Positions 1 to 64,000 of a stretch of DNA of 64,000 nt are shown in pieces. The stretch is from Chloroflexota bacterium. GTDB lineage: Bacteria; Chloroflexota; UBA11872; VXOZ01. The DNA lies in contig CATQHC010000006.1 of NCBI GenBank assembly GCA_958295775.1, forward strand, positions 1-64,000, read 5' to 3'. Made by a program: the position numbers and the translations under genes. The first letter of the stretch is position 1, and every line of letters begins with the position of its first letter. The notes under the pieces are model-generated. The model made no database searches. It saw only the letters and a program-made list of their open reading frames with translations, and was not told the origin of the DNA.

Positions 1-442
1 GAAAACACGATGGATTCGGGGCAGTTGCAGCGGTCGCTTTCTGCCACCTATTGGCCGCCGGGATGAAATTCATGCTTTCTTGCCGCCCGTGCCCGTCCGG
101 CATCTAGGGTAGCGCAGGTTTGCAACCTGCGCTTGTGCTCACCTGCCAAAATGCAACCCTCGTAATTGTAGCCACTTTCTAGACAGCGCCACGCTGAAAT
201 CTGCCCTCACCCCAGCCCTCTCCCACGGGGAGAGGGGGCAAGACGCGACCTGGGATAAGGGGTGACGCGCCTCAGGCAGAGGTGGCGTGCCTCCGATAGC
301 GTACCCCCGGTGGCGTGCCTCCTGTAGAGTGGCGATACGTGTGCTCGCTGCGCGACGGCGACGCCATGCTTACCTCTATTGACTGTAACGCAAGACCATT
401 GGCGTAACTGTAACGCGAGACCACGGAAGCAGACATCGCACG
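1..442. repeat. Intergenic repeats, no gene
   Basis: No convincing gene is seen. A 9-bp-stem palindrome around GCAGGTTTGCAACCTGC lies at 109-132. A second palindromic repeat, built on CCCTCACCCC followed by a CTCTCCC/GGGAGAG arm, lies at 204-241. Both recur many times elsewhere in the window. Two short direct repeats follow: GGTGGCGTGCCTCC at 281-294 and 309-322, and a 16-base unit at 383-398 and 408-423 that differs at one base. These are probably dispersed non-coding elements. Confidence 0.7.
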
Positions 443-1474
443 CTAGGCGAGCAACACGACGCGGTCTTGGCTGGCGGCCTCATAGAACGCGAGGCACACT
501 GCCAGGTTGGTCTGTCCGTCCTCCACCGAGGCCGGCAGCGGCGTACCGTTTTGCACGTGGTCCGCCATCACTGCGACGACGTCTCCGCTTCCATTCCCCG
601 CGGGATCGGAGACTACCCAGCCTTGCCAGGGCGCAAAGTTGCCGCGCACCGCCAGTTTGCGGGAAATGCCGTCGGTAGCAATCTGCCCCTCCGTCCCGAC
701 CAACTGGAAGGCGTGCATGCCTGACTCCGGTCCGCTGGACCAGGTAACTTCCAGTGTCGCCACAAAACCGTTATCGAACGTGAGCGTCGCCACGCCAAAA
801 TCCTCCAGCGGAATGTCCTTGTGCACCAGGTTCGCAGTCGCGCCCGTCACCCGCACCACCTCAGCGCCAAGCAGCTTGCGCAGCATGTGGACGTCGTAGA
901 TGGCGTGGTCAAGCCAACCACCGCCCGGCGCCTTGGCCGCGTCCAGCCACCACGTGCGCGCCACGTGCACCCCAGGCCATTCCTGCGTGGGCAAGCCGCC
1001 CCGGCGAATCACGGTAGCGCTGATGGGCCGGCCGATGCGACCCTCTGCCAGCCACCGTCCGTATCGTTGCGCCGCGCTACCACCTGTCTGAATTGCTTCC
1101 AGCGGATAGAAGCCGACACCGGCGTCCTTGACCGCCGCGACAACCGCAGCGGCAGCGTCCAGCGTGAGGGCCATCGGCTTCACGCATATGATGTGCTTGC
1201 CATTGCGCGCCGCCGCTTGGCACAGCGCCGGAGCTTCCGCCGTGGTGCACGCCGCCACGACTACGTCCACGTCATCCCGCTGCGTGATCTCGTGATAGTC
1301 GTCGGTGGTATATGGAATCCCGAATTCCCGCGCAGTCTCTTCCAGATACACCGTCTTGCGGTGCGCTGCCGCTGTCACCACGGCGCGGTCGTTAGAGGCA
1401 ATGCCCCGCAGCGCCGCAAAGCCGGCGTACCAATGGTCCATACCCGCAATACCAAAACGCACTACTGAAGACAT
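443..1474 (-). CDS. Gfo/Idh/MocA-family oxidoreductase
   Basis: A 343-residue NAD(P)-dependent oxidoreductase of the glucose-fructose oxidoreductase / inositol dehydrogenase family. The N-terminal Rossmann half begins with the nucleotide-binding stretch FGIAGMDHWY near residue 7 and contains the family motif CVKPMALT (the EKP-like loop with the conserved lysine). The C-terminal alpha/beta half carries the substrate site around the GGGWLDHAIYD segment. Length is normal for the family. The ATG at 1474 has only a weak AAGG-type ribosome site. It is likely cytoplasmic and acts on a sugar or cyclitol, but the substrate cannot be read from sequence. A second family member lies at 25098-26165 and is not closely similar. 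Confidence 0.9.
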   Translation of the reverse strand: MSSVVRFGIAGMDHWYAGFAALRGIASNDRAVVTAAAHRKTVYLEETAREFGIPYTTDDYHEITQRDDVDVVVAACTTAEAPALCQAAARNGKHIICVKPMALTLDAAAAVVAAVKDAGVGFYPLEAIQTGGSAAQRYGRWLAEGRIGRPISATVIRRGGLPTQEWPGVHVARTWWLDAAKAPGGGWLDHAIYDVHMLRKLLGAEVVRVTGATANLVHKDIPLEDFGVATLTFDNGFVATLEVTWSSGPESGMHAFQLVGTEGQIATDGISRKLAVRGNFAPWQGWVVSDPAGNGSGDVVAVMADHVQNGTPLPASVEDGQTNLAVCLAFYEAASQDRVVLLA

Positions 1475-1888
1475 TGGCGTAACCTTTCATCTCTACGGAG
1501 GGTTACAGACTGTGACACCTCGCGACATTCCGCGGCAGCGAGCAAGCAAGAATACGTGACCCGGCGCGCTCGACACCAGCACACCCACAACCGAGTCCTC
1601 GCCGTAGCGCGGTGGCTTGTCCCTCGCCAGTTTTTGCAGGACCCAAGTCCCACTCAGCGGGGATTTCAATTACCTTTGGCCCCATATGTATACCAAGGCG
1701 ATTTTCCAATCCGACCGTCTCCGTATACGGTACTATACCTAGTGGCGCGGTGCTAATGATCACGCCGGAGTGCGCGGTGGCGTTGCGTCAAGTAGGCTTT
1801 TGCAGAAGCGCCCGTGCGGTCCGTCGACGCCAAGGCCAGATACCGGATTTAGGAAAATTGAGCAACCCAAAGTGGGAGTAAAACGACC
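1475..1888. other. Intergenic region, nothing recognised
   Basis: This 414-base gap lies between the divergent oxidoreductase and HD-domain genes. It must hold both promoters, but I see no confident -35/-10 pair, no structured RNA and no credible small gene. The short open frames here lack ribosome sites and coding character. Confidence 0.5.
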
Positions 1889-2440
1889 ATGACTCGTGAA
1901 GAAGGCATGGAACTCGTCCATGAGCTACTCAAGAACAAGAACCTCGTGAAGCACTGTCTCGCGGTGGAGGCGTGCATGCGTGAATTGGCGCGGCACTTTG
2001 GCGAGGATGAAGACCTGTGGGGATTGGCGGGCCTGATGCACGACGCCGACTACGAAGCCACGGAGAAAGACCCGCTCCAGCACACGCTATTAATGGCGAA
2101 GCTGCTCGAAGAGCGCAATTGCGATCCCCGTGTCATCCACGCCGTCCGCGCCCACAGCGACGAGCACGGCGTGCCGCGCGAGAGCCTGATGGATAAGGCC
2201 CTCTACGCCTGCGACAACCTTTCCGGTCTCATTATTGCCTGCGCGCTGGTGCGTCCCGACAAAAAGCTCGCGTCGGTCACGCCCAAATTCGTGATGCGCA
2301 AGTACAAGGAAAAGGCGTTCGCCGCCTCCGCCAAGCGCGAGGAGATCGAGACCTGCAGCGATATCGGCTTCACGCTGCCGGACTTCGCTGCGATTAATCT
2401 AACTGCGCTGCAGGGGATATCCGACGAACTGGAACTCTGA
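1889..2440 (+). CDS. HD-domain phosphohydrolase-like protein
   Basis: A 183-residue protein with the HD metal-dependent phosphohydrolase signature. His22 is in KHCLAVE, His51-Asp52 in LMHDADYE, and a further histidine near residue 89 (AHSDEH) and aspartate (ACDNLSG) complete the H...HD...D pattern. Small stand-alone HD proteins of this kind usually hydrolyse nucleotides or other phosphate esters. The substrate is unknown. The ATG at 1889 follows GGGAG at a good distance. It is monocistronic, with repeats downstream. The domain call is secure and the function is not. Confidence 0.88.
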   Translation: MTREEGMELVHELLKNKNLVKHCLAVEACMRELARHFGEDEDLWGLAGLMHDADYEATEKDPLQHTLLMAKLLEERNCDPRVIHAVRAHSDEHGVPRESLMDKALYACDNLSGLIIACALVRPDKKLASVTPKFVMRKYKEKAFAASAKREEIETCSDIGFTLPDFAAINLTALQGISDELEL

Positions 2441-2963
2441 AAGGGTCTGCGGCGGATGTAGCGAACATTGCCTCCGTTGAATCGTAACGGTGTGGCAAGC
2501 TCCTCTCCCAAGATAATCTGCAGTATGCGCGGTGAAGAGCGGGGGACAAGCCCCCGCGCTACAAAGAGCCGCCCAATACTTGTCGCCAGGATGTGGGACG
2601 AATTGCCTCGGTAGCGCAGGTTTGCAACCTGCGTCCCCAGCCCGTGAATTATACGGTGAAGAAGGATTACAGGTGAGCGAAGGTGAGAAGGTAACGCGAG
2701 GGGCGCGTCTTCCGTCATTCCCGCGCCCGCTCGCCCCCGTACGGGGGCGCGGAATCCATCTTTTCCGTATATCCCCTGTAACCCGCTCCTTTTGGCGATC
2801 GGCAAGCGGGGGACAAGCCCCCGCGCAACGTCCTGGCAGCGAGGATTGAGCGACCTTGTCGAAGACAGCGTGACTGCATCGAAGGCAACGCATTCCCAAG
2901 GCTGCATCAACCAGGCCCACGCGCCTAGCATGAAGACCACACGAGGCCGCGTGTACCCGGCGG
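2441..2963. repeat. Cluster of dispersed palindromic repeats
   Basis: Four repeat copies are packed between convergent genes. Two are GGGGGACAAGCCCCC hairpins (2539-2563, 2806-2827). One is the GCAGGTTTGCAACCTGC palindrome (2611-2633). One is a CATTCCCGCG...GCGGAATCCATC element (2712-2760). Open frames across this stretch are made of repeat sequence and are not genes. Confidence 0.75.
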
Positions 2964-3917
2964 CTAGAACGGCAGTTCTGTCCCGATCCCTTGTGCCTCC
3001 GCTTTGCGCAGCACATGTACGGCGGCATAGAGATCTTCCGCGGCGATGCCCTGGGACTCGTAGACCGTAATCGCGTCGGCAGGGCGATCAACCGGGTGCC
3101 GTCCCGCCACCACATGGCCGATTTCGACCACGTCCTCCCACTGCACGATGCCCGGGTCAACCGCCGCCAGCAGATCGCCGCACTCGATCTTGGCGCCCTC
3201 CAGCGAATCGGTCGCGACGAGCCACGCGCGCCGGAAGACGTCGGTATCCACTTCCTGCTCGGTGAGCATATTATTGCCGGCGGCGTTCACGTGGGCGCCG
3301 GGCTTGAGCCACGCGCCCGCCAGCACCGGCTGCTTGCTAGCGGTGATCGCCGCGACCACGTCTGCCGACGCCACCGCCGCCTGCGCGCTGCCCGCCGCCG
3401 TAACCGGAATGCCCAGTGAGTCCGTCATCTCCGCCGCAAATGCCTCGCGCCGCTCCACGTTGCGGCTGTACACCAGCACCTGCTCGATCGGCCGCACGGC
3501 GCACACGGCTTGAATTTGCGTTGGCGACTGCTTGCCCGTGCCGAGCACGCCCAGCACCGCGGCATCCGGGTTGGCCAGATACTTGGTGGCGATGCCGCTC
3601 GCGGCACCGGTGCGGATGGCCCCGAGCAGTCCGGCTTCCAACACGGCCAGCGGCCGGCCGTCTGCCGTGCTGTAGAGCGTGACCAGGAATTTCGCGCCCT
3701 GCCGCGTGGTCGTGTACACCTTGTGCCCGAAGACGCCGAGCCCCCTGTCGCCGGCGGACATCACGTGCATCATGCCGCCGGGCATGCGGATGCGGCGGCG
3801 CGGCTGGTTGCGCGCCTGCCCCGTGCCGAGCGCGCGAAAACAGGCCTCCACCTGTTCCAGCGCTTCATCCATTGGCAGTAGTTGCCGCACGTCTTCTTCC
3901 GTAAGAAACCGAGCCAT
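2964..3917 (-). CDS. Ornithine cyclodeaminase / mu-crystallin family enzyme
   Basis: A 317-residue NAD(P)-binding enzyme of the ornithine cyclodeaminase/mu-crystallin family. Supporting motifs are the N-terminal LTEEDVRQLLPM, the substrate-pocket stretch RTGAASGIATKYLA, the dinucleotide-binding loop GVLGTGKQSPTQI in place of the usual GxGxQA, and a C-terminal IGHVVAG. Members act as cyclodeaminases, ketimine reductases or amino-acid dehydrogenases, and the sequence does not separate these. The open frame runs on upstream to 4310 but would overlap the tRNA. The ATG at 3917 is preferred because GGGGAG precedes it and family homology starts there. Confidence 0.9.
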   Translation of the reverse strand: MARFLTEEDVRQLLPMDEALEQVEACFRALGTGQARNQPRRRIRMPGGMMHVMSAGDRGLGVFGHKVYTTTRQGAKFLVTLYSTADGRPLAVLEAGLLGAIRTGAASGIATKYLANPDAAVLGVLGTGKQSPTQIQAVCAVRPIEQVLVYSRNVERREAFAAEMTDSLGIPVTAAGSAQAAVASADVVAAITASKQPVLAGAWLKPGAHVNAAGNNMLTEQEVDTDVFRRAWLVATDSLEGAKIECGDLLAAVDPGIVQWEDVVEIGHVVAGRHPVDRPADAITVYESQGIAAEDLYAAVHVLRKAEAQGIGTELPF

Positions 3918-4093
3918 CGAGAGGTCTCCCCTTGTTCTCTGACATTTGATGCGCCTGATATGGCGAGAGTCACGCACATACCGTGCCGGCGCCGGTACAG
4001 GCGCAATGCCAGCATGGTACCACGCTTGAATTCCGTGGGGCGTAACGACTGACCTGGCCACTCTTCGCAATGCTGTAGAGCGCCCCGCCGCAA

Positions 4094-4123
4094 TTGACGC
4101 TGCTGGGAACGGCTTCGTATAAT
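4094..4123 (+). promoter_or_regulatory. Sigma-70-type promoter for tRNA
   Basis: TTGACG (4094-4099) and a perfect TATAAT (4118-4123) are separated by 18 bases and sit 40 bases before the tRNA. This is the best housekeeping-type promoter in the window. Confidence 0.8.
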
Positions 4124-4162
4124 GCAAGGGAGTCACGCGTGCCTCGCGGCGCGACGTGGCCG

Positions 4163-4235
4163 GGGCCCATAGCTCAGTGGTTAGAGCTGCTCCCTCATAA
4201 GGAGAAGGTCCCTGGTTCGAATCCAGGTGGGCCCA
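4163..4235 (+). tRNA. tRNA with CAT anticodon (Met or Ile2)
   Basis: A complete 73-base cloverleaf. Acceptor arms are GGGCCCA/TGGGCCC, the D arm GCTC...GAGC, and the anticodon loop CTCATAA with CAT at 4196-4198. The T arm is CCTGG-TTCGAAT-CCAGG with discriminator A. No CCA is encoded. The base-paired acceptor end excludes the initiator tRNA. A CAT anticodon means either elongator methionine or, after lysidine modification, isoleucine for ATA codons. Overall resemblance leans slightly to tRNA-Ile2. Confidence 0.95.
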
Positions 4236-4390
4236 CTTGTTTGCGTCTGCCGCTCTGGTACCGCTCGATGGCATCCGCCTTTGTCGGTATTCGCAGCGGT
4301 GATTTAGCACCTTTCAACGTTGTACACTCGCAAACCCAAGTTCTAGGCTTGCTCCCTCTTCCTTAAGATGAGGGCTGTGTCCAGGGCAAC

Positions 4391-4468
4391 TCCCTCTCCC
4401 TGAGGGAGAGGGCTAAGGCCAGGGATGACCCCCTCTCCCTGAGGGAGAGGGCCGGGGTGAGGGTGAGT
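4391..4468. repeat. Tandem copy of CTCTCCCTGAGGGAGAG palindrome
   Basis: Two near-identical palindromes with the core CTCCCTGAGGGAG lie back to back between the tRNAs, followed by the GGCCGGGGTGAGGG tail. This is the family also seen at 204-241 and elsewhere. Confidence 0.75.
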
Positions 4469-4518
4469 TGAGGGAACGTGAATACGTTGCAGAGGTACGA
4501 AGTGGCGCAGGCACAATT

Positions 4519-4593
4519 GGCGGGGTAGCTCAAAGGCAGAGCGGGGGACTCATAAGCCCTAGGTTGTGAGTTCGAGTCTCACCCCCGCCACCA
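4519..4593 (+). tRNA. Second tRNA with CAT anticodon (probably Met elongator)
   Basis: Acceptor arms are GGCGGGG/CCCCGCC (4519-4525, 4583-4589). The D arm is GCTC-AAAGGCA-GAGC, the anticodon loop CTCATAA, the T arm GTGAG-TTCGAGT-CTCAC with discriminator A, and CCA is encoded at 4591-4593. The anticodon stem has an A-G opposition at its base. The GGCGGGG acceptor resembles many elongator tRNA-Met genes. With the neighbouring tRNA it makes two CAT-anticodon genes 283 bases apart. Confidence 0.93.
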
Positions 4594-4615
4594 CACAACG
4601 CAAAAGCATCTGGTC

Positions 4616-4641
4616 AGCACGCTGCACCCCAGCGTGCTTTT
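4616..4641 (+). terminator. Hairpin terminator after tRNA
   Basis: A 9-bp stem AGCACGCTG/CAGCGTGCT with loop CACCC is followed by TTTT. An alternative 12-bp pairing between the flanking AACGCAAAAGCA and TGCTTTTGCGTT overlaps it. Confidence 0.7.
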
Positions 4642-4697
4642 GCGTTTGATGGAGGGATGCAGCAATCAAAACGTGCGAAGAGTCCGAGGGATAAGCC

Positions 4698-4865
4698 ATG
4701 GCTAAAGAACCGAACCTCTCGCCAAACAGGCGCAGAGCGTTGCAAGCTAAATCCACACGTAAGCGAGCGGCTTTCGGTCGATCCCTAGGCCCAGCAGACT
4801 CGTCCAAATCCCTGAATGCAGTCAAGCCGCCCCCGCCTCCAGCCCCGCCACCAAAGAAAAAATAA
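4698..4865 (+). CDS. Small basic proline-rich protein (55 aa)
   Basis: An open frame of 55 codons starting with ATG, preceded by a GAGGGA ribosome site seven bases upstream and ending in TAA. The product begins MAKEPNLSPNRRRAL. It is rich in Arg/Lys in its first half and ends with a run of prolines and three lysines (KPPPPPAPPPKKK). It has no membrane segment and no known domain that I recognise. The basic N-terminus could bind nucleic acid, but that is only a guess. It lies directly after the tRNA terminator and before another small gene. It could be a chance frame, although the codon choice looks coding. Confidence 0.5.
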   Translation: MAKEPNLSPNRRRALQAKSTRKRAAFGRSLGPADSSKSLNAVKPPPPPAPPPKKK

Positions 4866-4990
4866 CCCTATTCTGGCGCAGACCGGGGTACAATTCTCGT
4901 TGAGAGTCCACGCTAACGCCCGCGCTCTCACGGGAAATGCGGCGGATGGCAGTATAATGATTCTATGTGAAGAATCTGCTGGAGGGCATG

Positions 4991-5278
4991 ATGGACGTCA
5001 AAGAAGCGGTGCGCACGGCGAAAGAGTACATTGTCGACCTCTTTGACGGCGAAGATATCGACTTCGTCGGCCTCGAGGAAGTCATGTTCGACGATGAGTC
5101 GGTCCAGTGGCTCATCACCATAGGTTTCTCGCGTCCCTGGGATCGCCCCAAAACCCTGTCGGCAGCACTGCGTGAGGAACCGCTAAGGCGCTCTTATAAA
5201 GGCATTCGCATCAACGACTCTGATGGCAAAACCGTATCTGTCAAGGATCGCGTCTTGACCGGCGCAAGCGGTTACTAA
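4991..5278 (+). CDS. Small conserved-looking hypothetical protein
   Basis: A 95-residue soluble protein of unknown function, starting MDVKEAVRTAKEYI. It is acidic in its first half (DLFDGEDIDFVGLEEV) and ends in a beta-rich part (YKGIRINDSDGKTVSVKDRVL). A TATAAT box at 4953-4958 would start transcription near 4965. GGAGGG at 4981-4986 then fits ATG 4991 (or 4988) better than the GTG at 4967 that opens the frame. The context next to a restriction island and the compact alpha-then-beta layout could suit an accessory or immunity protein, but nothing proves it. Confidence 0.65.
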   Translation: MDVKEAVRTAKEYIVDLFDGEDIDFVGLEEVMFDDESVQWLITIGFSRPWDRPKTLSAALREEPLRRSYKGIRINDSDGKTVSVKDRVLTGASGY

Positions 5279-5317
5279 TGAACATTTGGCCGCCAACTAG
5301 GCGCTCCAGCCTTACGG

Positions 5318-7252
5318 TCAGATGGCGTCGGCCTTAGCACTTTTGAGTTTGTTGTAGCGAGTGATGATTTCTTTGTGGACTCGATGCGCCATGTTTAGAA
5401 GATCTGAATACAGCCTGACATATATTCCCGCGTCTTCTAAGTTCTCTTTTTTCCCTGTGACATTGTAAGTATCCACCAAGTCTCCGCACAGTAAATATCC
5501 GGTGACGTCCCTGTATTTAATATCTGGATCAGTTGTCTTCGAAATGTAGTCTCTCGCGAAATTGACTTCCTCCTCAATCTGGTCCAATTCCTTTTTTGAG
5601 GCCTTGAGACCTGGCCGCTTAATCTCTACAACTATAAGATTTGTGCCCTCACGCACACAGAGGAAATCGATCCTCTTGTCGCCCTCTGGAAGGTCTTCTG
5701 GCTCAGGGAATTTCTCGCGGAGCAGTTTACTAAATCGGACCTCATCGTCCACCATAGTCCAGCGGGGATCAATAACCCAAGGGAACTCCTTCAGAAAGTT
5801 GTGCAGCGTGGGAACCTCCAAAGCATCTTCATCGATTAGTTTCTGAAGTTTTTCGATTGTGGTTATCCGGCCATCGGTAACTCTGGCCATCTCTTTAGCT
5901 TCTACAACCTGCCACTCGCGGAACAGTCTTAGAATGGCACCTGTGTTGTGCAGGTCTGCTTCGACGAGATCCGAAGCAATCTCCAGAAAGGCATCGAACT
6001 CCAAGAAGTCGAGAGACATCTGGATGATCGGTTGTAGTTCTTCTATCGGGGCCGTAGGGTTCTTTGCTATCGACTGGCGCACCAACTGATCGGCTAGTTT
6101 GAGGGCTCGCCTGTTTCCTGTGTCGTTAGCTCTACTCCTAAAGTCCTTGTATATCTCATTTTGCTCCAGCATCTTTCGGTTGTCTTCGCTTCGCCTACTT
6201 GCCCATTCCCGCGCAATTCTGTTGACTTCTTTCCTTCCCCAATCTCGTAGTGCGGTATTTGCGTCGGTATCCCACACGAGCGCGTTCCTGTTCGTTCCGA
6301 TCGTGTCTTCAGCCGCGTCTACGAATTCGACATGGAGCTCTCCGATGATGTAGGACAGGGCATATTGCTGACCTACGACCGCCTCAAAAATGAACGGCTC
6401 TTGAACTAGCTTTCCTCTGGCCATCAGGGCGATACCGCGATCTACACCGTCAATATCCGGGGTCGTTCTATTTAGTGCGCCAATCCATCCCGATACAGTC
6501 CAATCCTCGTCCTCTTTGACCTTAACATCCTCATAGTCCCAAACGTAGAGTCTTCCATCAGCATCCTTGTCAAGCAACGACCTGAGGTTTCGTTCTTCCG
6601 GGGAAATCGGGGAACCATTGATGACGACATCGAAATCGTTCTGCCCTCCGATAATGGAGAATCTGCGAGCAAGCCCTCGTCGGAGCCTGACTATAGGAAT
6701 TCTCCTACTGTGGAATTTCGTGAAATTCCTCAACGTAATCTTGGTACCCTCGATGACCGTACCTGTGGGTGGCAAAGCTGGGAACTCAATTGAGCGTTTC
6801 GAAGCCTGTTCGAGCATACAATCGTAGTTCATTACAAGCCGGCTGGTTTCTCCATTCTTAACGCTCTCTATCTCAATCTCCTTAGCAATCCCAAAACTCG
6901 AGAATTTGCCGATTCCCTTCCGGCCCATCACTTTTCGTCTGAGTGGGTCTGGAGTCTCGTCGGAATCTTCGTCCTCGCGACGGTCTCGACCCGTCACTAC
7001 GTACTTGCTCCGTATGTCTTCATCAGACATACCAATTCCATTGTCCGATATGGTCACCTCGGACCTGTCGGCATCGAGCGTAGTGTCTGGAATGACAATT
7101 TCGACGCGGGTCGCGTTCGCGTCCCAGCCATTCGCGACAAGCTCGCCTATGACTGGAGGCAAAGTGGAATACATCTGCAAGCCGAGATGCTTGATGGTTC
7201 CCACATCGAACCGCATGCGGTAAGGGAGTTTGCTCACTTGACCAGTTGTCAT
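5318..7252 (-). CDS. GHKL ATPase fused to PD-(D/E)XK nuclease-like domain
   Basis: A 644-residue protein. The N-terminal ATPase has all three Bergerat-fold boxes: the N box with Glu37 to Asp44 (GELVANGWDANAT), G1 with Asp70-x-Gly72-x-Gly74 (SDNGIGM), and G2 GRKGIGK at 110-116. This is the fold of MutL, Hsp90 and MORC. Near residues 523-543 a nuclease-like motif follows: IDFLC, then VVEIKRPG, matching the D...ExK core of PD-(D/E)XK enzymes. It is the last gene of an operon after vsr and the C5 methyltransferase (25-base gap). GHKL ATPases linked to C5 methylases and Vsr are known restriction-modification partners. Its base composition is visibly more AT-rich than its neighbours, suggesting transfer. 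It probably senses or cleaves unmethylated DNA. Confidence 0.87.
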   Translation of the reverse strand: MTTGQVSKLPYRMRFDVGTIKHLGLQMYSTLPPVIGELVANGWDANATRVEIVIPDTTLDADRSEVTISDNGIGMSDEDIRSKYVVTGRDRREDEDSDETPDPLRRKVMGRKGIGKFSSFGIAKEIEIESVKNGETSRLVMNYDCMLEQASKRSIEFPALPPTGTVIEGTKITLRNFTKFHSRRIPIVRLRRGLARRFSIIGGQNDFDVVINGSPISPEERNLRSLLDKDADGRLYVWDYEDVKVKEDEDWTVSGWIGALNRTTPDIDGVDRGIALMARGKLVQEPFIFEAVVGQQYALSYIIGELHVEFVDAAEDTIGTNRNALVWDTDANTALRDWGRKEVNRIAREWASRRSEDNRKMLEQNEIYKDFRSRANDTGNRRALKLADQLVRQSIAKNPTAPIEELQPIIQMSLDFLEFDAFLEIASDLVEADLHNTGAILRLFREWQVVEAKEMARVTDGRITTIEKLQKLIDEDALEVPTLHNFLKEFPWVIDPRWTMVDDEVRFSKLLREKFPEPEDLPEGDKRIDFLCVREGTNLIVVEIKRPGLKASKKELDQIEEEVNFARDYISKTTDPDIKYRDVTGYLLCGDLVDTYNVTGKKENLEDAGIYVRLYSDLLNMAHRVHKEIITRYNKLKSAKADAI

Positions 7253-7277
7253 GCTTACCTCGTTAGGGTGAGAACTC

Positions 7278-8306
7278 TCAGGCGTGAGCAGAGAGAATAC
7301 TGTCGCCTAATAGTTTGGCCAACCTAACTGGAACGGCGTTTCCGATCTGTCGGGCCTGTTCCAAAATCGAGTCGCCAAAGAACTCATACTGGTCCTCAAA
7401 CGTTTGCAGGGCTGCGGCCTCGCGGACCGAAATGCCACGGTGCTGTTCTGGATGTGTAAATCGGCCGCAATAGACATCCGTGCATCTGCCTGTCAGTGTT
7501 GGGGCAGGCAAATCCCAAGACATGCGCCCAAAGACATCTTTATGGGCATTGGGATTCTTCTGATGACACTTGAGCAAGATGGACGTGTCCGCCACGTCTC
7601 TGCGGCTTCCGCCATTGTGCGGCACAGCTTCCACGATTCGAAGATGGTGAGGACGCAGTTTTCTTGCGAGATGGTTCTTATAGCTGTCCGAAGATTCACC
7701 ATGCGCTATAGCTGGGAACTGCCGAATGGAATCTCCGACTGTCTTGAATCGCTTTGCAGTTGTAGCGTCCGGCAATCGGGGACGACCATGTCTTGAAGCA
7801 ACTAGGATAAAGCGCCTGCGGGTCTGGGGGACGCCGAATTCCTTTGCGTCCAGCATTTCGGCATCGGTGTGGAACCCATGTTTCTTCAAGGTCTTCTCAA
7901 ACGACTGATAGATTTCCTTCCCAACAGCGTTGCCCAAACCGGGCACGTTTTCAACAATGATATAGTCGGGTGGTGCCTGTTCGACGATCTTGGCAAAGTC
8001 AAGCAGCAACGATTTCCTCCCGTCAACCGCATGCATCGTGTTCAGAGTGGAGAAAGGCTGACAAGGGGTACACGCTGCATAGAGGGTCGGTTCTTTGGAA
8101 CCAATTTCGAGTTCCTCGCGAAGGGCACGGATTTTTACATCTTTGATGTCGGAGGCGATAAAGCGACTTGGCTGATTGTTCTTCTCATAGGTCTTCCGTA
8201 TCCGATTGTCATTGTCTATCCCGGCAACCACCGTAATCCCTGCATCGAGCAGGCCGCGCGTTAGGCCACCAGCACCACAAAAGAAATCAATGGCTTTAAT
8301 CAACAT
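7278..8306 (-). CDS. C5 cytosine DNA methyltransferase (Dcm family)
   Basis: A 342-residue enzyme that transfers a methyl group from S-adenosylmethionine to C5 of cytosine. Motif I DFFCGAGGLTRG is at the N-terminus. Motif IV CTPCQPFS, near residue 82, holds the catalytic cysteine. Motif VI IVENVPGLG (near 120), motif VIII QTRRRFILVA and motif X QIGNAVPVRLA are all present, so it should be active. The target sequence is set by the region between VIII and X and cannot be read. It lies between vsr (15-base gap) and the GHKL gene, so the three are cotranscribed. Confidence 0.95.
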   Translation of the reverse strand: MLIKAIDFFCGAGGLTRGLLDAGITVVAGIDNDNRIRKTYEKNNQPSRFIASDIKDVKIRALREELEIGSKEPTLYAACTPCQPFSTLNTMHAVDGRKSLLLDFAKIVEQAPPDYIIVENVPGLGNAVGKEIYQSFEKTLKKHGFHTDAEMLDAKEFGVPQTRRRFILVASRHGRPRLPDATTAKRFKTVGDSIRQFPAIAHGESSDSYKNHLARKLRPHHLRIVEAVPHNGGSRRDVADTSILLKCHQKNPNAHKDVFGRMSWDLPAPTLTGRCTDVYCGRFTHPEQHRGISVREAAALQTFEDQYEFFGDSILEQARQIGNAVPVRLAKLLGDSILSAHA

Positions 8307-8321
8307 AGAACCTCCTTTTCA

Positions 8322-8846
8322 CTACGAACTCATCGGAATGGAAACGAGGCCGTTGGTCACGTTACAGTGAATAGAGTTGGAGTCTGCATTAGACGACCCT
8401 ATCACCGCTCCTCGGTGTTCAGTGTCTTTCGAGCCTGATGGATTCGTAATTCGGGTTAACGTCTCAACTAGGCGATTGATCCCAGTTTCCAGCTGACATT
8501 CCCAGATAACAGTAGTTACCCATCCTAACTCTTCCAGTTCTGTCGCCACCCTTCGATCTCTCTCCATAGTGCGGCAGAACTTCTGGGTCCAGAATTCCCT
8601 GTTGGTTTTTGGCGTCGTAGTTCTCTTACAACCGTGGCGGTGCCAGAAGCAGCCGTGAACGAACAGGGCCAGACGGTACCGAGGAAAAACTAGGTCAGGC
8701 TTTCCAGGTAAGTTGGAGCGATGAAGACGGAATCGAAAGCCGGCTCTATGAAGGGCCTTGCGAACCTGGATTTCAGGGGACGTGTCTTTCGAGCGCACTC
8801 TGGACATAATTGCGCTGCGAGTTTCTCTATCAACATGGTCGGACAT
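8322..8846 (-). CDS. vsr: Very short patch repair endonuclease Vsr
   Basis: A 174-residue mismatch-nicking endonuclease that repairs T:G mismatches formed when 5-methylcytosine deaminates. The family signature is complete: the N-terminal RSAIMSRVRSKDTSPE, Asp51 in GKPDLVF, and His64 and His69 in the metal-binding HGCFWHRHGC. These positions equal the catalytic residues known in the E. coli enzyme. The C-terminal tail of about 40 residues beyond the core is not conserved. It is the first gene of the vsr-methylase-GHKL operon, and its role fits the adjacent C5 methylase. Confidence 0.95.
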   Translation of the reverse strand: MSDHVDRETRSAIMSRVRSKDTSPEIQVRKALHRAGFRFRLHRSNLPGKPDLVFPRYRLALFVHGCFWHRHGCKRTTTPKTNREFWTQKFCRTMERDRRVATELEELGWVTTVIWECQLETGINRLVETLTRITNPSGSKDTEHRGAVIGSSNADSNSIHCNVTNGLVSIPMSS

Positions 8847-8913
8847 CGTCCTGGCCCGCCAGATTCCTAGTAGCTACTTTACTTACATGAGTATAGCATG
8901 TTCCTTTGACCTC

Positions 8914-11900
8914 CTAACTGCGCTCCGTCAGCATCAGGATAGCCCCGATGCGTCTGGCGGTGTCGGTGAAGTGTTGGACTTCCTCGGGCTTGAGGGGGCG
9001 GTTGAGGATGGTGTGTTCGCGGTAGGAGAGCCATTTCTTGAGGACTTGGTAGCCGCCGAGTTTGTAGCGCCAGACGTGGGCGGGGACGTTGCGCCAGTAG
9101 GCGCGATCGTTGAGGTAGATGTCGTAGGTGGTCTCGCCGAGGACGGCTAGCGTGTCGTCTCCGGCGGGCGTGGCGGACATGGGTTGTGCGTTGCCTTGGG
9201 CGTCGCGTTCCGCATTGGTAGAGGCAGCGAGCAAATTCTTGAAGGCCTCGCGTTCGGTGGGGGTGTAGGCGCGTTCTATGGTCTTGCCTTGGCCGGGCAT
9301 GACCGCTTCACCGGAGCCATAGTGCCCCCAGCCGGCGGTGAGGCTGAAGTCGTTGCCGGTCATGTTGCGGTCGTCGGTGGTGGCGGGCACGGCGATGGCG
9401 GCGATCTCGGGCCGCAATTCGCCTGTGGTGACGCCGGGCACGGGGGTGTCGGAGTCGAGGAGGTGGGCCAGTTGCCGACCCCGGGTGGCGGAGGCGGCCA
9501 GTATTTGCGCCGCGTCGGAGGCCGGATGGATTCCGCGCCCCGGCACGGGGCGAGTTTTCACGGGAACGACGGAGGGGTCCGCGGCAGGCGTATCCGTATG
9601 TGTCGCGACCGTAGGGGCGGTTCGCGAACCGCCCCTACCAGCGGGGGACGAGGCGGATAACTCAGGCCAACCGGGCAGCGGGATGCGCGGCCATTCCATG
9701 CGCAGCGCGCCGGCGTTGGCCTGGCGGTAGGCGGGGTCGTGGAGCACGGCCAGCGCGTGGTAGAAGAGGTCTTCCACGCCCAGGTCGAGACATTCGAGAT
9801 AACGCTGCGCTTGGTCTGAGAGATTTGGAAGGGGCCGCCTAGTGTCGGCGTCGGTTCCGAGATCAATATCCCGGAGCCAGATTGGAAAGTAACTTGATAG
9901 TCCGTTGCCAAAATCGCCCGCAAAGTGGCGTACCAAAGTGCCGCGTGAAAAGTCCTCCTTGGCTTGGCGTTGGCGAGCTTCAAGCCACAAATTTCCTTCA
10001 AATATGTGTGACATATACTTGGCGCGCTTGTCGTTGAGCAGTTTTGTTTCCGCTTCCCAGTAGAGCCATCGCGTGTCGAATGGTCGATAGACAAAGCGCA
10101 CGAAACCAGATTCTCCTGGGCCGCCACGCTCAAGCAGTGTGTCTCGCGTTGACTGGGCGTCGAAGTGTTTTACGGTTTTCATGATCGCTGGATAGCGCTG
10201 AGAGATTTCGTCGTGACTCAGACTTGCATCGAAGTAATCGGCAACGCGCGCTTTGAGACGGTCAAGGTCAATGTCAACGAGAAACGAGTCTCGGTTGGTC
10301 TTGGCTCCGGCAAATGAGGCCGGGAACAGATCGGGCAGTGCGGGACAGTCGAACCAGTCCTCACTTACCGCCGTGGGCGCGAAGGGCAGACCCAACGGCA
10401 GTAAGGGCGAAATGCTTTCGTAGAGCGTCTCCGGTTCCGCTGCCGCCGTTTCCAGCAACTCCTGAGGCTTGGCCTGGCCCCAGAGGTGGCGGAAGGCTAC
10501 GTGCTGGGTCGGAGTGTGGTCGGCCTTGCGCACCAGTGTCGTGATAGCGGTGCCAACCTGGATGCCGACCGGGTCCTCCGGCGTGGAGAAGATACTGGGA
10601 TCGGGCGCACCCTCCGGCGTTGTCTTGCCGGTCTTGTACTTATCGCCGTTCAAGCAGTCGATGCGGATGGCGTCGAACGCCTCCAGGTAGCGTTCTCTCA
10701 TACCGGTGAACGAGAGGCCGTCGAGCCAAGAGTAGTTGGAGATGAAGCAGACGATACCTTGGCCGGTTTTCTCGGCGATGCGGCGTTCGGCCATGCGGAA
10801 AAAGCGAACATAAAGGTCAACTAACCCCTTGCTTTCATGCAGTTGCACTTTGCGCGTCTTGCGGTAGGATTCGAATAGCTCGCGTTCTTCCTCTATCTCA
10901 ACGCCCGCAAAAGCATTGTAGGGCGGGTTGCCCAGCACCACCAGAATAGGCGCATCCTGCTTCACCCGGTCGGCGCGCTCGCGCTCTTGCTCCAGTTCGG
11001 GAAAAGGCAACGGCTTTTGCGTCTTTGGCTCCCAGCCGGTGAGGGCGTTGGTGAGGAAGATACCGGCGCGTTCGTCGCCGTCCTCCGCCAGCGGCGCGTC
11101 GAGGGCTTGCATAGTGAGGCCGACCTGGAGATGGGCGACGACAAAGGGCGCGGGCATGATCTCGAAACCGAAGACCCGCTCCGTGGCCGCCCGCTTCACC
11201 TGCGCGCCGGTGAGCGCGCCCGTACCCCGGCTTTGGAGATTCACCGCAATGCGGCGCAGCGTTTCCGCCAGGTACGCGCCGGTACCGCAACAGGGATCGA
11301 GCACGTAGACTCTTTCGTCGGCCAGACCGTCCTCAATGCCGAGATCGTCCTTCAGCGCCTTGTCCACGCGCGCCACCATGTAGCGCACCACCTCGTTGGG
11401 CGTGTACCAGACGCCGAGTTGCTTGCGCAGGGCGGGATCGAAGGCTTCCAGGAACGGCTCGTAGAAGTACGGCACGGCCTCGCCTTCGCTGAAGCTGGCG
11501 AAAAATGCTTCCCGGTCCACGCGTTCAAGCGCGGCGGCAGTCCAATCGAGCACTTCGACCAATCCCAGCGGCTTTAGGCGGCCGGGGTCGGAGAGCTGCT
11601 GAAAAAGCGCGCGTAGCACCGGCGCGCGCAGGTGCCAGACCGCTTCATGCCAGTTGAACCCGCCCATCGGCGGCGGCAACTGACGCGACCACAGCACCCA
11701 AGCGGAAAAAACGCCGTAGAAGAGGGTCTGCACGAGGGTTGACCGGAAGAAGGCAGCGCCCTTATCGCCCTCGAAACGGACACCAAGCGCTTCTTCCAAT
11801 GCATTGCGCACTGCTGTCAGGGACGGCGCGTCGCCTGCCGCCTCAACACGTGCCAAGCCGTCACGGGCGTATGAAGCAAGCAGCCACGCCAGGTCGCGCG

Positions 11901-12480
11901 GCTCGGCCAGCACGGCGCGGTGCGATAGAGCGCGGCAGAGGTATTCACCCAGTCCCGCGCCGACCTCGCGGGCAAAGGCGTGGGGCTTCTGCAGCCGCTG
12001 CTCAAAATCGTCCGCGCTGTCCGCCAGCCGGAAGGTCTCAAGTGGAGTGGGGTGGCTCTGCGCATCCTCGCCCAGCAGCACAAAGTCGCGATAATTCGTA
12101 ACCAGGACAAGCCGATAGCGCTCCCAGTAGCGGCTTACTTGGTCGCCCTCGGCGGTGAGCCATGCGTCGTCGCTCAGGGGCTTGACCTCGACCACACCAC
12201 GCTCCGGCAAGTCGCCATCGCTCGGTTTCTTGACCGCTCTTGAGCGTGAGCCAGATGACCTGCGTTTAACATAGAGGCCGAAGTCAGGATGTCCTGCCCC
12301 TTGGTCGGCCATGTCGCTAACACAATGGACCTTGGGCTTAAGCGTGTCACCGACGGCGTTCAATAGAGTAGACAGCGGCGGGTAAAGCGAGCGCTCGTCA
12401 GTCGCTCCGCCGGAGTCGCGAATCCGTCGCAAGTCGGCAAAGTAGGCTTCAACGGCGGTGATGAGTTTGGTAGTGTTCAT
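8914..12480 (-). CDS. Type ISP-like restriction-modification enzyme (N6-adenine methylase)
   Basis: A 1188-residue protein with an adenine methylase core. Motif I LDPCCGTGAYLAE is near residue 395 and catalytic NPPYNAF near 518. It ends in a long target-recognition region of the kind found in type ISP/IIG enzymes (LLaBIII-like). The N-terminal 250 residues contain GHPDFGLYV and VVEVKPL, which look like a PD-(D/E)XK nuclease core. No helicase motifs are obvious, so it is shorter than full type ISP enzymes. Codons about 9518-9660 are made of two dispersed repeat elements read in frame, adding about 48 residues to a linker. It probably forms an operon with the unknown gene at 12524-13237 and may be constrained by the methylase operon next door. 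Confidence 0.85.
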   Translation of the reverse strand: MNTTKLITAVEAYFADLRRIRDSGGATDERSLYPPLSTLLNAVGDTLKPKVHCVSDMADQGAGHPDFGLYVKRRSSGSRSRAVKKPSDGDLPERGVVEVKPLSDDAWLTAEGDQVSRYWERYRLVLVTNYRDFVLLGEDAQSHPTPLETFRLADSADDFEQRLQKPHAFAREVGAGLGEYLCRALSHRAVLAEPRDLAWLLASYARDGLARVEAAGDAPSLTAVRNALEEALGVRFEGDKGAAFFRSTLVQTLFYGVFSAWVLWSRQLPPPMGGFNWHEAVWHLRAPVLRALFQQLSDPGRLKPLGLVEVLDWTAAALERVDREAFFASFSEGEAVPYFYEPFLEAFDPALRKQLGVWYTPNEVVRYMVARVDKALKDDLGIEDGLADERVYVLDPCCGTGAYLAETLRRIAVNLQSRGTGALTGAQVKRAATERVFGFEIMPAPFVVAHLQVGLTMQALDAPLAEDGDERAGIFLTNALTGWEPKTQKPLPFPELEQERERADRVKQDAPILVVLGNPPYNAFAGVEIEEERELFESYRKTRKVQLHESKGLVDLYVRFFRMAERRIAEKTGQGIVCFISNYSWLDGLSFTGMRERYLEAFDAIRIDCLNGDKYKTGKTTPEGAPDPSIFSTPEDPVGIQVGTAITTLVRKADHTPTQHVAFRHLWGQAKPQELLETAAAEPETLYESISPLLPLGLPFAPTAVSEDWFDCPALPDLFPASFAGAKTNRDSFLVDIDLDRLKARVADYFDASLSHDEISQRYPAIMKTVKHFDAQSTRDTLLERGGPGESGFVRFVYRPFDTRWLYWEAETKLLNDKRAKYMSHIFEGNLWLEARQRQAKEDFSRGTLVRHFAGDFGNGLSSYFPIWLRDIDLGTDADTRRPLPNLSDQAQRYLECLDLGVEDLFYHALAVLHDPAYRQANAGALRMEWPRIPLPGWPELSASSPAGRGGSRTAPTVATHTDTPAADPSVVPVKTRPVPGRGIHPASDAAQILAASATRGRQLAHLLDSDTPVPGVTTGELRPEIAAIAVPATTDDRNMTGNDFSLTAGWGHYGSGEAVMPGQGKTIERAYTPTEREAFKNLLAASTNAERDAQGNAQPMSATPAGDDTLAVLGETTYDIYLNDRAYWRNVPAHVWRYKLGGYQVLKKWLSYREHTILNRPLKPEEVQHFTDTARRIGAILMLTERS
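9518..9660. repeat. Two dispersed repeats inserted in frame in the R-M gene
   Basis: A perfect 28-base palindrome of the GTAGGGGCGG class lies at 9611-9638. A GGATTCCGCGCC...CACGGGAACGACGG element lies at about 9530-9570. Both families are otherwise intergenic. Together they add a Ser/Ala/Pro/Thr-rich linker without shifting the frame, between PLPGWPE and the ATRGRQLAHLLD segment. Confidence 0.75.
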
Positions 12481-12523
12481 ATGCCATGTTCCAGTCTCAG
12501 TGGCGGATCGTCAACACGAGGAT

Positions 12524-13237
12524 TCATCGAAATGGCCGTCGCTCTTCGATGGCGTCTGCTCGTTTCTTACACCAGGGCACATCATCAAAGCGGTCCAAAA
12601 GGTCCGATGCAAGTTCGCATTTAGCGTTGTATGCCTTTGTCGAGCACTGAATGTCGGAAGTGCGATCAGATTTGCTTTGGTTTGTCAGAATCTCAATGAC
12701 AAGGCGCACCAAGTGGAGGTCTTGTTCCCAAGTCTTGACCTCTGCGGAGAGCCAATGAAGCCAGTGAAGCAGATAGCGCACTTCGACGTTAGTGTCATCC
12801 CTTCTTTCGGATTCTGCTTGACGATTCAGCATTTGGAAGTCAACGGAAAGGTACCGAGTCGTTTCAGGATCAATCGCATAGACATCATATCCTTCAATCA
12901 GTTTCCTTTCCCAAACTAACTGTTCTATCAGGTCTCCCTGTGGCCGGGTGGCTCGCTCCAAGGGCAACTCAAGTTGTTGGAGCTTTATTCCGTAGCGGAA
13001 GCGCCAGGCCGCCGCTAAAATGTCATGTGCTGATTCCTGCAGGGTGAGATGATCAAATCTCGCAATAGCAATCGTCGAATCTGTTGCATGCCGACCATGA
13101 AGCAATTGGTAAGCAAAGTGCAAGTGCTCTTGACAAGGGTTCACGATTGACCACAGTGAATCGAAGTACGCGGCATCCTGGATTCGCAGAAGGTTGTCCT
13201 GGCGATCTCCGTGAAACATGTTCCCGATTATTCGCAT
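12524..13237 (-). CDS. Unknown protein linked to type ISP gene
   Basis: A 237-residue, Trp- and His-rich, probably all-alpha protein beginning MRIIGNMFHGDRQDN. I do not recognise a family. Visible features are a helical segment LLHWLHWLSAEVKTWEQDLHL and several conserved-looking Asp/Arg/His residues, with no signal peptide or membrane segment. It ends 43 bases before the type ISP gene on the same strand, so the two are likely cotranscribed and functionally linked, perhaps as a specificity or control subunit. It is more AT-rich than the housekeeping genes, as is common in defence islands. Confidence 0.65.
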   Translation of the reverse strand: MRIIGNMFHGDRQDNLLRIQDAAYFDSLWSIVNPCQEHLHFAYQLLHGRHATDSTIAIARFDHLTLQESAHDILAAAWRFRYGIKLQQLELPLERATRPQGDLIEQLVWERKLIEGYDVYAIDPETTRYLSVDFQMLNRQAESERRDDTNVEVRYLLHWLHWLSAEVKTWEQDLHLVRLVIEILTNQSKSDRTSDIQCSTKAYNAKCELASDLLDRFDDVPWCKKRADAIEERRPFR

Positions 13238-13404
13238 GGCATTCCTCGATGGGATGCACTCGCCATTACTTCAGCACCTCTTGAATGCTCTCACGCTAGC
13301 CCGCTAGTATCTCAATGAGCAGGAAAGGCAGTTATCAGCCCCATTGAGTATTGATTTCACGTCATGCTACTATTGCTAACGCTCCACACGAATGTGCGCC
13401 GACC

Positions 13405-13806
13405 TCAACCCATTCGGACGTATTGTACAGCGACATCTAGCCCGGTGGCTCGTGCTAGGCGGGCGTCGGCGGTGAGGAGAGGGATGTCGTAGGCGCGGGC
13501 GGTGGCGACGTAGAGGGCGTCGTAGGCGCTGAGGTTCTGGCGGTACTGCCAGGCGAGGAGTGCGAGGAGACGGTGGGAGATACGCTCGACCGGCCAGTGG
13601 ACCAAGTCGTCCACGGCCTGGAGCGCGCGCGTTTCCGCCAGGTGGTCCTGCAGCACCGCGCGTCGCAGCACTGATAGCACCTCCGCGTCCAGCAATTCCG
13701 GCGCGAGCAGCACAGCACTCTCGAGCAGTTCTCCCAGCGATTCGCCCACGGGCGTCCGCAGGAGATACTCAACCGCCACCGAGGCATCTACGACGTAGCG
13801 GGTCAC
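13405..13806 (-). CDS. PIN-domain toxin (VapC type)
   Basis: A 133-residue PIN-domain ribonuclease. The acidic metal-binding residues are in VVDASVAVEYL (Asp7), the central LLDAEVL, the NLSAYDALYVATA motif and LLTADARLA. These toxins cut tRNA or rRNA when the antitoxin is degraded. The gene starts with GTG and overlaps the antitoxin stop by four bases (GTGA), so translation is coupled. Length and order antitoxin-toxin are canonical for vapBC. The target RNA is unknown. Confidence 0.92.
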   Translation of the reverse strand: MTRYVVDASVAVEYLLRTPVGESLGELLESAVLLAPELLDAEVLSVLRRAVLQDHLAETRALQAVDDLVHWPVERISHRLLALLAWQYRQNLSAYDALYVATARAYDIPLLTADARLARATGLDVAVQYVRMG

Positions 13807-14036
13807 TCGTTCTCCCGCTCGCGTTGTGTGCGCTCTGCCTGCAGCAGATCCGCCGCCGGAATGCCGAGATCGGTCCGAGGCCGTTGGACCAGGCGCTCAC
13901 GCCATTCTGCGCGTGACAGCTCGCGTTCTATGGCGGACAGCACCACCGCGCTCATGGTGCAATTGTGCTCCCGTGCGTGGCGGCGCAGACGCTCGTGAAG
14001 TTCGTCAGGTATTTTCTTTACTTGCAGGTTCGCCAT
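13803..14036 (-). CDS. Ribbon-helix-helix antitoxin (FitA/VapB type)
   Basis: A 77-residue antitoxin. The N-terminal strand MANLQVKKIPDELHERLRRH followed by REHNCTMSAVVLSAIERELS is the typical FitA-like ribbon-helix-helix DNA-binding fold. The C-terminal half would wrap the PIN toxin. The ATG at 14036 is preferred over an upstream in-frame start because it matches the family N-terminus. It is expected to bind and neutralise the toxin encoded immediately downstream and to repress the operon. A palindromic operator was not identified. Confidence 0.9.
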   Translation of the reverse strand: MANLQVKKIPDELHERLRRHAREHNCTMSAVVLSAIERELSRAEWRERLVQRPRTDLGIPAADLLQAERTQRERENE

Positions 14037-14547
14037 AGCATGATAGTAGCATGCTTTATTCATGCTAGCTAGACGTTGCACGACTCTAGGCGGCAAGTGC
14101 TAGCATGACCGGTCTGCCGGGCTGACCAAGATCCGCCCTGATTCGTATGAGGAGTACGGGGCAGGCTCCGGCTCTCTCCCCAAGGCGAGTTTTGCGTAGC
14201 TCTGCCAATCCTTGGAAATGAGCCGAAGCGGCACCGACTGCCCCTTACCCCGGCCCTCTTTCCAGGGAGAGAGGGGTTTTTCAACTGGCCTGGCTGGGTT
14301 TTGCAGGGATCTCCCAAGGAGAGGGAAGTGTTGGCCGAGTCTGGGGACTACGTGACGCAGCGGAGGATGTTGCTTTCGATACGGGCAATTCAGGGCTCTC
14401 ATTCTGCAGTGAAATTCTAAGCAGAGCTACCCTCTCGTCCATTTAAGGCGACATCCCCCATTTGCCGAAACCGACGACGTGGCTACAGGACGTTGCGGTG
14501 TAGCCTTGCCATGCAAAATCCATCAGAATTGTGGCCTATCAGCATAC
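14037..14547. repeat. Intergenic region with one dispersed repeat
   Basis: No gene is seen. The CCCTTACCCCGGCCCTC...AGGGAGAGAGGGG palindromic element lies at 14240-14277. The rest is featureless apart from the promoter for the transporter. Confidence 0.6.
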
Positions 14548-14575
14548 TTGACGAGCGTGTGGGAGCGTGTACACT
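14548..14575 (+). promoter_or_regulatory. Probable promoter of the peptide ABC operon
   Basis: TTGACG (14548-14553), 16 bases, then TACACT (14570-14575). This would leave a leader of about 105 bases before the solute-binding protein. Confidence 0.45.
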
Positions 14576-14686
14576 AAGGTCTTAACATTCATAGCTGTAG
14601 CGATCTCTCGTGGAGGGGGATTACGGTGCACGAATTGCTGGCGAGAGACGCTGCAGGAGGGATAGTTTTGCAAGGGAGGAGTTACG

Positions 14687-16669
14687 GTGTTTAGATCTCT
14701 TTGGATGAGAGTGGCCGTCTTCTTGGTCGCCATGTTTGTGGCGGTGGCCCTCGCGTCGTGCGCGCAGGAGCCGCCTGCTGCCGAGCCGGAAGCGGCGGCG
14801 GCAGAGGAAGCGGTTGAAGCGCCTGAGGAGATGGCCCCGAAGGTCTATCGCATGGGCATCTTCGAGGAACCCATTTCGCGCAATTATTGGAACTACTACG
14901 GCGGTCCCGGCGGCTCGGTGTGGACGCAGTATGTCCTGGACGGCTGGACCGGCTCGCTGTATGGCTACTCCGACCAGACTTTCGAGTGGGTACCAGGCTT
15001 GGCGGCCGACTTCCCGACGGATCTGACGAAAGAGACCGTGGACGGCACCGAATACTGGACTACTGAGGTGCCCATTCGCACGGGCATCATGTGGAGCGAT
15101 GGCGAGGAACTCACGGCGGATGACATCATCTTCACGGCACACACCGTGCTTGAGATGGGCATCAGCGGCAACTTTGGCGCAGTCGTCGACCCCGCCTTCC
15201 TCGATCGCATTGAAGCCATCGACAGCCATCGGATCAAGGTCTTCTTCAAGGCCGCGGATGCCGAGGGCAACCCGCAGACACCCGGCCTGAGCGTATGGCA
15301 ATTCGGCCTGGCTTTCATGCCGATTCTGCCGGAGCACTACTGGGCTCCCGTGGTCGAAGAGGCAAAGCAAGCCGGCGAAGCCGAGGCGCAGATCGAGGCG
15401 CTCATGGCGCACGTGCCGGAGAACGATCCCACCCTGGGCGGCTTTGCGTTCGCCAAGTGGGAGCCGGGCGCCTTCTTTGAGAATAGTAGGGCCGATAACT
15501 ACTACGCCACCGGCTCCGTCATCACGCGGTACGCCAGCGGCGTCTTGCAAGAGGTAAACGAGCGGCTGGGCTACACCGCCACGTACTTCGGCGAGGCTGG
15601 CGGTGACAAGGCGCTGGAATACACGGTCGGCCCGCACGTGGAAGCGGCCCTTTTCAGCATCTACGGCAACCAGGATGCCGCCATTCTGGCTCTGACTAAT
15701 GGCGACATCGATTACGTCTTCAACCCCTTGGGGCTGGAGAAAGGTTTCCGCGAACGCATCCAAGCGGCGAGCGACCTGGAAATCGTCACCAATCTGGATA
15801 ACGGCATGTTCTACCTCGGGTTCAACGTGCGCAAGGAGCCCATGAGCATCCGCGAGTTCCGGCAAGCGGTGGCGATCATGATCGACAAGGAGTTTGTCAC
15901 CCAGACCGTGCTGCAGGGCGCGGCCATCCCCGCGTATTCCATGGTGCCGTCCGGCAATGCGGCGTGGTTCAACGCCGATACGCCCAGCCTCGGCCAGGGC
16001 CTGGACAGAGGCGAGCGGCTGCAGCAAGCCGTTGATCTGCTCAAGAGCGCCGGCTTCACCTATGAGGAAGAGCCGGAGATGAGCGAAGACGGCAACTTCG
16101 TCGCCAAGGCCGGCAAGGGCCTGAAAATGCCCGACGGCTCGGACGTGCCGGCGCTGACCATCATTGCGCCCAGCGCGGGTTATGACCCGCTGCGAGCGAC
16201 GTTCGCCATCTGGATCGAGCGTTGGTTGAATGACGTCGGCATCCCGGTGCGGGCAAACCTCACCGGATTCAACGTCATTGTGGGCGTGCTCTTCAGCGAG
16301 ACCGTAGGCGAAGACCTGGACATGTGGATCCTGGGCTGGAGCTTGAGCCTCTTCCCAGACTACTTGGAGACCTTCTTCAACGGCCGCCACGCGCCGGAGA
16401 ACGAGGGTGGCTTCAATTGGGGCGGCTACGCCAATGAGGAATACAACTCAATCTCGTTCAGCCTGCTCTCTGAGACCACCATCGAGGGCGCGCGTGACAA
16501 GGTCTTCCAGCTACAGGAATTTCTTGCCGAAGACCTGCCCTACGTGACCCTTTTCACCATTCCTAAGCTGGACTCCTACCGGCCTTCCGGTATCGAGTTC
16601 CCGTATACGGAGGTTCTGGGTGGCATTGAAGGTGTGAACGGTATGCAGACAGCCGTGCAAATCAAGTAG
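14687..16669 (+). CDS. Peptide ABC transporter substrate-binding lipoprotein (SBP family 5)
   Basis: A 660-residue extracytoplasmic binding protein of the OppA/DppA class. It starts with GTG after GGGAGGAG. The N-terminal lipoprotein signal ends in the lipobox Leu22-Ala-Ser-Cys25, followed by an Ala/Glu-rich spacer typical of surface anchoring. The mature protein shows the family pattern LTADDIIFTAHTVL, IREFRQAVAIMID and a C-terminal LDMWILGWSLSLFPDYLETFF. It delivers peptides or similar solutes to the permeases encoded downstream. A strong hairpin after the gene probably lets it be made in excess. The solute cannot be assigned from sequence. Confidence 0.93.
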   Translation: MFRSLWMRVAVFLVAMFVAVALASCAQEPPAAEPEAAAAEEAVEAPEEMAPKVYRMGIFEEPISRNYWNYYGGPGGSVWTQYVLDGWTGSLYGYSDQTFEWVPGLAADFPTDLTKETVDGTEYWTTEVPIRTGIMWSDGEELTADDIIFTAHTVLEMGISGNFGAVVDPAFLDRIEAIDSHRIKVFFKAADAEGNPQTPGLSVWQFGLAFMPILPEHYWAPVVEEAKQAGEAEAQIEALMAHVPENDPTLGGFAFAKWEPGAFFENSRADNYYATGSVITRYASGVLQEVNERLGYTATYFGEAGGDKALEYTVGPHVEAALFSIYGNQDAAILALTNGDIDYVFNPLGLEKGFRERIQAASDLEIVTNLDNGMFYLGFNVRKEPMSIREFRQAVAIMIDKEFVTQTVLQGAAIPAYSMVPSGNAAWFNADTPSLGQGLDRGERLQQAVDLLKSAGFTYEEEPEMSEDGNFVAKAGKGLKMPDGSDVPALTIIAPSAGYDPLRATFAIWIERWLNDVGIPVRANLTGFNVIVGVLFSETVGEDLDMWILGWSLSLFPDYLETFFNGRHAPENEGGFNWGGYANEEYNSISFSLLSETTIEGARDKVFQLQEFLAEDLPYVTLFTIPKLDSYRPSGIEFPYTEVLGGIEGVNGMQTAVQIK

Positions 16670-16701
16670 CGGCGCACTAACCGGCGTGATCTAATGCCGG
16701 C

Positions 16702-16746
16702 AAAAGGGCGGCGCCTGGCGCAACCAGCGTCTGGCGCCGCCCTTTT
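16702..16746 (+). terminator. Hairpin terminator/attenuator after binding protein
   Basis: A 14-bp stem (AAAAGGGCGGCGCC with its exact complement ending in TTTT) and a 17-base loop. It lies between the binding-protein gene and the permease genes, where partial termination would favour excess binding protein. Confidence 0.85.
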
Positions 16747-17041
16747 CATTGTCCCGTGGCTGTATTGACGTCGCCCGGAATGGCTGCCTGATTCTACGCA
16801 AGCGCATGAGATTTGTCGGCGAGGGGAGAGGCGCTCTGCCTACCGGAATTGAGACCCGGTGCTGTCAATCTTGATGGATTCACATACGACTGAACTCTCT
16901 TACGGCCCTCCCAGCCAGAAATACGATCGCTAAGAGTGATGCTTCCCAACCTCCTCCCGCAGCGCCGCTCCATTTGACGCCGGTGCTTTGTACATGAATA
17001 ATGGAGCGCAATAGTCAATCACAAAGGGGTGGTGCCCGCGA

Positions 17042-18190
17042 ATGGCTTCCTATCTACTCAGCAGAACGATTCAGATTCTGCTGACGCTGTTCGCCTTCAT
17101 CTGCATAGTCTTCTTTCTCGTCAACGCGCAGCCCGGCGACATCAGCAACGTCTACGCAATGAATCCCGAACTGCCGCCGGATGCCCGGGAGCGGCTGCAA
17201 AGCCAATTTGGGCTGAACCAGCCACTTTGGCAGCAATTCCTTGTTTATGTCAAGAATGTGTTTACCGGCAGCTTCGGCCTGTCGTTTAGCCACTATCCCC
17301 GCAGCGTCGCCGATGTCATCGCCGAGCGCCTGCCGCGCACGGTGGCGCTCTTCTTCACTGCCACGGTGTTTTCCTTCTACCTGGGGTTCATGCTGGGCAA
17401 GATCATCGCCTGGAAGCGCGGCGGCTGGACCGAATACGCGACCACTCTTGGCGGCGTCACGCTCTACACGGTGTTCACGCCGTGGTTTGCCCTCATGATG
17501 ATCTGGCTCTTTGCCTTCAAAGCGGGGTGGTTTCCCATCGGCAAGTTCCTCGACCCCGTGCTGTGGCGGGAGGCCCCGATCGAGGCGAACACATTGTTCG
17601 GCCGCATGATGCTCACGGCGCTGGCGCTCTCTATTGTCGTGTTCGCGGTCTTTCTCGCTACGACGCGGCTGCGCATAAGCGGCGCGCGGCTCATCCAACT
17701 CGGCAGTTTGGTCGTAGCAGTCGGCGTGATGATTGGCATCTGGCGGGCAACCGGCACCGGCAATCTTGCATGGGACATTATCAAGCACATGGTCTTGCCT
17801 GTCCTGACACTTACCCTTATCAGCTTTGCCGGCACCATGCTGCTCACGCGCAACAGCATGTTGGAAACCATGCGCGAGGACTTCGTGTTGGCGGCCCGCG
17901 CCAAAGGCCTGCCGGAAAAAGCGGTGCGCGATAAACATGTGGCGCGCAATGCGCTGCTGCCAGTGGTGACCAGCCTTGTGTTCAGCCTGGCCTTTGCCAT
18001 CGACGGCGGCGTCATCATCGAGTCGGTCTTCTCGTGGCCCGGCATGGGGCAGACGCTGGTGGCGGCGGCAATTGCGGAAGACCTGCCGCTGGCAGTCGGC
18101 GCGTTCGTTTTCGTTGGCATTTTCGTACTGCTCGCCCACTTGGCGGTGGACGTAATATACGTCTTTTTGGACCCAAGGATTAGGTACTAG
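17042..18190 (+). CDS. Peptide ABC transporter permease (OppB/DppB type)
   Basis: A 382-residue inner-membrane permease with an N-terminal membrane helix (LLTLFAFICIVFFLV), the NAQPGDIS loop of OppB/DppB proteins, and several further helices. The C-terminal BPD-transport loop LAARAKGLPEKAVRDKHVARNALLP is the EAA motif that contacts the ATPases. It is longer than usual because of an extra loop and helix around residues 170-240. The next gene overlaps by one base. It pairs with the OppC-type subunit to form the membrane pore. The start ATG follows GGTGGTG. Confidence 0.93.
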   Translation: MASYLLSRTIQILLTLFAFICIVFFLVNAQPGDISNVYAMNPELPPDARERLQSQFGLNQPLWQQFLVYVKNVFTGSFGLSFSHYPRSVADVIAERLPRTVALFFTATVFSFYLGFMLGKIIAWKRGGWTEYATTLGGVTLYTVFTPWFALMMIWLFAFKAGWFPIGKFLDPVLWREAPIEANTLFGRMMLTALALSIVVFAVFLATTRLRISGARLIQLGSLVVAVGVMIGIWRATGTGNLAWDIIKHMVLPVLTLTLISFAGTMLLTRNSMLETMREDFVLAARAKGLPEKAVRDKHVARNALLPVVTSLVFSLAFAIDGGVIIESVFSWPGMGQTLVAAAIAEDLPLAVGAFVFVGIFVLLAHLAVDVIYVFLDPRIRY

Positions 18191-19140
18191 TGGCTGTGGA
18201 AGTTGCCCCCCAAAGCGCGGCGCCTTCGCTCAGGAGAGTGCGGTTCGCCCTGGCCATGCGGAGCCTGCGCGAAAACTGGTCGCTCTTTCTCGGTACGCGG
18301 ATTGGGGTGATAGGACTGGCAATCATCCTGTTCTACCTGGTGCTTGCCCTGAGCCATCCCATATTGATGAACACAGTGTGGGACGAAAGAATCTATGACC
18401 CCGTGGTTGGTTACGCGTTTGATGAGACCCGCCAACCCGCGCCGCCTAGCCGCAGCCATCTGCTCGGCACGGATCCCTTGGGCCGGGACATCCTGAGCCA
18501 ACTCATGCACAGCGCCCGCTCGGAGTTCTTGCTGGGACTGCTTGCCGCTGTCGTCACGGTCACCATTGGCACCACAGTCGGCGCAATCGCGGCCTACTAC
18601 GGCGGCGTGGTCGACACCATCCTCATGCGCTTTGCCGACCTCATGGTTATGATGCCGGGGATCAGCATTCTTATCGTATTAAGCGCGCTCATTGGGGTGG
18701 AGCATTTTGAATTGGCGCTCATCATCGGCATTCTTTCCGGTTTCGGCGGCGCCAGCATCCTTCTCAAGTCCCAAGCGCTTTCCGTGGTTGTCAAGCCGTA
18801 TATAGAAGCCGCGCGCGCCGCCGGCGGCGGCCCGGCGCACATCATCTTCATCCACATCGTCCCCAACCTCCTCCCTCTGTCCTTTCTCTACATGATGTTC
18901 ACGGTGACCGGCGCCATCTTTTCGGAAGCGATTCTGAGTTTCCTGGGTTTGCTGGACGTGCGCATGAGTTGGGGCCTGATGATCCACACAACGGAAGCGG
19001 CCGGATACCTGCTGCAGGTCGGCAAGTATTGGTGGCTCATCTTCCCGGCCAGTCTCTCAATTACGCTGCTTTGCTCGTCATTTTACCTGGTTGGACGGGC
19101 CATGGATGAAGTTATCAATCCGAGGTTGCGACGCTTATGA
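18190..19140 (+). CDS. Peptide ABC transporter permease (OppC/DppC type)
   Basis: A 316-residue permease. The N-terminal cytoplasmic part contains LRENWSLFLGTRIGVIGL followed by the first helix. The conserved periplasmic LLGTDPLGRDILSQLMH is diagnostic of OppC/DppC proteins. The EAA loop YIEAARAAGGGPAHIIFIHIVP contacts the ATPase. It starts with GTG overlapping the OppB stop (TAGTG), and its own TGA overlaps the next ATG (ATGA), so the operon is translationally coupled. It forms the second half of the transport channel. Confidence 0.93.
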   Translation: MAVEVAPQSAAPSLRRVRFALAMRSLRENWSLFLGTRIGVIGLAIILFYLVLALSHPILMNTVWDERIYDPVVGYAFDETRQPAPPSRSHLLGTDPLGRDILSQLMHSARSEFLLGLLAAVVTVTIGTTVGAIAAYYGGVVDTILMRFADLMVMMPGISILIVLSALIGVEHFELALIIGILSGFGGASILLKSQALSVVVKPYIEAARAAGGGPAHIIFIHIVPNLLPLSFLYMMFTVTGAIFSEAILSFLGLLDVRMSWGLMIHTTEAAGYLLQVGKYWWLIFPASLSITLLCSSFYLVGRAMDEVINPRLRRL

Positions 19141-20114
19141 GCGGCGCTCCTCTGCTTGCCGTCGAAGATCTTACCCTCCACTACGCCACGCGGGCCGGTG
19201 AAGTGTGCGCCGTCGACGGCGTTTCACTCACCATCGAGAAAGGGCAAGCGCTGGGCCTGGTGGGGGAATCGGGTTGCGGCAAGTCCTCCCTGGCCTTGGC
19301 GCTCCTGAGACTCCAGCCGGACAACGCCCAGATACTTAGCGGAAAAGTCCTGCTCGACGGCGTGGACTTGGTGTCGCTTTCCGATGAAGCGATGCGCGCC
19401 TACCGCTGGAACCGTATCGCCATGGTGTTTCAATCCGCCATGAACGCCCTGGACCCGGTGTACCGGGTTGGCGACCAGATCATCGAGGCCTTGGAGCAGC
19501 ACGTTCCTTCTGCTCGAAAGCAACTGATCGAGCGTGTGCAAGAGCTCTACGACCTCGTAAATCTTGATCACAGCTTCATTGCCCGCTACCCGCACGAGTA
19601 TAGCGGCGGCATGAAGCAACGGGCCATCATTGCCATGGCGCTGGCATGCGAACCGGACCTCATCATCGCCGACGAGCCAACTACGGCCCTGGACGTCATC
19701 GTGCAAGACCACATTCTGCGGGAATTTGGGAACATCCGCAGAGAGCTCAACATGAGCATGCTCTACATTTCTCACGATATGGCGGTCATTGCCGAGGTTA
19801 GTGACGTCGTGGCCGTGATGTACGCCGGCAAGATCGTCGAGTACGGCACGGCTGAGGAGGTCTTTACCAGACCAATCCATCCCTACACGCAGGCGTTGAT
19901 GTCGGCGTTTCCCAGCGTGACCGGCGAGAAACACGAACTTGCGACACTGGGGGGCGAGCCGCCAAACCCGCTGGGGCTGCCGCCAGGTTGCCATTTCCAT
20001 CCCCGCTGTCCCTTCGCAACGGACATATGCGCCGAGCAAGAGCCGCCCACCGTGCGCCGCGGCGAACACTGGGCTGACTGCTGGAATCCACCCGAGGAGC
20101 AGGGCGATGACTGA
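19137..20114 (+). CDS. Peptide ABC transporter ATPase (OppD/DppD type)
   Basis: A 325-residue ATPase. It has Walker A GESGCGKSS at residues 43-51, the signature YSGGMKQR, Walker B LIIADEPTTALD, and the switch histidine in YISHDMAV. The C-terminal oligopeptide-transporter extension carries the cysteine set CHFHPRCPFATDIC, as in OppD proteins that bind an iron-sulfur cluster. It works as a pair with the OppF-type ATPase that follows, whose start lies within its last codons. Confidence 0.95.
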   Translation: MSGAPLLAVEDLTLHYATRAGEVCAVDGVSLTIEKGQALGLVGESGCGKSSLALALLRLQPDNAQILSGKVLLDGVDLVSLSDEAMRAYRWNRIAMVFQSAMNALDPVYRVGDQIIEALEQHVPSARKQLIERVQELYDLVNLDHSFIARYPHEYSGGMKQRAIIAMALACEPDLIIADEPTTALDVIVQDHILREFGNIRRELNMSMLYISHDMAVIAEVSDVVAVMYAGKIVEYGTAEEVFTRPIHPYTQALMSAFPSVTGEKHELATLGGEPPNPLGLPPGCHFHPRCPFATDICAEQEPPTVRRGEHWADCWNPPEEQGDD

Positions 20115-21129
20115 GGCTGCTCAAGCGACATCCTCCGTCGATTCACGTCCCTTGCTTAGCGTCGAAGGCCTGCACAAGTATTTCCCGGCGGCAACTTCCC
20201 GCTTCCGACGCAATGAGCGCTTCATTCATGCGGTGGACGGTGTCAACTTCACCCTGGCCAAAGGCGAGAGCCTGGGACTTGTGGGCGAATCGGGCTGCGG
20301 CAAGACCACCACCGGCAAGATGCTGGTGCGCTTGGTGGACCCAACCGGCGGACACGTGATCTTTGACGACGGCGTGGGCGAACCGACGGACATAGCCACA
20401 CTGCACGGCAAGCCGCTGAAGGAATTCAGAAGGCACGCGCAGATGGTATTCCAAGACCCCTACGACTCTATGAACCCCCGGCGCACGATCTTCGATACCA
20501 TCGCGGAGCCGCTGCAAGTTCAGCAAGTCGGCAGTCTGGTGGATCGCATCGACCGCGTAACGGAGATGCTGGCGCTCGTGGGCCTCACGCCGCCGCGCGC
20601 ATTCCTTTTCCGCTTCCCCCACGAACTGTCCGGCGGCCAGCGCCAACGCGTGGCCATCGCTCGCGCCCTCATCGTCGAACCCTCGTTCGTCGTCGCCGAC
20701 GAGCCGACCTCCATGCTGGACGTCTCCGTCAGGACCGGTGTCATGCGCCTTATGGCAGACTTGGCCGCCGGCCTGGGAATCAGCTATCTCTACATTACGC
20801 ACGATCTGGCGGTGGCGCGGTACATGTGCAGCCGCATCGCCGTGATGTATCTGGGGAAGATTGTCGAGATCGGCGACACGGAAGAGATTCTCAGGAGCCC
20901 CCAGCATCCCTACACCCGGGCGCTGCTCTCAGCGGTGCCGGTTCCCGATCCGACGGTTAAGCGCCCCCCGGTAATGATCGAGGGCGGCGTCTCCACGGTG
21001 GTAAATCCTCCGGCGCAATGCCGCTTCTATGCGCGTTGCCCTCTCGCCGACGACTACTGCAAGACCAACGACCACCCGCCCCTGGAACACAAAGGCCAAG
21101 AACAGATTGTGGCCTGTTACAAGGCGTGA
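20107..21129 (+). CDS. Peptide ABC transporter ATPase (OppF/DppF type)
   Basis: A 340-residue second ATPase. It has Walker [14 protein letters not shown], signature [15 protein letters not shown], Walker [13 protein letters not shown], and the C-terminal cysteine motif [14 protein letters not shown]. The frame is open from 19939, but ATG 20107 ([10 protein letters not shown]) is the natural start. It overlaps the previous gene by eight bases and family homology begins just after it. It is the last gene of the five-gene transporter operon. Confidence 0.94.
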
Positions 21130-21192
21130 ACGGCGACGCTTGCCGCAATTCTCTGTCAATCATACAAACATACTGCAGCGTAATACAATGTA

Positions 21193-21708
21193 ATGGGTAT
21201 GGAGACAGCCACGATGAATATTGTGCAATTCCTCAACCAGTACTCATTTCTCCTCGTCTCTCTCTTTGTGTTGTTCGGCAGCGTCGTGGCGGCCGCTGCA
21301 TGGTTTCCAGGTCTCGTGGGCTTGCTCATCGTCTTGGTCGTGTCGCTTGGTCTCGTCGCGGTAGAGTCGGTTTTTCAGTATCGAGATCCAGGGATTCCCG
21401 CCGGCAAAGGGCCGGACGCGCTGATTGGCAAAGGGCTGCCGGTTCTGGTCGCCATTTATTCAAAATTCTGAGCGGGCTGCCTTCTGGCCAATCCCATCGT
21501 CGATGGAATCGAACGCGACCTTGGCGCAACTGCCAAGGTCTTCCGGCTGAACCGGCACTCGCCGACCGGCAACGCATTCGCCGCCCGCCTTGGCTTACGC
21601 ATGGTACCGAGTTTCGCGGTCTTTGACGGCCAAGGCGAAGAGCGCCTGCGAAGAGACGGTAAGGTAATCAACCGGCAGACTGTGCTGAATGCGCTAGAGC
21701 ACGAGTAA
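21193..21708 (+). CDS. Membrane-anchored thioredoxin-fold selenoprotein (predicted, in-frame TGA = Sec)
   Basis: Standard translation stops at TGA 21469-21471, but the same frame continues for 78 sense codons to TAA 21706-21708. The joined 171-residue product is a thioredoxin fold. It has two N-terminal membrane helices (about residues 16-60), then PVLVAIYSKF-U-AGC with Sec93-x-x-Cys96 in place of CxxC. The beta strand KVFRLN and the cis-proline loop RMVPS (Pro139) followed by FAVFDGQGEE complete the fold. A paralog 260 bases downstream has TGA at the same site. TGA is an ordinary stop in neighbouring genes, so general reassignment is unlikely. The true start may be ATG 21214 (GGAG nine bases upstream). 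It is likely a redox protein at the membrane. No selABCD genes are in this window. Confidence 0.75.
21472..21510 (+). promoter_or_regulatory. Candidate SECIS hairpins downstream of TGA
   Basis: Bacterial SECIS elements lie in the coding sequence just after the TGA. Two foldable stretches are seen: GCC-TTCT-GGC at 21479-21488 flanked by GGG/CCC, and CCATC-GTC-GATGG starting about 22 bases after the TGA. The second corresponds in position to a loop containing GGT in the paralog. Both are short and overlap conserved codons, so this is weak evidence alone. Confidence 0.35.
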
Positions 21709-21968
21709 GATTATCCTTTCTCCCCCCTTCGGCACGCTTGGCAGCAATAGCGATTTCGTCGGCGCGGTACGTCTTTTCCACAGTCTCACCTCAAGCCAAT
21801 GACTCTTGACGCGACGAAGTCCATCCCCCACTCCAGCGCGAAGGACAAGAGCAGCTTGTGGGCTGCTGCGATGCACACCTTGCTTCAGTGTGTAGCTGGC
21901 ATTGCTCCTCCTCTGAAGAGACCGCCTGATAGCTATATCCACAGTGTGCTATAGTTCTATTTGCAGCA

Positions 21969-22485
21969 TTGAGAATTCAATCTGGGCGGATTGACAACTT
22001 GCGGTTCGTCAACCGGTACTCTTACCTCCTTTTCGTGCTTTTCATCCTCCCTGCAAGCGCGGTGGCGGCCTACTTTTGGTTGCCGAGTCCTGCTGGCTTG
22101 GCGTTTGTGACGCTCCTTGGCGTTCTTCTTGTCGCCGTAGTGTCCGTCCTGCGCCATCGTGAAACAGTCCTCGCCGACACCGCGGCCTTGGACGGGCTCA
22201 TCGGTAAAGGTTCGCCGGTGCTGGTAGTCCTGTTCTCGCACTACTGAGCGAGAAGCCTTGCGGCACGCCCCACGGTCGATGGGATTGAGCGAGAATTCGG
22301 CGAGACTGCGCATATCGTGCGGCTCAAGCCAGCATACGCCCGTCGGGCGTTCATTCTCCGAACGTCTGGACATACGCGCGGTGCCCTCCCTTGTCGTCTA
22401 CAACGAAATGGGCGATGTGCAACAGCGGTTCATCGGCAGGATCCCCAACCCGCAGGAACTTGATGTCTCGCTGAAACAAGAATGA
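21969..22485 (+). pseudogene. Paralogous thioredoxin-fold selenoprotein gene, frameshifted
   Basis: This has the same architecture as the gene just upstream: two membrane helices (YSYLLFVLFILPASAVAAYF), then the stretch GKGSPVLVVLFSHY, then TGA at 22245-22247, then ARSLAARPTVDGIEREFGETA. The equivalent active site would be U-x-x-Ser, having lost the resolving cysteine. Near 22329 one extra base (a C) shifts the frame. The thioredoxin end resumes in the next frame as TPVGRSFSERLDIRAVPS and LVVYNEMGD, ending at TGA 22483-22485. The start would be TTG with no clear ribosome site. A sequencing error at 22329 cannot be excluded. If real, this is a decaying copy. Confidence 0.65.
22248..22290 (+). 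promoter_or_regulatory. Candidate SECIS hairpins in the paralog
   Basis: GCC-TTGC-GGC (22254-22263) is bracketed by GCG/CGC. A CCCA/TGGG stem (22269-22283) has a seven-base loop containing GGT 27 bases after the TGA, inside the distance range known for bacterial SECIS loops. Both occupy the same positions as in the upstream gene. Confidence 0.35.
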
Positions 22486-22956
22486 AGGCTTAGGTCTTAG
22501 ATCGTATCCAATTGCCATCCTCAATGAGTCCCTCCTACCGTTCACGGTGAGTTCCTCCTGCCGTTCCCGCTGTGATCCCATTACCGTTCGCGGTGAGCTT
22601 GTCGAACCGTGAACTGCCAGGAGACCCTTTGTGTCGCGCAGGACAGGTCGTGCTCAAGGTGTAGGGTCCCGTCTCAAACAGGTAGCAGTCCGCAACTCTC
22701 CGTGCTGCGCGAACGGCTTCTTCTCACAGACCGGCCGAACACTACAGAATGCGCTTGCGAGCAGGGGCTCTTGCACCACCGCAACCCTACAGGAAGACTT
22801 TAGAGCGCGAGCTATTTCATGTGTTTGGCAGGGCGCCTGAGGGGTTGTAACGCGGACTTTAGAGCGGTGCGGCGCGGCTGCGCATGGTGACGCGATGATG
22901 TCCCACCCTTGCGCTATACTGTAGAAAAACTTTCCTTCGCCTATTAGGAGCATGTC
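22486..22956. repeat. Intergenic region with GGTGAG repeats
   Basis: About 470 bases without a gene. Imperfect copies of the unit CCGTTCRCGGTGAG occur at about 22538-22552, 22560-22574 and 22582-22597. The last continues into CTTGTCGAACCGTGAAC as an inverted arm. The TAGGAG before 22957 is the ribosome site of the next gene. Confidence 0.55.
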
Positions 22957-23985
22957 GTGAGCAAGCAAACATTGCTGCCGCCGCTGCAAACAGAAACAGA
23001 ACTCATGGCGCAGATGACTGAACCTACACCCGCCGTGTGTGAAGCGGTCCAAGCGCTGGATGGCGACATTATGGTGCTGGGCGTGGCCGGCAAGATGGGG
23101 CCAACCCTCGCCGAGCTGCTAGTGCGCGCGGGCGCCAAGCGCGTGATCGGCGTGTCGCGCTTCTCCTCGCCGGATTCGCGCCGCTACTTGGATAGCGTCG
23201 GCGTGGAAACCGTGGCCTGCGACCTGCTGGATGATGCGAGCGTGGCCAAGCTGCCGGATGCGTCCTACCTCTACCTGCTCGCGGGCTTCAAGTTCGGTTC
23301 CAGCGGCGCGCCCTCGCTGAACTGGGCGATGAACACCCTCGTGCCCGCCAAACTCATGGAGCGCTTCCCCGACTCTCGCATGGTCTACGTCTCCTCCGGC
23401 AACGTGTACCGGTACATGCCGGTTGACGGCAGCGGCGCGGCGGAAGATGCGCCGCTCGGCCCAGTGGGCGAATACGCCGAATCACGCCTGGGCGGCGAGC
23501 GCCTGGTGGAATACTACGCCGAGCGGCAAGGCACACCCACGCTGATCGTGCGCCTTTTCTACGCTACTGAGCTGCGCTACGGCATCATCCTGGACATAGC
23601 TACCAAAGTGAAGGACCAAACGCCGATTGACCTAGCCATGGGCTACGCCAACCAAATCTGGCAGGGCGACGCCTGCGACATGCTCGCCCGCTCGTTCCCG
23701 CTCTGCGCCAGCCCCGCCGACGTGATCAATCTGACCGGCACGGACACCCTCTCCGTCCGTGGAGTTGCCGAGACTCTGGGCGAGCGCCTGGGTGTCCCGC
23801 CAATCTTCACCGGCGCACCGGAAGCAACCGCGCTGCTGGGCGACGCGACGCGCTACGTGGATACCTTCGGCGCGCCCCGCGTGCCGTCGGCACAGATCAT
23901 CGAGTGGGTGGCCTGGTGGACGAAACACGAGGGCTCGACGCTGGGCAAGCCGACGAAGTACGAGAGCAGGACCGGCGACTTCTAG
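22957..23985 (+). CDS. NAD-dependent epimerase/dehydratase family protein
   Basis: A 342-residue short-chain dehydrogenase of the extended epimerase type. The nucleotide-binding loop is VLGVAGKMGPTLAELL near residue 28. The acidic DLLD stretch follows, the catalytic-serine segment MVYVSSGNVYRYM sits where family members have it, and EYAESRLGGERL stands where YxxxK would be expected, with Arg in place of the usual Lys. The C-terminal part resembles sugar-nucleotide-binding halves (INLTGTDTLSVRG). It starts with GTG after TAGGAG. It is probably a sugar or polyol dehydrogenase/epimerase with an unknown substrate. The YxxxR variation may alter activity. Confidence 0.85.
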   Translation: MSKQTLLPPLQTETELMAQMTEPTPAVCEAVQALDGDIMVLGVAGKMGPTLAELLVRAGAKRVIGVSRFSSPDSRRYLDSVGVETVACDLLDDASVAKLPDASYLYLLAGFKFGSSGAPSLNWAMNTLVPAKLMERFPDSRMVYVSSGNVYRYMPVDGSGAAEDAPLGPVGEYAESRLGGERLVEYYAERQGTPTLIVRLFYATELRYGIILDIATKVKDQTPIDLAMGYANQIWQGDACDMLARSFPLCASPADVINLTGTDTLSVRGVAETLGERLGVPPIFTGAPEATALLGDATRYVDTFGAPRVPSAQIIEWVAWWTKHEGSTLGKPTKYESRTGDF

Positions 23986-24106
23986 AGTGCGGCGACTACC
24001 GCGAAGCAATTAGGCCCTGCTGCCGTTTCACACCTGGACAACCTGCAAGAGCGAAGGTCATTGCCCCTGCGATCACGATCTCGCTGCCACAAGCCAACTC
24101 TCGCCG

Positions 24107-24979
24107 TTAGATGCGGTACAGCTTCTCCGCATTCTTAGAGAAGAGCGCGACCCGCTCATCCCGGCTGAAGCCGGAGATGATCTCCGTGTAGGCGTCTAAT
24201 AGCGCATCGTAGGTGCTCCAGAGCCAGTCCACCGGCCAGTTGGTGCCGAAAAAACAGCGGTCTACGCCGAAAGTCTCGATGGAAGTGAGCACCCAGCGCC
24301 GGATGCTGTCAACTGTCCAGTTATTGTCGGCCATGCCGAGACCGGAGATCTTCCAGCGGACATTGTCGCATGTTGCCGCAACGGCCATGCCGCCTTTCCA
24401 TCGCGCGAAGTACTCGTCCGTGCGCTCCGCAGGCAACCCCGTGTGGTCCACCACGATAGCTATGTTGGGGAAGCTGTTTGCCAGATCCCGGAGCTTCTCC
24501 ATGTCCTGCCAACCGGCGGCTATGCTGGCGACCAGATTGAATTTCTCCAGGAGCGCAAAGCCACGGTGAAAGTCCGGCGCCACCAGATAATCGCCGTAGG
24601 AAAAGTCCCGGATGCCGCGCATGTGAGGAAACCGGCAATGGCGCTCCAGCACCGCCTCGACGCCGGGGTCGCGCAGGTCGGCGTAGGCCACAATGCCGTG
24701 GGGAAACCCCGTCCGGTCGGCGGCGTCCTGGAGCCACGCGGTCTCGGTGACCGGGTCCGGGCTGCCGATAGCGGCCTGCACGTGCACCGCCTTGGTGACA
24801 TTCGCGTTGCGAGTTTCGGCAATGTAGTCCTCGGCAAGACAGTTACGCTCGGCGAGACGTTGAATTTGCCACCCCAGGGTCTCATGCGGCACGCCGGGTT
24901 GCCAATGGCCATAGACAAGCTCCGGGTGCTGCATGTCGTAGAAATGGACGTGGCTGTCAACGAACTCCAACTTATCCAT
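24107..24979 (-). CDS. Amidohydrolase (TIM-barrel, PF04909-type)
   Basis: A 290-residue metal-dependent hydrolase. The first strand carries FVDSHVHFYD (HxH metal ligands). The middle has VVDHTGLPA with a histidine ligand, and CFFGTNWPVDWLWS near the C-terminus holds the aspartate/tryptophan motif typical of lactonase-like members such as L-fucono-1,5-lactonase or 2-pyrone-4,6-dicarboxylate lactonase. Length is typical. It is followed by a Gfo/Idh/MocA gene on the same strand after a repeat, a pairing often seen in sugar catabolism. The exact substrate is not determinable. Confidence 0.9.
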   Translation of the reverse strand: MDKLEFVDSHVHFYDMQHPELVYGHWQPGVPHETLGWQIQRLAERNCLAEDYIAETRNANVTKAVHVQAAIGSPDPVTETAWLQDAADRTGFPHGIVAYADLRDPGVEAVLERHCRFPHMRGIRDFSYGDYLVAPDFHRGFALLEKFNLVASIAAGWQDMEKLRDLANSFPNIAIVVDHTGLPAERTDEYFARWKGGMAVAATCDNVRWKISGLGMADNNWTVDSIRRWVLTSIETFGVDRCFFGTNWPVDWLWSTYDALLDAYTEIISGFSRDERVALFSKNAEKLYRI

Positions 24980-24989
24980 GAACGAAGTC

Positions 24990-25050
24990 TCCCCCTCACC
25001 CCCGTATCAAGTACGGGGCAGGCTCTAACCCTCTCCCCGAGGGAGAGGGG
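24990..25050. repeat. CTCTCCC-type dispersed palindrome
   Basis: A copy of the CCCTCACCCC...GGGAGAGGG element between the amidohydrolase and the next gene. It includes the insert CGTATCAAGTACGGGGCAGG, seen also at about 37770-37795. Confidence 0.7.
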
Positions 25051-25097
25051 ATACACTCAGGTGCTGGCTAGTTGTCAAGCGCAGTATGGCGACGACA

Positions 25098-26165
25098 CTA
25101 AAGCAGAGAATCTATCCTTACGGCCTGGCCTGATGCCGCCGACCGGTATCCCGCTTCAAGGAACTCCACCACACGCGCGCCCACATCGCCGGGGGCGCGG
25201 TTTTCGCTCTCGCCCAGGATTACGTCGACGAGTCCACGCGCCGGCAAGCGCGACGGGTTCCGTTCCTCCTCAAGAAGGTCCGGGAACTCCTCGGACGTGC
25301 CGTCGTTGTACTGGGCTTCCAGACGGCCCCCGGCCATGTCCTGACGCAAGACCCCGTTGCTGCCGGTGTACACAAACCCCTGATCGAGCCGCTGATCCGG
25401 GCGCATGGCGCCGGTGGACGCCATTGTGCCCAGCGCCCCGTTGTCCAGCCTGAAGCTGAACGCGTTCACCAGGTCCACCGCAAGGTCGTATTTTTCCATA
25501 AAGGCAAAGACCTCGACTGCCCGCCGGTCGGTCACCCAGAGCGCCATGCCCAGCGGGTGGGTCACCTGCAAGTGACCTTGGCCGCCGCCGGCCATTTTCG
25601 GGTCCGAGTAGCTGTTGGGCTCGGGGCCCGTCACGGGGAAGCCGAACGCAGCCGCGTAGTCCTGGGGTCTGCCGCGCAGGTAAGACTCGACCCAGGAGGT
25701 GAAGATGCCGGAAACCATCTGCAGGTCGCCAATCTTGCCCGACTGAACAATCTCGCGCGCCGCCTGGGCGTGCCGGGTGAATTGGCAGGTGTAACCGACC
25801 ATCAGGTGCAGCCCATTGCGCTGGGCGCGTTCTACTAGATCCCAAGCGTCGGCAGCGGTGAGGGTCATGGGTTTCTCCACCAGCACGTGAACGCCGGCGT
25901 CCAACGCGTCGCGGGCCGCCTCGTAGTGGTACGCGTGCTGGACGGCAATCACCACACCGTCTACCCCCGCCGCAAGCAGGCCGCGGTGGTCGTCGTAAGT
26001 GTTGCGAACGTCGTAGTAGTCGGCGGCGGCCTGCGCCTTTTCCGGTTTGACGTCAGCGACGCCGACGAGATCCGCTTTCTCGTACGTCTTCAGGCTGGGG
26101 ATGTGGTGTTGGGTCGCCCACCAGCCCGCGCCGATCACACCCATCCTCGCTTTGGTCATGGTCAT
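25098..26165 (-). CDS. Gfo/Idh/MocA-family oxidoreductase
   Basis: A 355-residue NAD(P)-dependent dehydrogenase. The Rossmann motif is MGVIGAGWWATQHH at residues 8-21. The lysine-containing family motif HVLVEKPMTLT (EKP) is near residue 95. The C-terminal half contains the histidine-bearing GGGQGHLQVTHPLGMALW substrate region. The typical Gfo/Idh/MocA length supports full integrity. A neighbouring amidohydrolase on the same strand suggests a sugar or lactone route. It was probably duplicated from the same superfamily as the gene at 443-1474, but it has diverged. Confidence 0.93.
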   Translation of the reverse strand: MTMTKARMGVIGAGWWATQHHIPSLKTYEKADLVGVADVKPEKAQAAADYYDVRNTYDDHRGLLAAGVDGVVIAVQHAYHYEAARDALDAGVHVLVEKPMTLTAADAWDLVERAQRNGLHLMVGYTCQFTRHAQAAREIVQSGKIGDLQMVSGIFTSWVESYLRGRPQDYAAAFGFPVTGPEPNSYSDPKMAGGGQGHLQVTHPLGMALWVTDRRAVEVFAFMEKYDLAVDLVNAFSFRLDNGALGTMASTGAMRPDQRLDQGFVYTGSNGVLRQDMAGGRLEAQYNDGTSEEFPDLLEEERNPSRLPARGLVDVILGESENRAPGDVGARVVEFLEAGYRSAASGQAVRIDSLL

Positions 26166-26468
26166 GCCTCGTATCGCTGACTATCAGATAGGTGACACCG
26201 GCGGGGGCCGCTTGCACGGCCCGCGGCTGACGGAATCGCCGTCTTGCCACCGCCTTGACCCGCCGGACTTGAACCGTTCGCTGGGATAGTTTTCGGTATC
26301 ATGCTGCAGCCCCACGCATCCTTTCGGCAATTCTAGCACTTCAGATACCCCGGGACGCGTGCCAGCGGTCTCGCCAAACTGCAAGCGCACACATGATCGC
26401 CCTCGCGAAACCCTCATACATCACCCCAGGCGTCATCGCCTCTCCAGGAAGTGCGCCACCGTCAATAC
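26166..26468. other. Intergenic region, nothing recognised
   Basis: About 300 bases upstream of the oxidoreductase and downstream of the SelA-like gene. No gene, repeat or confident promoter is seen. Confidence 0.5.
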
Positions 26469-27572
26469 TTACTGCAAGACCGCACGAAGTTGCTTGGCGA
26501 CTATAGTATCCTCGCCGGGCTCCAGAGTCATGGGGCTGATCAAAATTCCAGCGTCGTTGAGCCGCACGTCGATGGCGGGTTCGCCTTGGCGCAAGGCGCG
26601 CGCAACGTCGGCGGCCCGCTCCGGGCCTGACCCCGGAAAGCTAATCTGCGCATGCGGCACGATATCCCAACTCGCGCCTTCATCTTTGCGCAGCACTTCG
26701 CCAGTCACCCCGTCGAGGCCGGCCACTGCCGCCGCCACTGTGCGCATCCGCTGCTCCCAACTGTCGAGTTCCGCCGCCTCGTCCTGCGCCAAGTAGATTT
26801 CCACCGCCGTGAGCAGACCCATGATTTCTTCCTTGCCCACCTTCATGCCTCTGCCCACCGCGCTCTGCGGACTACCGTTCAACCGGGCCGCTTCCACCAG
26901 ATCAGGCTTACCCAACACCAGCCCGGTCGCCTGCGGGCCGCGGATGCCCTTGCCGCCGCTGAAGACGACGAGGTCGGCGCCCAATCCCACAATTTCCTTG
27001 AGGTTCGCCCGCGGCGGGAGTTGCGCCGCCGCATCGACCATCACAGGTACGCCTCGTTCATGGGCGCCCGCGATCACGTCAATAAGCTGGGCCTTGGACT
27101 GCTTGCCGAGAAAGTGCACCATTGCCGCCGTACGTTCCGTGATACTGTCCACAAGGTCATTCGCGGTCACACGCTCCTTGGTGCCCGCCGGGGTCAGCGT
27201 GCCGCCGACGACCTTGATGCCCTGATGAATGTAGGTGTGTTCGTCCACGTAGCTGATCACGAACTCGTTCTTGCCGCCAGGAACCTCCGGCAACGCGCGG
27301 ATGCGGTCGATGTCAGTACCCGTCAAGCAAGCCGCGGCAGCGACTTGCATGCCGCTGGCAGCGCCGCACGAAATGAATGCAGCCGGCACGCCGATCATCT
27401 CAGCCAGCCACCTGCCCGCCTTTTCGTGGAGTTCGTCAAGCCCAACGAAGGTGCGGGCAGCCTGCGCCATCGCCTCCACCACCGGCGTGGGCATGAGGCT
27501 GCCGCCCAACGTTGTGACCGTGCCACTGGCGTTAATGAATGTGCCGACCTTCAGGTCTTCATAGGTGATCAT
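26469..27572 (-). CDS. SelA-like PLP-dependent enzyme
   Basis: A 367-residue fold-type I pyridoxal-phosphate enzyme of the SelA-like group. Evidence is the N-terminal INASGTVTTLGGS, the cofactor-binding FISCGAASGMQVAAAA, the aspartate in VMVDAAAQLPP and the likely Schiff-base lysine in VVFSGGKGIRGPQATG. It is shorter than selenocysteine synthase SelA (about 450-460 residues) and lacks its N-terminal domain. The better match is therefore the group containing D-glucosaminate-6-phosphate ammonia lyase and related beta-eliminating enzymes. It stands alone, with no other selenium gene beside it. Confidence 0.85.
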   Translation of the reverse strand: MITYEDLKVGTFINASGTVTTLGGSLMPTPVVEAMAQAARTFVGLDELHEKAGRWLAEMIGVPAAFISCGAASGMQVAAAACLTGTDIDRIRALPEVPGGKNEFVISYVDEHTYIHQGIKVVGGTLTPAGTKERVTANDLVDSITERTAAMVHFLGKQSKAQLIDVIAGAHERGVPVMVDAAAQLPPRANLKEIVGLGADLVVFSGGKGIRGPQATGLVLGKPDLVEAARLNGSPQSAVGRGMKVGKEEIMGLLTAVEIYLAQDEAAELDSWEQRMRTVAAAVAGLDGVTGEVLRKDEGASWDIVPHAQISFPGSGPERAADVARALRQGEPAIDVRLNDAGILISPMTLEPGEDTIVAKQLRAVLQ

Positions 27573-28015
27573 GTGTGTTTCCTCCGTATTTCGGGTATTC
27601 GCGGGAAGCAGGTACTCCCAGTGAAGTTGTCGCCTGAATCCACGTGGTTAGTACTCATCTTGGCCCCAACTGCATAGTCGTGTCCAGTATAGCAATGAGT
27701 TGAATCATCTCACATCCGGCAAACCGGCAAGGCATTGGCACTTGCAGCGCTCTCACTGTCAGGACTCTTATTCAGTGCTGCAATTCGTCATCTCTATTGA
27801 GGTGGAGAGCGACCTATGCACTCATGCTCTGTGCACAAGTACCCGTATGTCGAGGTTTCTGAGCTACGCGTCCGAGAGAGCCACTGCCAGCACCCTACTC
27901 TCACCCTCGTTGAGCCCCGTTCATCGGTGCTGAACCACCGTCTCCTTGAGACGAATGCTATAATTTGCGTAATTGTTCGCAGCCAATACACAGCGTGGAA
28001 GCATCGTAACAAGCA
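27573..28015. other. Intergenic region, nothing recognised
   Basis: A 443-base gap between divergent genes. It is AT-richer than its neighbours, as promoters usually are, but no convincing element or gene is seen. Confidence 0.5.
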
Positions 28016-28861
28016 GTGGCAGCCGTGAATTCGGACGCATTCCTAAGCAAATTCGATCCGCTGGGCCGCATCCTCTTCGCCGATGACTTCGACAACGGCA
28101 TGTGCGGCTGGAGCGAGCTAATCGGCAATTACGAGGGGAGTCTGGATACCATCCTGCCGCCCTTCCGCGACCACCGTCCGCCCATGTTGAGCAGCGCCAC
28201 CATGTGGGATACCGGCACCGCAGGTGCCCTCTCCGGCACGTACTCGCTCAAGCTCGCCACCCGCGCCCGCACCGGCCACATGGCGGTGGCGATCAAGCGC
28301 GCGACGTGGCGCAAGCGCGGACGCATTCAGATGGAGTGCTACTTTGCGCTCAAACCGGAACCGAGCACCCTTACGCTGGGCGACCACGACGTCGGTGGCT
28401 TTGGCGTGCTCTTCGATCTGCAGGACGACAACCAGCGCGCCATGCCCCACCTGCGCTATTGCAATACGGTTGCAGGCACTCCCCGCTACCAATGGCAGTA
28501 CCGCGACGAGTTGCCGCAACGGCACGTTGTGGGCGCCAGCGGCGAAATCCAATCATTCTATCACCTGGACCCACGGGGCTGGAAGGACATTCCCCAGGCG
28601 CGGCAGCGGCTCTGCTACAATGAACTGCCTACCAAAATCAATTGGCACTACCTGCGCTTCACGTGCGACCTGCACACCATGAACTACGCCGAATTGCAGT
28701 GCAACGACCACACGTTTGCCTTGGCTGATCTGTCACCCATTCGTGCCCCGAACGACGCCGATCTCTGGTGCATGCTGAATACTGCCTTCTTCGTGGAAAC
28801 GGCTACGGACCGCCGGGCGTTTCTCTATCTGGATTCGGTTGTGCTTTCGCTGGAGGAGTGA
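28016..28861 (+). CDS. Hypothetical protein, probable beta-sandwich
   Basis: A 281-residue soluble protein of unknown function, starting GTG. The sequence alternates short beta strands with aromatic and acidic turns (ILFADDFDNGMCGWSEL, SLKLATRA, GFGVLFDLQDDN, WHYLRFTCDLHT, RAFLYLDSVVLSLEE). This suggests a jelly-roll, lectin-like or carbohydrate-binding fold. No signal peptide is seen. The small gene at 29250-29582, on the same strand after a repeat-filled gap, has similar character and may be a partner. Function is not assigned. Confidence 0.75.
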   Translation: MAAVNSDAFLSKFDPLGRILFADDFDNGMCGWSELIGNYEGSLDTILPPFRDHRPPMLSSATMWDTGTAGALSGTYSLKLATRARTGHMAVAIKRATWRKRGRIQMECYFALKPEPSTLTLGDHDVGGFGVLFDLQDDNQRAMPHLRYCNTVAGTPRYQWQYRDELPQRHVVGASGEIQSFYHLDPRGWKDIPQARQRLCYNELPTKINWHYLRFTCDLHTMNYAELQCNDHTFALADLSPIRAPNDADLWCMLNTAFFVETATDRRAFLYLDSVVLSLEE

Positions 28862-29249
28862 GAGCGAACCCTATGAATTACGCCCATTTGAAAGGTGTAA
28901 ATTGCAAAGAAAATGTAGCGCGGGGGCTTGTCCCCCACCTCCGGTTGCCATTCCCGTGTCGGAGATACAGGGCAGACATTGCTTCGGGATAACGGCTGCG
29001 GGCGCAGGTTGCAAACCTGCGCTACCGGAGCGAGATTGCCTAAGCCCCTATTCTCACGGTAATCGCAATTGGCCTTTCCCCAACCACACGAGGAAATGAC
29101 AAATGACGCAAAGTCACCTACTCATCTGGAAGACAAATTCCCGCCTGCGCGGGAATGACGGAAACCGGCGTCGGCTGTTTGCAGGCCGTAGGGGCACGAC
29201 ATGTCGTGCCCCTACGGCGGTGCTTTTTGAGTTAGGGGTTTAGCAGCAG
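28862..29249. repeat. Cluster of four dispersed repeats
   Basis: GGGGGCTTGTCCCCC at 28915-28936. GCAGGTTGCAAACCTGCGC at 29001-29025. TTCCCGCCTGCGCGGGAATGACGG at about 29137-29161. A perfect 32-base palindrome GTAGGGGCACGACA-type at 29186-29217. No gene is seen between. Confidence 0.8.
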
Positions 29250-29582
29250 ATGCCGCGTCAGGTCTATACCGCTGTTGTCGAACGCAACGTCACGTGGGCA
29301 GGGGCCTTTGCCACCGAGCCCTATGAGGCCGGCTGGGCGTCTGAGGCGCTCATCTTTATCCGCATTCTCAAAGGAGACATTGCGCAACAGAACGCGGCGG
29401 TGCAAATTTCACCCGATGGCATCCATTGGCTCGACGCAGGCACACAGATTCCCCTACCGGAGCAAACTGACGGCCTCACATCAGTCCGCGTGACGCACTT
29501 TGGCAACTGGCTCCGGCTGGTAGGCGAGCTGCCGCCGGGCCAAACCTGCACGGTAATGGTCTACTTCGTATTGAAGGATTAG
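29250..29582 (+). CDS. Small hypothetical beta-rich protein
   Basis: A 110-residue protein starting MPRQVYTAVVERN. Strands such as ALIFIRILKGDI, AAVQISPDGIHWLD, VRVTHFGNWLRLVGEL and CTVMVYFVLKD suggest a single small beta-sandwich. No catalytic motif is visible. The C-terminal four bases overlap, tail to tail, the broken DUF2335-like gene on the opposite strand. Position after the gene at 28016 hints at a functional pair. I do not recognise the family with confidence. Confidence 0.65.
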   Translation: MPRQVYTAVVERNVTWAGAFATEPYEAGWASEALIFIRILKGDIAQQNAAVQISPDGIHWLDAGTQIPLPEQTDGLTSVRVTHFGNWLRLVGELPPGQTCTVMVYFVLKD

Positions 29583-30052
29583 GGGAAATACTGGATGAGG
29601 GCATTATCCAGAGGGGGTTCCGAAGACTGGTCAAGTAGTCTATCCAGAATCTTGCTGATCAAGAAAGAAGCAACTGCGAACAAAGTAGTCAGGCCAGTCA
29701 AGATTACGCCTGCTGGAGTGTAACCGAACACTATAAGTAGTATGCTAGCTACAATTCCTACCAAAGTGATTGCATGGCGCGCAACAAGGTCAACTCAAGC
29801 TCGTCCAGACTCCCCTTCCACCACCTTCCGTTCAATTTCCATGCGGTGATTGCCCTGCTTTTCGACCATCGTGATCAATCTGTCAGCGGAGCCCGGAACA
29901 ATGTCTTCGTACTCTCTAAGTGATCTTGGTGAAGGGAGAGGGCCGCTCCAAGAAGAGGCTCTGGTAATGACTTCCGCGTCTTCTTCCTCCTCTCGAGGAA
30001 TAACCTCGCTTTCTTGTTTGGTAGATAGTTGGCTGTCCTCTTCCTCACTCAA
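29579..30052 (-). pseudogene. DUF2335-like membrane protein gene interrupted by in-frame TGA
   Basis: The first part (30052 down to 29795) encodes an acidic start and the DUF2335 hallmark SSWSGPLPSPRSLREYEDIVPGS, then RLITMVEKQGNHRMEIERK. A TGA at 29795-29797 stops it. The same frame then continues as VDLVARHAITLVGIVASIL with two membrane helices, exactly the C-terminal part expected for this family. The natural reading is one 157-residue gene broken by a point mutation, perhaps CGA to TGA. Sec is unlikely because no redox motif surrounds the codon. The start is TTG with AGGAG nine bases upstream. The gene is AT-rich compared with its neighbours. Confidence 0.65.
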
Positions 30053-30055
30053 GCG

Positions 30056-30292
30056 TCAGGCTCCTTGGCGCATCCTATAGTTCTCGATAACTTTTCTCAT
30101 ATCATTGCCAACTGCAATCCAATCTCCTCGGATAGCAGCCTCATCGGCATCAGAGTTATCTGAGATCCCTATCTCCGCCAATCCATTTGAAATGCGCATT
30201 TTGTGTCGGATCGGATAGGTGGAAATGTACATTCTCGCCTTGCTTGGGCGCAATACTCTAAACAGACTTCGAACTACTTGTAGTTTTTCCAT
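30056..30292 (-). CDS. Small hypothetical protein upstream of DUF2335-like gene
   Basis: A 78-residue basic protein, MEKLQVVRSLFRVLRPSKARMY at its start and AIRGDWIAVGNDMRKVIENYRM at its end. The C-terminal helix resembles small partners sometimes found before DUF2335 genes, but this is recalled rather than proven. Its TGA stop is four bases before the TTG start of the DUF2335-like gene and lies in the same frame, so the two are probably translated together. Local composition is AT-rich, hinting at acquisition. Confidence 0.55.
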   Translation of the reverse strand: MEKLQVVRSLFRVLRPSKARMYISTYPIRHKMRISNGLAEIGISDNSDADEAAIRGDWIAVGNDMRKVIENYRMRQGA

Positions 30293-30547
30293 GGCTGTAG
30301 TGGGGCCAGGATCGCTAACCCCACTCCTCTCTGCTCATTTTACACTGTACTTACATTTTAGAGACACTATCACAACAAACCTATTGCATAGCATTGTACA
30401 GTTTTCATCTGATAGTTTGATGAATGAGTGTATTCCTGAGACTTTGCTTTACTCTTGGAGACACCAAAGAACTGGCAACCTCGCCGCGAAAACCAGTTCG
30501 CTGACTATGGTTAGCCCTCTAGGCCCGTGGATACATGCTGCGCAGCA

Positions 30548-31894
30548 CTACGTGCCGTCATACACCTCCGTCTGCGCCAGGCTGCGGAGTTGAGAGAGGT
30601 AGTCGTCTTTTGTCAGGGGCGGCTTAGTCTCTTCCATCACGCGCTGTGCCGTCTCCGCGCCATTTGACAGCAGATCAACCGCCGTCTGTGCCATGAGCTT
30701 GGCCGGATTGATAATGGCGTGATTGGCATCGCTGAGCAAGAAATCCTTGCCGTGGCCGGTGCCGGTCGCGCCGCCCGCGGCCGGGTGGATGCCGCGCACC
30801 ACGTGCATCACGTCGCCCATGTCGGTAGAGCCCGTGCCGTGGGGGCGTGTAGAGATATTCTCTTCGCCCACGAGCGCCGCCGCGTTCTCCCGGTAGAGGT
30901 CGGCCAGCGGCGGATGGGGAATCATGGGGAAGTAGCCGGGGAATGTCTCGATGTGCACGGTCGCGCCGGTAGCCAGCGCCCCCGCTTTGAGCGCACGCTG
31001 TACTTTCTCGTTCGCTTCCAGCATGGCCTCCATGGTCTTGCCGCGCACCTTGCCTTCCATCTGCACGAGCGCCGGGATCACGTTATTCACTTCGCCGCCG
31101 CGCTTGATGATGAAGTGCGCGCGCACCGTGTCCTCTTCGCGGAAAGTCTCGCGCTGGAATTGCAGCGCCGTGAATGCCAGGGTCGCGGCATTCAGAGCGT
31201 TGATGCCCCTATGGGGCGCGCCGGCCGCATGCGCCGCACGGCCATGGTAGGAGACGTGCTTTGCCACAGTGCCGTTGCTCGTTCCCGTCATGCAGACGAT
31301 GCCGTCCTCGGCGTTGCTGCTGGTATGCACCATCATGGCAAAGTCCACGTCGTCGAACGCGCCCAGACGAATGAACTCCGGCTTGCCGCCCAGGAACTCA
31401 ATAGTGCCCTGATCGCGGAGTGATTGCCGAAAACCGACTTCCACGTATTCCTCAGCCGGCACAGCGATGAAGACCAGCTTGCCGCAGAGGTTGTCCAGAA
31501 CCCCGGACTGGGCAAAACCCATGGCGGCGCCAAGCATGGACGCAATTTGATTGTTGTGTCCGCAGGCATGGGCGGCCCCGGTCTCAGGATTCGCATGGGG
31601 ATGGTCCGGCACCGGCAGGGCGTCAAGCTCGCCCATGATCGCTACGCTCGGCCCCGGCCGCCCCGTGTCGAGCACAGCTTTCGCTCCCGTTACGGCAATG
31701 CCTGTTTCATGGGGAATATCGAGTCGCGTCAGCCACTCGTCCACCACCCCGGCCGTCTCAAACTCTTTGTATCCGGTTTCCGGATGACCCAGAATGCGTT
31801 CGGCAATGCCGGTAATGGCGTCGAATTGCGCGTCAATCGTCTCGCTCACCGTCTGCTTCAATTGGTCCGGGGACCTGCCATTCGCGGTAGCCAT
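30548..31894 (-). CDS. M20-family amidohydrolase (AbgB / IAA-amido hydrolase-like)
   Basis: A 448-residue metallopeptidase-fold amidohydrolase. The metal-binding stretch AHACGHNNQIAS is diagnostic of the carboxypeptidase Ss1/aminoacylase subgroup. Also present are the acidic PAEEYVEVGF (metal-ligand Glu pair), the dimerisation region with HGRAAHAAGAPHRGINALNA, and a C-terminal GSTDMGDVMHVV. Members remove an acyl or aminobenzoyl group from an amino acid, for example p-aminobenzoyl-glutamate or indole-acetyl conjugates. Which applies here is unknown. Length is typical. It is monocistronic. Confidence 0.93.
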   Translation of the reverse strand: MATANGRSPDQLKQTVSETIDAQFDAITGIAERILGHPETGYKEFETAGVVDEWLTRLDIPHETGIAVTGAKAVLDTGRPGPSVAIMGELDALPVPDHPHANPETGAAHACGHNNQIASMLGAAMGFAQSGVLDNLCGKLVFIAVPAEEYVEVGFRQSLRDQGTIEFLGGKPEFIRLGAFDDVDFAMMVHTSSNAEDGIVCMTGTSNGTVAKHVSYHGRAAHAAGAPHRGINALNAATLAFTALQFQRETFREEDTVRAHFIIKRGGEVNNVIPALVQMEGKVRGKTMEAMLEANEKVQRALKAGALATGATVHIETFPGYFPMIPHPPLADLYRENAAALVGEENISTRPHGTGSTDMGDVMHVVRGIHPAAGGATGTGHGKDFLLSDANHAIINPAKLMAQTAVDLLSNGAETAQRVMEETKPPLTKDDYLSQLRSLAQTEVYDGT

Positions 31895-32027
31895 GGTGTT
31901 CTCCTCATGCGGTCAATGAAATTATGCGTGGGTTAGCCGTCAACTTGCGACACATCCGTCCTGGCAACCGGACCGGCACGCCCTGTCGCTGCAGCGCGAC
32001 GCGGACTGTAGCGCGGGCAGAGCGGAT

Positions 32028-32055
32028 AGATTCCCGCTTTCGCGGGAATGACGGA
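32028..32055. repeat. ATTCCCGCTTTCGCGGGAAT dispersed palindrome
   Basis: A well-preserved copy of the element that inserts in frame in two genes of this window. The stem is TTCCCGC/GCGGGAA and it ends in TGACGGA. Confidence 0.75.
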
Positions 32056-32107
32056 TTCACGCGGCCACTTATGATTTCAGCGCCAGTAAACCAACGGCTT
32101 TCCGCAA

Positions 32108-32705
32108 TTATATACGTGCCGGCGCCAGGATGCGCGGGATGGTTGAAGAAGCGCGGGGCATGATGCCGATGCGCGGCAGGCGAGCAGTCTCACCTAATGC
32201 CTCCGCCAGCGCGTCTTCAATAGTCAGCGCGGGAATCAAATGGAGTTTCCGTGCCTGGTCCGGCGCAACGCCACGGGAAACGAGATAGGTCCGCGCTTTG
32301 CGCAAGCTGCGCGCGAAGAGAAACGCCTTGTGCGCGCCCATACGGAAGCCCTCCCGCTCGAACCGCGTTATCACCTCCTGCGGCGACTTGGCGGCAGCCA
32401 TCCAGGCCTCGTAGAGATCATCGCCGGCCCCTTCACGACACTCCGCCGCCAAAACTACACTGCCGCCCGGGCGCACCAATTCACACGCGTGCGCGAGCGC
32501 CTTCTGCGCTTGATAGAGGTTGATGTCCTTGGGATAGCCGCCGGGAGACGCAATGACGACGTCCATGGGGTGGGGCGCTGCCGTTTCGCAAACTTCCTGC
32601 ACTAACGGGACAGCAGCCGCGAGCACCTCGTGGGGGTCCCCCGCAAACACCTGCACCACCTCGTTCGCCGTGTTGAGCACGACGTTTACGACCAAGTCTA
32701 TCGGC
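32108..32705 (-). pseudogene. LarA-type lactate racemase homolog, C-terminal fragment
   Basis: The C-terminal 199 codons of a nickel-dependent lactate racemase (LarA) family gene. Motifs include VVIASPGGYPKDINLYQAQKA, GGSVVLAAECREGAGDD and GAHKAFLFARSLRKA. The fragment is cut off from the N-terminal part by the insertion sequence at 32714-34318. Joining the two through one copy of the 8-bp target duplication restores a single frame reading ELTDFLPIDLVVNVVLN and a protein of 431 residues, the family size. LarA enzymes use a nickel pincer cofactor and racemise lactate or related hydroxy acids. This copy should be inactive. Confidence 0.88.
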
Positions 32706-32713
32706 AGGAAGTC
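32706..32713. repeat. Target site duplication, left copy
   Basis: AGGAAGTC, identical to 34319-34326, directly flanks the insertion sequence. Eight bases is the size produced by IS1595-family transposases. Confidence 0.92.
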
Positions 32714-32739
32714 GGGAATTATAAGAAACAGACTTGACT
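32714..32739 (+). repeat. Left terminal inverted repeat of the IS
   Basis: Begins GGGAATTATAAGA and matches the right end at about 22 of 26 positions. Confidence 0.88.
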
Positions 32740-32907
32740 GTAGATTGCCTGCTTGTTAGGATGGTCATTGCTACAGCTCAAATAGTCTAGGATTGGGTCT
32801 TCCAAGAGACGCTAAGGGACATTGGTTTGCCATGTCTCCTTGCGGCCCGGTCTAGGCATTGGGCTGTAGCAAGACCAAACCCTTTAGCGTGCTGCAGGGA
32901 GGCACCT

Positions 32908-33063
32908 ATGTCTTTTGCTGACCGGCTCATGTCGTTCTTAGTGTTTCTTCTTCTCACGGTGATTACGTTCGGTACGTACCCGATCTACTTCTACATCACC
33001 ACCAAGCGAGAGGAGATCGCCTTACTGAGACAGATAAGCGAAAAGCTCGACCGCATCAGGTGA
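32908..33063 (+). CDS. IS passenger: small membrane protein (51 aa)
   Basis: A 51-residue protein, MSFADRLMSFLVFLLLTVI..., with one hydrophobic helix (about residues 8-28) followed by a charged amphipathic tail (KREEIALLRQISEKLDRIR) that could form a coiled coil. GGGAGG lies five bases before the ATG, an unusually good ribosome site. It is carried inside the insertion sequence in the opposite direction to the transposase, together with the gene at 33162. Function is unknown. It is not a known transposition protein. Confidence 0.7.
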   Translation: MSFADRLMSFLVFLLLTVITFGTYPIYFYITTKREEIALLRQISEKLDRIR

Positions 33064-33102
33064 TTAAGCCTCTGATAAAATAGAGTCAATACAAAAGCAA
33101 AC

Positions 33103-33131
33103 CCCCGCCAGTGTAGTCAGCACTGGCGGGG
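33103..33131 (+). terminator. Strong hairpin between passenger genes
   Basis: CCCCGCCAGTG and its exact complement form an 11-bp stem with a seven-base loop. No T-run follows, so it may be a pause or RNA-processing site rather than a simple terminator. Confidence 0.55.
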
Positions 33132-33161
33132 CAAAGTCTCCCGAAGGAGTCCTATCGCGAT

Positions 33162-33383
33162 ATGGACACTATAGACGGTTTCTCCATCTTCGTCAACATA
33201 CTTCAGTCCACAGTATCCGCATTGCTGGGAGCGGCTATCTATGCGGCGTTCCCGAAAGCGAAACGCATCTTTAGGCGGCGCACCCCAGTGAAGGTGGGTT
33301 TGCCGTCACATCATCTTGTCGATAATACAACTTGGGTGAGAATCAACTCATGGGAAGACCTGCGTAATATAGCAAGCCGGTGA
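33162..33383 (+). CDS. IS passenger: small membrane-associated protein (73 aa)
   Basis: A 73-residue protein, MDTIDGFSIFVNILQSTVSALLG at its start, with a short hydrophobic stretch (residues about 15-30), a basic patch KAKRIFRRR and a C-terminal segment ending INSWEDLRNIASR. GAAGGAG precedes the ATG at 13-14 bases. It ends three bases from the 3' end of the convergent transposase gene. It is the second passenger of the element. No family is recognised. Confidence 0.65.
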   Translation: MDTIDGFSIFVNILQSTVSALLGAAIYAAFPKAKRIFRRRTPVKVGLPSHHLVDNTTWVRINSWEDLRNIASR

Positions 33384-33386
33384 TAG

Positions 33387-34250
33387 CTAGGCCACTCCGC
33401 AAGCTCGCAGCATGAAGTCCGCGAACGGTGTTTCGCTCTTGCGCGTGTTGTACTTGTAGCTGGCTTCGTCAATGTAGCGGCCTGCCCAGTCCAGCGTGTA
33501 GTGGTGGTGCTGGCCGGAGATCGCCCGCTTCACTAGCGCCCAGAAGCCCTCGATGGTGTTCGTGTGGATGCCGCCGTCTCTCACGTACTCTTTCGAGTGA
33601 TTGATGCGCTCGTGATAAATCCAGTCGCGGGCTTCGTTGTAGCCTGGGTATTGGTCGGTGATGAGCATGGCGCGTGGGTCAATGTTGCGGCGTAGGAAGT
33701 GGTTGATGAGCTTGGTGGTCACGCGGGGCGCGGGAGTAGCCTTGACCTTGCCGCCGCGCTCGACTGCGCCAATGACGGGAGTTTTCTTACTCTTGCGATG
33801 TTGACCGGGAAGTTTCGGACCGCGCGGCTTGCCGCCAATGTAGGTCTCGTCCGCTTCTACTATGCCGCGCAGGAACGCGCCGTCCTCTTGCATGGCTTTG
33901 CGGATGCGCATCGCCATGTACCACGCTGTAGGCTGTGTGAGGTCTAAGTCGCGGGCAAGCTGGCAGCTTGATACTGACTTCTTGGCGTTCAACAGAATGG
34001 CAATTGCCGCGAACCACTTAGGGAGTGGTATCTTGGTGCCTTGAAAGATGGTGCCGGAAGTGACTTTGAATGCTGACAGGCAGTTATGGCAGTTCCAGCG
34101 GCCTATGCCCTCGTTGTTCTTGATGCGGCGCGCTACGTCTTCGCTCTTGCAGTAGGGGCAGTAGGGTTTGCCTTGCCACTTGACCTGCTCTAGCAACTCG
34201 ATGCAGGAATCTTGGGTACCGAACTGCTGTACGATGCTGATTACGTTCAT
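33387..34250 (-). CDS. IS1595-family transposase (ISXO2-like)
   Basis: A 287-residue transposase. The N-terminal zinc ribbon is CPYCKSED...CHNCLSAF. Then comes the helical TQPTAWYMAMRIRKAM region and an ISXO2-like DDE core with VEADETYIGG, LITDQYPGYN and HTNTIEGFWALVKR. The frame opens at 34298, but ATG 34250 has AGGAGGTG six bases upstream and is the clear start. It appears intact, so the element may still be mobile. Confidence 0.93.
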   Translation of the reverse strand: MNVISIVQQFGTQDSCIELLEQVKWQGKPYCPYCKSEDVARRIKNNEGIGRWNCHNCLSAFKVTSGTIFQGTKIPLPKWFAAIAILLNAKKSVSSCQLARDLDLTQPTAWYMAMRIRKAMQEDGAFLRGIVEADETYIGGKPRGPKLPGQHRKSKKTPVIGAVERGGKVKATPAPRVTTKLINHFLRRNIDPRAMLITDQYPGYNEARDWIYHERINHSKEYVRDGGIHTNTIEGFWALVKRAISGQHHHYTLDWAGRYIDEASYKYNTRKSETPFADFMLRACGVA

Positions 34251-34292
34251 AACTTCACCTCCTATAAGTATTGTAGCAAACACTCTATAGGT

Positions 34293-34318
34293 AGTCAAGT
34301 CCTAATCTTATAATTCCC
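34293..34318 (-). repeat. Right terminal inverted repeat of the IS
   Basis: Ends CTTATAATTCCC on the plus strand, the inverted match of the left end. It lies directly next to the second copy of AGGAAGTC. Confidence 0.88.
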
Positions 34319-34326
34319 AGGAAGTC
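34319..34326. repeat. Target site duplication, right copy
   Basis: AGGAAGTC, identical to 32706-32713. Confidence 0.92.
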
Positions 34327-35016
34327 GGTGAGTTCGTCGATGTCCCCGCGCACCGGATTGCCGTCAAAGAACCCCAACCTCGCCCCGGGATCGTTGAGCA
34401 TGGAATGGTTCGCGGTGATGGTCTCGCCGCCGCCCAGGGCGATGAAAGCTCCCTTGCAGCCGCCGGTGTAGCCCACGAATTGGTGCGGGTCGATCATGCC
34501 GACAATGATGCGCGTATCCGCCTCGGCAAAGGTCCTATTGATGACGACCGGCGTGCCGCGGCTCGTCACTCCCAAGCGAACAAGCTGGGCCGGATCGTCG
34601 CACACGTGCGAGATCACGCGGTAGCCTCGGGCGATTTCAGCGCCAACGAGATCGGGGACTTCAGCCCGCGTCGCCGCGCGGTGATTGCCGGTGCCCACAA
34701 TGATTGAAATGTCTGCCGCCGCAACGCCCCGCGTGTGCAGCGCGGCAAGTAACGGCGGCAGTATGAGGTGATTCGGCACCGGGCGTGTGGCATCGCTGAT
34801 GGCAATGGCGGTTGTACCCGGCTGCTGCAGCAAACCTTGTGCAAAGGCAACGGCGACGGCCTCTGCCACTGCTGACGCCGGATTCGCCACGCCGGGAACC
34901 GCGCGCGGCTCGATCACCGTCACGTCCGCCGTCTCAGGCAGGGCAAAGGTAATTCTTTCCGCGCCAAACTTGACCGCGTAGTTTGCTGAGGGCATAAAAG
35001 TCACCACCTCCCGCAC
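34319..35016 (-). pseudogene. LarA-type lactate racemase homolog, N-terminal fragment
   Basis: The N-terminal 230 or so codons of the larA homolog. Motifs include the nucleotide-pincer-region AIAISDATRPVPNHLILP, the histidine segment IIVGTGNHRAATRAEVPD and the catalytic HQFVGYTGGCKGAFIALGG. After the target site the frame runs into the insertion sequence, adding about nine foreign residues before a TAG. See the C-terminal fragment for the rejoined frame. If made, the truncated product would lack the C-terminal domain and be inactive. Confidence 0.88.
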
Positions 35017-35267
35017 GGCGCCAATGACACTCGCGTTCCGGTATGTTCCGCCTCACTTGGCCAGCCTGCGATATCCCTATTCATGCGCTTGCCTAGCGTC
35101 CAAATGGATAGCGCATGCTCCCGCACTTTGCGTAGGAGTCAGGGTGAACGCAATCTGGAAGCAGTGTTTTCACAGCGCCGTTCTCGCCATTCCCGCAAAG
35201 TCATGCCCGTGGCTGTCGGCGGCATTCCGGCTGTGTAGAATCCGTGTGGGAGAGCCGAATGGACCCT

Positions 35268-36071
35268 CTACGGCCACGTGCCTGCCAGGGCGCGCTTCAG
35301 CGTATCGCCGCGCATACCGCAGCGCAGCGCCTCCAGGGCCAGGATGTCCTCCGGTGGAATGTTACCCAGGTTGACGTTCGGTCCGAACTCGAGGATAAGC
35401 CATTGCTGCTGGTTTTTGATCGGCGCTTCCCAAATAAGGTCTTCCACGTTGTTGATGCCGCCGAGAATTTCCTGCACCATATCGGTCTGCACGTCGCCGC
35501 TGGCGTCAAAAATGCCGACACCGTGACCGGACTCCCGCGCCTCGACGATCACCTTGTCCGCGCCCTGGGCGAGATCGCTGGCAACCTGTTCGTGCATTGT
35601 GGTCGTGGCGATTGCATCCTTGGGGTCTTTCTTCCCCACTTCGGTGAGCACCTTGAAGCCGGCATCCTTGGCGCGCTTGATGATGTCGTTGCGCGTCGTT
35701 GCATCCATTTCGATAGTCCCGTCAGAGACCTCGACGGTGTTGAAGCCAAGCTCCCTGGCACGCACAACGTAGTCGGCCACTTTACCTTGCGCCACGGCCG
35801 CCTCCAGAAACGTGCCGCCGGGGTAGATATCCACGCCGGCCGCTTGCACAAGCGCAATCTTTTCCCGCAACACGTCCTCCTCATAGAACGCCGAGGTACC
35901 GAACGTGAGTTTAAGCGAGTCTATGACATGGTGCGCCATGCGCATGAGATCGGTGGTGGCATGCAAGCCAAGCCCCTTATCGAGCACCATGGTATAGCCG
36001 GTTGCCCGCGGCTTACTGTTGACGCGCGTCCGCACCGGCGGATCGACAATTCCTTCCCAAGCTTGCGGCAT
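35268..36071 (-). CDS. Phosphosulfolactate synthase-like protein (ComA family)
   Basis: A 267-residue TIM-barrel protein of the ComA family, which joins phosphoenolpyruvate and sulfite to make phosphosulfolactate, known from coenzyme M and sulfolactate pathways. Family marks are KPRATGYTMVLDKGLGL, the IYPGGTFLEAAVAQGKV stretch, GFNTVEVSDGTIEM, VLTEVGKKDPKD and IVEARESGHGVGIFD, in family order. No other coenzyme M gene lies nearby, so a role in sulfolactate or a related sulfonated or aldehyde metabolite is an inference. AGGAGAG precedes the start. Length is normal. Confidence 0.9.
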   Translation of the reverse strand: MPQAWEGIVDPPVRTRVNSKPRATGYTMVLDKGLGLHATTDLMRMAHHVIDSLKLTFGTSAFYEEDVLREKIALVQAAGVDIYPGGTFLEAAVAQGKVADYVVRARELGFNTVEVSDGTIEMDATTRNDIIKRAKDAGFKVLTEVGKKDPKDAIATTTMHEQVASDLAQGADKVIVEARESGHGVGIFDASGDVQTDMVQEILGGINNVEDLIWEAPIKNQQQWLILEFGPNVNLGNIPPEDILALEALRCGMRGDTLKRALAGTWP

Positions 36072-36319
36072 TCGTTACTCTCTCCTTAGTGTTTAGGCCA
36101 GTCGTTCACGAAATCGTTTTGTTCCGGTCCACCGTCCCTCCATTTTGGATAGTGCCAGACGTGGAGGATGCGACACATTTGCAAGGAACAAGATACTTGC
36201 GAGACAGTCTTTGAAGGGCGAAGCGGTAAAGGAATCCGGGGTTTTTCTCCTATGGGACACGCGCGCACTCTCGACTTCTCAATTCGCTCTGAATGACAAG
36301 GCAATTCGCTTCACCGTGC

Positions 36320-37375
36320 CTATAGTCCCTCCATACAGTTGTGCGTTCCGGCCAATATGTCTTTTGCCCGCATTATCAAGTTAGTGTGATCGTGCACCAA
36401 GCGGGTCATGCCGTCCAAGCGTTTGGCCGCAATGTCAGGCGCGTCGGCGCCCACAATCGGAATGCGATCGTAGAGCAGCGCCGACCCGCCGATCTTCTCG
36501 GAAGCGTTGTCAAACAGCAGCTTCACCATTTTGGGGCCAGGCTTCACGTCGGAGACTACGGCAGTCTCGCGCCCCGATTCGATCTTGGGGAAGAGCAGCG
36601 AGAGACTGGGGTTGACCAACTCGTCGGCCGCCGGCGCTACCGCCGCCAGGTCTACGGCAAGTTTATGCGCCCACACGTTCTCCACGTCCGGCAAATCGAG
36701 TCCAAGTTGCTCCGCAGCATCCGGAAAGTCATACACAAAGTTGCCCAGGCGGATGTTGTCTACCAGCGATCCTTTGTGAAAGACCGCGTCGCCGCCGCGA
36801 AACTCCAGGTGAGTCATCTCCGTGCTGAATACCTGATAGCCGCGCCGCAACCCTTCCAGCAAGAAGACTGTCTTGCCCGCGCCCGCGCCGCCGACCACAA
36901 GCATGAGCTCGTGCCGCTCAGGCAGATACATGGCGGAGGCATGAAAACTAAAGATCCCGTGACAACGCTCCAAGACCGCCAGCGCAAAGCGAAAGAAGAG
37001 ACCTATGTTACCGAAGAGCGAACAGCGCCGGTCCGAACACGCTTGTTCCAGTCCGGTAAAGTCCCCTACGGCGAAGACCTCGTGCGCGCCGATGCGCACG
37101 GATGGCTGCGCCGCAGGCAGATCCAGGATGTACATGCGCGCGTCCAGCGGCTCCGCGAAGGGTATTTCAGGCACGGCGTGCACATTCGTCACGAGCGACT
37201 GAATGACGGAACGGCTCTCGAAGAACTCAGGGTTGCTGATAAGCCGCAGGTTGTTGGCAATCAGGCCGAAGCGACCCTTAAGGATGCGGACCGCGCGTCG
37301 GGACAGATCTTCTCGCCCGCGTGCTTCTGCCAAGAGGGAGCATGGTGAATCGGCGTGCTCTTCGGCAATGCTCAA
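36320..37375 (-). CDS. HPr kinase/phosphorylase-like ATPase
   Basis: A 351-residue protein. The second half carries a P-loop GGAGAGKTVFLLEG near residue 170 and sequence such as FHASAMYLPERHELMLVVG. This resembles the kinase domain of HPr kinase and of the HprK-like proteins linked to PqqD-type peptide modification. The N-terminal half is not recognisable. No HPr or PTS gene is near, so classical HPr phosphorylation is unlikely. It may phosphorylate another protein or a small molecule. It is monocistronic as far as seen. Confidence 0.75.
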   Translation of the reverse strand: MSIAEEHADSPCSLLAEARGREDLSRRAVRILKGRFGLIANNLRLISNPEFFESRSVIQSLVTNVHAVPEIPFAEPLDARMYILDLPAAQPSVRIGAHEVFAVGDFTGLEQACSDRRCSLFGNIGLFFRFALAVLERCHGIFSFHASAMYLPERHELMLVVGGAGAGKTVFLLEGLRRGYQVFSTEMTHLEFRGGDAVFHKGSLVDNIRLGNFVYDFPDAAEQLGLDLPDVENVWAHKLAVDLAAVAPAADELVNPSLSLLFPKIESGRETAVVSDVKPGPKMVKLLFDNASEKIGGSALLYDRIPIVGADAPDIAAKRLDGMTRLVHDHTNLIMRAKDILAGTHNCMEGL

Positions 37376-38000
37376 GGCATTTCCTCAGGACTCTAATAGC
37401 GGAGTAGACAACGGTGCATGCGCTGCTTCACTCTAGCATGGCGATACTGGACATTCAAGGAGATTTCGCCTTGGCCGATGTTACCAGGATAGCGTCTGCG
37501 AGCGGGAAATACAGTAAAGATTCCGCGCTGAAATGGATGCGATAGTGATCCTACAACGAGACCTTTGCGTAACTCTAGCGGAAATGGGAAAGTTCCCTCT
37601 CCCTCAACGGAGAGCTTTGCGTAACTCTGACGAGCACGCATAAGTAGGCTGGCACGGTAAAGATTCACCCTCACCCCGGCCCTCTCCCGCGCGGGAGAGG
37701 GCGCAGAATGCGGAACCAAGTGAAAGCGGAGCGGCTCCGGTTCCTTCTCCTGGGGGAGCGGGTTAGAGCTTGCCCCGTACTTGATACGGGGGTGAGGGAG
37801 ACTCTTCTCTCCTGCCGGCCTGAGTAGTGCAAAGGTCTCCTCGACGGGAGAGGGCATACCTTCTTCTCCCTCGGCCGTAGCAATCTAAAAGTCTCCTTGG
37901 TGGGGGTGAATAACGTCCTCACGGCAAGCAATCCCTAACTTCCTACACCACCTCTGGATTCCGGCTTGCGCCGGAATGACGGAGATTCGCAAAGGTCTCT
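37376..38000. repeat. Intergenic region rich in dispersed repeats
   Basis: Copies of the CCCTCACCCC/CTCTCCC element lie at about 37668-37705 and, degraded, to about 37797, including a GCCCCGTACTTGATACGGG insert. The GGATTCCGG...CCGGAATGACGG element lies at 37956-37983. Open frames over this stretch consist of repeat sequence. Confidence 0.7.
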
Positions 38001-38651
38001 TACAACGGAGGATTGAGCCTTTCACCTATGGTCTCAGATTGGGTCAAGCAGCCTCTGCCGCCGTACGCCCACTTCTGCCTACCCTGGGCCGCCGGCTTCC
38101 GTGGCACTCAGCAACTCCGGTAAGAAAGCAGTCAGCAATGCGGGCCGAGATGCACCCGCCGCGCAGCGCGGCCTCATTCCATCGCAAGGTATGTCATTCT
38201 GCCAAACCTTTGTACTTTTCTAGAACTCTCGATATATTCCTCCGACACAAATGTACTTGCAAAACCTACAGAAGATGGTAAAGTATATGGGTATGAATTG
38301 AGCCTGGAATGCCGTCGGCGCTAGCTTGAACGCGAAGAGAGTGTATCTGCGGTCTCGTCTTCGTGGGTCGCAGTGTTGCGGTCTTTCGTAATAGGATAGT
38401 GTCCGTTTACATTTCCAGGCGTGGTATAGGAAAGGAGTGTTTGTACCGCAGACCGAAAGTTAGCGCATCGCTGGGAGCGTCTCACGGCTACCTGAATAAG
38501 TGTGGCAGTCATTCTCTCCGAAGTGCAGCGCACCAGCAACGCCGTGCAGGATACCGGGTGCAATGGCGCACCATGTTTTTTTGTTCTTTAATGTGAGATT
38601 GAGTCTGCTGGCCAGCGGCGTCAGGTGGCAGGCTGAGAAAAGGAATCGACT
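38001..38651. other. Long leader before RNA-binding protein gene
   Basis: About 650 bases without a convincing gene. The part from 38240 on is AT-rich and ends with GAAAAGGAATCGACT before the GTG start. A long, untranslated, possibly cold-responsive leader would be usual for this kind of gene, but I see no proven structure. Confidence 0.4.
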
Positions 38652-38939
38652 GTGAATATCTATGTAGGGAATCTTCCCTATACGACGACTGATGAAGAAC
38701 TGCGGGAGCTATTTGCTGAGTTTGGCGACGTAGCCTCGGCTTCCGTCATTATGGACCGTGACACCGGTCGCTCTCGAGGTTTTGGCTTTGTCGAGATGTC
38801 GTCTCAGGCTGAAGCCGAAGCCGCGATTAGCGCCCTCAACCAGAAGGACATGGGCGGTCGTGCGCTAAACGTCAACCAGGCACGCCCACGCGGCGAGCGA
38901 CGGCCCCGCGAATTCAACAACCGACCGCGTTCTTGGTAG
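38652..38939 (+). CDS. RRM-domain RNA-binding protein
   Basis: A 95-residue single RNA-recognition-motif protein. RNP2 is IYVGNL at residues 3-8 and RNP1 is RGFGFVEM at 42-49. The beta-alpha-beta order is complete and an Arg-rich tail (RPRGERRPREFNNRPRSW) follows. Such small proteins, like cyanobacterial Rbp, bind single-stranded RNA and often rise in the cold. It starts GTG. A GAAAAGG ribosome site precedes it and a terminator hairpin follows at 39046. Confidence 0.95.
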   Translation: MNIYVGNLPYTTTDEELRELFAEFGDVASASVIMDRDTGRSRGFGFVEMSSQAEAEAAISALNQKDMGGRALNVNQARPRGERRPREFNNRPRSW

Positions 38940-39045
38940 TACGGGCAATGGCTGCCCAAATACGAGCCCACGCGGTTCGTCTCGAATGCCAACATACTTC
39001 AACTAAGTAATAGAAGCCCCGACCTCACGTGGGTTTGGTGCTTAT

Positions 39046-39073
39046 AGGGTGTGGGTTCAACGACCCACACCCT
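39046..39073 (+). terminator. Hairpin terminator of RNA-binding protein gene
   Basis: An 11-bp stem AGGGTGTGGGT/ACCCACACCCT with loop TCAACG, followed by TGGTTTAT. Confidence 0.78.
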
Positions 39074-39166
39074 TGGTTTATGTCCCGCTACGGCCGGTCG
39101 CGTCCACTGCCAACCAGGCTCTTGCTTAGCGTGCGCACCCCGCAATCACTAGTTGCCAGGCATACG

Positions 39167-40447
39167 CTATACCGGCGCCGTCTCTCTGCAGCGGCGCAGA
39201 TGCGCAATCACGCTCGCGCGGATTACCGGTTCGGACGCCGCGGTGAGCGACGTGAGGGCAGGTTCCATGCCGCCCTGTGTAAACGCGCCGGGCACGGGCA
39301 CGTAACCTACCTCGCGCGCCGCCCGGCTGAGCACTATGGTATGCGAGAACGGCGACGCTTCCTGGATGGCGAGAACTGTCTCATGGAACACCTCGCCGGG
39401 CATGGCAACGATGGCGAGGTCGTCACCAAGAGTAACTGCTCGGATGGGATAGGTGATGACAGGATTCTTGTGGAAGCGTTCGTAGAGGTAGCGGCGGTAG
39501 CGGGCGCGCGAGTTGCGCAGATCGAACCGCATCGCCTCGGGCTCCTCTGCCACCTGCCGCGCCGGTACGGTTGCGTCCGCAGAGTGAACACCCAGCACCG
39601 GCATCTCACTGGGCGCGATCTGCTCGAATACGTAGAGCGCCTGTGCGCCAAGCGCGCGGCCGATGCGGCGGGCCGACCCGGCGCCTTTTGCCTCCACCGG
39701 AATCTGCTCGCCGATGCTCCCCTGCGTAAAAACCATGGGAATGCCCGCAACCTTGCGGAAGACCGCGGCGACGTGCTGCGGGTAGTCAGCCGTAATGTGC
39801 CCATACCGGTCATCCGAGCAGAGCGCGTGGCAGCCAAAATTCACCAGCGCGCCAAGCTGTTCGCCCGCCACGGTATCGAAGCGGACCACGCGCACGGCGT
39901 CATCACAGCCCTGCTCTTTCCATGCGGTACCGCTGGGAATCTCCGCTTTCAACCCTACCATCTCCACCGCGCCATTGGGTTTGATCCAGCGGCGATTGCG
40001 CGTAATGTCCGGCGCATGCCCCACTCCTGCGCTGACGCGTACCGGAGTGAGACCTGCAAGCGCCTCTTGAATGCCACTGGCGATGCGCACCGCGCACTCC
40101 TCTTCAAAGTCGTCAATGATAAGGTCCTGGGCAAAAACGATAATGTACGCGCCGTAGTGCGAGATCGGCGACATGCCCACGTGGGACGGCGAGAAGAGCA
40201 GCGAGTCGCCGCCAATGCCGGTGCCCGCCAAGTGCGCGCGCACCCGGCCTTCAAAGTCGCAGCCCAGCTCGAAAACGTCAATGCCGCCCAGCACCACGGT
40301 CCGGCCTCCCTGCCGCAGGACGCAGAGCCGTGCCATAAGCGGATCGTGCACGGTGAAACTCCGCCGCCTGCGCTTGCCGCGCTCAACAGTCTCAACTGCG
40401 GGTGTTATGTCTACTTCCGCGAACGCAGCCAGCAGTGGCTCAGTCAT
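39167..40447 (-). CDS. Neutral/alkaline ceramidase-like protein
   Basis: A 426-residue protein related to the neutral/alkaline non-lysosomal ceramidase domain. It begins with LLAAFAEVDITPA, the usual family start, and contains LLFSPSHVGMSPISHYG where ceramidases have the histidine-rich zinc loop. It also contains NFGCHALCSDDRYGHITADYPQHVAA and VFTQGSIGEQIP. No signal peptide is seen, so it is probably cytoplasmic and may hydrolyse an amide of unknown type rather than ceramide. The frame extends upstream to a TTG at 40483, but ATG 40447 matches the family start. Confidence 0.85.
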   Translation of the reverse strand: MTEPLLAAFAEVDITPAVETVERGKRRRRSFTVHDPLMARLCVLRQGGRTVVLGGIDVFELGCDFEGRVRAHLAGTGIGGDSLLFSPSHVGMSPISHYGAYIIVFAQDLIIDDFEEECAVRIASGIQEALAGLTPVRVSAGVGHAPDITRNRRWIKPNGAVEMVGLKAEIPSGTAWKEQGCDDAVRVVRFDTVAGEQLGALVNFGCHALCSDDRYGHITADYPQHVAAVFRKVAGIPMVFTQGSIGEQIPVEAKGAGSARRIGRALGAQALYVFEQIAPSEMPVLGVHSADATVPARQVAEEPEAMRFDLRNSRARYRRYLYERFHKNPVITYPIRAVTLGDDLAIVAMPGEVFHETVLAIQEASPFSHTIVLSRAAREVGYVPVPGAFTQGGMEPALTSLTAASEPVIRASVIAHLRRCRETAPV

Positions 40448-41254
40448 CCTACGCTCTTTCAGCTCAATGTTTTTGGCGTCCAATTGCAGGACCAGATCGT
40501 TCGTAAATTGTCATTTGCTGCACCGGAAGGCTCAGCCTCGCGAGGCATTGGTGTTTCCGGTTACATGGACAGGGCGTCTATCGCATTCACAAGACTCGGT
40601 TACGGCTGCCATTTAGCCTAGCACCCAATTGACTTGTACTCAACACGTGCCCAATTTGATCCAAGAAACTCCAAGAGCGTCTCCAATGTGACATCGTTCT
40701 GCGTCTACGCAGTCCTGTGGGCGCTGCCCAACGCCGTTCGTGCAATGCCTGGCTTTCCTGAGCTTCCCTTAGGATCGAAACATGGTCGGCAGAGCGCATA
40801 GGCCGCCGGTCTCGCCAGTGCTGCGTTCGCGTCATGCCGGGAGAAGCATGTCAAGAGCGGCGAACTAGCGCGACCCGGAAAGAACTCTGCACTCCCTACT
40901 GAGAACTTTGCACACCCCCACATGGAGGCAAACAGACCTTCTTCCACCAATGGAAAGGGGCGGAGTGAAGGGTCTTCTTGCCACAATTCCTCCTTGTGTC
41001 GCGTAGCATCAAAACGAATCAGAGCATAATCGGCAAGCCTATGTGGCGATCTCAGGAGATTCACCCTCAACCTAGTCCTCTCCCATCGAGGGAGAGAGAA
41101 CACTTTAATTTCCGCTGGAGTTACGTAAAGGCCACTTACTTGAGTGCCGGCCGCAAGACTCCTGTGCAAGCATATGCAGACCCACTAGTCTTTTGCCGCG
41201 GACACGAGTAGGCTAAAGAGGAACTCAGCGCAGCGGAGCGAAAGGAGCGGCGCA
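40448..41254. repeat. Intergenic region, one dispersed repeat
   Basis: About 800 bases with no convincing gene. A CCTCAACCTAGTCCTCTCCC...GGGAGAG element lies at 41061-41099. The AAGGAG at 41242 is the ribosome site of the next gene. Confidence 0.5.
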
Positions 41255-42190
41255 TTGCCAGAGGACTTCCTGCATCGCTTACGCCGGGGACCCGTGCTCG
41301 GCGACGGCGGCTATTTCCTGGAGCTTGAACGCCGCTGCTTGGGCAGCTACAAGCAGGGCGTGCCGCTCGCCGTGCTCGACCATCCCGACGGCGTCTTGGA
41401 ACTGCACCGCGAATTCGCCCGGGCGGGCGCTGAGGTCCTGCAGGCCATGGCCTGGGGCGTGGGCAGGATAGACCGTGAAGCGGAATTGCACCGCACGGCA
41501 GTCGCGTTGGCGCGGGAGGCCGCCGGGCCGGACCGCTACGTGGCCGGTACCCTTAGTCCGTATTTTGGCAAGCGCCGCCCGCAACTCAGCGCCGCCGACC
41601 GCCGGGAAGTTGCCGCATTCTTCGATAGGCGGGTCGGTCAGCAGGTGGCGGCGGGCGTTGATCTTTTCATCGTCGAGACCTTCCACACCGTGGCAGAGGC
41701 GAGCGTAGCCATTCCCTTCGTCAAACAGGCCGGCATCCCCGCGGTTGTCACACTGACGTATCAGGAGAATGACTACACACGCGACGGCCTCTCACCGGCA
41801 GAAGGTGCGAAGCAGCTCATAGACAATGGCGCGGACGTGGTGGGCGTCAACTGTCACCGTCCGCCTCAGACCCTCCTGCCGCTGGCTCGAGCGGTGCGCA
41901 AGGCCGTGGACGTGCCGGTGTGCGTGCAACCGACTGCGTACGAGTTAGAGCCCGGCGCGGTATATAACCGTGAAATCGTCGTGCCGGGCCTCTGGACAAC
42001 CGTGGAGCCGCGTGTGCTATCCCGCTTTGCGGTGGCGGAATACGCCAAGGAAGCCGAAAGCATCGGCATCGAGTTCATCGGCGCCTGCTGCGGCATGCTC
42101 CCCTACCACATCCGCGCCATGGCCGACGCGCTCGGCAAACCCAGCACGCTCCCCGACAGGACACGCGCATACAGCCTCGGCATTGAGTGA
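41255..42190 (+). CDS. Homocysteine S-methyltransferase family protein
   Basis: A 311-residue TIM-barrel enzyme of the homocysteine/betaine methyltransferase family. The zinc-binding cysteines are in VVGVNCHRPPQ and FIGACCGMLPYHIRAM, and the substrate region is VLGDGGYFLELERR. Members transfer a methyl group from S-methylmethionine, betaine or related donors to homocysteine, and the donor here cannot be told. It starts TTG, with AAGGAG upstream. The next gene, a diacylglycerol kinase, follows 66 bases later on the same strand. Confidence 0.92.
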   Translation: MPEDFLHRLRRGPVLGDGGYFLELERRCLGSYKQGVPLAVLDHPDGVLELHREFARAGAEVLQAMAWGVGRIDREAELHRTAVALAREAAGPDRYVAGTLSPYFGKRRPQLSAADRREVAAFFDRRVGQQVAAGVDLFIVETFHTVAEASVAIPFVKQAGIPAVVTLTYQENDYTRDGLSPAEGAKQLIDNGADVVGVNCHRPPQTLLPLARAVRKAVDVPVCVQPTAYELEPGAVYNREIVVPGLWTTVEPRVLSRFAVAEYAKEAESIGIEFIGACCGMLPYHIRAMADALGKPSTLPDRTRAYSLGIE

Positions 42191-42256
42191 AGAGAAGCAA
42201 TTGCGGGCGCGCTGTGGGACGCATTCATCACTCGGCGGCAGGAAGCAAGTCTCCTC

Positions 42257-42616
42257 TTGAGGATTAGCGAACTCGACATCTTCCGGTTGCTACAGGCGAC
42301 CAGACATGCCCTGGCAGGCTTTCGCGACGCGTTTCGCAGCCAGGTTTCCATCCGCCAGGAAGTGCTCATTATCCTGGTCATGAGTCCGGTGGCCCTCTGG
42401 TTGGGGGAGAATGGTGTCGAACGCGCGCTGCTGATTGGCGCGTTGTTCCTCATACTCATCACCGAGCTTTTGAACGCCGCGATCGAGGCGACCGTCGACC
42501 GCATTGGCACTGAATATCACGAACTCTCCCGCAAGGCCAAGGACATGGCCGCGGCCGCAGTGCTGGTCTCGCTTGCTACTGCGGGCATTGTCTGGTTGCT
42601 CATACTGCTCGATTGA
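42257..42616 (+). CDS. dgkA: Diacylglycerol kinase (DgkA family)
   Basis: A 119-residue membrane kinase with three helices. The signature is ELLNAAIEATVDRIG followed by HELSRKAKDMAAAAVLVSL, which holds the catalytic Glu and the conserved KAKD of DgkA. It phosphorylates diacylglycerol or undecaprenol in the inner membrane, recycling lipid for cell-envelope synthesis. It starts TTG at 42257. The N-terminus RISELDIFRLLQATRHALAG is family-like. It is weakly linked to the upstream methyltransferase gene. Confidence 0.95.
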   Translation: MRISELDIFRLLQATRHALAGFRDAFRSQVSIRQEVLIILVMSPVALWLGENGVERALLIGALFLILITELLNAAIEATVDRIGTEYHELSRKAKDMAAAAVLVSLATAGIVWLLILLD

Positions 42617-42669
42617 GCAAGACGGCAGCTTCCGCCAGCCTCTGCGAAACACTTGTAACCGGCCTAACC

Positions 42670-43719
42670 TCAGTAGTCCAGCACGACGGCCAGCGCCTCG
42701 TCGGGATGGTCGATGAGGAGATCCACCGCCTTGGGAGATTCGGCAAAGGGGAAACGGTGCGTGAGCAGCGGGCCGACGTTCACCTGGCCGGACGCCTGCA
42801 TCCCCAGCAGCGCGTAGAGATTGCGCTCCTGGTCCCACTGGACGAACCGGTTTGGATAGTCCGTTCGGGCATTCAAGTAGTCCTGGTCGCGGCTGCCCGG
42901 GCCGCGGCCGAACACCCAGCGGATGTCGATCTCCTTGGTGTGGGGGTTGGCATCGGGGTGCTCGACCGTGAAGTCCGGCACAAGGCCGCCGATCATCATC
43001 ACGCGCCCGCTGGGCCGCACCAGGCGCACGCCCAAGCGCCCCGGCACCGGCCCTCCGCCCGCAGCCACAAACGAGGCGTCCACGCCGAGGCCGCAGGTAT
43101 AGTCCGCCACCGCCGCCGCCAGCGTGTCGGCATCGCCCTGCAAGGTCAAGTCAATGCCCAACTCCTGCGCCTTTTGCAGGCGGAATGGAATGAGGTCGAT
43201 GCCGAGGGCCTGGCCGCCCATCATCTGCACCATTTGCGCAATCATCTGACCCACCAGCCCAAGGCCGATCACGGCGGCGGTTTCGCCCGGCAGGAACTGC
43301 GCGCGGCGCAGCGCGTGCAGCGCGGTGAGACCTATGTTCGCGGTGGCGGCTTCCGCCGTATCCAGCGCGTCCGGAATCTTGGCAAAGTTGTGTCTGATCA
43401 CGAATGCCTGCTCGGCGTGGGGCGCAAAGCCGCCGCCCACCGCCACCACGCGGTCGCCCGGCGCGTAATGCGACTCCAGGTCGGGCGAGACTTCCACGAC
43501 GCGGCCCGCCGACTGGTAGCTCATGGGACGGGCGCTCCCGGCCCCCGGATCGTTTCCCGCTTGCACGGCACTGCGCGCGGCCGCGATACCGCCGACCTCC
43601 GAGCCTGTGCCGAGCACCGAGACCGTCGTCTCAATTAAGACTCCGGAATCCCCAAGGGTGGGGTCCGGCACTTCCTTTAGGAAAGTCTCTCCCCGGTTAT
43701 TCCGATACAGCGCGCGCAT
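42670..43719 (-). CDS. Zinc-type MDR alcohol/sugar dehydrogenase-like protein
   Basis: A 349-residue medium-chain dehydrogenase-like protein. The NAD-binding core is ETAAVIGLGLVGQMIAQM, near residue 155, and the family APGDRVVAVGGGFAPH is present. The usual catalytic-zinc cysteine in the GxCGTD motif is absent, since the corresponding stretch is VSVLGTGSEVG. It may therefore be a zinc-independent reductase or a non-oxidoreductase member. Substrate is unknown. It is convergent with the dgkA gene, with a 53-base gap. Confidence 0.88.
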   Translation of the reverse strand: MRALYRNNRGETFLKEVPDPTLGDSGVLIETTVSVLGTGSEVGGIAAARSAVQAGNDPGAGSARPMSYQSAGRVVEVSPDLESHYAPGDRVVAVGGGFAPHAEQAFVIRHNFAKIPDALDTAEAATANIGLTALHALRRAQFLPGETAAVIGLGLVGQMIAQMVQMMGGQALGIDLIPFRLQKAQELGIDLTLQGDADTLAAAVADYTCGLGVDASFVAAGGGPVPGRLGVRLVRPSGRVMMIGGLVPDFTVEHPDANPHTKEIDIRWVFGRGPGSRDQDYLNARTDYPNRFVQWDQERNLYALLGMQASGQVNVGPLLTHRFPFAESPKAVDLLIDHPDEALAVVLDY

Positions 43720-43918
43720 GTGGTCTCCTTCTTGCCAAGTAACTTGATTTAGCCGTAGTCTTTACCTTGTTTTTCCACATAATCGTCATGAACTGAGGAT
43801 TCGAATCTAGCCGACACAGGCCTAACCTTACTTTCGGGACTTTGTATCTGCCATTCCTGTAAAGGTTGACTAATTCGTTGACAGAAATTCCTGTCCCCCC
43901 GACCGCAACTTCCGTGCA

Positions 43919-44036
43919 TTTCATTCCGAGCGCAGCGTCGAACCCTGTTCGCGGAATCTAGAGGCCATGCACATGCAACTCTATAGGTCCACTACCTTAG
44001 ATTCCTCACTGCGCTGCGCTCCGTTCGGAATGACAT
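43919..44036. repeat. MITE-like element with CATTCCGAGCGCAGCG ends
   Basis: An inverted pair. CATTCCGAGCGCAGCG (43921-43936) matches, in reverse, GCGCTGCGCTCCGTTCGGAATG (44013-44034), and ATTCCTCAC/ATCTAGAGG-type sequence lies inside. About 118 bases, no gene. This is probably a non-autonomous element. Confidence 0.6.
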
Positions 44037-44167
44037 GTGAACGAGCTATCCACAATACCGCATTACCTTGCACCTTCTACCAAATCCGTCATCAAATTAG
44101 CAAACATGTACTGGAATGACATGCTTTCAAGTCGGACTGGGCGCTGCGCCGTGCACAAATCTACAGC

Positions 44168-44293
44168 ATGCACCTAATCGGCGCCGCTTCAGTCCAACCC
44201 CGATGGTCGCATAGCGAACTCCTGCCCGACTATTGCGACTTCCTCGAAGACGCCTACTTTGACGTATCCGCCGGCCACCGCCAGGCGGCCTGA
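44168..44293 (+). other. Possible coding remnant (42 codons)
   Basis: A plus-strand frame MHLIGAASVQPRWSHSEL... ends at TGA 44291. It overlaps the 3' end of the sulfatase by 40 bases. Upstream of the ATG the frame continues back about 14 codons to a stop and reads like protein (DWALRRAQIYS). It may be the tail of a destroyed gene next to the MITE-like element. I do not recognise it. Confidence 0.25.
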
Positions 44294-45831
44294 CGCTGCA
44301 AACCGGCATCCCATGCTGCCGTGAATTCTGTCCGTCTTTCCGCAGACAAGTAGGAATAGCTCGGTGTCGGCATGCCGGGAACTTTGATCAGCGGGGGTGT
44401 CTCGGCTTCCACTTCCGCGAGTCTGGCTGCCAGCGCACGGAGCACTGACTCGTGCGCGGGATCGTCGGCCAGGTTGTTCATCTCCAATGGGTCCGCAGCC
44501 ATGTCAAAGAGCTCCCACCGCATGCGGAAGTCTGCGCCGTAATCGATCAGCTTATACTCCGGCGTGCGCAGCATGCGTTGGGTGCCCAGCATGTACGCTT
44601 CTTGACGCGTATACGGCACGCCGAGCATCCAGGAAAACGCTTCGTTCGGCCAACCCGCGCTCTGGCCGGCGCACAACGGCGCGAGGCTCTTGCCCTGTAC
44701 GCCCTGCGGCACCGGCAGACCGCAGAGATCGAGCACGGTCGGCACAATGTCCACGTGGCCGGTCACCTCATCCACCACACGTCCCGGCGTCAGCGACGGG
44801 CAGACCGACTCCGGCGTCTGCACAATGAGCGGCACGTGTGCCGCGCCCTCGTACATCACCTGCTTATACATGCGCCCGTGGTCGCCCATCATGTCGCCGT
44901 GATCGGAGAGGAAGAGGATGATCGTATTGTCTGTGAGACCGCGCTTATCGAGCTCAGCCAAGACTATCCCAATATCGTTGTCCACGTGGGTTGTAGCCGC
45001 ATAGTAGATCGCCGTAATCTCCCGCAGCATCTCAGGATCGTCTATCAAGTGCGCCACTTCCTGGGTACCGCGTGCATCCTTGCGTAGCGTACCAATCTCC
45101 GGCGGAATTTCCGGCAGCGAGATGGATTCCCGATCATACATCGAGTAGTACGGCTCCGGCTCGACGAAAGGCGAGTGGGGGTCGTGGTAGCTGGAAAAGA
45201 GGAACCACGGCTTGCCGGACTGCTCCAGCACGTCGAGAGCCTCAAGAGTCTGTCTGGTAATCCAGCTTGTGTCGATGTCCTCAGGCGGATCGGCGAACAG
45301 CCCCACGCCCCGCCCGTGGGGGTCATCCGGCCAAGGACACGTGCCTTCCTCAATCCTGTCGCGCTTCAACTCACCGTACTTGCGTCGCATATAGGCTTCG
45401 TAGCCACGTTCCGGTGTCGGGCCTTCGGAACGAAACGTGCGAAAATCGTCGAAGCCGAAAGAGTCCTCAACCGGATCAAAGTGCAGCTTGCCGGCGATGG
45501 CCGTGGCGTAGCCGTAATGCTGCATGATGGATGGCAGGAATATCTCACCGTCCCGCGTTGGCAGTCCGTTCCACTTGCCGTCGTGGACATGGACGTGGCG
45601 GCCGTTGAACACCGAATAACGCGCCGGCGTGCAAATCGGCGCCGCGCTGTAGAAGTTCGCAAAGCGCACGCCGCGCGCGGCCATGGCGTCGAGCACCGGC
45701 GTCTTGCAGATGGGATGGCCGGCGCAACTGAGCAGGTCCCAGCGCATCTGGTCCGTCATGAGTATGAGGACGTTCGGCTGCTGCCCGACGCCACCATGCT
45801 CGCCTTGCCCGTTGCCAGCATTCTTGTTCAC
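44254..45831 (-). CDS. Sulfatase (formylglycine type), paralog 1
   Basis: A 525-residue arylsulfatase-family hydrolase. The nucleophile motif CTPAR in APICTPARYSVFNGRH is the Cys-type formylglycine signature and needs an FGE-type maturation enzyme, which is not in this window. Metal-binding residues are in ILMTDQMRWDLL near the start and FLSDHGDMMGDHG in the middle. No signal peptide is seen. It cleaves a sulfate ester, probably from a sugar or phenol. It is a tandem duplicate of the gene at 45967, sharing the same order of motifs throughout, with a 135-base gap. Confidence 0.94.
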   Translation of the reverse strand: MNKNAGNGQGEHGGVGQQPNVLILMTDQMRWDLLSCAGHPICKTPVLDAMAARGVRFANFYSAAPICTPARYSVFNGRHVHVHDGKWNGLPTRDGEIFLPSIMQHYGYATAIAGKLHFDPVEDSFGFDDFRTFRSEGPTPERGYEAYMRRKYGELKRDRIEEGTCPWPDDPHGRGVGLFADPPEDIDTSWITRQTLEALDVLEQSGKPWFLFSSYHDPHSPFVEPEPYYSMYDRESISLPEIPPEIGTLRKDARGTQEVAHLIDDPEMLREITAIYYAATTHVDNDIGIVLAELDKRGLTDNTIILFLSDHGDMMGDHGRMYKQVMYEGAAHVPLIVQTPESVCPSLTPGRVVDEVTGHVDIVPTVLDLCGLPVPQGVQGKSLAPLCAGQSAGWPNEAFSWMLGVPYTRQEAYMLGTQRMLRTPEYKLIDYGADFRMRWELFDMAADPLEMNNLADDPAHESVLRALAARLAEVEAETPPLIKVPGMPTPSYSYLSAERRTEFTAAWDAGLQRQAAWRWPADTSK

Positions 45832-45966
45832 GTTGCCACTCCTCCTCGAACCGAACAGTGGTGCTTACCCATCGTCCGCAGCATAATTAAGCGTATCTCC
45901 AGACCGTCCTCAATGTGGGTATCTTCAAAGTTCAATCTACGCTTTGAATTTCGGATGCCTTGCAAC

Positions 45967-47508
45967 CTACTGCGGCCAGCGCCGTGCCGCCGAGCGGCGC
46001 ATGTTCGCCTCCCACGCCGCGTTCATTGCCGCTCGGCGCTCCACAGGAACGTACGAGTAGCTCGGCGTGGGCATGCCGGGCACTCTTACTGGAGAGGGTG
46101 TTTCGGCCTGCCACTCATCCAGCCGCGCCGCCAGCACGCTCAGCACGGCGCTGTGCGCAGGGTCGTCAGCCAGGTTGTGCATCTCCTCTGGATCCGCGGC
46201 CATGTCGAAGAGCTCCCACTGCGTCTGGAAGTCTGCCCCGTAATCAATCAATTTATACTCCGGCGTGCGCAGCATGCGTTTCTTGCCGACCATATACGCT
46301 TCCTGGCGCACGAACGGCGCGGCCCGCACCGCTGCGAACGCCTCATTGGGCCAACCGGCGGCGTTGTCGGCACATAGTGGCACGAGACTCCTGCCCTGCA
46401 CGCCCTGGGGGATGGGGAGGCCGCAGAGATCGAGCACGGTCGGCAGAATGTCCACCTGGCCGGTGATCTCGTCAACCACACGACCCGAAGTTAGCGCCGG
46501 GTGGATTGAAGCCGGAACCTGCACGATGAGCGGCACGTGCGCCGCACCTTCGTACATCACCTGTTTGTTCATGCGACCGCGATCGCCCATCATGTCGCCA
46601 TGGTCGGAGAGAAAAAGCACGATTGTGTTGCCTGCCAGGCCGCGTGCCTCAAGCGCCGCCAAGAGGATGCCGATGTCGTGGTCCACGTGCGTCGTTGACG
46701 CGTAGTAGATCGCCGTAATTGCCTGCACCACTGCCGGATCGTCGATCACATGGGCCCGTTCCTGGGTACCGCGGGCGTCCCGGCGCAGCCTGCCAATCTC
46801 GGGTGGTATCGGACGCAGCGGGATGGATTCACGAGCGTACATAGAGAAATACGGTTCCGGCTCGACGAAGGGCGAATGGGGATCATGGTAGCTGGCAAAG
46901 AGAAACCACGGCTTGCCGCTCTGCTCAAGCCCATCGAGGGCTTCAAGGGTCTGGGACGTAATCCAACTCGTATCGTAATCTTCCGGCGGATCGGCGAAAC
47001 GCCCCACGCCTTTGCCGCCCGTACCCTGTTCGATCCGATCGCGCGTATAATCACCGTACTTCCGCGTCATATAGGCGTCGTAGCCGCGTTCCGGTGTCGG
47101 GCCCTCGGCGCGAAACGAACGAAAGTCGTCAAAGCCGAACGAATCTTCCCTGGGCGCGAAGTGCAGTTTGCCGGCGATGGCCGTTGCATAGCCGTAGTGC
47201 TTCAGGACAGATGGTAGAAAAATTTCGCCGTCCTGGGTGGGCCAGCCGTTGCTCCAGCCGTTATGGACGTGAACGTGCCGCCCACTGAAGATCGAGTAGC
47301 GGGCGGGGGTACACGTCGGCGCCGCGGTGTAGAAGTTCGCAAAGCGCATCCCGCGCGCCGCCATGCCGTCGAGCACGGGAGTCCTGCAAATGGGATGCCC
47401 CGCGCAACTCAGCACGTCCCAGCGCATTTGGTCCGCCATGATGAAGAGTACGTTCGGCGGCTCCCGGCCGGACTCGTCGCTATTGCCCTTGGCGTTCGGT
47501 TCGTTCAC
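45967..47508 (-). CDS. Sulfatase (formylglycine type), paralog 2
   Basis: A 513-residue paralog of the preceding sulfatase. It has the modified-cysteine motif APTCTPARYSIFSGRH, the N-terminal metal site FIMADQMRWDVL and the middle metal site FLSDHGDMMGDRG. Sequence identity to its neighbour is high across the whole length, so this is a local tandem duplication. It differs in a shorter loop around GTGGKGVGRFADPPED, which lacks the Pro-Trp-rich insert of the copy at 44254. It hydrolyses a sulfate ester. Both copies lie on the minus strand and may be cotranscribed. Confidence 0.94.
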   Translation of the reverse strand: MNEPNAKGNSDESGREPPNVLFIMADQMRWDVLSCAGHPICRTPVLDGMAARGMRFANFYTAAPTCTPARYSIFSGRHVHVHNGWSNGWPTQDGEIFLPSVLKHYGYATAIAGKLHFAPREDSFGFDDFRSFRAEGPTPERGYDAYMTRKYGDYTRDRIEQGTGGKGVGRFADPPEDYDTSWITSQTLEALDGLEQSGKPWFLFASYHDPHSPFVEPEPYFSMYARESIPLRPIPPEIGRLRRDARGTQERAHVIDDPAVVQAITAIYYASTTHVDHDIGILLAALEARGLAGNTIVLFLSDHGDMMGDRGRMNKQVMYEGAAHVPLIVQVPASIHPALTSGRVVDEITGQVDILPTVLDLCGLPIPQGVQGRSLVPLCADNAAGWPNEAFAAVRAAPFVRQEAYMVGKKRMLRTPEYKLIDYGADFQTQWELFDMAADPEEMHNLADDPAHSAVLSVLAARLDEWQAETPSPVRVPGMPTPSYSYVPVERRAAMNAAWEANMRRSAARRWPQ

Positions 47509-47589
47509 TTATGGCCTCGCTCGCTATGGCGAAGAAAGTGTGCGGTATCGAGATAGTCGTTTCGGTTCATTGGCTTGCGTTTGCTCTTT

Positions 47590-47718
47590 GTAGCGCGGGG
47601 GCTTCTCCCCCGCTCGGCATGATCCAGCCACTTGGCGGAATTGATGGCTTCCCGCCTTCGCGGAAGTGACGGGTCTTGCCTTGCTCTCCTCTTTGTAGCG
47701 CGGGGGCTTGTCCCCCGC
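47590..47718. repeat. Three dispersed repeats
   Basis: GGGGGCTTCTCCCCC at 47590-47612. GGCTTCCCGCCTTCGCGGAAGTGACGG at 47644-47671. GGGGGCTTGTCCCCC at 47694-47718, which overlaps the end of the next gene's downstream flank. Confidence 0.75.
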
Positions 47719-47733
47719 CATGTCCGTACCTGT

Positions 47734-49056
47734 TCACTGGACGAGATTCTCTTGCCCAAGGCCAAAGAACTCATTGGCGTTGTCGTGGAGCAGCCGGGCG
47801 CCGACGATCCGGGCTTGGTCCTCGGAATACAGTCCTTCCTCCACCTTCTCGCTGAGCACCCTGGCGATGTTCTCCCGCGCCATCACGCTGTGGCCGTACG
47901 CCAGTTCCACAGGTCCGTAGTCGCCGCCAAAGCCGAAGATTTTGTTGTGGGGTATCGTTTCCAGCCATTCGTGCAGCGTCGCGCGGGCCACGTACGGGCT
48001 GATGATGTGCACCCAGCAAAGATCGACGTAAACGTTCTGAAAATTCTTCGCCAGCGTGGCCAGCTCGCTCTGATACGGGTAACCGGCGTGGAAAATGTCG
48101 AACCGCGCTTGCGGGTATTGGATGAAGAGGTTCACCAGATGCGTCGGGTTGCTATTCGTGATGACGTTGCCGTTGCCCGCGTGGAGGCCGGTGTGAATCT
48201 GCATCGGAATTTCGTGCTCGATGCAGAGCCGCACCACTTGGTGCAGCATGTAGTCCTGCAGCGGCTTGCACTCCGTAAAGGTCAAGCCGTCCTGCGTCAT
48301 GCCGCCGCCCTGCGCCCGGGTGCCAGCGACCACCTGCGCGAATACTTGCTCAGCGGCAGCGCGGGGCACATTGTCATACTGCAAGATGCGCCGGTAGGCC
48401 AGCCCGCTCTTGACGGTTACCATGCCCTCCTCCTTGGCCTTGGCAAAGGCAACGCCCAAGGCGGAGACAAGGTCGTCGAGATCGTAGATGGTTTGGGCGG
48501 TTTGGCGCTCCAACGCCGAGACTCCGGCACGGCTGCCCACGCTTACAAAAGAATCGAAGCGTATGGCGGGCGCGAAGAGCGTTTTGTCCACCTGCGTGGA
48601 CTGTACGTCTGGGATCGCCAGCACGATGTTCCCACGCTCGCGCAGGATATAGCGGTACCACGCCTCGTGCTGCTGCGAGGCGGTCAATTGCTCGTTGACG
48701 CGCCGGTAGCCGTCCAGCGACGGCGCGGCGGACATGAGATCGTCCACCCCAAAGAGATCGCGGCACGCGATGTGCAGCGCTTTGGCATAACCCGTCGTGC
48801 GCGCATACTTCCAGTAGCTTAGGAAGACATCCCAGCGGTCGGCGGGGTCCCGGCTCCGGTCGTACATCAGCGCCTGCTCGTCCGGTGTCATACCGGCGGA
48901 AACCAGGTCGCTGCCAACGTAGTGGTGCATTTCGGTGGATAGAAGGTCCAACGGCTTCTGCCGCCGGTCGGCTTCGGAAAACGTGTGCTCGTGGGTATCG
49001 ATGACGGGCTGCGCCGCGATGAACTGCTCGATTTCCGGTACTGAAGCTATCACCAT
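47734..49056 (-). CDS. Amidohydrolase (TIM-barrel)
   Basis: A 440-residue amidohydrolase-superfamily enzyme. The first metal site is PVIDTHEHTF at residues 17-26. Further ligand-bearing segments are IPMQIHTGLHAGNGN (His), FDIFHAGYPYQSE (His) and GFGGDYGPVELAYG (Asp) in proper order. It is longer than the PF04909 protein at 24107 because of an N-terminal helical region of about 150 residues, as in uronate isomerase-like and other divergent members. Substrate is unknown. It ends close to a repeat cluster. Confidence 0.87.
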   Translation of the reverse strand: MVIASVPEIEQFIAAQPVIDTHEHTFSEADRRQKPLDLLSTEMHHYVGSDLVSAGMTPDEQALMYDRSRDPADRWDVFLSYWKYARTTGYAKALHIACRDLFGVDDLMSAAPSLDGYRRVNEQLTASQQHEAWYRYILRERGNIVLAIPDVQSTQVDKTLFAPAIRFDSFVSVGSRAGVSALERQTAQTIYDLDDLVSALGVAFAKAKEEGMVTVKSGLAYRRILQYDNVPRAAAEQVFAQVVAGTRAQGGGMTQDGLTFTECKPLQDYMLHQVVRLCIEHEIPMQIHTGLHAGNGNVITNSNPTHLVNLFIQYPQARFDIFHAGYPYQSELATLAKNFQNVYVDLCWVHIISPYVARATLHEWLETIPHNKIFGFGGDYGPVELAYGHSVMARENIARVLSEKVEEGLYSEDQARIVGARLLHDNANEFFGLGQENLVQ

Positions 49057-49412
49057 GGACTGGTCTCCTTGCGACTAAGTTCTGCCCTTGTACTCTACTT
49101 CCTCACCGCTAGACGTACAAGCGGAAGAATTAGCGTGTCGTTGACCCCTGACCTGTCAGGAAGACACGTGGGCGTTTGCACCACCAGTAGTCATTCCGCC
49201 AGGTCAATCCGTCATTCCCGCGAAATGCCTGCCCCGTACCTGATGCGAAAACGGGAATCCATCTTTGACTAGCGATGATCCTACTGGCTGGCTGGCGAAC
49301 CAATCGCGTCGATTGGGCCGGGCCGTAGTGTTTAAGACTCTGTCTTGGTGTAATCTCATTATGGGTAACGCTGCGGTCTTAAGGGCAGCATCACTGAGAG
49401 CCTTCCGGGCAA
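49057..49412. repeat. Intergenic region with ATTCCCGCG repeat
   Basis: The element CGTCATTCCCGCGAAATGCC...CGGGAATCCATCTTT at 49207-49263 contains GCCCCGTACCTGATGCG. It is the same type as the in-frame insertion at 50262-50325. The remaining sequence shows nothing else. Confidence 0.65.
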
Positions 49413-51278
49413 ATGCTGGAGCAATCAAACGTGCTGGTATGGTCAGAGCCGGCAGACTGGGAAACCTGCGCCAGGGACCGCGGCATTGCCGTAGGCGATG
49501 ATGCCGCGGTACGCCTCGCCGCCAGCCACCTGATTGCGCATGAACCCGGCGCGTTTTCCACCCAACACGGTGAAGAGCTTTTTCGAAATGTCCAAACTCA
49601 GGTCTCCTTTGCACTGGGCGGGACGCTGCCACAGCGGGTTGATTGCTACTTCTACGCCCGCGAGGAGCAGAACAACCCCTGGCCGCTGCTGGTCACGGTT
49701 AACGGTCACACCAAGTCTGTGGGACCCGGCACGCAGCTTGCAGGTGAGTTCGCCTGGTGCCACGTGCACATTCCCCAAGTAACGCTGGTTCCGGGCGAGA
49801 ACTTCGTCCGCTTTGCGTGCGAAAGCCCCGCCGCTAACGCCTGGATTCTTGCCGTCGACACTAGTGTGCCCAATGCCCACAGCCGCAAGAGTACGGACGG
49901 CGGCCGCTCCTGGCACGCGACAGGTCTCGGTTTGGAAGGGGCCTTGTCGGGCGAGTATGTGGTGCGCCTCCGGGTGCGGGAGCATCCGGCGCGGGGCGTG
50001 ATCACGAGTCCGGAAATCAATGTGGCTGCGGCGACACAGCACTCGAAGTCTCACACTTGCCAAAGTGACGGGATGCATCAGGACGGTTCCGACAAGAGCG
50101 GACACTTCAACCATGCTGGCGCCGAACTGCTAGCCCTGCAATGGCACACCTATACACCACCCGGCACCAAAGTAATGTTTCGCTACCGCAGCGGTGACCA
50201 CGATTCGCTAGAACATTCGCCTTGGGTCGATGTGAACACAGCTATCTCGACATCTGATGACAAGATGGATGCCTGCCCCGTATCAGGTACGGGGCGGGCA
50301 TTTCGCGGGAATGACGGACAATTGCAGCAAGCGACGCTGCCCTCCGTTATCGGCCCTTACGTGCAATGGCAAGCCGTGCTTACTTCAGAGAGCAGTACTA
50401 TGACACCTTCGCTCCAAAACGTAGCGCTCGGCGCCAAGGGCGCTGATCCCGTAACGTCACGACCTGCGTGCGCGTTGACTGCAATGGAAGGAATCATCGC
50501 TCCTTCCTACTCCTTCACGTACCAAGACCCAACCGAGCCGAAGTTAGACATTCTGCGCAAGCAAGAGCGGCTAGATGGGTTAATTGCGGGCGGCAAGACG
50601 CAGTGGGAGCAGATGCTGGCCCTGCGGAGCTGGGTGGCGATGCAGTGGGTGCACCGGGCGCCGCACGAATTTCGCCGCTGCTGCCCGTGGGACGCGCTCA
50701 CTATTCTCGCCTGGATGCGCGCCGACCGCGGGCACGGTCAGCCGCAGCCCGATGCCTACTGCACGCACTACACGGTCGTGTTGGCCCAGTGTGCCTTGGC
50801 GCTGGGTTGGCCGGCGCGCCTGTGGGTAATGTCGGCTGAGCCGACTCTCCACGACAACGGCCACTTTGTGGCCGAGATCTGGAGTGCCGCACACAAAAAG
50901 TGGGTCATGCTGGATGCCGATACCGATTCGCACGTCGAAAGGGCAGGCGTGCCGCTCAGCGTCTTGGAAATCCACGACGCCTGGCGGGATGACGCGCTAG
51001 ACCGGTTGCACGTGATCGCCGGCGCCAACGCCGACAAGGTGAAGATCGGGCCGGACTGGATCGAAGAGATGCTGCCCCTGGGTCTCTACCGCTTCTGCGG
51101 CCTCGTGCTGCGCAACAACCACCTGTCCACGCTCGTGCCGGGGCCGGTTGAGCATGGCTGGACCACGTATAAGTGGGACGGCTTCCTCTGGTGGCGCAAC
51201 GGTTCGGAACCCGAACTGCCGTTCTTCTCATTGTCCTCGAACCGGCGGGCGGACTTTGATTGGGAGCCGAAGAGGTAG
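49413..51278 (+). CDS. Transglutaminase-like protein with two beta regions
   Basis: A 621-residue protein. The C-terminal third has the transglutaminase/papain-like triad: Cys450 in CTHYTVVLAQ, His484 in NGHFVAEIW and Asp501 in LDADTD. The N-terminal 350 residues are beta-rich, with LRVREHPARGVITSPEI and VMFRYRSGDHDSLEHS, and look like jelly-roll or carbohydrate-binding modules. Residues about 284-305 (KMDACPVSGTGRAFRGNDG) are encoded by a dispersed repeat read in frame. No signal peptide is seen at this start. It may act as an amidase or crosslinking enzyme. The ATG at 49413 is weakly supported by GGAGCA-type sequence. Confidence 0.82.
   Translation: MLEQSNVLVWSEPADWETCARDRGIAVGDDAAVRLAASHLIAHEPGAFSTQHGEELFRNVQTQVSFALGGTLPQRVDCYFYAREEQNNPWPLLVTVNGHTKSVGPGTQLAGEFAWCHVHIPQVTLVPGENFVRFACESPAANAWILAVDTSVPNAHSRKSTDGGRSWHATGLGLEGALSGEYVVRLRVREHPARGVITSPEINVAAATQHSKSHTCQSDGMHQDGSDKSGHFNHAGAELLALQWHTYTPPGTKVMFRYRSGDHDSLEHSPWVDVNTAISTSDDKMDACPVSGTGRAFRGNDGQLQQATLPSVIGPYVQWQAVLTSESSTMTPSLQNVALGAKGADPVTSRPACALTAMEGIIAPSYSFTYQDPTEPKLDILRKQERLDGLIAGGKTQWEQMLALRSWVAMQWVHRAPHEFRRCCPWDALTILAWMRADRGHGQPQPDAYCTHYTVVLAQCALALGWPARLWVMSAEPTLHDNGHFVAEIWSAAHKKWVMLDADTDSHVERAGVPLSVLEIHDAWRDDALDRLHVIAGANADKVKIGPDWIEEMLPLGLYRFCGLVLRNNHLSTLVPGPVEHGWTTYKWDGFLWWRNGSEPELPFFSLSSNRRADFDWEPKR
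50262..50325. repeat. Dispersed repeat inserted in frame in the transglutaminase gene
   Basis: The unit GATGGATGCCTGCCCCGTAT...GGGAATGACGG is the same element as the intergenic copy at 49207-49263, here on the other strand. It is a multiple of three long and adds about 21 residues with no stop. Confidence 0.72.
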
Positions 51279-51736
51279 CGTCACTTCCACGGAATGGCTG
51301 CCTGTATTCGGTACGAGGCAGGAGCCTAGATGTGCAAGGGAATGGGTTCCTGTACGTGGGCATGTCGGCTGCTGACGCAGGTTGCAAACCTGCGCTACCG
51401 GAGAGAAAGCCTCTTACCTGCCGGTATCCTGACCACCAATGGCAGCGCGGGGGCTTTTCCCCCGCCTCTTGGCAGAAATACTATATTGCGATGGAACTGC
51501 CTGCTTGGATACTTCGGTTCTTTGTCCTCTAAGACAACGAGATGAGAGCAATCCGGCTGCTTCCTGGTAGAGCATCTGAGGGTTGCCGACAGAGTAGGTT
51601 CCCGTGCGCGGGCATATCGGCTGCGGACGCAGGGCCTGCGCTACCGGAAAGAGACCGCCTACCCCCAGTTGCCTCGTCGGCAGGGGCAGGTGGCATTACT
51701 CGTGAGAGGACAAGAAACGGTCACTGCTGCCTTGGC
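51279..51736. repeat. Intergenic region with several dispersed repeats
   Basis: A degraded CTGCCTGTATTCGGTACGAGG element (about 51296-51330). A GCAGGTTGCAAACCTGC palindrome at 51375-51398. GGGGGCTTTTCCCCC at 51444-51465. A damaged copy at 51627-51645 (CGCAGGGCCTGCGCTACCGG). No gene is seen. Confidence 0.7.
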
Positions 51737-52936
51737 TCACGCTTCGTGCCATAGCGGCGCGATCTTGACTCGATATTCTTCTTCGATGAGCGCGGCGTAG
51801 TCGGGCCAGACGCCCAACAGCGCGTCGAGCCGGGCATCGTTCATGTCGTCATGAGGCGTGATCGCGTCGTACAGGTTGGTGACCGTGCGTACCGCAGACG
51901 GGTTGAGAACTGAACCAAGACCTTCAATAACGGCTTCGTCAGCAACGCTTGGATCGTTTACAAGAGCTCTGAAGAACTGCGTGCTCAACGCTTCAATCTC
52001 TTCACCCAGGTGCATGCGCAGCCATTCGCCGTCAAAGAGGCCGGGGGCGGCGTGGCGGAAGAAAACCGCAATGCCGTACCGTCCGCGTATGCCGGCAAGC
52101 GCCTGGAGCGCGTAGCGCAGCCGCTGTTGCCGCGCCGCCGCGGGCGACGGCGGCGGCAGTTGCCGGCAATGCTCTGCTACCCGGTCGCGCAACTCGTAGA
52201 CCACTGCCAAGAGCTCGTCGGCCATGGCAGCGCACTCGTCGTCGCTCATCGCAACGCGGTAGTCCGCGGCGACAATTGTGTTCAGCCTATCGAGCAGCGG
52301 TCGGGGACCTATGACCTCAGGGAGAACCGGCAATGCCGCCGGTTTCGTTGGGACCCATGCATCGCGCAGCAGGCCGCACGCCAGCTTTGCCGCCGGCAGG
52401 AACCAATGCGAGAGCGCCCCATACACCGGGTAATAGGGCAAGTACTCCGGCAGCAGGTTGATGGGCGGGTCGAACTGCTCCGGCCGCGGCACCAAGTACA
52501 TCTTGTACTTGCCGCACGCTTCATGCTGCTGCGCCTGGGTTAACTGGGGCGGCTGCGTTGCCAGTACGTCGTCCAGCGGATTTGCCCAACCGCCGATCCG
52601 CTGCCAGTCCCGGACCTCGCCCATGAGCGGCAGGAGTTGCTGGGCCTCGTCCGGCGAGCAAATGAAGCCGGGCGGATGCTCCAAGATGCGGGCGTAATGG
52701 GGCGCCTCTTCGAGTAGCTCCACGTACGATTCGCCGCCGGCGCGGCTCAGCGCCAGCCAGGTTTCGGCGTCAGACGCATCCGCTACAGTGCGGAGATCGT
52801 GGTCGCTGAAACCAGGCGTGAGCGTGCCCAGATGATGCTTGCAGTAGACGGCGGCAGCGAGCTTGGGCACGTGCTCGGCAATGTAGCGCCCGAGCTCTGT
52901 GCCGATATATCTGTAGTCATCGAGAGTTAGCTGCAT
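51737..52936 (-). CDS. Uncharacterised conserved-looking protein (399 aa)
   Basis: A 399-residue protein starting MQLTLDDYRYIGTELGRYI. It is helical, with short motifs HLGTLTPGFSDHDLRTV, RYGIAVFFRHAAPGLFD and CAAMADELLAVVYELRD. No catalytic motif that I know is clear. Asp-rich SDHD early in the protein could bind metal, but this is speculative. The open frame extends upstream to 53167, but that extension is encoded by dispersed repeat sequence (FRHSGGSRSPGT), so ATG 52936 is preferred. It has no operon partner on either side. Confidence 0.65.
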   Translation of the reverse strand: MQLTLDDYRYIGTELGRYIAEHVPKLAAAVYCKHHLGTLTPGFSDHDLRTVADASDAETWLALSRAGGESYVELLEEAPHYARILEHPPGFICSPDEAQQLLPLMGEVRDWQRIGGWANPLDDVLATQPPQLTQAQQHEACGKYKMYLVPRPEQFDPPINLLPEYLPYYPVYGALSHWFLPAAKLACGLLRDAWVPTKPAALPVLPEVIGPRPLLDRLNTIVAADYRVAMSDDECAAMADELLAVVYELRDRVAEHCRQLPPPSPAAARQQRLRYALQALAGIRGRYGIAVFFRHAAPGLFDGEWLRMHLGEEIEALSTQFFRALVNDPSVADEAVIEGLGSVLNPSAVRTVTNLYDAITPHDDMNDARLDALLGVWPDYAALIEEEYRVKIAPLWHEA

Positions 52937-53240
52937 GCGATAGAACTTTTGCTGCTTAAATGGATTGACAAGAGAGTAGTCTAGCACTACCGGACAGTCA
53001 TTCCCCGTGCACGCGGGAATCCATCTTAGTCCGACTCCCACTACCGATCCCGTACTCGATACATTTCGCTCTCTTGTTCGGGTTGTCCCTGGACTCCGGC
53101 TTCCGCCGGAGTGACGAAAAGCGAAGTCCCTGCCGACACCTCTCCCACACTGACCGGTAAGAGCCAACCGATGCGATTACATTCCCGCACTAATTCAAGA
53201 GGCCAAGCACTCTTAGAAACCGACGCTGAATGTCCCACGC
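52937..53240. repeat. Intergenic region with two ATTCCCGCG-type repeats
   Basis: Elements CGGACAGTCATTCCCCGTGCACGCGGGAATCC at 52995-53027 and CTGGACTCCGGCTTCCGCCGGAGTGACG at 53090-53119. Nothing else recognised. Confidence 0.65.
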
Positions 53241-54278
53241 CTAAGACGCTGCCGCCGCGGGAGCCTTAGAAAACGTAAACGCCTCGAACTCGTTCTCACA
53301 GGGATAACCCGCGCTCACGAGCAATTTGCGTTCCTGGGCGATCATGATGTAGCCCATGATGCTGTGAGCCAGTTCGTCATGCCGGCAGATGTCGGCAGGT
53401 TCGGTATGAGTCCGCGCGATCCCCATGAGTTGCTCCAACGAATGGGGCTGCGCAGCCGTCAAGCGCTCGAGGACCGTGAAGCGGTCGCGGCTATTCTGCG
53501 CCGCCGCGCCGCCGTCGTTCTTCAGCACCGCCTGCATGTCATCTGTCAAGAAATGGTTCGTGTTCCAAATGGTGTGGCTATCCATGCGTCGCACGGCGGT
53601 GCGCGTGGGCGAGCGTTCCACCACGATGGCGGCGCCGCTGGGATCGGTGAACATGAGGTTGAGGCCGTGGTTCATGATAGGCGTGCGCGCCACCAAGTCG
53701 GCCACCGCGTCAACGGAGTCAGCGTACTGCAAGAGATAGCGCAAAAGCGTATTCGACGGGATTCCGTCCCAGTCGCTGTCGTTGTTGGGAATACTGCTGC
53801 CGCCGTAAGTGAGACCCGCTTCGTTAACGCCGGCGTTCAGCCACGTGGTGCCGGCATAGTTCACGCCGATGAAGGCGAGGCCGCGGTCGGGATGAGTCTC
53901 TTGGAGAACGTGAAACTGCTTCATATCGGCGTCTACGTCGTTGGACTTGAAGTGGATGGTACCCTGGGGTGTGTCGGCCAATGCCACGTTCGTGCACTCT
54001 TGGCGGGAGCGTCCGATCTCCTGGCAGGCATTGTAGGCAAAGAGATCGTCGAAATTCACATTGGCGGCGTCCGCTATGGCGTGAAGTTCCTCCAGGGACT
54101 CAGGGAACACTCTGTCCAGGTTGCGCTCGACCTGCCGCAACACCCGTCTCCCGTGGGCCGTATTCCAGCCGCGATCCAGCGCAAACCGCTTCACCGCCAC
54201 CGGAATTATGTCCGCGAAAGCGGCGCCGTGCTGAAGTCCCATCTCGTAGGGCGTTCCTGACTGGACCACTTGCCGCAT
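53241..54278 (-). CDS. C45-family acyltransferase-like protein (Ntn hydrolase)
   Basis: A 345-residue protein of the C45 group (acyl-coenzyme A:6-aminopenicillanic acid acyltransferase fold). Evidence is the N-terminal GTPYEMGLQHGAAFADII, the likely nucleophile cysteine in SRQECTNVALADT (N-terminal after self-cleavage), FIGVNYAGTTWLNAGVNEAGLTYG, and the downstream IWNTNHFLT. In other members the precursor cuts itself at Gly/Cys. These enzymes hydrolyse or exchange amide bonds in small molecules. The true substrate is unknown. It lies next to a polysaccharide deacetylase gene on the same strand. Confidence 0.88.
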   Translation of the reverse strand: MRQVVQSGTPYEMGLQHGAAFADIIPVAVKRFALDRGWNTAHGRRVLRQVERNLDRVFPESLEELHAIADAANVNFDDLFAYNACQEIGRSRQECTNVALADTPQGTIHFKSNDVDADMKQFHVLQETHPDRGLAFIGVNYAGTTWLNAGVNEAGLTYGGSSIPNNDSDWDGIPSNTLLRYLLQYADSVDAVADLVARTPIMNHGLNLMFTDPSGAAIVVERSPTRTAVRRMDSHTIWNTNHFLTDDMQAVLKNDGGAAAQNSRDRFTVLERLTAAQPHSLEQLMGIARTHTEPADICRHDELAHSIMGYIMIAQERKLLVSAGYPCENEFEAFTFSKAPAAAAS

Positions 54279-54335
54279 GGGAAAATCCTCCTGTCTGCTA
54301 AAGCACTCTATTGCAGGGACGATTGTAAGCGCGGG

Positions 54336-55220
54336 TTAGTTTCGGACACCCTCCACTGCCGCGTACACGCTGCCGATGGTGCCACCGATGACTTCGTAGC
54401 CCTCTTCCTCAGCGATTATGTTGATTTCATCCACGATGGCATCGAGCGCCAACCGTTTCTCGCCGTTGGTTTCGTCGTAAAAGTGGGTATTGTGCGTGAA
54501 CGGCATGATGATCCTGGGGGCGTCATCGGGGTATTCCGCCATGTCCGCCCAAGCTTGGCGAATAGTCTGGCGGTGGGTCTCGCCGTCGCCGCCCTCGATG
54601 CGCAATTCCATGGGCAGATGCGGGGCGCGTCGCCGCACCTGGTCGCACGTCAGCGGGATTTCGTAGAAATCGAGATCGCCCGGAAAGAGCCGGTTCGCCT
54701 TGTGGGCGTAATGGGCGAAGGGCACAGCGCCCTGCCACACCGCCTTGGCTAAGTCATACTGGCGGCCCGGCGATGAGACGCTGCCGTGGGTGAAGCCCGT
54801 GGCGACAAGCGCGGGGTACGTATTGTCGTTCGCAGAAAAGTTGCCGCCCCGAAACGTGGTCGGCCGCTTGCCGATGGCGTCCGCCCACTGGTCTGCTACC
54901 GTATCGAACATCTCCACCTGTTCGTCGAAGGTGTGACCGCCGAGGTAGTCCGTATAGCCGAGGCCGGTATCCTGGGGATGGATATGCAGGCCGATCTCAA
55001 AGCCGCGTTCTTCCAGGTCCCGGTAGAGGCCAGGTTGCGCCGCCGCCGTTTGCGCCACGATGAAGAATGTGGCGGTCAGCCCATACTCCTCCAGAGTATC
55101 CGCCAGCCCTGTGACCGACCGTTCGCTGATGCTCCATTCCTCAGGCCCACCGTGGAGGGAGTCGTCCATGAGCTGTTCGCAGTCTTGCGTAAAGATAACG
55201 TAGAGCGGTTTACCGGCCAT
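54336..55220 (-). CDS. Polysaccharide deacetylase-like protein
   Basis: A 294-residue NodB-homology protein. The first metal/acid motif is TQDCEQL, in place of TFDD. The histidine motif GFEIGLHIHPQDTGLGY corresponds to the HxxxH metal site, and the region TFRGGNFSAND contains the RxxxG motif. No signal peptide is seen, so it may act in the cytoplasm or on a soluble substrate rather than on cell-wall peptidoglycan. Sixteen to twenty residues of the C-terminus are unremarkable. It follows the C45 gene by 57 bases on the same strand. Confidence 0.88.
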   Translation of the reverse strand: MAGKPLYVIFTQDCEQLMDDSLHGGPEEWSISERSVTGLADTLEEYGLTATFFIVAQTAAAQPGLYRDLEERGFEIGLHIHPQDTGLGYTDYLGGHTFDEQVEMFDTVADQWADAIGKRPTTFRGGNFSANDNTYPALVATGFTHGSVSSPGRQYDLAKAVWQGAVPFAHYAHKANRLFPGDLDFYEIPLTCDQVRRRAPHLPMELRIEGGDGETHRQTIRQAWADMAEYPDDAPRIIMPFTHNTHFYDETNGEKRLALDAIVDEINIIAEEEGYEVIGGTIGSVYAAVEGVRN

Positions 55221-55569
55221 AAGAATCGATCCTTTGCGTACTGCTGCGACCGACTACTCTCTCTTCTCAGATACCGTTGTCAGATAAGATACTCGTGGTT
55301 GTGCGATCCTTGCCTGAATTAGGGGGCACAAGGATCCTTGCTACTCGCACGAATCTGCTTCTCTTGTTCCCTCTCCTGGGGGAGAGGGCTAGGGTGAGGG
55401 GAACTCTTATGGTCTAGAACGCTGAGACACTAGTCTTCAGATCTTGCGTCCCAGCTTCCTCTTTGCGCCCTCTAAGCCGGCGGGGCACAGGGCCTCGCGT
55501 TACTAAGTCCGGCCCGTCGCTTGGGCCTCATCCGAACTGCCCCGGCATGCCGAAATCGCTGACCGATAG
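55221..55569. repeat. Intergenic region with CTCTCCTGGGGGAGAG repeat
   Basis: A TTCCCTCTCCTGGGGGAGAGGGCTAGGGTGAGGGGA element at 55369-55401. No gene or other signal. Confidence 0.65.
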
Positions 55570-56682
55570 CTAACAGCACTTCTCCTCCTGCGCCATGCGG
55601 TCCACGTCCACCATCACGTCGGTGAGCATATCCACGTCCACGTCGTACCAAAGGCCGAAGGTGCTCGTGCCGCCGGGCCCGAGGATTTCTTCCGCAATCT
55701 CGCGTACCAGGCTGCGGTTCGCGTTCTGCACCCCGAAATCGGCGAAGGTCGAGGGCAGGTTGACCGACTGGTTGAAGCGGATGAGTTTGCGTACCTCGGC
55801 GTCGCCCTGTTGCATGAGCGCGACGGCGACGAGAACGCCGAAAGCCACCTCTTCGCCGTGCACCCTCTCAATGGTGGCATGTTTCGACTTGCCGGGATGC
55901 ACGCCATGCTCACCACCCACCCCGCCGCAGGCCGGACCGGCCACACCGCCGCCGTAGACAATGGCTTCCACTACCTTGTCCACCGCTTCCGTGGCCGCGC
56001 CGCGCTCGCACGCGTGGTACGCCGATGCGCCGTGCTCGAGAATCGTGTCGTAGGTCCATTCGGCAATGGCGACGGCCGCGCCGGTGGGGAAGACATTATC
56101 GAAGCCGAGAATGCGTTCAGTACCGCTGCGCAGGCGCAATTCGCGCCCGATGCGGCCGCCCGTCCACGTCGGCAGCGCATCGGCCATGCCGGCCGCCAGC
56201 CAGCGGCCGCCGCCTTGAGCGATGATGCGCGTGTCGGCTATAACGGTATGTGGGCCGACGTACCACACGTTGCGGTCGGCATCGCCCTCGATACTGGCGC
56301 TAAAGGTCGCCGTCGCATTGGTGGAAGCGACTGTCGGCACGCTGATAAGCCACGCACCCATTTCATGCGCGATTGCCTTGGCCGCGTCGACAACGCGCCC
56401 GCCACCCGCTGCAATCACAACGTCTGCGCCTTCCGCCTTGCCCTTCGCCACAAGGGCATCCACTTCCGGGCGCTTCTTATCGACGTGGCTGCCGTGCTCG
56501 ATGTGGTAGGGGATGCCGTGTTCGTCGAGGGCGCCGGTGACCGTGTCCTGGATGGCAGCCATGGCGCGTCCGCCGCCAACAACAAATGCCTTACTGCCCA
56601 GCGCCGCGGCATGCGCGCCAACGTCACTTACCACTCCCGGCCCCACCACAAAACGCAGTGGGTGAACGATCGCTTTCTTCAT
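55570..56682 (-). CDS. Glycerol dehydrogenase-like protein (iron-containing ADH family)
   Basis: A 370-residue polyol dehydrogenase-like protein. The NAD-binding half has VVIAAGGGRVVDAAKAIA and SVPTVASTNATATFSA, which are family marks of GldA-type enzymes. The metal-binding residues are in GMADALPTW (Asp) and two histidines in GGEHGVHPGKSKHATIERVHGEEVAFG. The pattern is complete, so it should be active on glycerol or a similar diol. The cysteine-rich end QEEKCC is unusual. It is monocistronic, with repeats upstream and downstream. Confidence 0.92.
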   Translation of the reverse strand: MKKAIVHPLRFVVGPGVVSDVGAHAAALGSKAFVVGGGRAMAAIQDTVTGALDEHGIPYHIEHGSHVDKKRPEVDALVAKGKAEGADVVIAAGGGRVVDAAKAIAHEMGAWLISVPTVASTNATATFSASIEGDADRNVWYVGPHTVIADTRIIAQGGGRWLAAGMADALPTWTGGRIGRELRLRSGTERILGFDNVFPTGAAVAIAEWTYDTILEHGASAYHACERGAATEAVDKVVEAIVYGGGVAGPACGGVGGEHGVHPGKSKHATIERVHGEEVAFGVLVAVALMQQGDAEVRKLIRFNQSVNLPSTFADFGVQNANRSLVREIAEEILGPGGTSTFGLWYDVDVDMLTDVMVDVDRMAQEEKCC

Positions 56683-56784
56683 TGCAGTTTGCTTCCTCTA
56701 AGTAGATTATTGTGTTTGAGTCGCGTACGGTCTCAAAATTCAAATTATCGTGGAGCAGCACCTAGAAGCCTAGTGCTCGCCTAT

Positions 56785-57090
56785 TCACGGAATCAGTTCG
56801 AGAATAGCGAGGACAACTGCCGCGGCCACGACGAGCGCACCCAAACGGAGCGTGATGCGCAATTCCAAGGCTTGCATGTCGGCGCGAACGGCGACAATAT
56901 CCTCTTTCAGTTCGGCACGCAGGGCCGAGATTTCTTCTCGGAGGTCTGCTCTCACTGCAAGCAGATCTGCTTTGGTTGCGAGAGCTTCGTGCTCATCGCC
57001 AACCGCATCAATCAATGCCTCTGCCTGGGACTCACTGAATCCTGCTCCAGTGAGCTTCTTTACGGCGCGGTGGGTGTCAAACATCGCCAT
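56785..57090 (-). CDS. Coiled-coil protein with C-terminal membrane helix (DUF1640-like)
   Basis: A 101-residue protein, MAMFDTHRAVKKLTGAGFSESQAEALIDAV, followed by a heptad-like coiled-coil region (ATKADLLAVRADLREEISALRAELKEDIVAVRADM) and one C-terminal helix (LVVAAAVVLAILELIP). The layout is that of DUF1640/CCDC90-like small proteins found in bacteria and mitochondria. Function is unknown. GGGCC precedes the start. It ends an apparent two-gene unit with the acidic protein just upstream at 57123. Confidence 0.82.
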   Translation of the reverse strand: MAMFDTHRAVKKLTGAGFSESQAEALIDAVGDEHEALATKADLLAVRADLREEISALRAELKEDIVAVRADMQALELRITLRLGALVVAAAVVLAILELIP

Positions 57091-57122
57091 GGACTAGGCC
57101 CTTTTTCACCAATGCAGCAACT

Positions 57123-57431
57123 TCAATGCTCTTCGTCAATTCCCATATCTCGATGACACGTCGCATCGTCCTCAAGCTCATCCACTGCTGCCCAGTCTTC
57201 CCAATTCTCTCCAAATCCCTGCGCTTCCCCTCGCTCTGCCGCCACCTCCGCATCATCCTCATCCCATTCCCATGCATTGGCAGACGCTTCTTGCCAGGAC
57301 GCGAACGCCACGGCGCTGGCAATCTCATCGCTATACTCGTCCCAGTCACTATCCTCTGGGTACGCAGCCGCGTCCTCGCCACCGGAGTCCCGGCGGGCTT
57401 CAGTCTGAGCAGTTCGAAGAGCCTTGTCCAT
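57123..57431 (-). CDS. Small acidic tryptophan-rich protein
   Basis: A 102-residue highly acidic protein starting MDKALRTAQTEARRDSGGEDA. It has many Asp/Glu and seven or so tryptophans, mostly in the repeated type W-(D/E)-x (DSDWDEY, ANAWEWDED, ENWEDWAAVDE). No domain is recognised. The frame is open upstream to 57524, but the ATG at 57431 is preferred. It ends 32 bases before the coiled-coil gene. It could be a chance acidic frame, but its codon choice looks coding. A competing frame over 57077-57382 seems less likely. Confidence 0.5.
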   Translation of the reverse strand: MDKALRTAQTEARRDSGGEDAAAYPEDSDWDEYSDEIASAVAFASWQEASANAWEWDEDDAEVAAERGEAQGFGENWEDWAAVDELEDDATCHRDMGIDEEH

Positions 57432-57741
57432 GTTCTCGCTGTTATTAGAACTTGGGTGGGTTTTCCATCGATCCGCTCTGTCGGTGCATGTAGAGGAAAG
57501 CCAACTGGGAATTCCGCAAAGCATCTACCTCAATCCACACGTGTCGGGCAAGTCCACCGCTCTGTCCGTTATTGCCGGCCAATCATGTGCTAGGACAGAT
57601 GTTCGCAGTTCCTTCCTGATCACACCTAACCAAGGGTGCTAAACGAGAACAAGCCACAGCCAGCACTCAGTGGTCAAGATTGCCGCAACACTTGCGTGCA
57701 AACAGCCACCAACCAAGGTCTACAGACTCGTAATCTCTGTT
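57432..57741. other. Intergenic region, nothing recognised
   Basis: About 310 bases upstream of the acidic-protein gene and downstream of the aminotransferase. No gene, repeat or clear promoter is seen. Confidence 0.45.
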
Positions 57742-58959
57742 CTATCCCACCGCCACCGGCAGGCGCATGTCCGCCGCCACCGTGTTCATGCTCTCCTTGA
57801 TGGCCGCGGCCACGTAGCGCAAATCTTCGTCGGTCATCAGCGGATGGATCGCGGGGCAGAAGAGCCGCCGGCCGGCATTGGTCGAAACCGGCACGTCTTC
57901 AGGGCTGTGTCCTAATCTCACCATGTAGCCGACGTAGTCCGGCAAGGAGGCGTTCATGATCCAGGTGCCGACGCCGTGCTCGCCGATGAGGCGGTCCGCA
58001 AACTTGTCGCGCGCATCGCCCGCCCATTCCTCTTCAAGCATGAGGGTATAGCCGTACCACACGTGGTGGTAGCCCTCGGGCTCGATGGGCAGGATGAGGC
58101 CGGGGATGTCTTCGATCAGTTCGACAAAGTCGGCCACGCGCTGCCTTCGCGCGTCGTTCATCTCGTCGAGGCGCGTGACCTGGATCGACCCGGCCACCGC
58201 TTGCAGCTTCGTCATGCGGAAGTTTGTGCCCCAGCCGTCAAGCGCGCTGCCAAACGAGCGCATGCTGTTCACGAACGCGGCGTAGTCGTCATCGTCCGTG
58301 GTCACCATGCCGCCCTCGCCCAGCGTTGTCATGTTCTTGCTGGTCTGGAAGCTGAAGATGTTCATGGCGCCTTTTTTGCCGACCTTGGTGCCCTTGTACC
58401 CGGCGCCGACGGCGCGCGCCGCGTCGCAGAGCACGGGGGGCGGGCCATGGACGGGATGCGGGTGCCGCTGGGCAATGTCTTCCAACGCATCCACGTCGGC
58501 GGAGAGGCCGTTGTTGTGCACCGCCAGAATCGCGCGGGTATTCGGCGTCATGCAGCGCTCTACGTCGTTCGGATCGATGTTGAACGTGGCCGGATCGATC
58601 TCGGCCAGCACCACCTTGGCGCCAACGCCCATCACGCACAGAGAAGTGGCTTTGAAGGTGATACCAGGCACAATCACTTCATCTTCGGGGCCGAGTTGGA
58701 GGGCGTGAATGGCCGCGTCCAAGCCCGTGCCGCAGGAATTCACCGCAAGCGCGTGCTTAACGTCACAATACTCCGCGAACGCTTCCTCGAATTGCGTAAC
58801 CTCCGGGCCGTGAAAACCGATCGTCCAGTCCATGCTCTCGCGCAGGCTGGCATTGATGGCGTCCACTTCCTTTTCCGTGTACCAGCCGCCCAGGGTCGGA
58901 AACGGAAACTGGCGCTTGGCGTTTTGTAGCAGGTGTCGTTCTTCACTTGTCAATTCCAT
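57742..58959 (-). CDS. DegT/DnrJ/EryC1/StrS-family PLP aminotransferase
   Basis: A 405-residue sugar aminotransferase-type PLP enzyme. The motifs are NSCGTGLDAAIHALQLG (phosphate-binding), CDAARAVGAGYKG (aspartate) and FSFQTSKNMTTLGEGGMV, where the lysine binds PLP. They are in the order expected for the DegT family, which transaminates keto-sugars of nucleotide-linked sugars or antibiotic precursors. The open frame begins at 59103, but ATG 58959 (MELTSEERHL) has GAGGAGC upstream and is the likely start. It is a lone gene, so the pathway is open. Confidence 0.93.
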   Translation of the reverse strand: MELTSEERHLLQNAKRQFPFPTLGGWYTEKEVDAINASLRESMDWTIGFHGPEVTQFEEAFAEYCDVKHALAVNSCGTGLDAAIHALQLGPEDEVIVPGITFKATSLCVMGVGAKVVLAEIDPATFNIDPNDVERCMTPNTRAILAVHNNGLSADVDALEDIAQRHPHPVHGPPPVLCDAARAVGAGYKGTKVGKKGAMNIFSFQTSKNMTTLGEGGMVTTDDDDYAAFVNSMRSFGSALDGWGTNFRMTKLQAVAGSIQVTRLDEMNDARRQRVADFVELIEDIPGLILPIEPEGYHHVWYGYTLMLEEEWAGDARDKFADRLIGEHGVGTWIMNASLPDYVGYMVRLGHSPEDVPVSTNAGRRLFCPAIHPLMTDEDLRYVAAAIKESMNTVAADMRLPVAVG

Positions 58960-59207
58960 CAAAAGCTCCTCGCTACTGAGTGCTGTTCGGCGTATAAACG
59001 TACTTACGCAGCCGAGTAGTCCAACATGATTGCATAGATGGGTAGCGTAGGTTCGCACAGGACGTGCGCGTAACCTGCGCCATCTTCCCGCGACATGAAG
59101 CAATCACGCCAACCCGAGGGGTTGGGCACAGGTTACAAACCTGTGCTACTGTTACCCCACTCATCAATACAAATGTGTTCAACTACTAGCCTGCATTGAC
59201 GAGTCTA
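58960..59207. repeat. Intergenic repeats
   Basis: A divergent GTAGGTTCGCACAGG...GCGTAACCTGCGCC arm pair at about 59042-59082 and ACAGGTTACAAACCTGTGC at 59125-59150. Both belong to the CAGGTT-type palindrome family. Confidence 0.65.
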
Positions 59208-60953
59208 TCATGTTTGCAGTACTACCTGCCGAGACTCCGCACCGTTGCTGCTAATGGGAACCGGCACCAGGGCATACGTCCAGCCGTACGCGTCTTGCAG
59301 CGACACGTCAACCGTTTCGCCATCAACGGTGGCGTGCGGAGTCTCGCCGTTTTGCAGGGGCACCATCAGCGTAAAGCTGCCGCTCGGCGAACTGCCGGAC
59401 ACCCTACAGGAGAAGCTGCCATTTTCCCAGGCACTCTGGGAGACCTGCGCGCGGTCGCGGGCACGTACGAATGCCGCCCACTCAAAAGCGCTCCAGATCG
59501 GCAATCCCAACTCGTTGGCATAGTCCCAGGACTGGTTCTGGTAGGCGCTGCTGTAGGTATAGAAGGAAACGGGGTGCGAGAGCACCGTGAGGGGACTAAA
59601 ATAGCGCTCCTTTTTGTCCACCATCACCTGGCGCGTGGCCTTGGCTTCGCCCACGGGGTCCGACGAGAGCCGTGCCTTTACCGAAGCGTCGTCGTAGGCC
59701 TGGGTCAATTGCTGGTAGACCTCAATAATTTCGCCGTTGGTGTCCACGAACTTGCCGGGATGTCCGGAGCCGTTGGTGTACTGCAGCCATTGATCGTGAA
59801 TGCTGAGCACGTTAGTATCCAGCACCACGCCCACGTCCTCATAGATGCGCGGCAGGTCCACGTAGCCCTTCCAGCCGAGGCAGTGGTTGCGGTTGGCGAT
59901 TACAGTTTCGCCGCCGTAGTGCTCGCGGAAGTAGTCGGTATCGCGCCGCACGATCTCTTCCATCACGGCGTCCTGCTCTTCGTTAGCGTACTGCGGATCG
60001 AAGGCATTGTGGTGAATGCCGAAGGAATGACCGCGGGCGCGCCAGCCTGCCACCCGTTCCGGTGTCGCGATGGTGTATTTTGAAGGACCCAGCATGAGGT
60101 AAATGGTGACGTGACCGTTGTGCGCCTCCGCCGCGTTCATCAGAGCTTCGAACGCTTCCACCGGCGAGTAGTCATCGTCGGAATCCAACACCACCATGCT
60201 CTTGGTCTCGGGCGTGTCGTAGTACCACAGGCGCGGCTGCGGCTGCTTGGCAATGGCATTGATGGCGTTGCCGAGCAGCATGGCGTGGATGTCGGCTTGC
60301 GGCAGGTGCATGCGGCGCGGGTCCAGGTGGCTGCTGAACATATCGTTTGGCCGGTACGGATTGCCGAACCCCACGGTATTCCAGCCGTAGTGGACCGGAT
60401 TTCCCTGGCGAATCAGCGCCACAGCCTGGGCCAGATCGTAACCGAATACCACCACTTGCCCTTGCCCGAGAGGAAAGTGTACGACCGCCGGGTAGGAGGT
60501 CTCGACTTCGGCGTCATGGTAGATGCGGGCGACTTCGCGCGTGCCTTCAGGAAGCTGCAGCGGTTCGTAGTTGTCCGCGGGCATGTGTGTTTGAAGTGAC
60601 TCATGCGGCACGCCGTCGCTGATCGAGTTCCCCGGCAGCGGCCGCACATATGCAGGAAAGGCCACTGTGTCGGTCGGCACGAGCCCAAGCTCCACCGCCA
60701 GCAGTCGCGAAGGCCGCAACACGATCAAGCGACCGCCGGCCTTGGCATAGGCCACGAGCCGCTCCACGTAGGCGCGCCGGGGTAGACTGGGTGTGAGAAT
60801 GACCGCGTCGTATGCGTCAAGGCGCGCTAGGGACTCCCGGCCGATGGGCTGCACGTCAAGGTCCGCAAAACCTTCTGCCTTAAGCACCGCGGTCGTATAC
60901 GGTCCATACGTATTCGCGCGGCTACCCGGCTGGGTGAGAATGAGCATGCCCAC
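59208..60953 (-). CDS. Large protein with N-terminal Rossmann-like and deacetylase-like regions
   Basis: A 581-residue protein. The first 120 residues (MGMLILTQPGSRANTYGPYT, RLIVLRPSRLLAVELG) resemble the Rossmann/GATase-like fold of ThuA-type or beta-galactosidase-trimerisation domains. The middle resembles the NodB deacetylase fold, with SMVVLDSDDDYSPVEAF and GHSFGIHHNAFDP. The C-terminal 100 residues are beta-rich. No signal peptide is clear. It may handle a polysaccharide. The combination is uncommon, and neither half carries a full set of catalytic residues that I can confirm. Confidence 0.72.
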   Translation of the reverse strand: MGMLILTQPGSRANTYGPYTTAVLKAEGFADLDVQPIGRESLARLDAYDAVILTPSLPRRAYVERLVAYAKAGGRLIVLRPSRLLAVELGLVPTDTVAFPAYVRPLPGNSISDGVPHESLQTHMPADNYEPLQLPEGTREVARIYHDAEVETSYPAVVHFPLGQGQVVVFGYDLAQAVALIRQGNPVHYGWNTVGFGNPYRPNDMFSSHLDPRRMHLPQADIHAMLLGNAINAIAKQPQPRLWYYDTPETKSMVVLDSDDDYSPVEAFEALMNAAEAHNGHVTIYLMLGPSKYTIATPERVAGWRARGHSFGIHHNAFDPQYANEEQDAVMEEIVRRDTDYFREHYGGETVIANRNHCLGWKGYVDLPRIYEDVGVVLDTNVLSIHDQWLQYTNGSGHPGKFVDTNGEIIEVYQQLTQAYDDASVKARLSSDPVGEAKATRQVMVDKKERYFSPLTVLSHPVSFYTYSSAYQNQSWDYANELGLPIWSAFEWAAFVRARDRAQVSQSAWENGSFSCRVSGSSPSGSFTLMVPLQNGETPHATVDGETVDVSLQDAYGWTYALVPVPISSNGAESRQVVLQT

Positions 60954-61215
60954 AGTGGATGACCTCCTGAATACGAATAGTGCCTCTAGCTTCGTTTATG
61001 TGAGGAGTATACCAGTTTCCTGCCGCTCGGCTTACCTAAGACTCGTGTGGATGGTTATGTACCATACAGTTACACTATATGGTCGTGCCACTAGGGTTTT
61101 GAAACTGAAATAATCGCGAATTGCTAGTGGCTCTGCGCGGACTTGTACTGTACACACGCAAAGGCAAGTTGCATGTGCTTAGCATTGGCTTGTCTGGATA
61201 CAATCGGAGCATAGA

Positions 61216-62238
61216 ATGACAATAAACATTGCGCTCGCTACCAGTGAAGGACTAGTGCTCGGTTGCGACAGTATTGCAAGTAGTATCGAATATGTCGTAG
61301 ACCCTTTCGAACTGGAACAGCCTAATGACGAAGTAGGAGAACCACTGAAGCATGAGGATGGACGACCATTGGTTGCTCTGGATTATTCATCAATTAGACC
61401 CGTTGTTACAAATGCATGGGGAGGGGTAACTAAGTTGTTCCAGATTCACGGTGGTGCAGCACCAGTGGCCGCAGTGACATCAGGGATAGCACAGCTCAAA
61501 GACAGGACTATGAAAAGCTATGCCGAGGAGTTCTTGGTCAATTCAATGCAAATCGGGGTGACTCTTGGTAGCGTGAAGGAAGTCTCCGAGGCATTTCTGA
61601 TGTTCATGAGAGAGCAGTACTTAGAGCACTATAAAGGTTCACCAATCCCCGAAGAATTCTGGACTGGACCAGTCTTTCTTACCGGTGGCTACGGAAATTC
61701 TGATGAACTACCTTCGGTTTATCGCCTTGACGTTAAGGATAATCGGGTGTACGATCAATTCCAGGAGAGTGAGTTTGGTGTTGCTTGGAGTGGCCAAGCA
61801 GACAGTGTAGAGCGGTTAATTCGAGGATATGACAGTGCTGTAAGGGAGGAAATAGAGAAGCACTTGGGTCAATTGATTGAAGACAACTATGTGCAATTGA
61901 CCACCGCAATGGCGAGGATACTGGAAGACACTTTCGCTCAACTTGGCGTGGAGTTGCCCGATGACGTTGATACTGTGTTACCCTCAAAATTAGAAGCTTC
62001 ACTTCCCTGGGACAGTCTTAAGGTAGCATTTGACTACGGGAATTTGCCTCTCCAGAGCGCAGTAGACTTTGTAGCATTCTTGGTAAATCTGCAATCAGGG
62101 AAGTCGCGGTTTGCTCCTGGAGTTGCGACTGTTGGCGGGAGAACTCAGGTTGCGGTAATCTCGAAAGTAGAAGGATTTCGAATTCTCAATGAACCGGAGT
62201 TGCAGCATCGGCACACAGGATTTGGCGACGATGTATAA
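61216..62238 (+). CDS. Predicted proteasome/Ntn-like protein (340 aa)
   Basis: A 340-residue AT-rich gene product. Its start, MTINIALATSEGLVLGCDSIAS, matches the beginning of proteasome beta subunits and HslV (Thr then GlyValValLeuAlaAspSer-type strand). Thr2 would be the nucleophile after Met removal. Later VTKLFQIHGGAAPVAAVTSGIAQL matches the second strand region. The remainder, with acidic helices, is not recognised. Homology is only to the fold, so the Ntn-hydrolase role is an inference. CGGAG lies seven bases before the ATG. It overlaps the next gene and shows lower GC than its surroundings, suggesting transfer. Confidence 0.55.
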   Translation: MTINIALATSEGLVLGCDSIASSIEYVVDPFELEQPNDEVGEPLKHEDGRPLVALDYSSIRPVVTNAWGGVTKLFQIHGGAAPVAAVTSGIAQLKDRTMKSYAEEFLVNSMQIGVTLGSVKEVSEAFLMFMREQYLEHYKGSPIPEEFWTGPVFLTGGYGNSDELPSVYRLDVKDNRVYDQFQESEFGVAWSGQADSVERLIRGYDSAVREEIEKHLGQLIEDNYVQLTTAMARILEDTFAQLGVELPDDVDTVLPSKLEASLPWDSLKVAFDYGNLPLQSAVDFVAFLVNLQSGKSRFAPGVATVGGRTQVAVISKVEGFRILNEPELQHRHTGFGDDV

Positions 62239-62416
62239 CAGTGATCGAAGTGGCGTTGTCAGACAAAGCAAAGGCAAAGAACCTCGGCCACGTGATGGAT
62301 GGCGGAGTGGTAGTTCTGGCGACTCTGAAAAACAGGAAAAGGCAGTACCTGAAAAAAAAGAGGAGCGCGTGCGGCTTGTTCAGGTTAGGGGCAAGATTAG
62401 GCCCGTGCGAGTGTAA
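62231..62416 (+). CDS. Small basic protein overlapping the Ntn-like gene (61 aa)
   Basis: A 61-residue product MYNSDRSGVVRQSKGKEPRPRDGW..., ending VRLVQVRGKIRPVRV. It is strongly basic and probably unstructured. The ATG overlaps the last codons and TAA of the preceding gene (ATGTATAA), a layout typical of translational coupling. A competing frame over 62241-62477 exists but would run into the terminator, so it is less likely. Function is unknown. It is probably a partner of the upstream protein. Confidence 0.5.
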   Translation: MYNSDRSGVVRQSKGKEPRPRDGWRSGSSGDSEKQEKAVPEKKEERVRLVQVRGKIRPVRV

Positions 62417-62436
62417 GTCGAAACCTCTTGTATTCA

Positions 62437-62469
62437 AGCAAACACCCGCAACTAAAGCGGGTGTTTGCT
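62437..62469 (+). terminator. Strong terminator after the two-gene unit
   Basis: A 13-bp perfect stem AGCAAACACCCGC/GCGGGTGTTTGCT with loop AACTAAA, then ATTCTTG. Confidence 0.85.
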
Positions 62470-62760
62470 ATTCTTGATTCTCAAGTGGGACACACAGATA
62501 GGCCAATTCTTCAATAAGGGAGACTTCATCTCAACTGCCGCAGTTCATTGTTATTCTTGTGAACGATGCTCAACATCTGTCCGAGAGCAAGCCACGGCTA
62601 GGAATTGGTTCATCAGAGATATCAACTATTGCCTAGATGTCTAAGCCAGACTACCGTTGCAAGCTGCCAGCAGCCTAGAATTAAATGAGTAGACACACCC
62701 CGATTCAGCTAGTATTCTAGACGCTGCGGCAGTGGGAGCATCAAGGAGGATGCGCAACGC
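62470..62760. other. Intergenic region before the symporter
   Basis: About 290 AT-rich bases with no gene. Before the symporter ATG the ribosome site AAGGAGGA is seen at about 62742. Confidence 0.5.
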
Positions 62761-64000
62761 ATGCTGACCACGTGGGTACTGATCGTCTTCTTGGCGTACT
62801 TCGCCGCACTCATCGGCATTGCGGTCTTTCGCAGCCGCCAGATGCGGGAGATGTCCGACTACGTGCTTGCGGGCCGCAAGGTTGGCAGCTTCACCTCGGC
62901 GTTGAGTTCCAGTTCTTCCGCCACCAGCGGCTGGACGATGCTGGTCTTCCCCGCGCTGGCATTCATGAATGGCGCCGTGGAATTCTGGACGGTGTTTAGC
63001 ATCGTCATTGGGCTCTGGTTGACGTGGACGATCTATGCCAAGCGGCTGCGCCGCTACACGATTGCCGCAGATAACTCCTTGACGTTCCCAGAGTTCTTCG
63101 AAAAGCGATTCGGGGATAAGCGGGGCGTGCTGCGCACGCTCTCCGCGGCTATCGCCCTCTTTTTCATCATTTTCTACATTAGTTCCGGCTTGATTGCCGG
63201 TTCCAAACTGCTGAATACGGTTTTCGGCCTCGACGGCATCGTGGGTATATTGGTGACACTGGTCGCTGTCGCGTCTTACACGTTTATCGGCGGCTTTCTC
63301 GCCGTTTCCCGCACCGACGTCTTTCAGGCCTTGATCATGCTGGCCGGATTCGTCATCTTGCCGATTACGCTGCTTTTCCTTACCTCGGACCCGTTCCAGG
63401 GACTGGAAGATACAGCCGCCGGCTTTTGGAATCCGTTTACGGACGCCGCGGGCGACGGCATCACCGTAACGTTCGTGCTTTCTACAATCGGCTGGGGCTT
63501 GGGCAGTTTTGGCTCGCTGCGCATCCTGCAGCGCTTCATGGCGGTGGAAAACGAAGCGCGCATACGGCCCAGCCGTGACATCGGCACACTATGGACGACA
63601 GTAATTTTCTTATTCGGCCTCTTGCTGGGGCTTGTCGCCTTACCGGCGCTGGGTGAGATTGGGAGGCTCGATGAGGTTACCGCCGACCCGGAGCGCCTTT
63701 ACTTAGTCGCCGCTACGGTATTCTTCCCGCCAATCCTAGCGGGTGTCCTGCTGTCAGCCGTTATCGCCGCAGTAATGAGTACGGCAGACTCACAATTGCT
63801 CTTGGCATCGGCCATGGCGACTGACGACCTGCCGCTCATTCGGCGTTACGCGTATGCCAACCGGTACATCTATGTGCTTGGCGCCTTTGCCCGTGTGTGG
63901 CTGGGCCGCTTCCTGCTGGTCGTGGTTGGCATCATCGCGGCCCTGCTCTCGATCTTCAACCCCGAATCGGTGTTCAATCTGGTGTCGTACGCCTGGGGCG
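62761..64000 (+). CDS. Sodium:solute symporter (PutP type), 5' part
   Basis: The gene runs off the end of the window, giving 413 complete codons. The product is a hydrophobic transporter with about ten helices. The N-terminal MLTTWVLIVFLAYFAALIGI and VLAGRKVGSFTSALSSSSSATSGWTML are PutP-like, corresponding to the GGR and ASDMSGW motifs. TFIGGFLAVSRTDVFQALIM and MSTADSQLLLASAM are conserved in the sodium:solute symporter family and include sodium-site residues. It imports proline, another amino acid or a related solute using sodium. The AAGGAGGA ribosome site is strong. It is adjacent to the Ntn-like unit but separately transcribed after a terminator. Confidence 0.93.
   Translation, partial: MLTTWVLIVFLAYFAALIGIAVFRSRQMREMSDYVLAGRKVGSFTSALSSSSSATSGWTMLVFPALAFMNGAVEFWTVFSIVIGLWLTWTIYAKRLRRYTIAADNSLTFPEFFEKRFGDKRGVLRTLSAAIALFFIIFYISSGLIAGSKLLNTVFGLDGIVGILVTLVAVASYTFIGGFLAVSRTDVFQALIMLAGFVILPITLLFLTSDPFQGLEDTAAGFWNPFTDAAGDGITVTFVLSTIGWGLGSFGSLRILQRFMAVENEARIRPSRDIGTLWTTVIFLFGLLLGLVALPALGEIGRLDEVTADPERLYLVAATVFFPPILAGVLLSAVIAAVMSTADSQLLLASAMATDDLPLIRRYAYANRYIYVLGAFARVWLGRFLLVVVGIIAALLSIFNPESVFNLVSYAWG

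Follow-up and report, generated by a model that had tools for sequence, protein, structure and literature searches.

In a 64,000-nucleotide window from a Chloroflexota genome (contig CATQHC010000006.1; the window is the whole stretch of DNA that was analyzed), the reading frame for a thioredoxin-like protein is interrupted by a TGA codon (positions 21469-21471), which raises the question whether this codon is a stop or is decoded as selenocysteine, as proposed in the first-pass annotation of the locus. Comparison of the sequences across the phylum indicates that selenocysteine decoding at this UGA, in a predicted membrane thioredoxin-like protein, is highly probable (about 95%), which is as strong a case as comparative genomics can make. 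The protein itself, the signal that would recode the UGA and a tandem paralog of the gene are considered below.

Gene structure, fold and predicted topology

The gene in question, hereinafter copy A, occupies positions 21214-21708 of the forward strand, encodes a predicted membrane-anchored thioredoxin-like selenoprotein of 164 amino acids and has orthologs in five genomes of the same genus. The sequence around the interruption reads ...YSKF-TGA-AGCLLANPIVDG... and continues for 78 stop-free codons up to the TAA at 21706-21708, which confirms both the single interrupted frame and its long open continuation reported in the first-pass annotation. The redox motif is SKF-TGA-AGC, that is, U-A-G-C, in which the TGA corresponds to residue 86 (counted from ATG 21214; 93 if counted from ATG 21193) and the TGC codon at 21478-21480 encodes the resolving cysteine of the UxxC motif, the sole cysteine of copy A. 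The start had originally been placed at ATG 21193, which lies outside the conserved part of the gene; ATG 21214 is the more likely start, considering the GGAG about 10 nt upstream of it and the same-genus orthologs that begin at the equivalent of a second alternative start, GTG 21223.

The AlphaFold2 model of copy A (45 sequences; pLDDT 93, pTM 0.84) combines two long hydrophobic helices with a thioredoxin fold. The model and the hydropathy profile agree on two predicted membrane helices, residues 11-30 (21244-21303, forward strand) and 34-53 (21313-21372, forward strand), and the active-site motif is located just before the helix comprising residues 87-103, with the proline loop opposite; Pro132 is invariant. 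A Foldseek search initiated with this model retrieved bacterial and chloroplast thioredoxins, many of them with a TM-score to the target of approximately 0.7-0.8. Thus, the plan that had been read from the translation, namely two membrane helices and a thioredoxin domain with a proline loop, is borne out by both the model and the structure search.

The thioredoxin domain of copy A probably faces the outside of the cell. Beyond the genus to which the window belongs, the loop between the two helices is positively charged (a mean of 2.1 Lys/Arg and 0.15 Asp/Glu), and relatives with a single helix are mostly positive on the N-terminal side and negative on the C-terminal side of it; this charge bias would place the domain on the external side in the family beyond the genus. 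Within the genus, charge favors neither side: the loop of copy A is uncharged and the segment following the second helix contains arginines as well as acidic residues. These features could also fit a selenoprotein with a cytoplasmic domain and a general thioredoxin role, an alternative that concerns the placement of the domain and not the decoding, and that we consider rather unlikely. It draws further on the genomic context of certain one-helix relatives: a thioredoxin gene is located just upstream of the family gene in some of them, and a thioredoxin reductase-like gene (named from its sequence, with no scan) is found near the family gene in some. Given these neighbors, electrons may come from thioredoxin. 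Both the positive loop outside the genus and the charge pattern of the one-helix relatives argue against the cytoplasmic placement.

With the domain outside and the protein anchored in the membrane by its two N-terminal helices, copy A would serve as a rapid reductase of the thiol-disulfide (or selenenylsulfide) type, with envelope proteins or oxidized thiols as its substrates, a role that we favor with some reservation. In such a cycle, the selenocysteine, inserted at the nucleophilic position of the thioredoxin-type UxxC site, would attack the substrate, the resolving cysteine would release it, and a thioredoxin-type donor would re-reduce the pair. The neighbors of copy A in the window, a Dpp transporter and an epimerase-like gene, do not point to a substrate, and the analysis of gene neighborhoods in the genus yielded no substrate clue. 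In a group of Anaerolineales (L085, L093, L130 and about 20 other loci), a methyltransferase-like gene begins at or near the end of the family gene, and a divergently oriented EF-G-like gene is located upstream of it at the same loci.

Evidence on the decoding of the UGA

Decoding of UGA 21469-21471 by SelB and Sec-tRNA(UCA) would be directed by a putative bacterial SECIS hairpin at 21493-21507 (forward strand), the loop of which, GUC (21499-21501), is located 27 nt after the UGA. With this spacing and a 3-nt loop that starts with G followed by U, the hairpin falls within the bacterial SECIS model given in the available part of a 2026 review (a stem of 4-16 bp, a loop of 3-9 nt with G within its first two positions, and a distance of 16-37 nt to the UGA; PMC13188914). 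With the T of TGA numbered 1, the family consensus is CCC[A/G]TC-GTN-GA[T/C]GGG at positions 25-39; five continuous pairs are formed in copy A and six to eight in much of the family. RNAalifold applied to the whole alignment kept only four of the hairpin pairs, and the energy of the copy A hairpin, when folded alone, is no better than that of shuffled sequences (z -0.36). Because energy folding of this single hairpin is not significant, we relied on comparative tests.

The variation is largely confined to pair 28/36, which joins the first base of an Ile or Val codon to the synonymous third base of an Asp codon. Among 77 genes, this pair is A-U in 38, G-C in 37, G-U in one and A-C in one, so that the bases are paired in 76 of the 77, compared with a mean of 58 and a maximum of 66 in shuffles of codons within amino acids. 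Watson-Crick pairing is found in 74 of 76 genes (maximum of 62 in GC-stratified shuffles), and the mean GC content is equal (0.58) in the A-U and G-C classes. In a set of 62 sequences, the observed value was not reached by any of 500 shuffles, either for paired cells or for covariation, and slid hairpin registers drop to 23-47% paired. The two sites of the pair change 11 and 13 times on the tree and match each other in 81 of 83 genes; an independent-pairs test on starred branches yielded four pairs, nearly always of the same direction, which are too few for significance alone. Roughly 11-13 switches inferred for a single hairpin pair, in which one partner base is synonymous, make the evolutionary case for a bacterial SECIS element unusually clear. 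The first-pass annotation had suggested a search for such an element downstream of the TGA, and a SECIS-type hairpin with covariation is indeed present there.

It seems very improbable that the covarying hairpin merely reflects protein constraint (the peptide P-I/V-V-D-G) combined with base composition. This explanation could appeal to the conserved peptide that is encoded at the hairpin sites, to the weak energy of the hairpin in copy A itself and to the forms with cysteine in L102, L068 and L156, which retain a standard pair at 28/36. However, a base that determines Ile or Val pairs with a synonymous base of the Asp codon, neither the codon shuffles nor the GC-stratified ones attained the observed pairing, and the hairpin of the Cys homolog L121 is worn (four of six pairs) even though PVVDG is still encoded. 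Erosion of the hairpin is frequent among the Cys homologs, with two of six pairs formed in L102 and three in L067; L068 retains five.

Hardly tenable is the possibility that copy A is a pseudogene or a truncated gene, with the TGA a true stop and the frame beyond it a relic. The frameshift in the tandem copy B of this assembly (see below) suggests that decay may occur at the locus, but the covarying hairpin that follows the TGA, the conservation of the TGA and the selection acting downstream of it all speak against this possibility. Each of the five same-genus genomes contains an ortholog of copy A with exactly one TGA, at the same codon (49-60% identity). In a sample of 400 genomes drawn from Chloroflexota, the 50 matches above approximately 80 bits comprise 42 with the TGA and eight without a stop (manual count); retention of the TGA in orthologs was one of the outcomes that the first-pass annotation had proposed to look for. 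A scan of genome contigs with a single sequence (P0001) produced no confirmed relative, whereas an alignment query found 70 loci; these loci, detected in named public records with a peptide pattern that does not include the site, come mostly from MAGs of Chloroflexota, although a few carry the label of another phylum, and 68 of the 70 have TGA at the first redox position, with Cys in L102 and L121 (manual count). A plasmid search gave no match. The Cys homologs align at exactly the TGA codon, which supports the original assignment of the TGA to the site of the first cysteine of CxxC, and form scattered tips on a rapidly built tree with 93 rows (8 rows, 7 changes). The sequence after the TGA evolves under purifying selection: dN/dS is about 0.13-0.47 among copies A, and comparisons of copies B, which are farther apart, give a value of about 0.2.

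Two of the Cys forms on this tree, L165_1169 and L092_3573, are ordinary thioredoxin genes, judging by their WCGPC motif. A relative from Dehalococcoidia (L139, 4037-4048) has two TGAs three codons apart and reads UxxU (UVPU). In L146 and L152 (G066 and G259), the Asp codon of the hairpin is replaced by AAC (Asn) and the G-C pair at 28/36 is retained.

All the components of the selenocysteine machinery named for checking in the first-pass annotation (selA, selB, selC and selD) were identified in the host genome (9 contigs, 3.4 Mb, 95% complete): a tRNA-Sec with the anticodon UCA (67 bits), selB (359 bits, cut-off 242), selA (571 bits, cut-off 268) and selD (377 bits, cut-off 125). The selD gene (L021 1381-2700; G000:C9:447099-448028) has one in-frame UGA of its own, within CAGUAGK, after which comes a hairpin with the loop GUG, and thus represents another UGA-containing gene in the same genome. 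Across the family, tRNA-Sec is present in 34 of 38 TGA genomes and in all eight Cys genomes, and the four TGA-bearing genomes that show none are all represented by fragmented or incomplete assemblies; because most of the relatives, Cys-form genomes included, have tRNA-Sec, this co-occurrence is weak evidence. Within the 64-kb window, the Rfam search detected two tRNAs and nothing else. The window also encodes a SelA-like PLP enzyme (26469-27572, reverse strand; 40 bits to the selA model, under the cut-off of 268), the gene for which keeps its place close to the epimerase-like gene across the genus; the genuine selA is located on another contig.

That the TGA is read in some other way, through a change of the genetic code, leaky readthrough or a sequence error, is equally hard to maintain: nothing was found in its favor, and against it stand the facts that the genes just upstream of copy A, DppC, DppD and DppF (named by reading the open reading frames, with no family scan behind the names), terminate with TGA, which implies an unchanged code and upholds the earlier dismissal of a general reassignment, that the genome possesses the complete selenocysteine machinery, and that independent public records keep the TGA.

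The tandem paralog

Downstream of copy A, the forward strand contains a tandem paralog, copy B (21999-22485; the TTG start at 21999 is deduced from orthologs), with a UGA at the homologous codon (22245-22247) and AGC (22254-22256), a Ser codon, in place of that for the resolving cysteine, so that the motif is UxxS and the product has no cysteine. Its SECIS-like hairpin (22269-22283, forward strand) has a 4-bp stem, CCCA/UGGG, and a 7-nt loop, and is weak when folded alone. At 22326-22327 (forward strand), copy B has AA where the orthologs have a single A, a +1 frameshift that is either a true lesion or an assembly indel; because the frame beyond this site still resembles the orthologs, the lesion would have to be recent, if it is not an assembly indel. 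With its frame broken in the assembly, copy B is possibly no longer functional in this genome. The first-pass description of a paralog with TGA at the same site therefore holds with respect to the TGA; as a simple twin of copy A, the paralog fails on account of the Ser replacement and the extra A that breaks the frame.

Copy B with UGA and Ser is also encoded in G001, G003 and G005, and hence is kept in four species; from the aligned start onward, the proteins from these three genomes contain no cysteine. In G004, the epimerase-like gene begins about 160 nt after copy A, which leaves no room for copy B. The UxxS motif is found also in L127, L167, L168 and L169, and the tree requires three changes for UxxS, suggesting that this form arose again elsewhere in the phylum, beyond copy B.

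Copy B probably originated by tandem duplication within the genus, with subsequent loss of the resolving cysteine. Because selenocysteine would be the sole thiol- or selenol-bearing residue of the product, catalysis would follow a one-Sec mechanism, with either copy A or an external thiol acting as the resolving partner. Carried further, this leads to a speculative and, in our assessment, doubtful scheme in which the tandem pair of the genus forms a two-part selenium relay: the lone selenol of the cysteine-free UxxS protein would be resolved by its UxxC reductase partner, and copy B would perform one-Sec chemistry, for example by capturing peroxides or disulfides on the cell surface.

Relationship to known families and implications

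Copy A is only distantly related to characterized profiles. It scores 23.9 bits with TrxA (TIGR01068; curated cut-off 96.8), and its nearest Pfam match is Thioredoxin_2 (PF13098), at 19.5 bits, under the gathering score of 27; other members of the family match PF13098 with E-values down to 6.9e-10. No NCBIfam model, including those of selenoprotein families, scores above its cut-off for copy A. The selenoprotein TsoB (NF045694) is the only selenoprotein-named NCBIfam model that matches many members, weakly (best E-value of 9e-8, for one member), and it does not match copy A; TsoB, a rhodanese/DsbD fusion-like protein, shares a thioredoxin-like stretch with the family, whereas the family regions that were examined contain no rhodanese or DsbD part.

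Sec thioredoxins, a thiol:disulfide interchange selenoprotein and several thioredoxin-like UxxC families are already listed in the part of the 2026 review available to us (PMC13188914). The Sec thioredoxin (Trx, PF00085) of that list resembles copy A in its thioredoxin fold and in a UxxC active site with selenocysteine first; copy A differs in being membrane-anchored, in the low TrxA score given above, in the motif YSxFUxGC as opposed to a WCGPC-like one, and in having a UxxS paralog. The thiol:disulfide interchange selenoprotein (PF13098), likewise with a Thioredoxin_2-type domain and UxxC in the same list, is provisionally set apart by the low profile score of copy A. ResA, DsbE/CcmG and TlpA also combine an N-terminal membrane anchor with a reductase-type thioredoxin domain that is probably outside, but the group of copy A has two helices and Sec in place of Cys and matches these proteins weakly, in some members only; no cytochrome c maturation genes were seen adjoining copy A in the window. 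As for copy B, the accessible portion of the review records UxxS in arsenate reductase, AhpC/TSA-like and rhodanese (form 1) proteins, which share Ser at the fourth position with copy B and, judging by the family names in its table, have other domains; that portion of the table contains no UxxS thioredoxin, and 'Chloroflex' does not occur in the corresponding text. In a 2006 survey, the tally of selenoproteins for Chloroflexi was three (PMC1794560), and the main text of the deep-Sep paper mentions neither Chloroflexota nor thioredoxin.

Judging by NCBIfam and the literature, including the 2026 review as far as it was accessible, the family is apparently uncatalogued, with an earlier listing elsewhere possible (Deng et al. 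2026, a groundwater survey to which the review refers). The original designation as a new selenoprotein therefore stands with respect to these sources and does not stand for the kind of protein, Sec thioredoxin-like UxxC proteins being already known. Copy A is of a known type, the Sec thioredoxin-like oxidoreductase, and its membrane family, which includes an unusual UxxS variant, is apparently unlisted.

The genes of this family would be truncated at the UGA by standard gene callers. In this widespread bacterial family, which is found mainly in Chloroflexota, selenocysteine is the rule, as seen in the strong matches of the phylum sample, and cysteine is the exception, and the recurrence of UxxS alongside UxxC amounts to a natural experiment on the role of the resolving cysteine next to a selenol.
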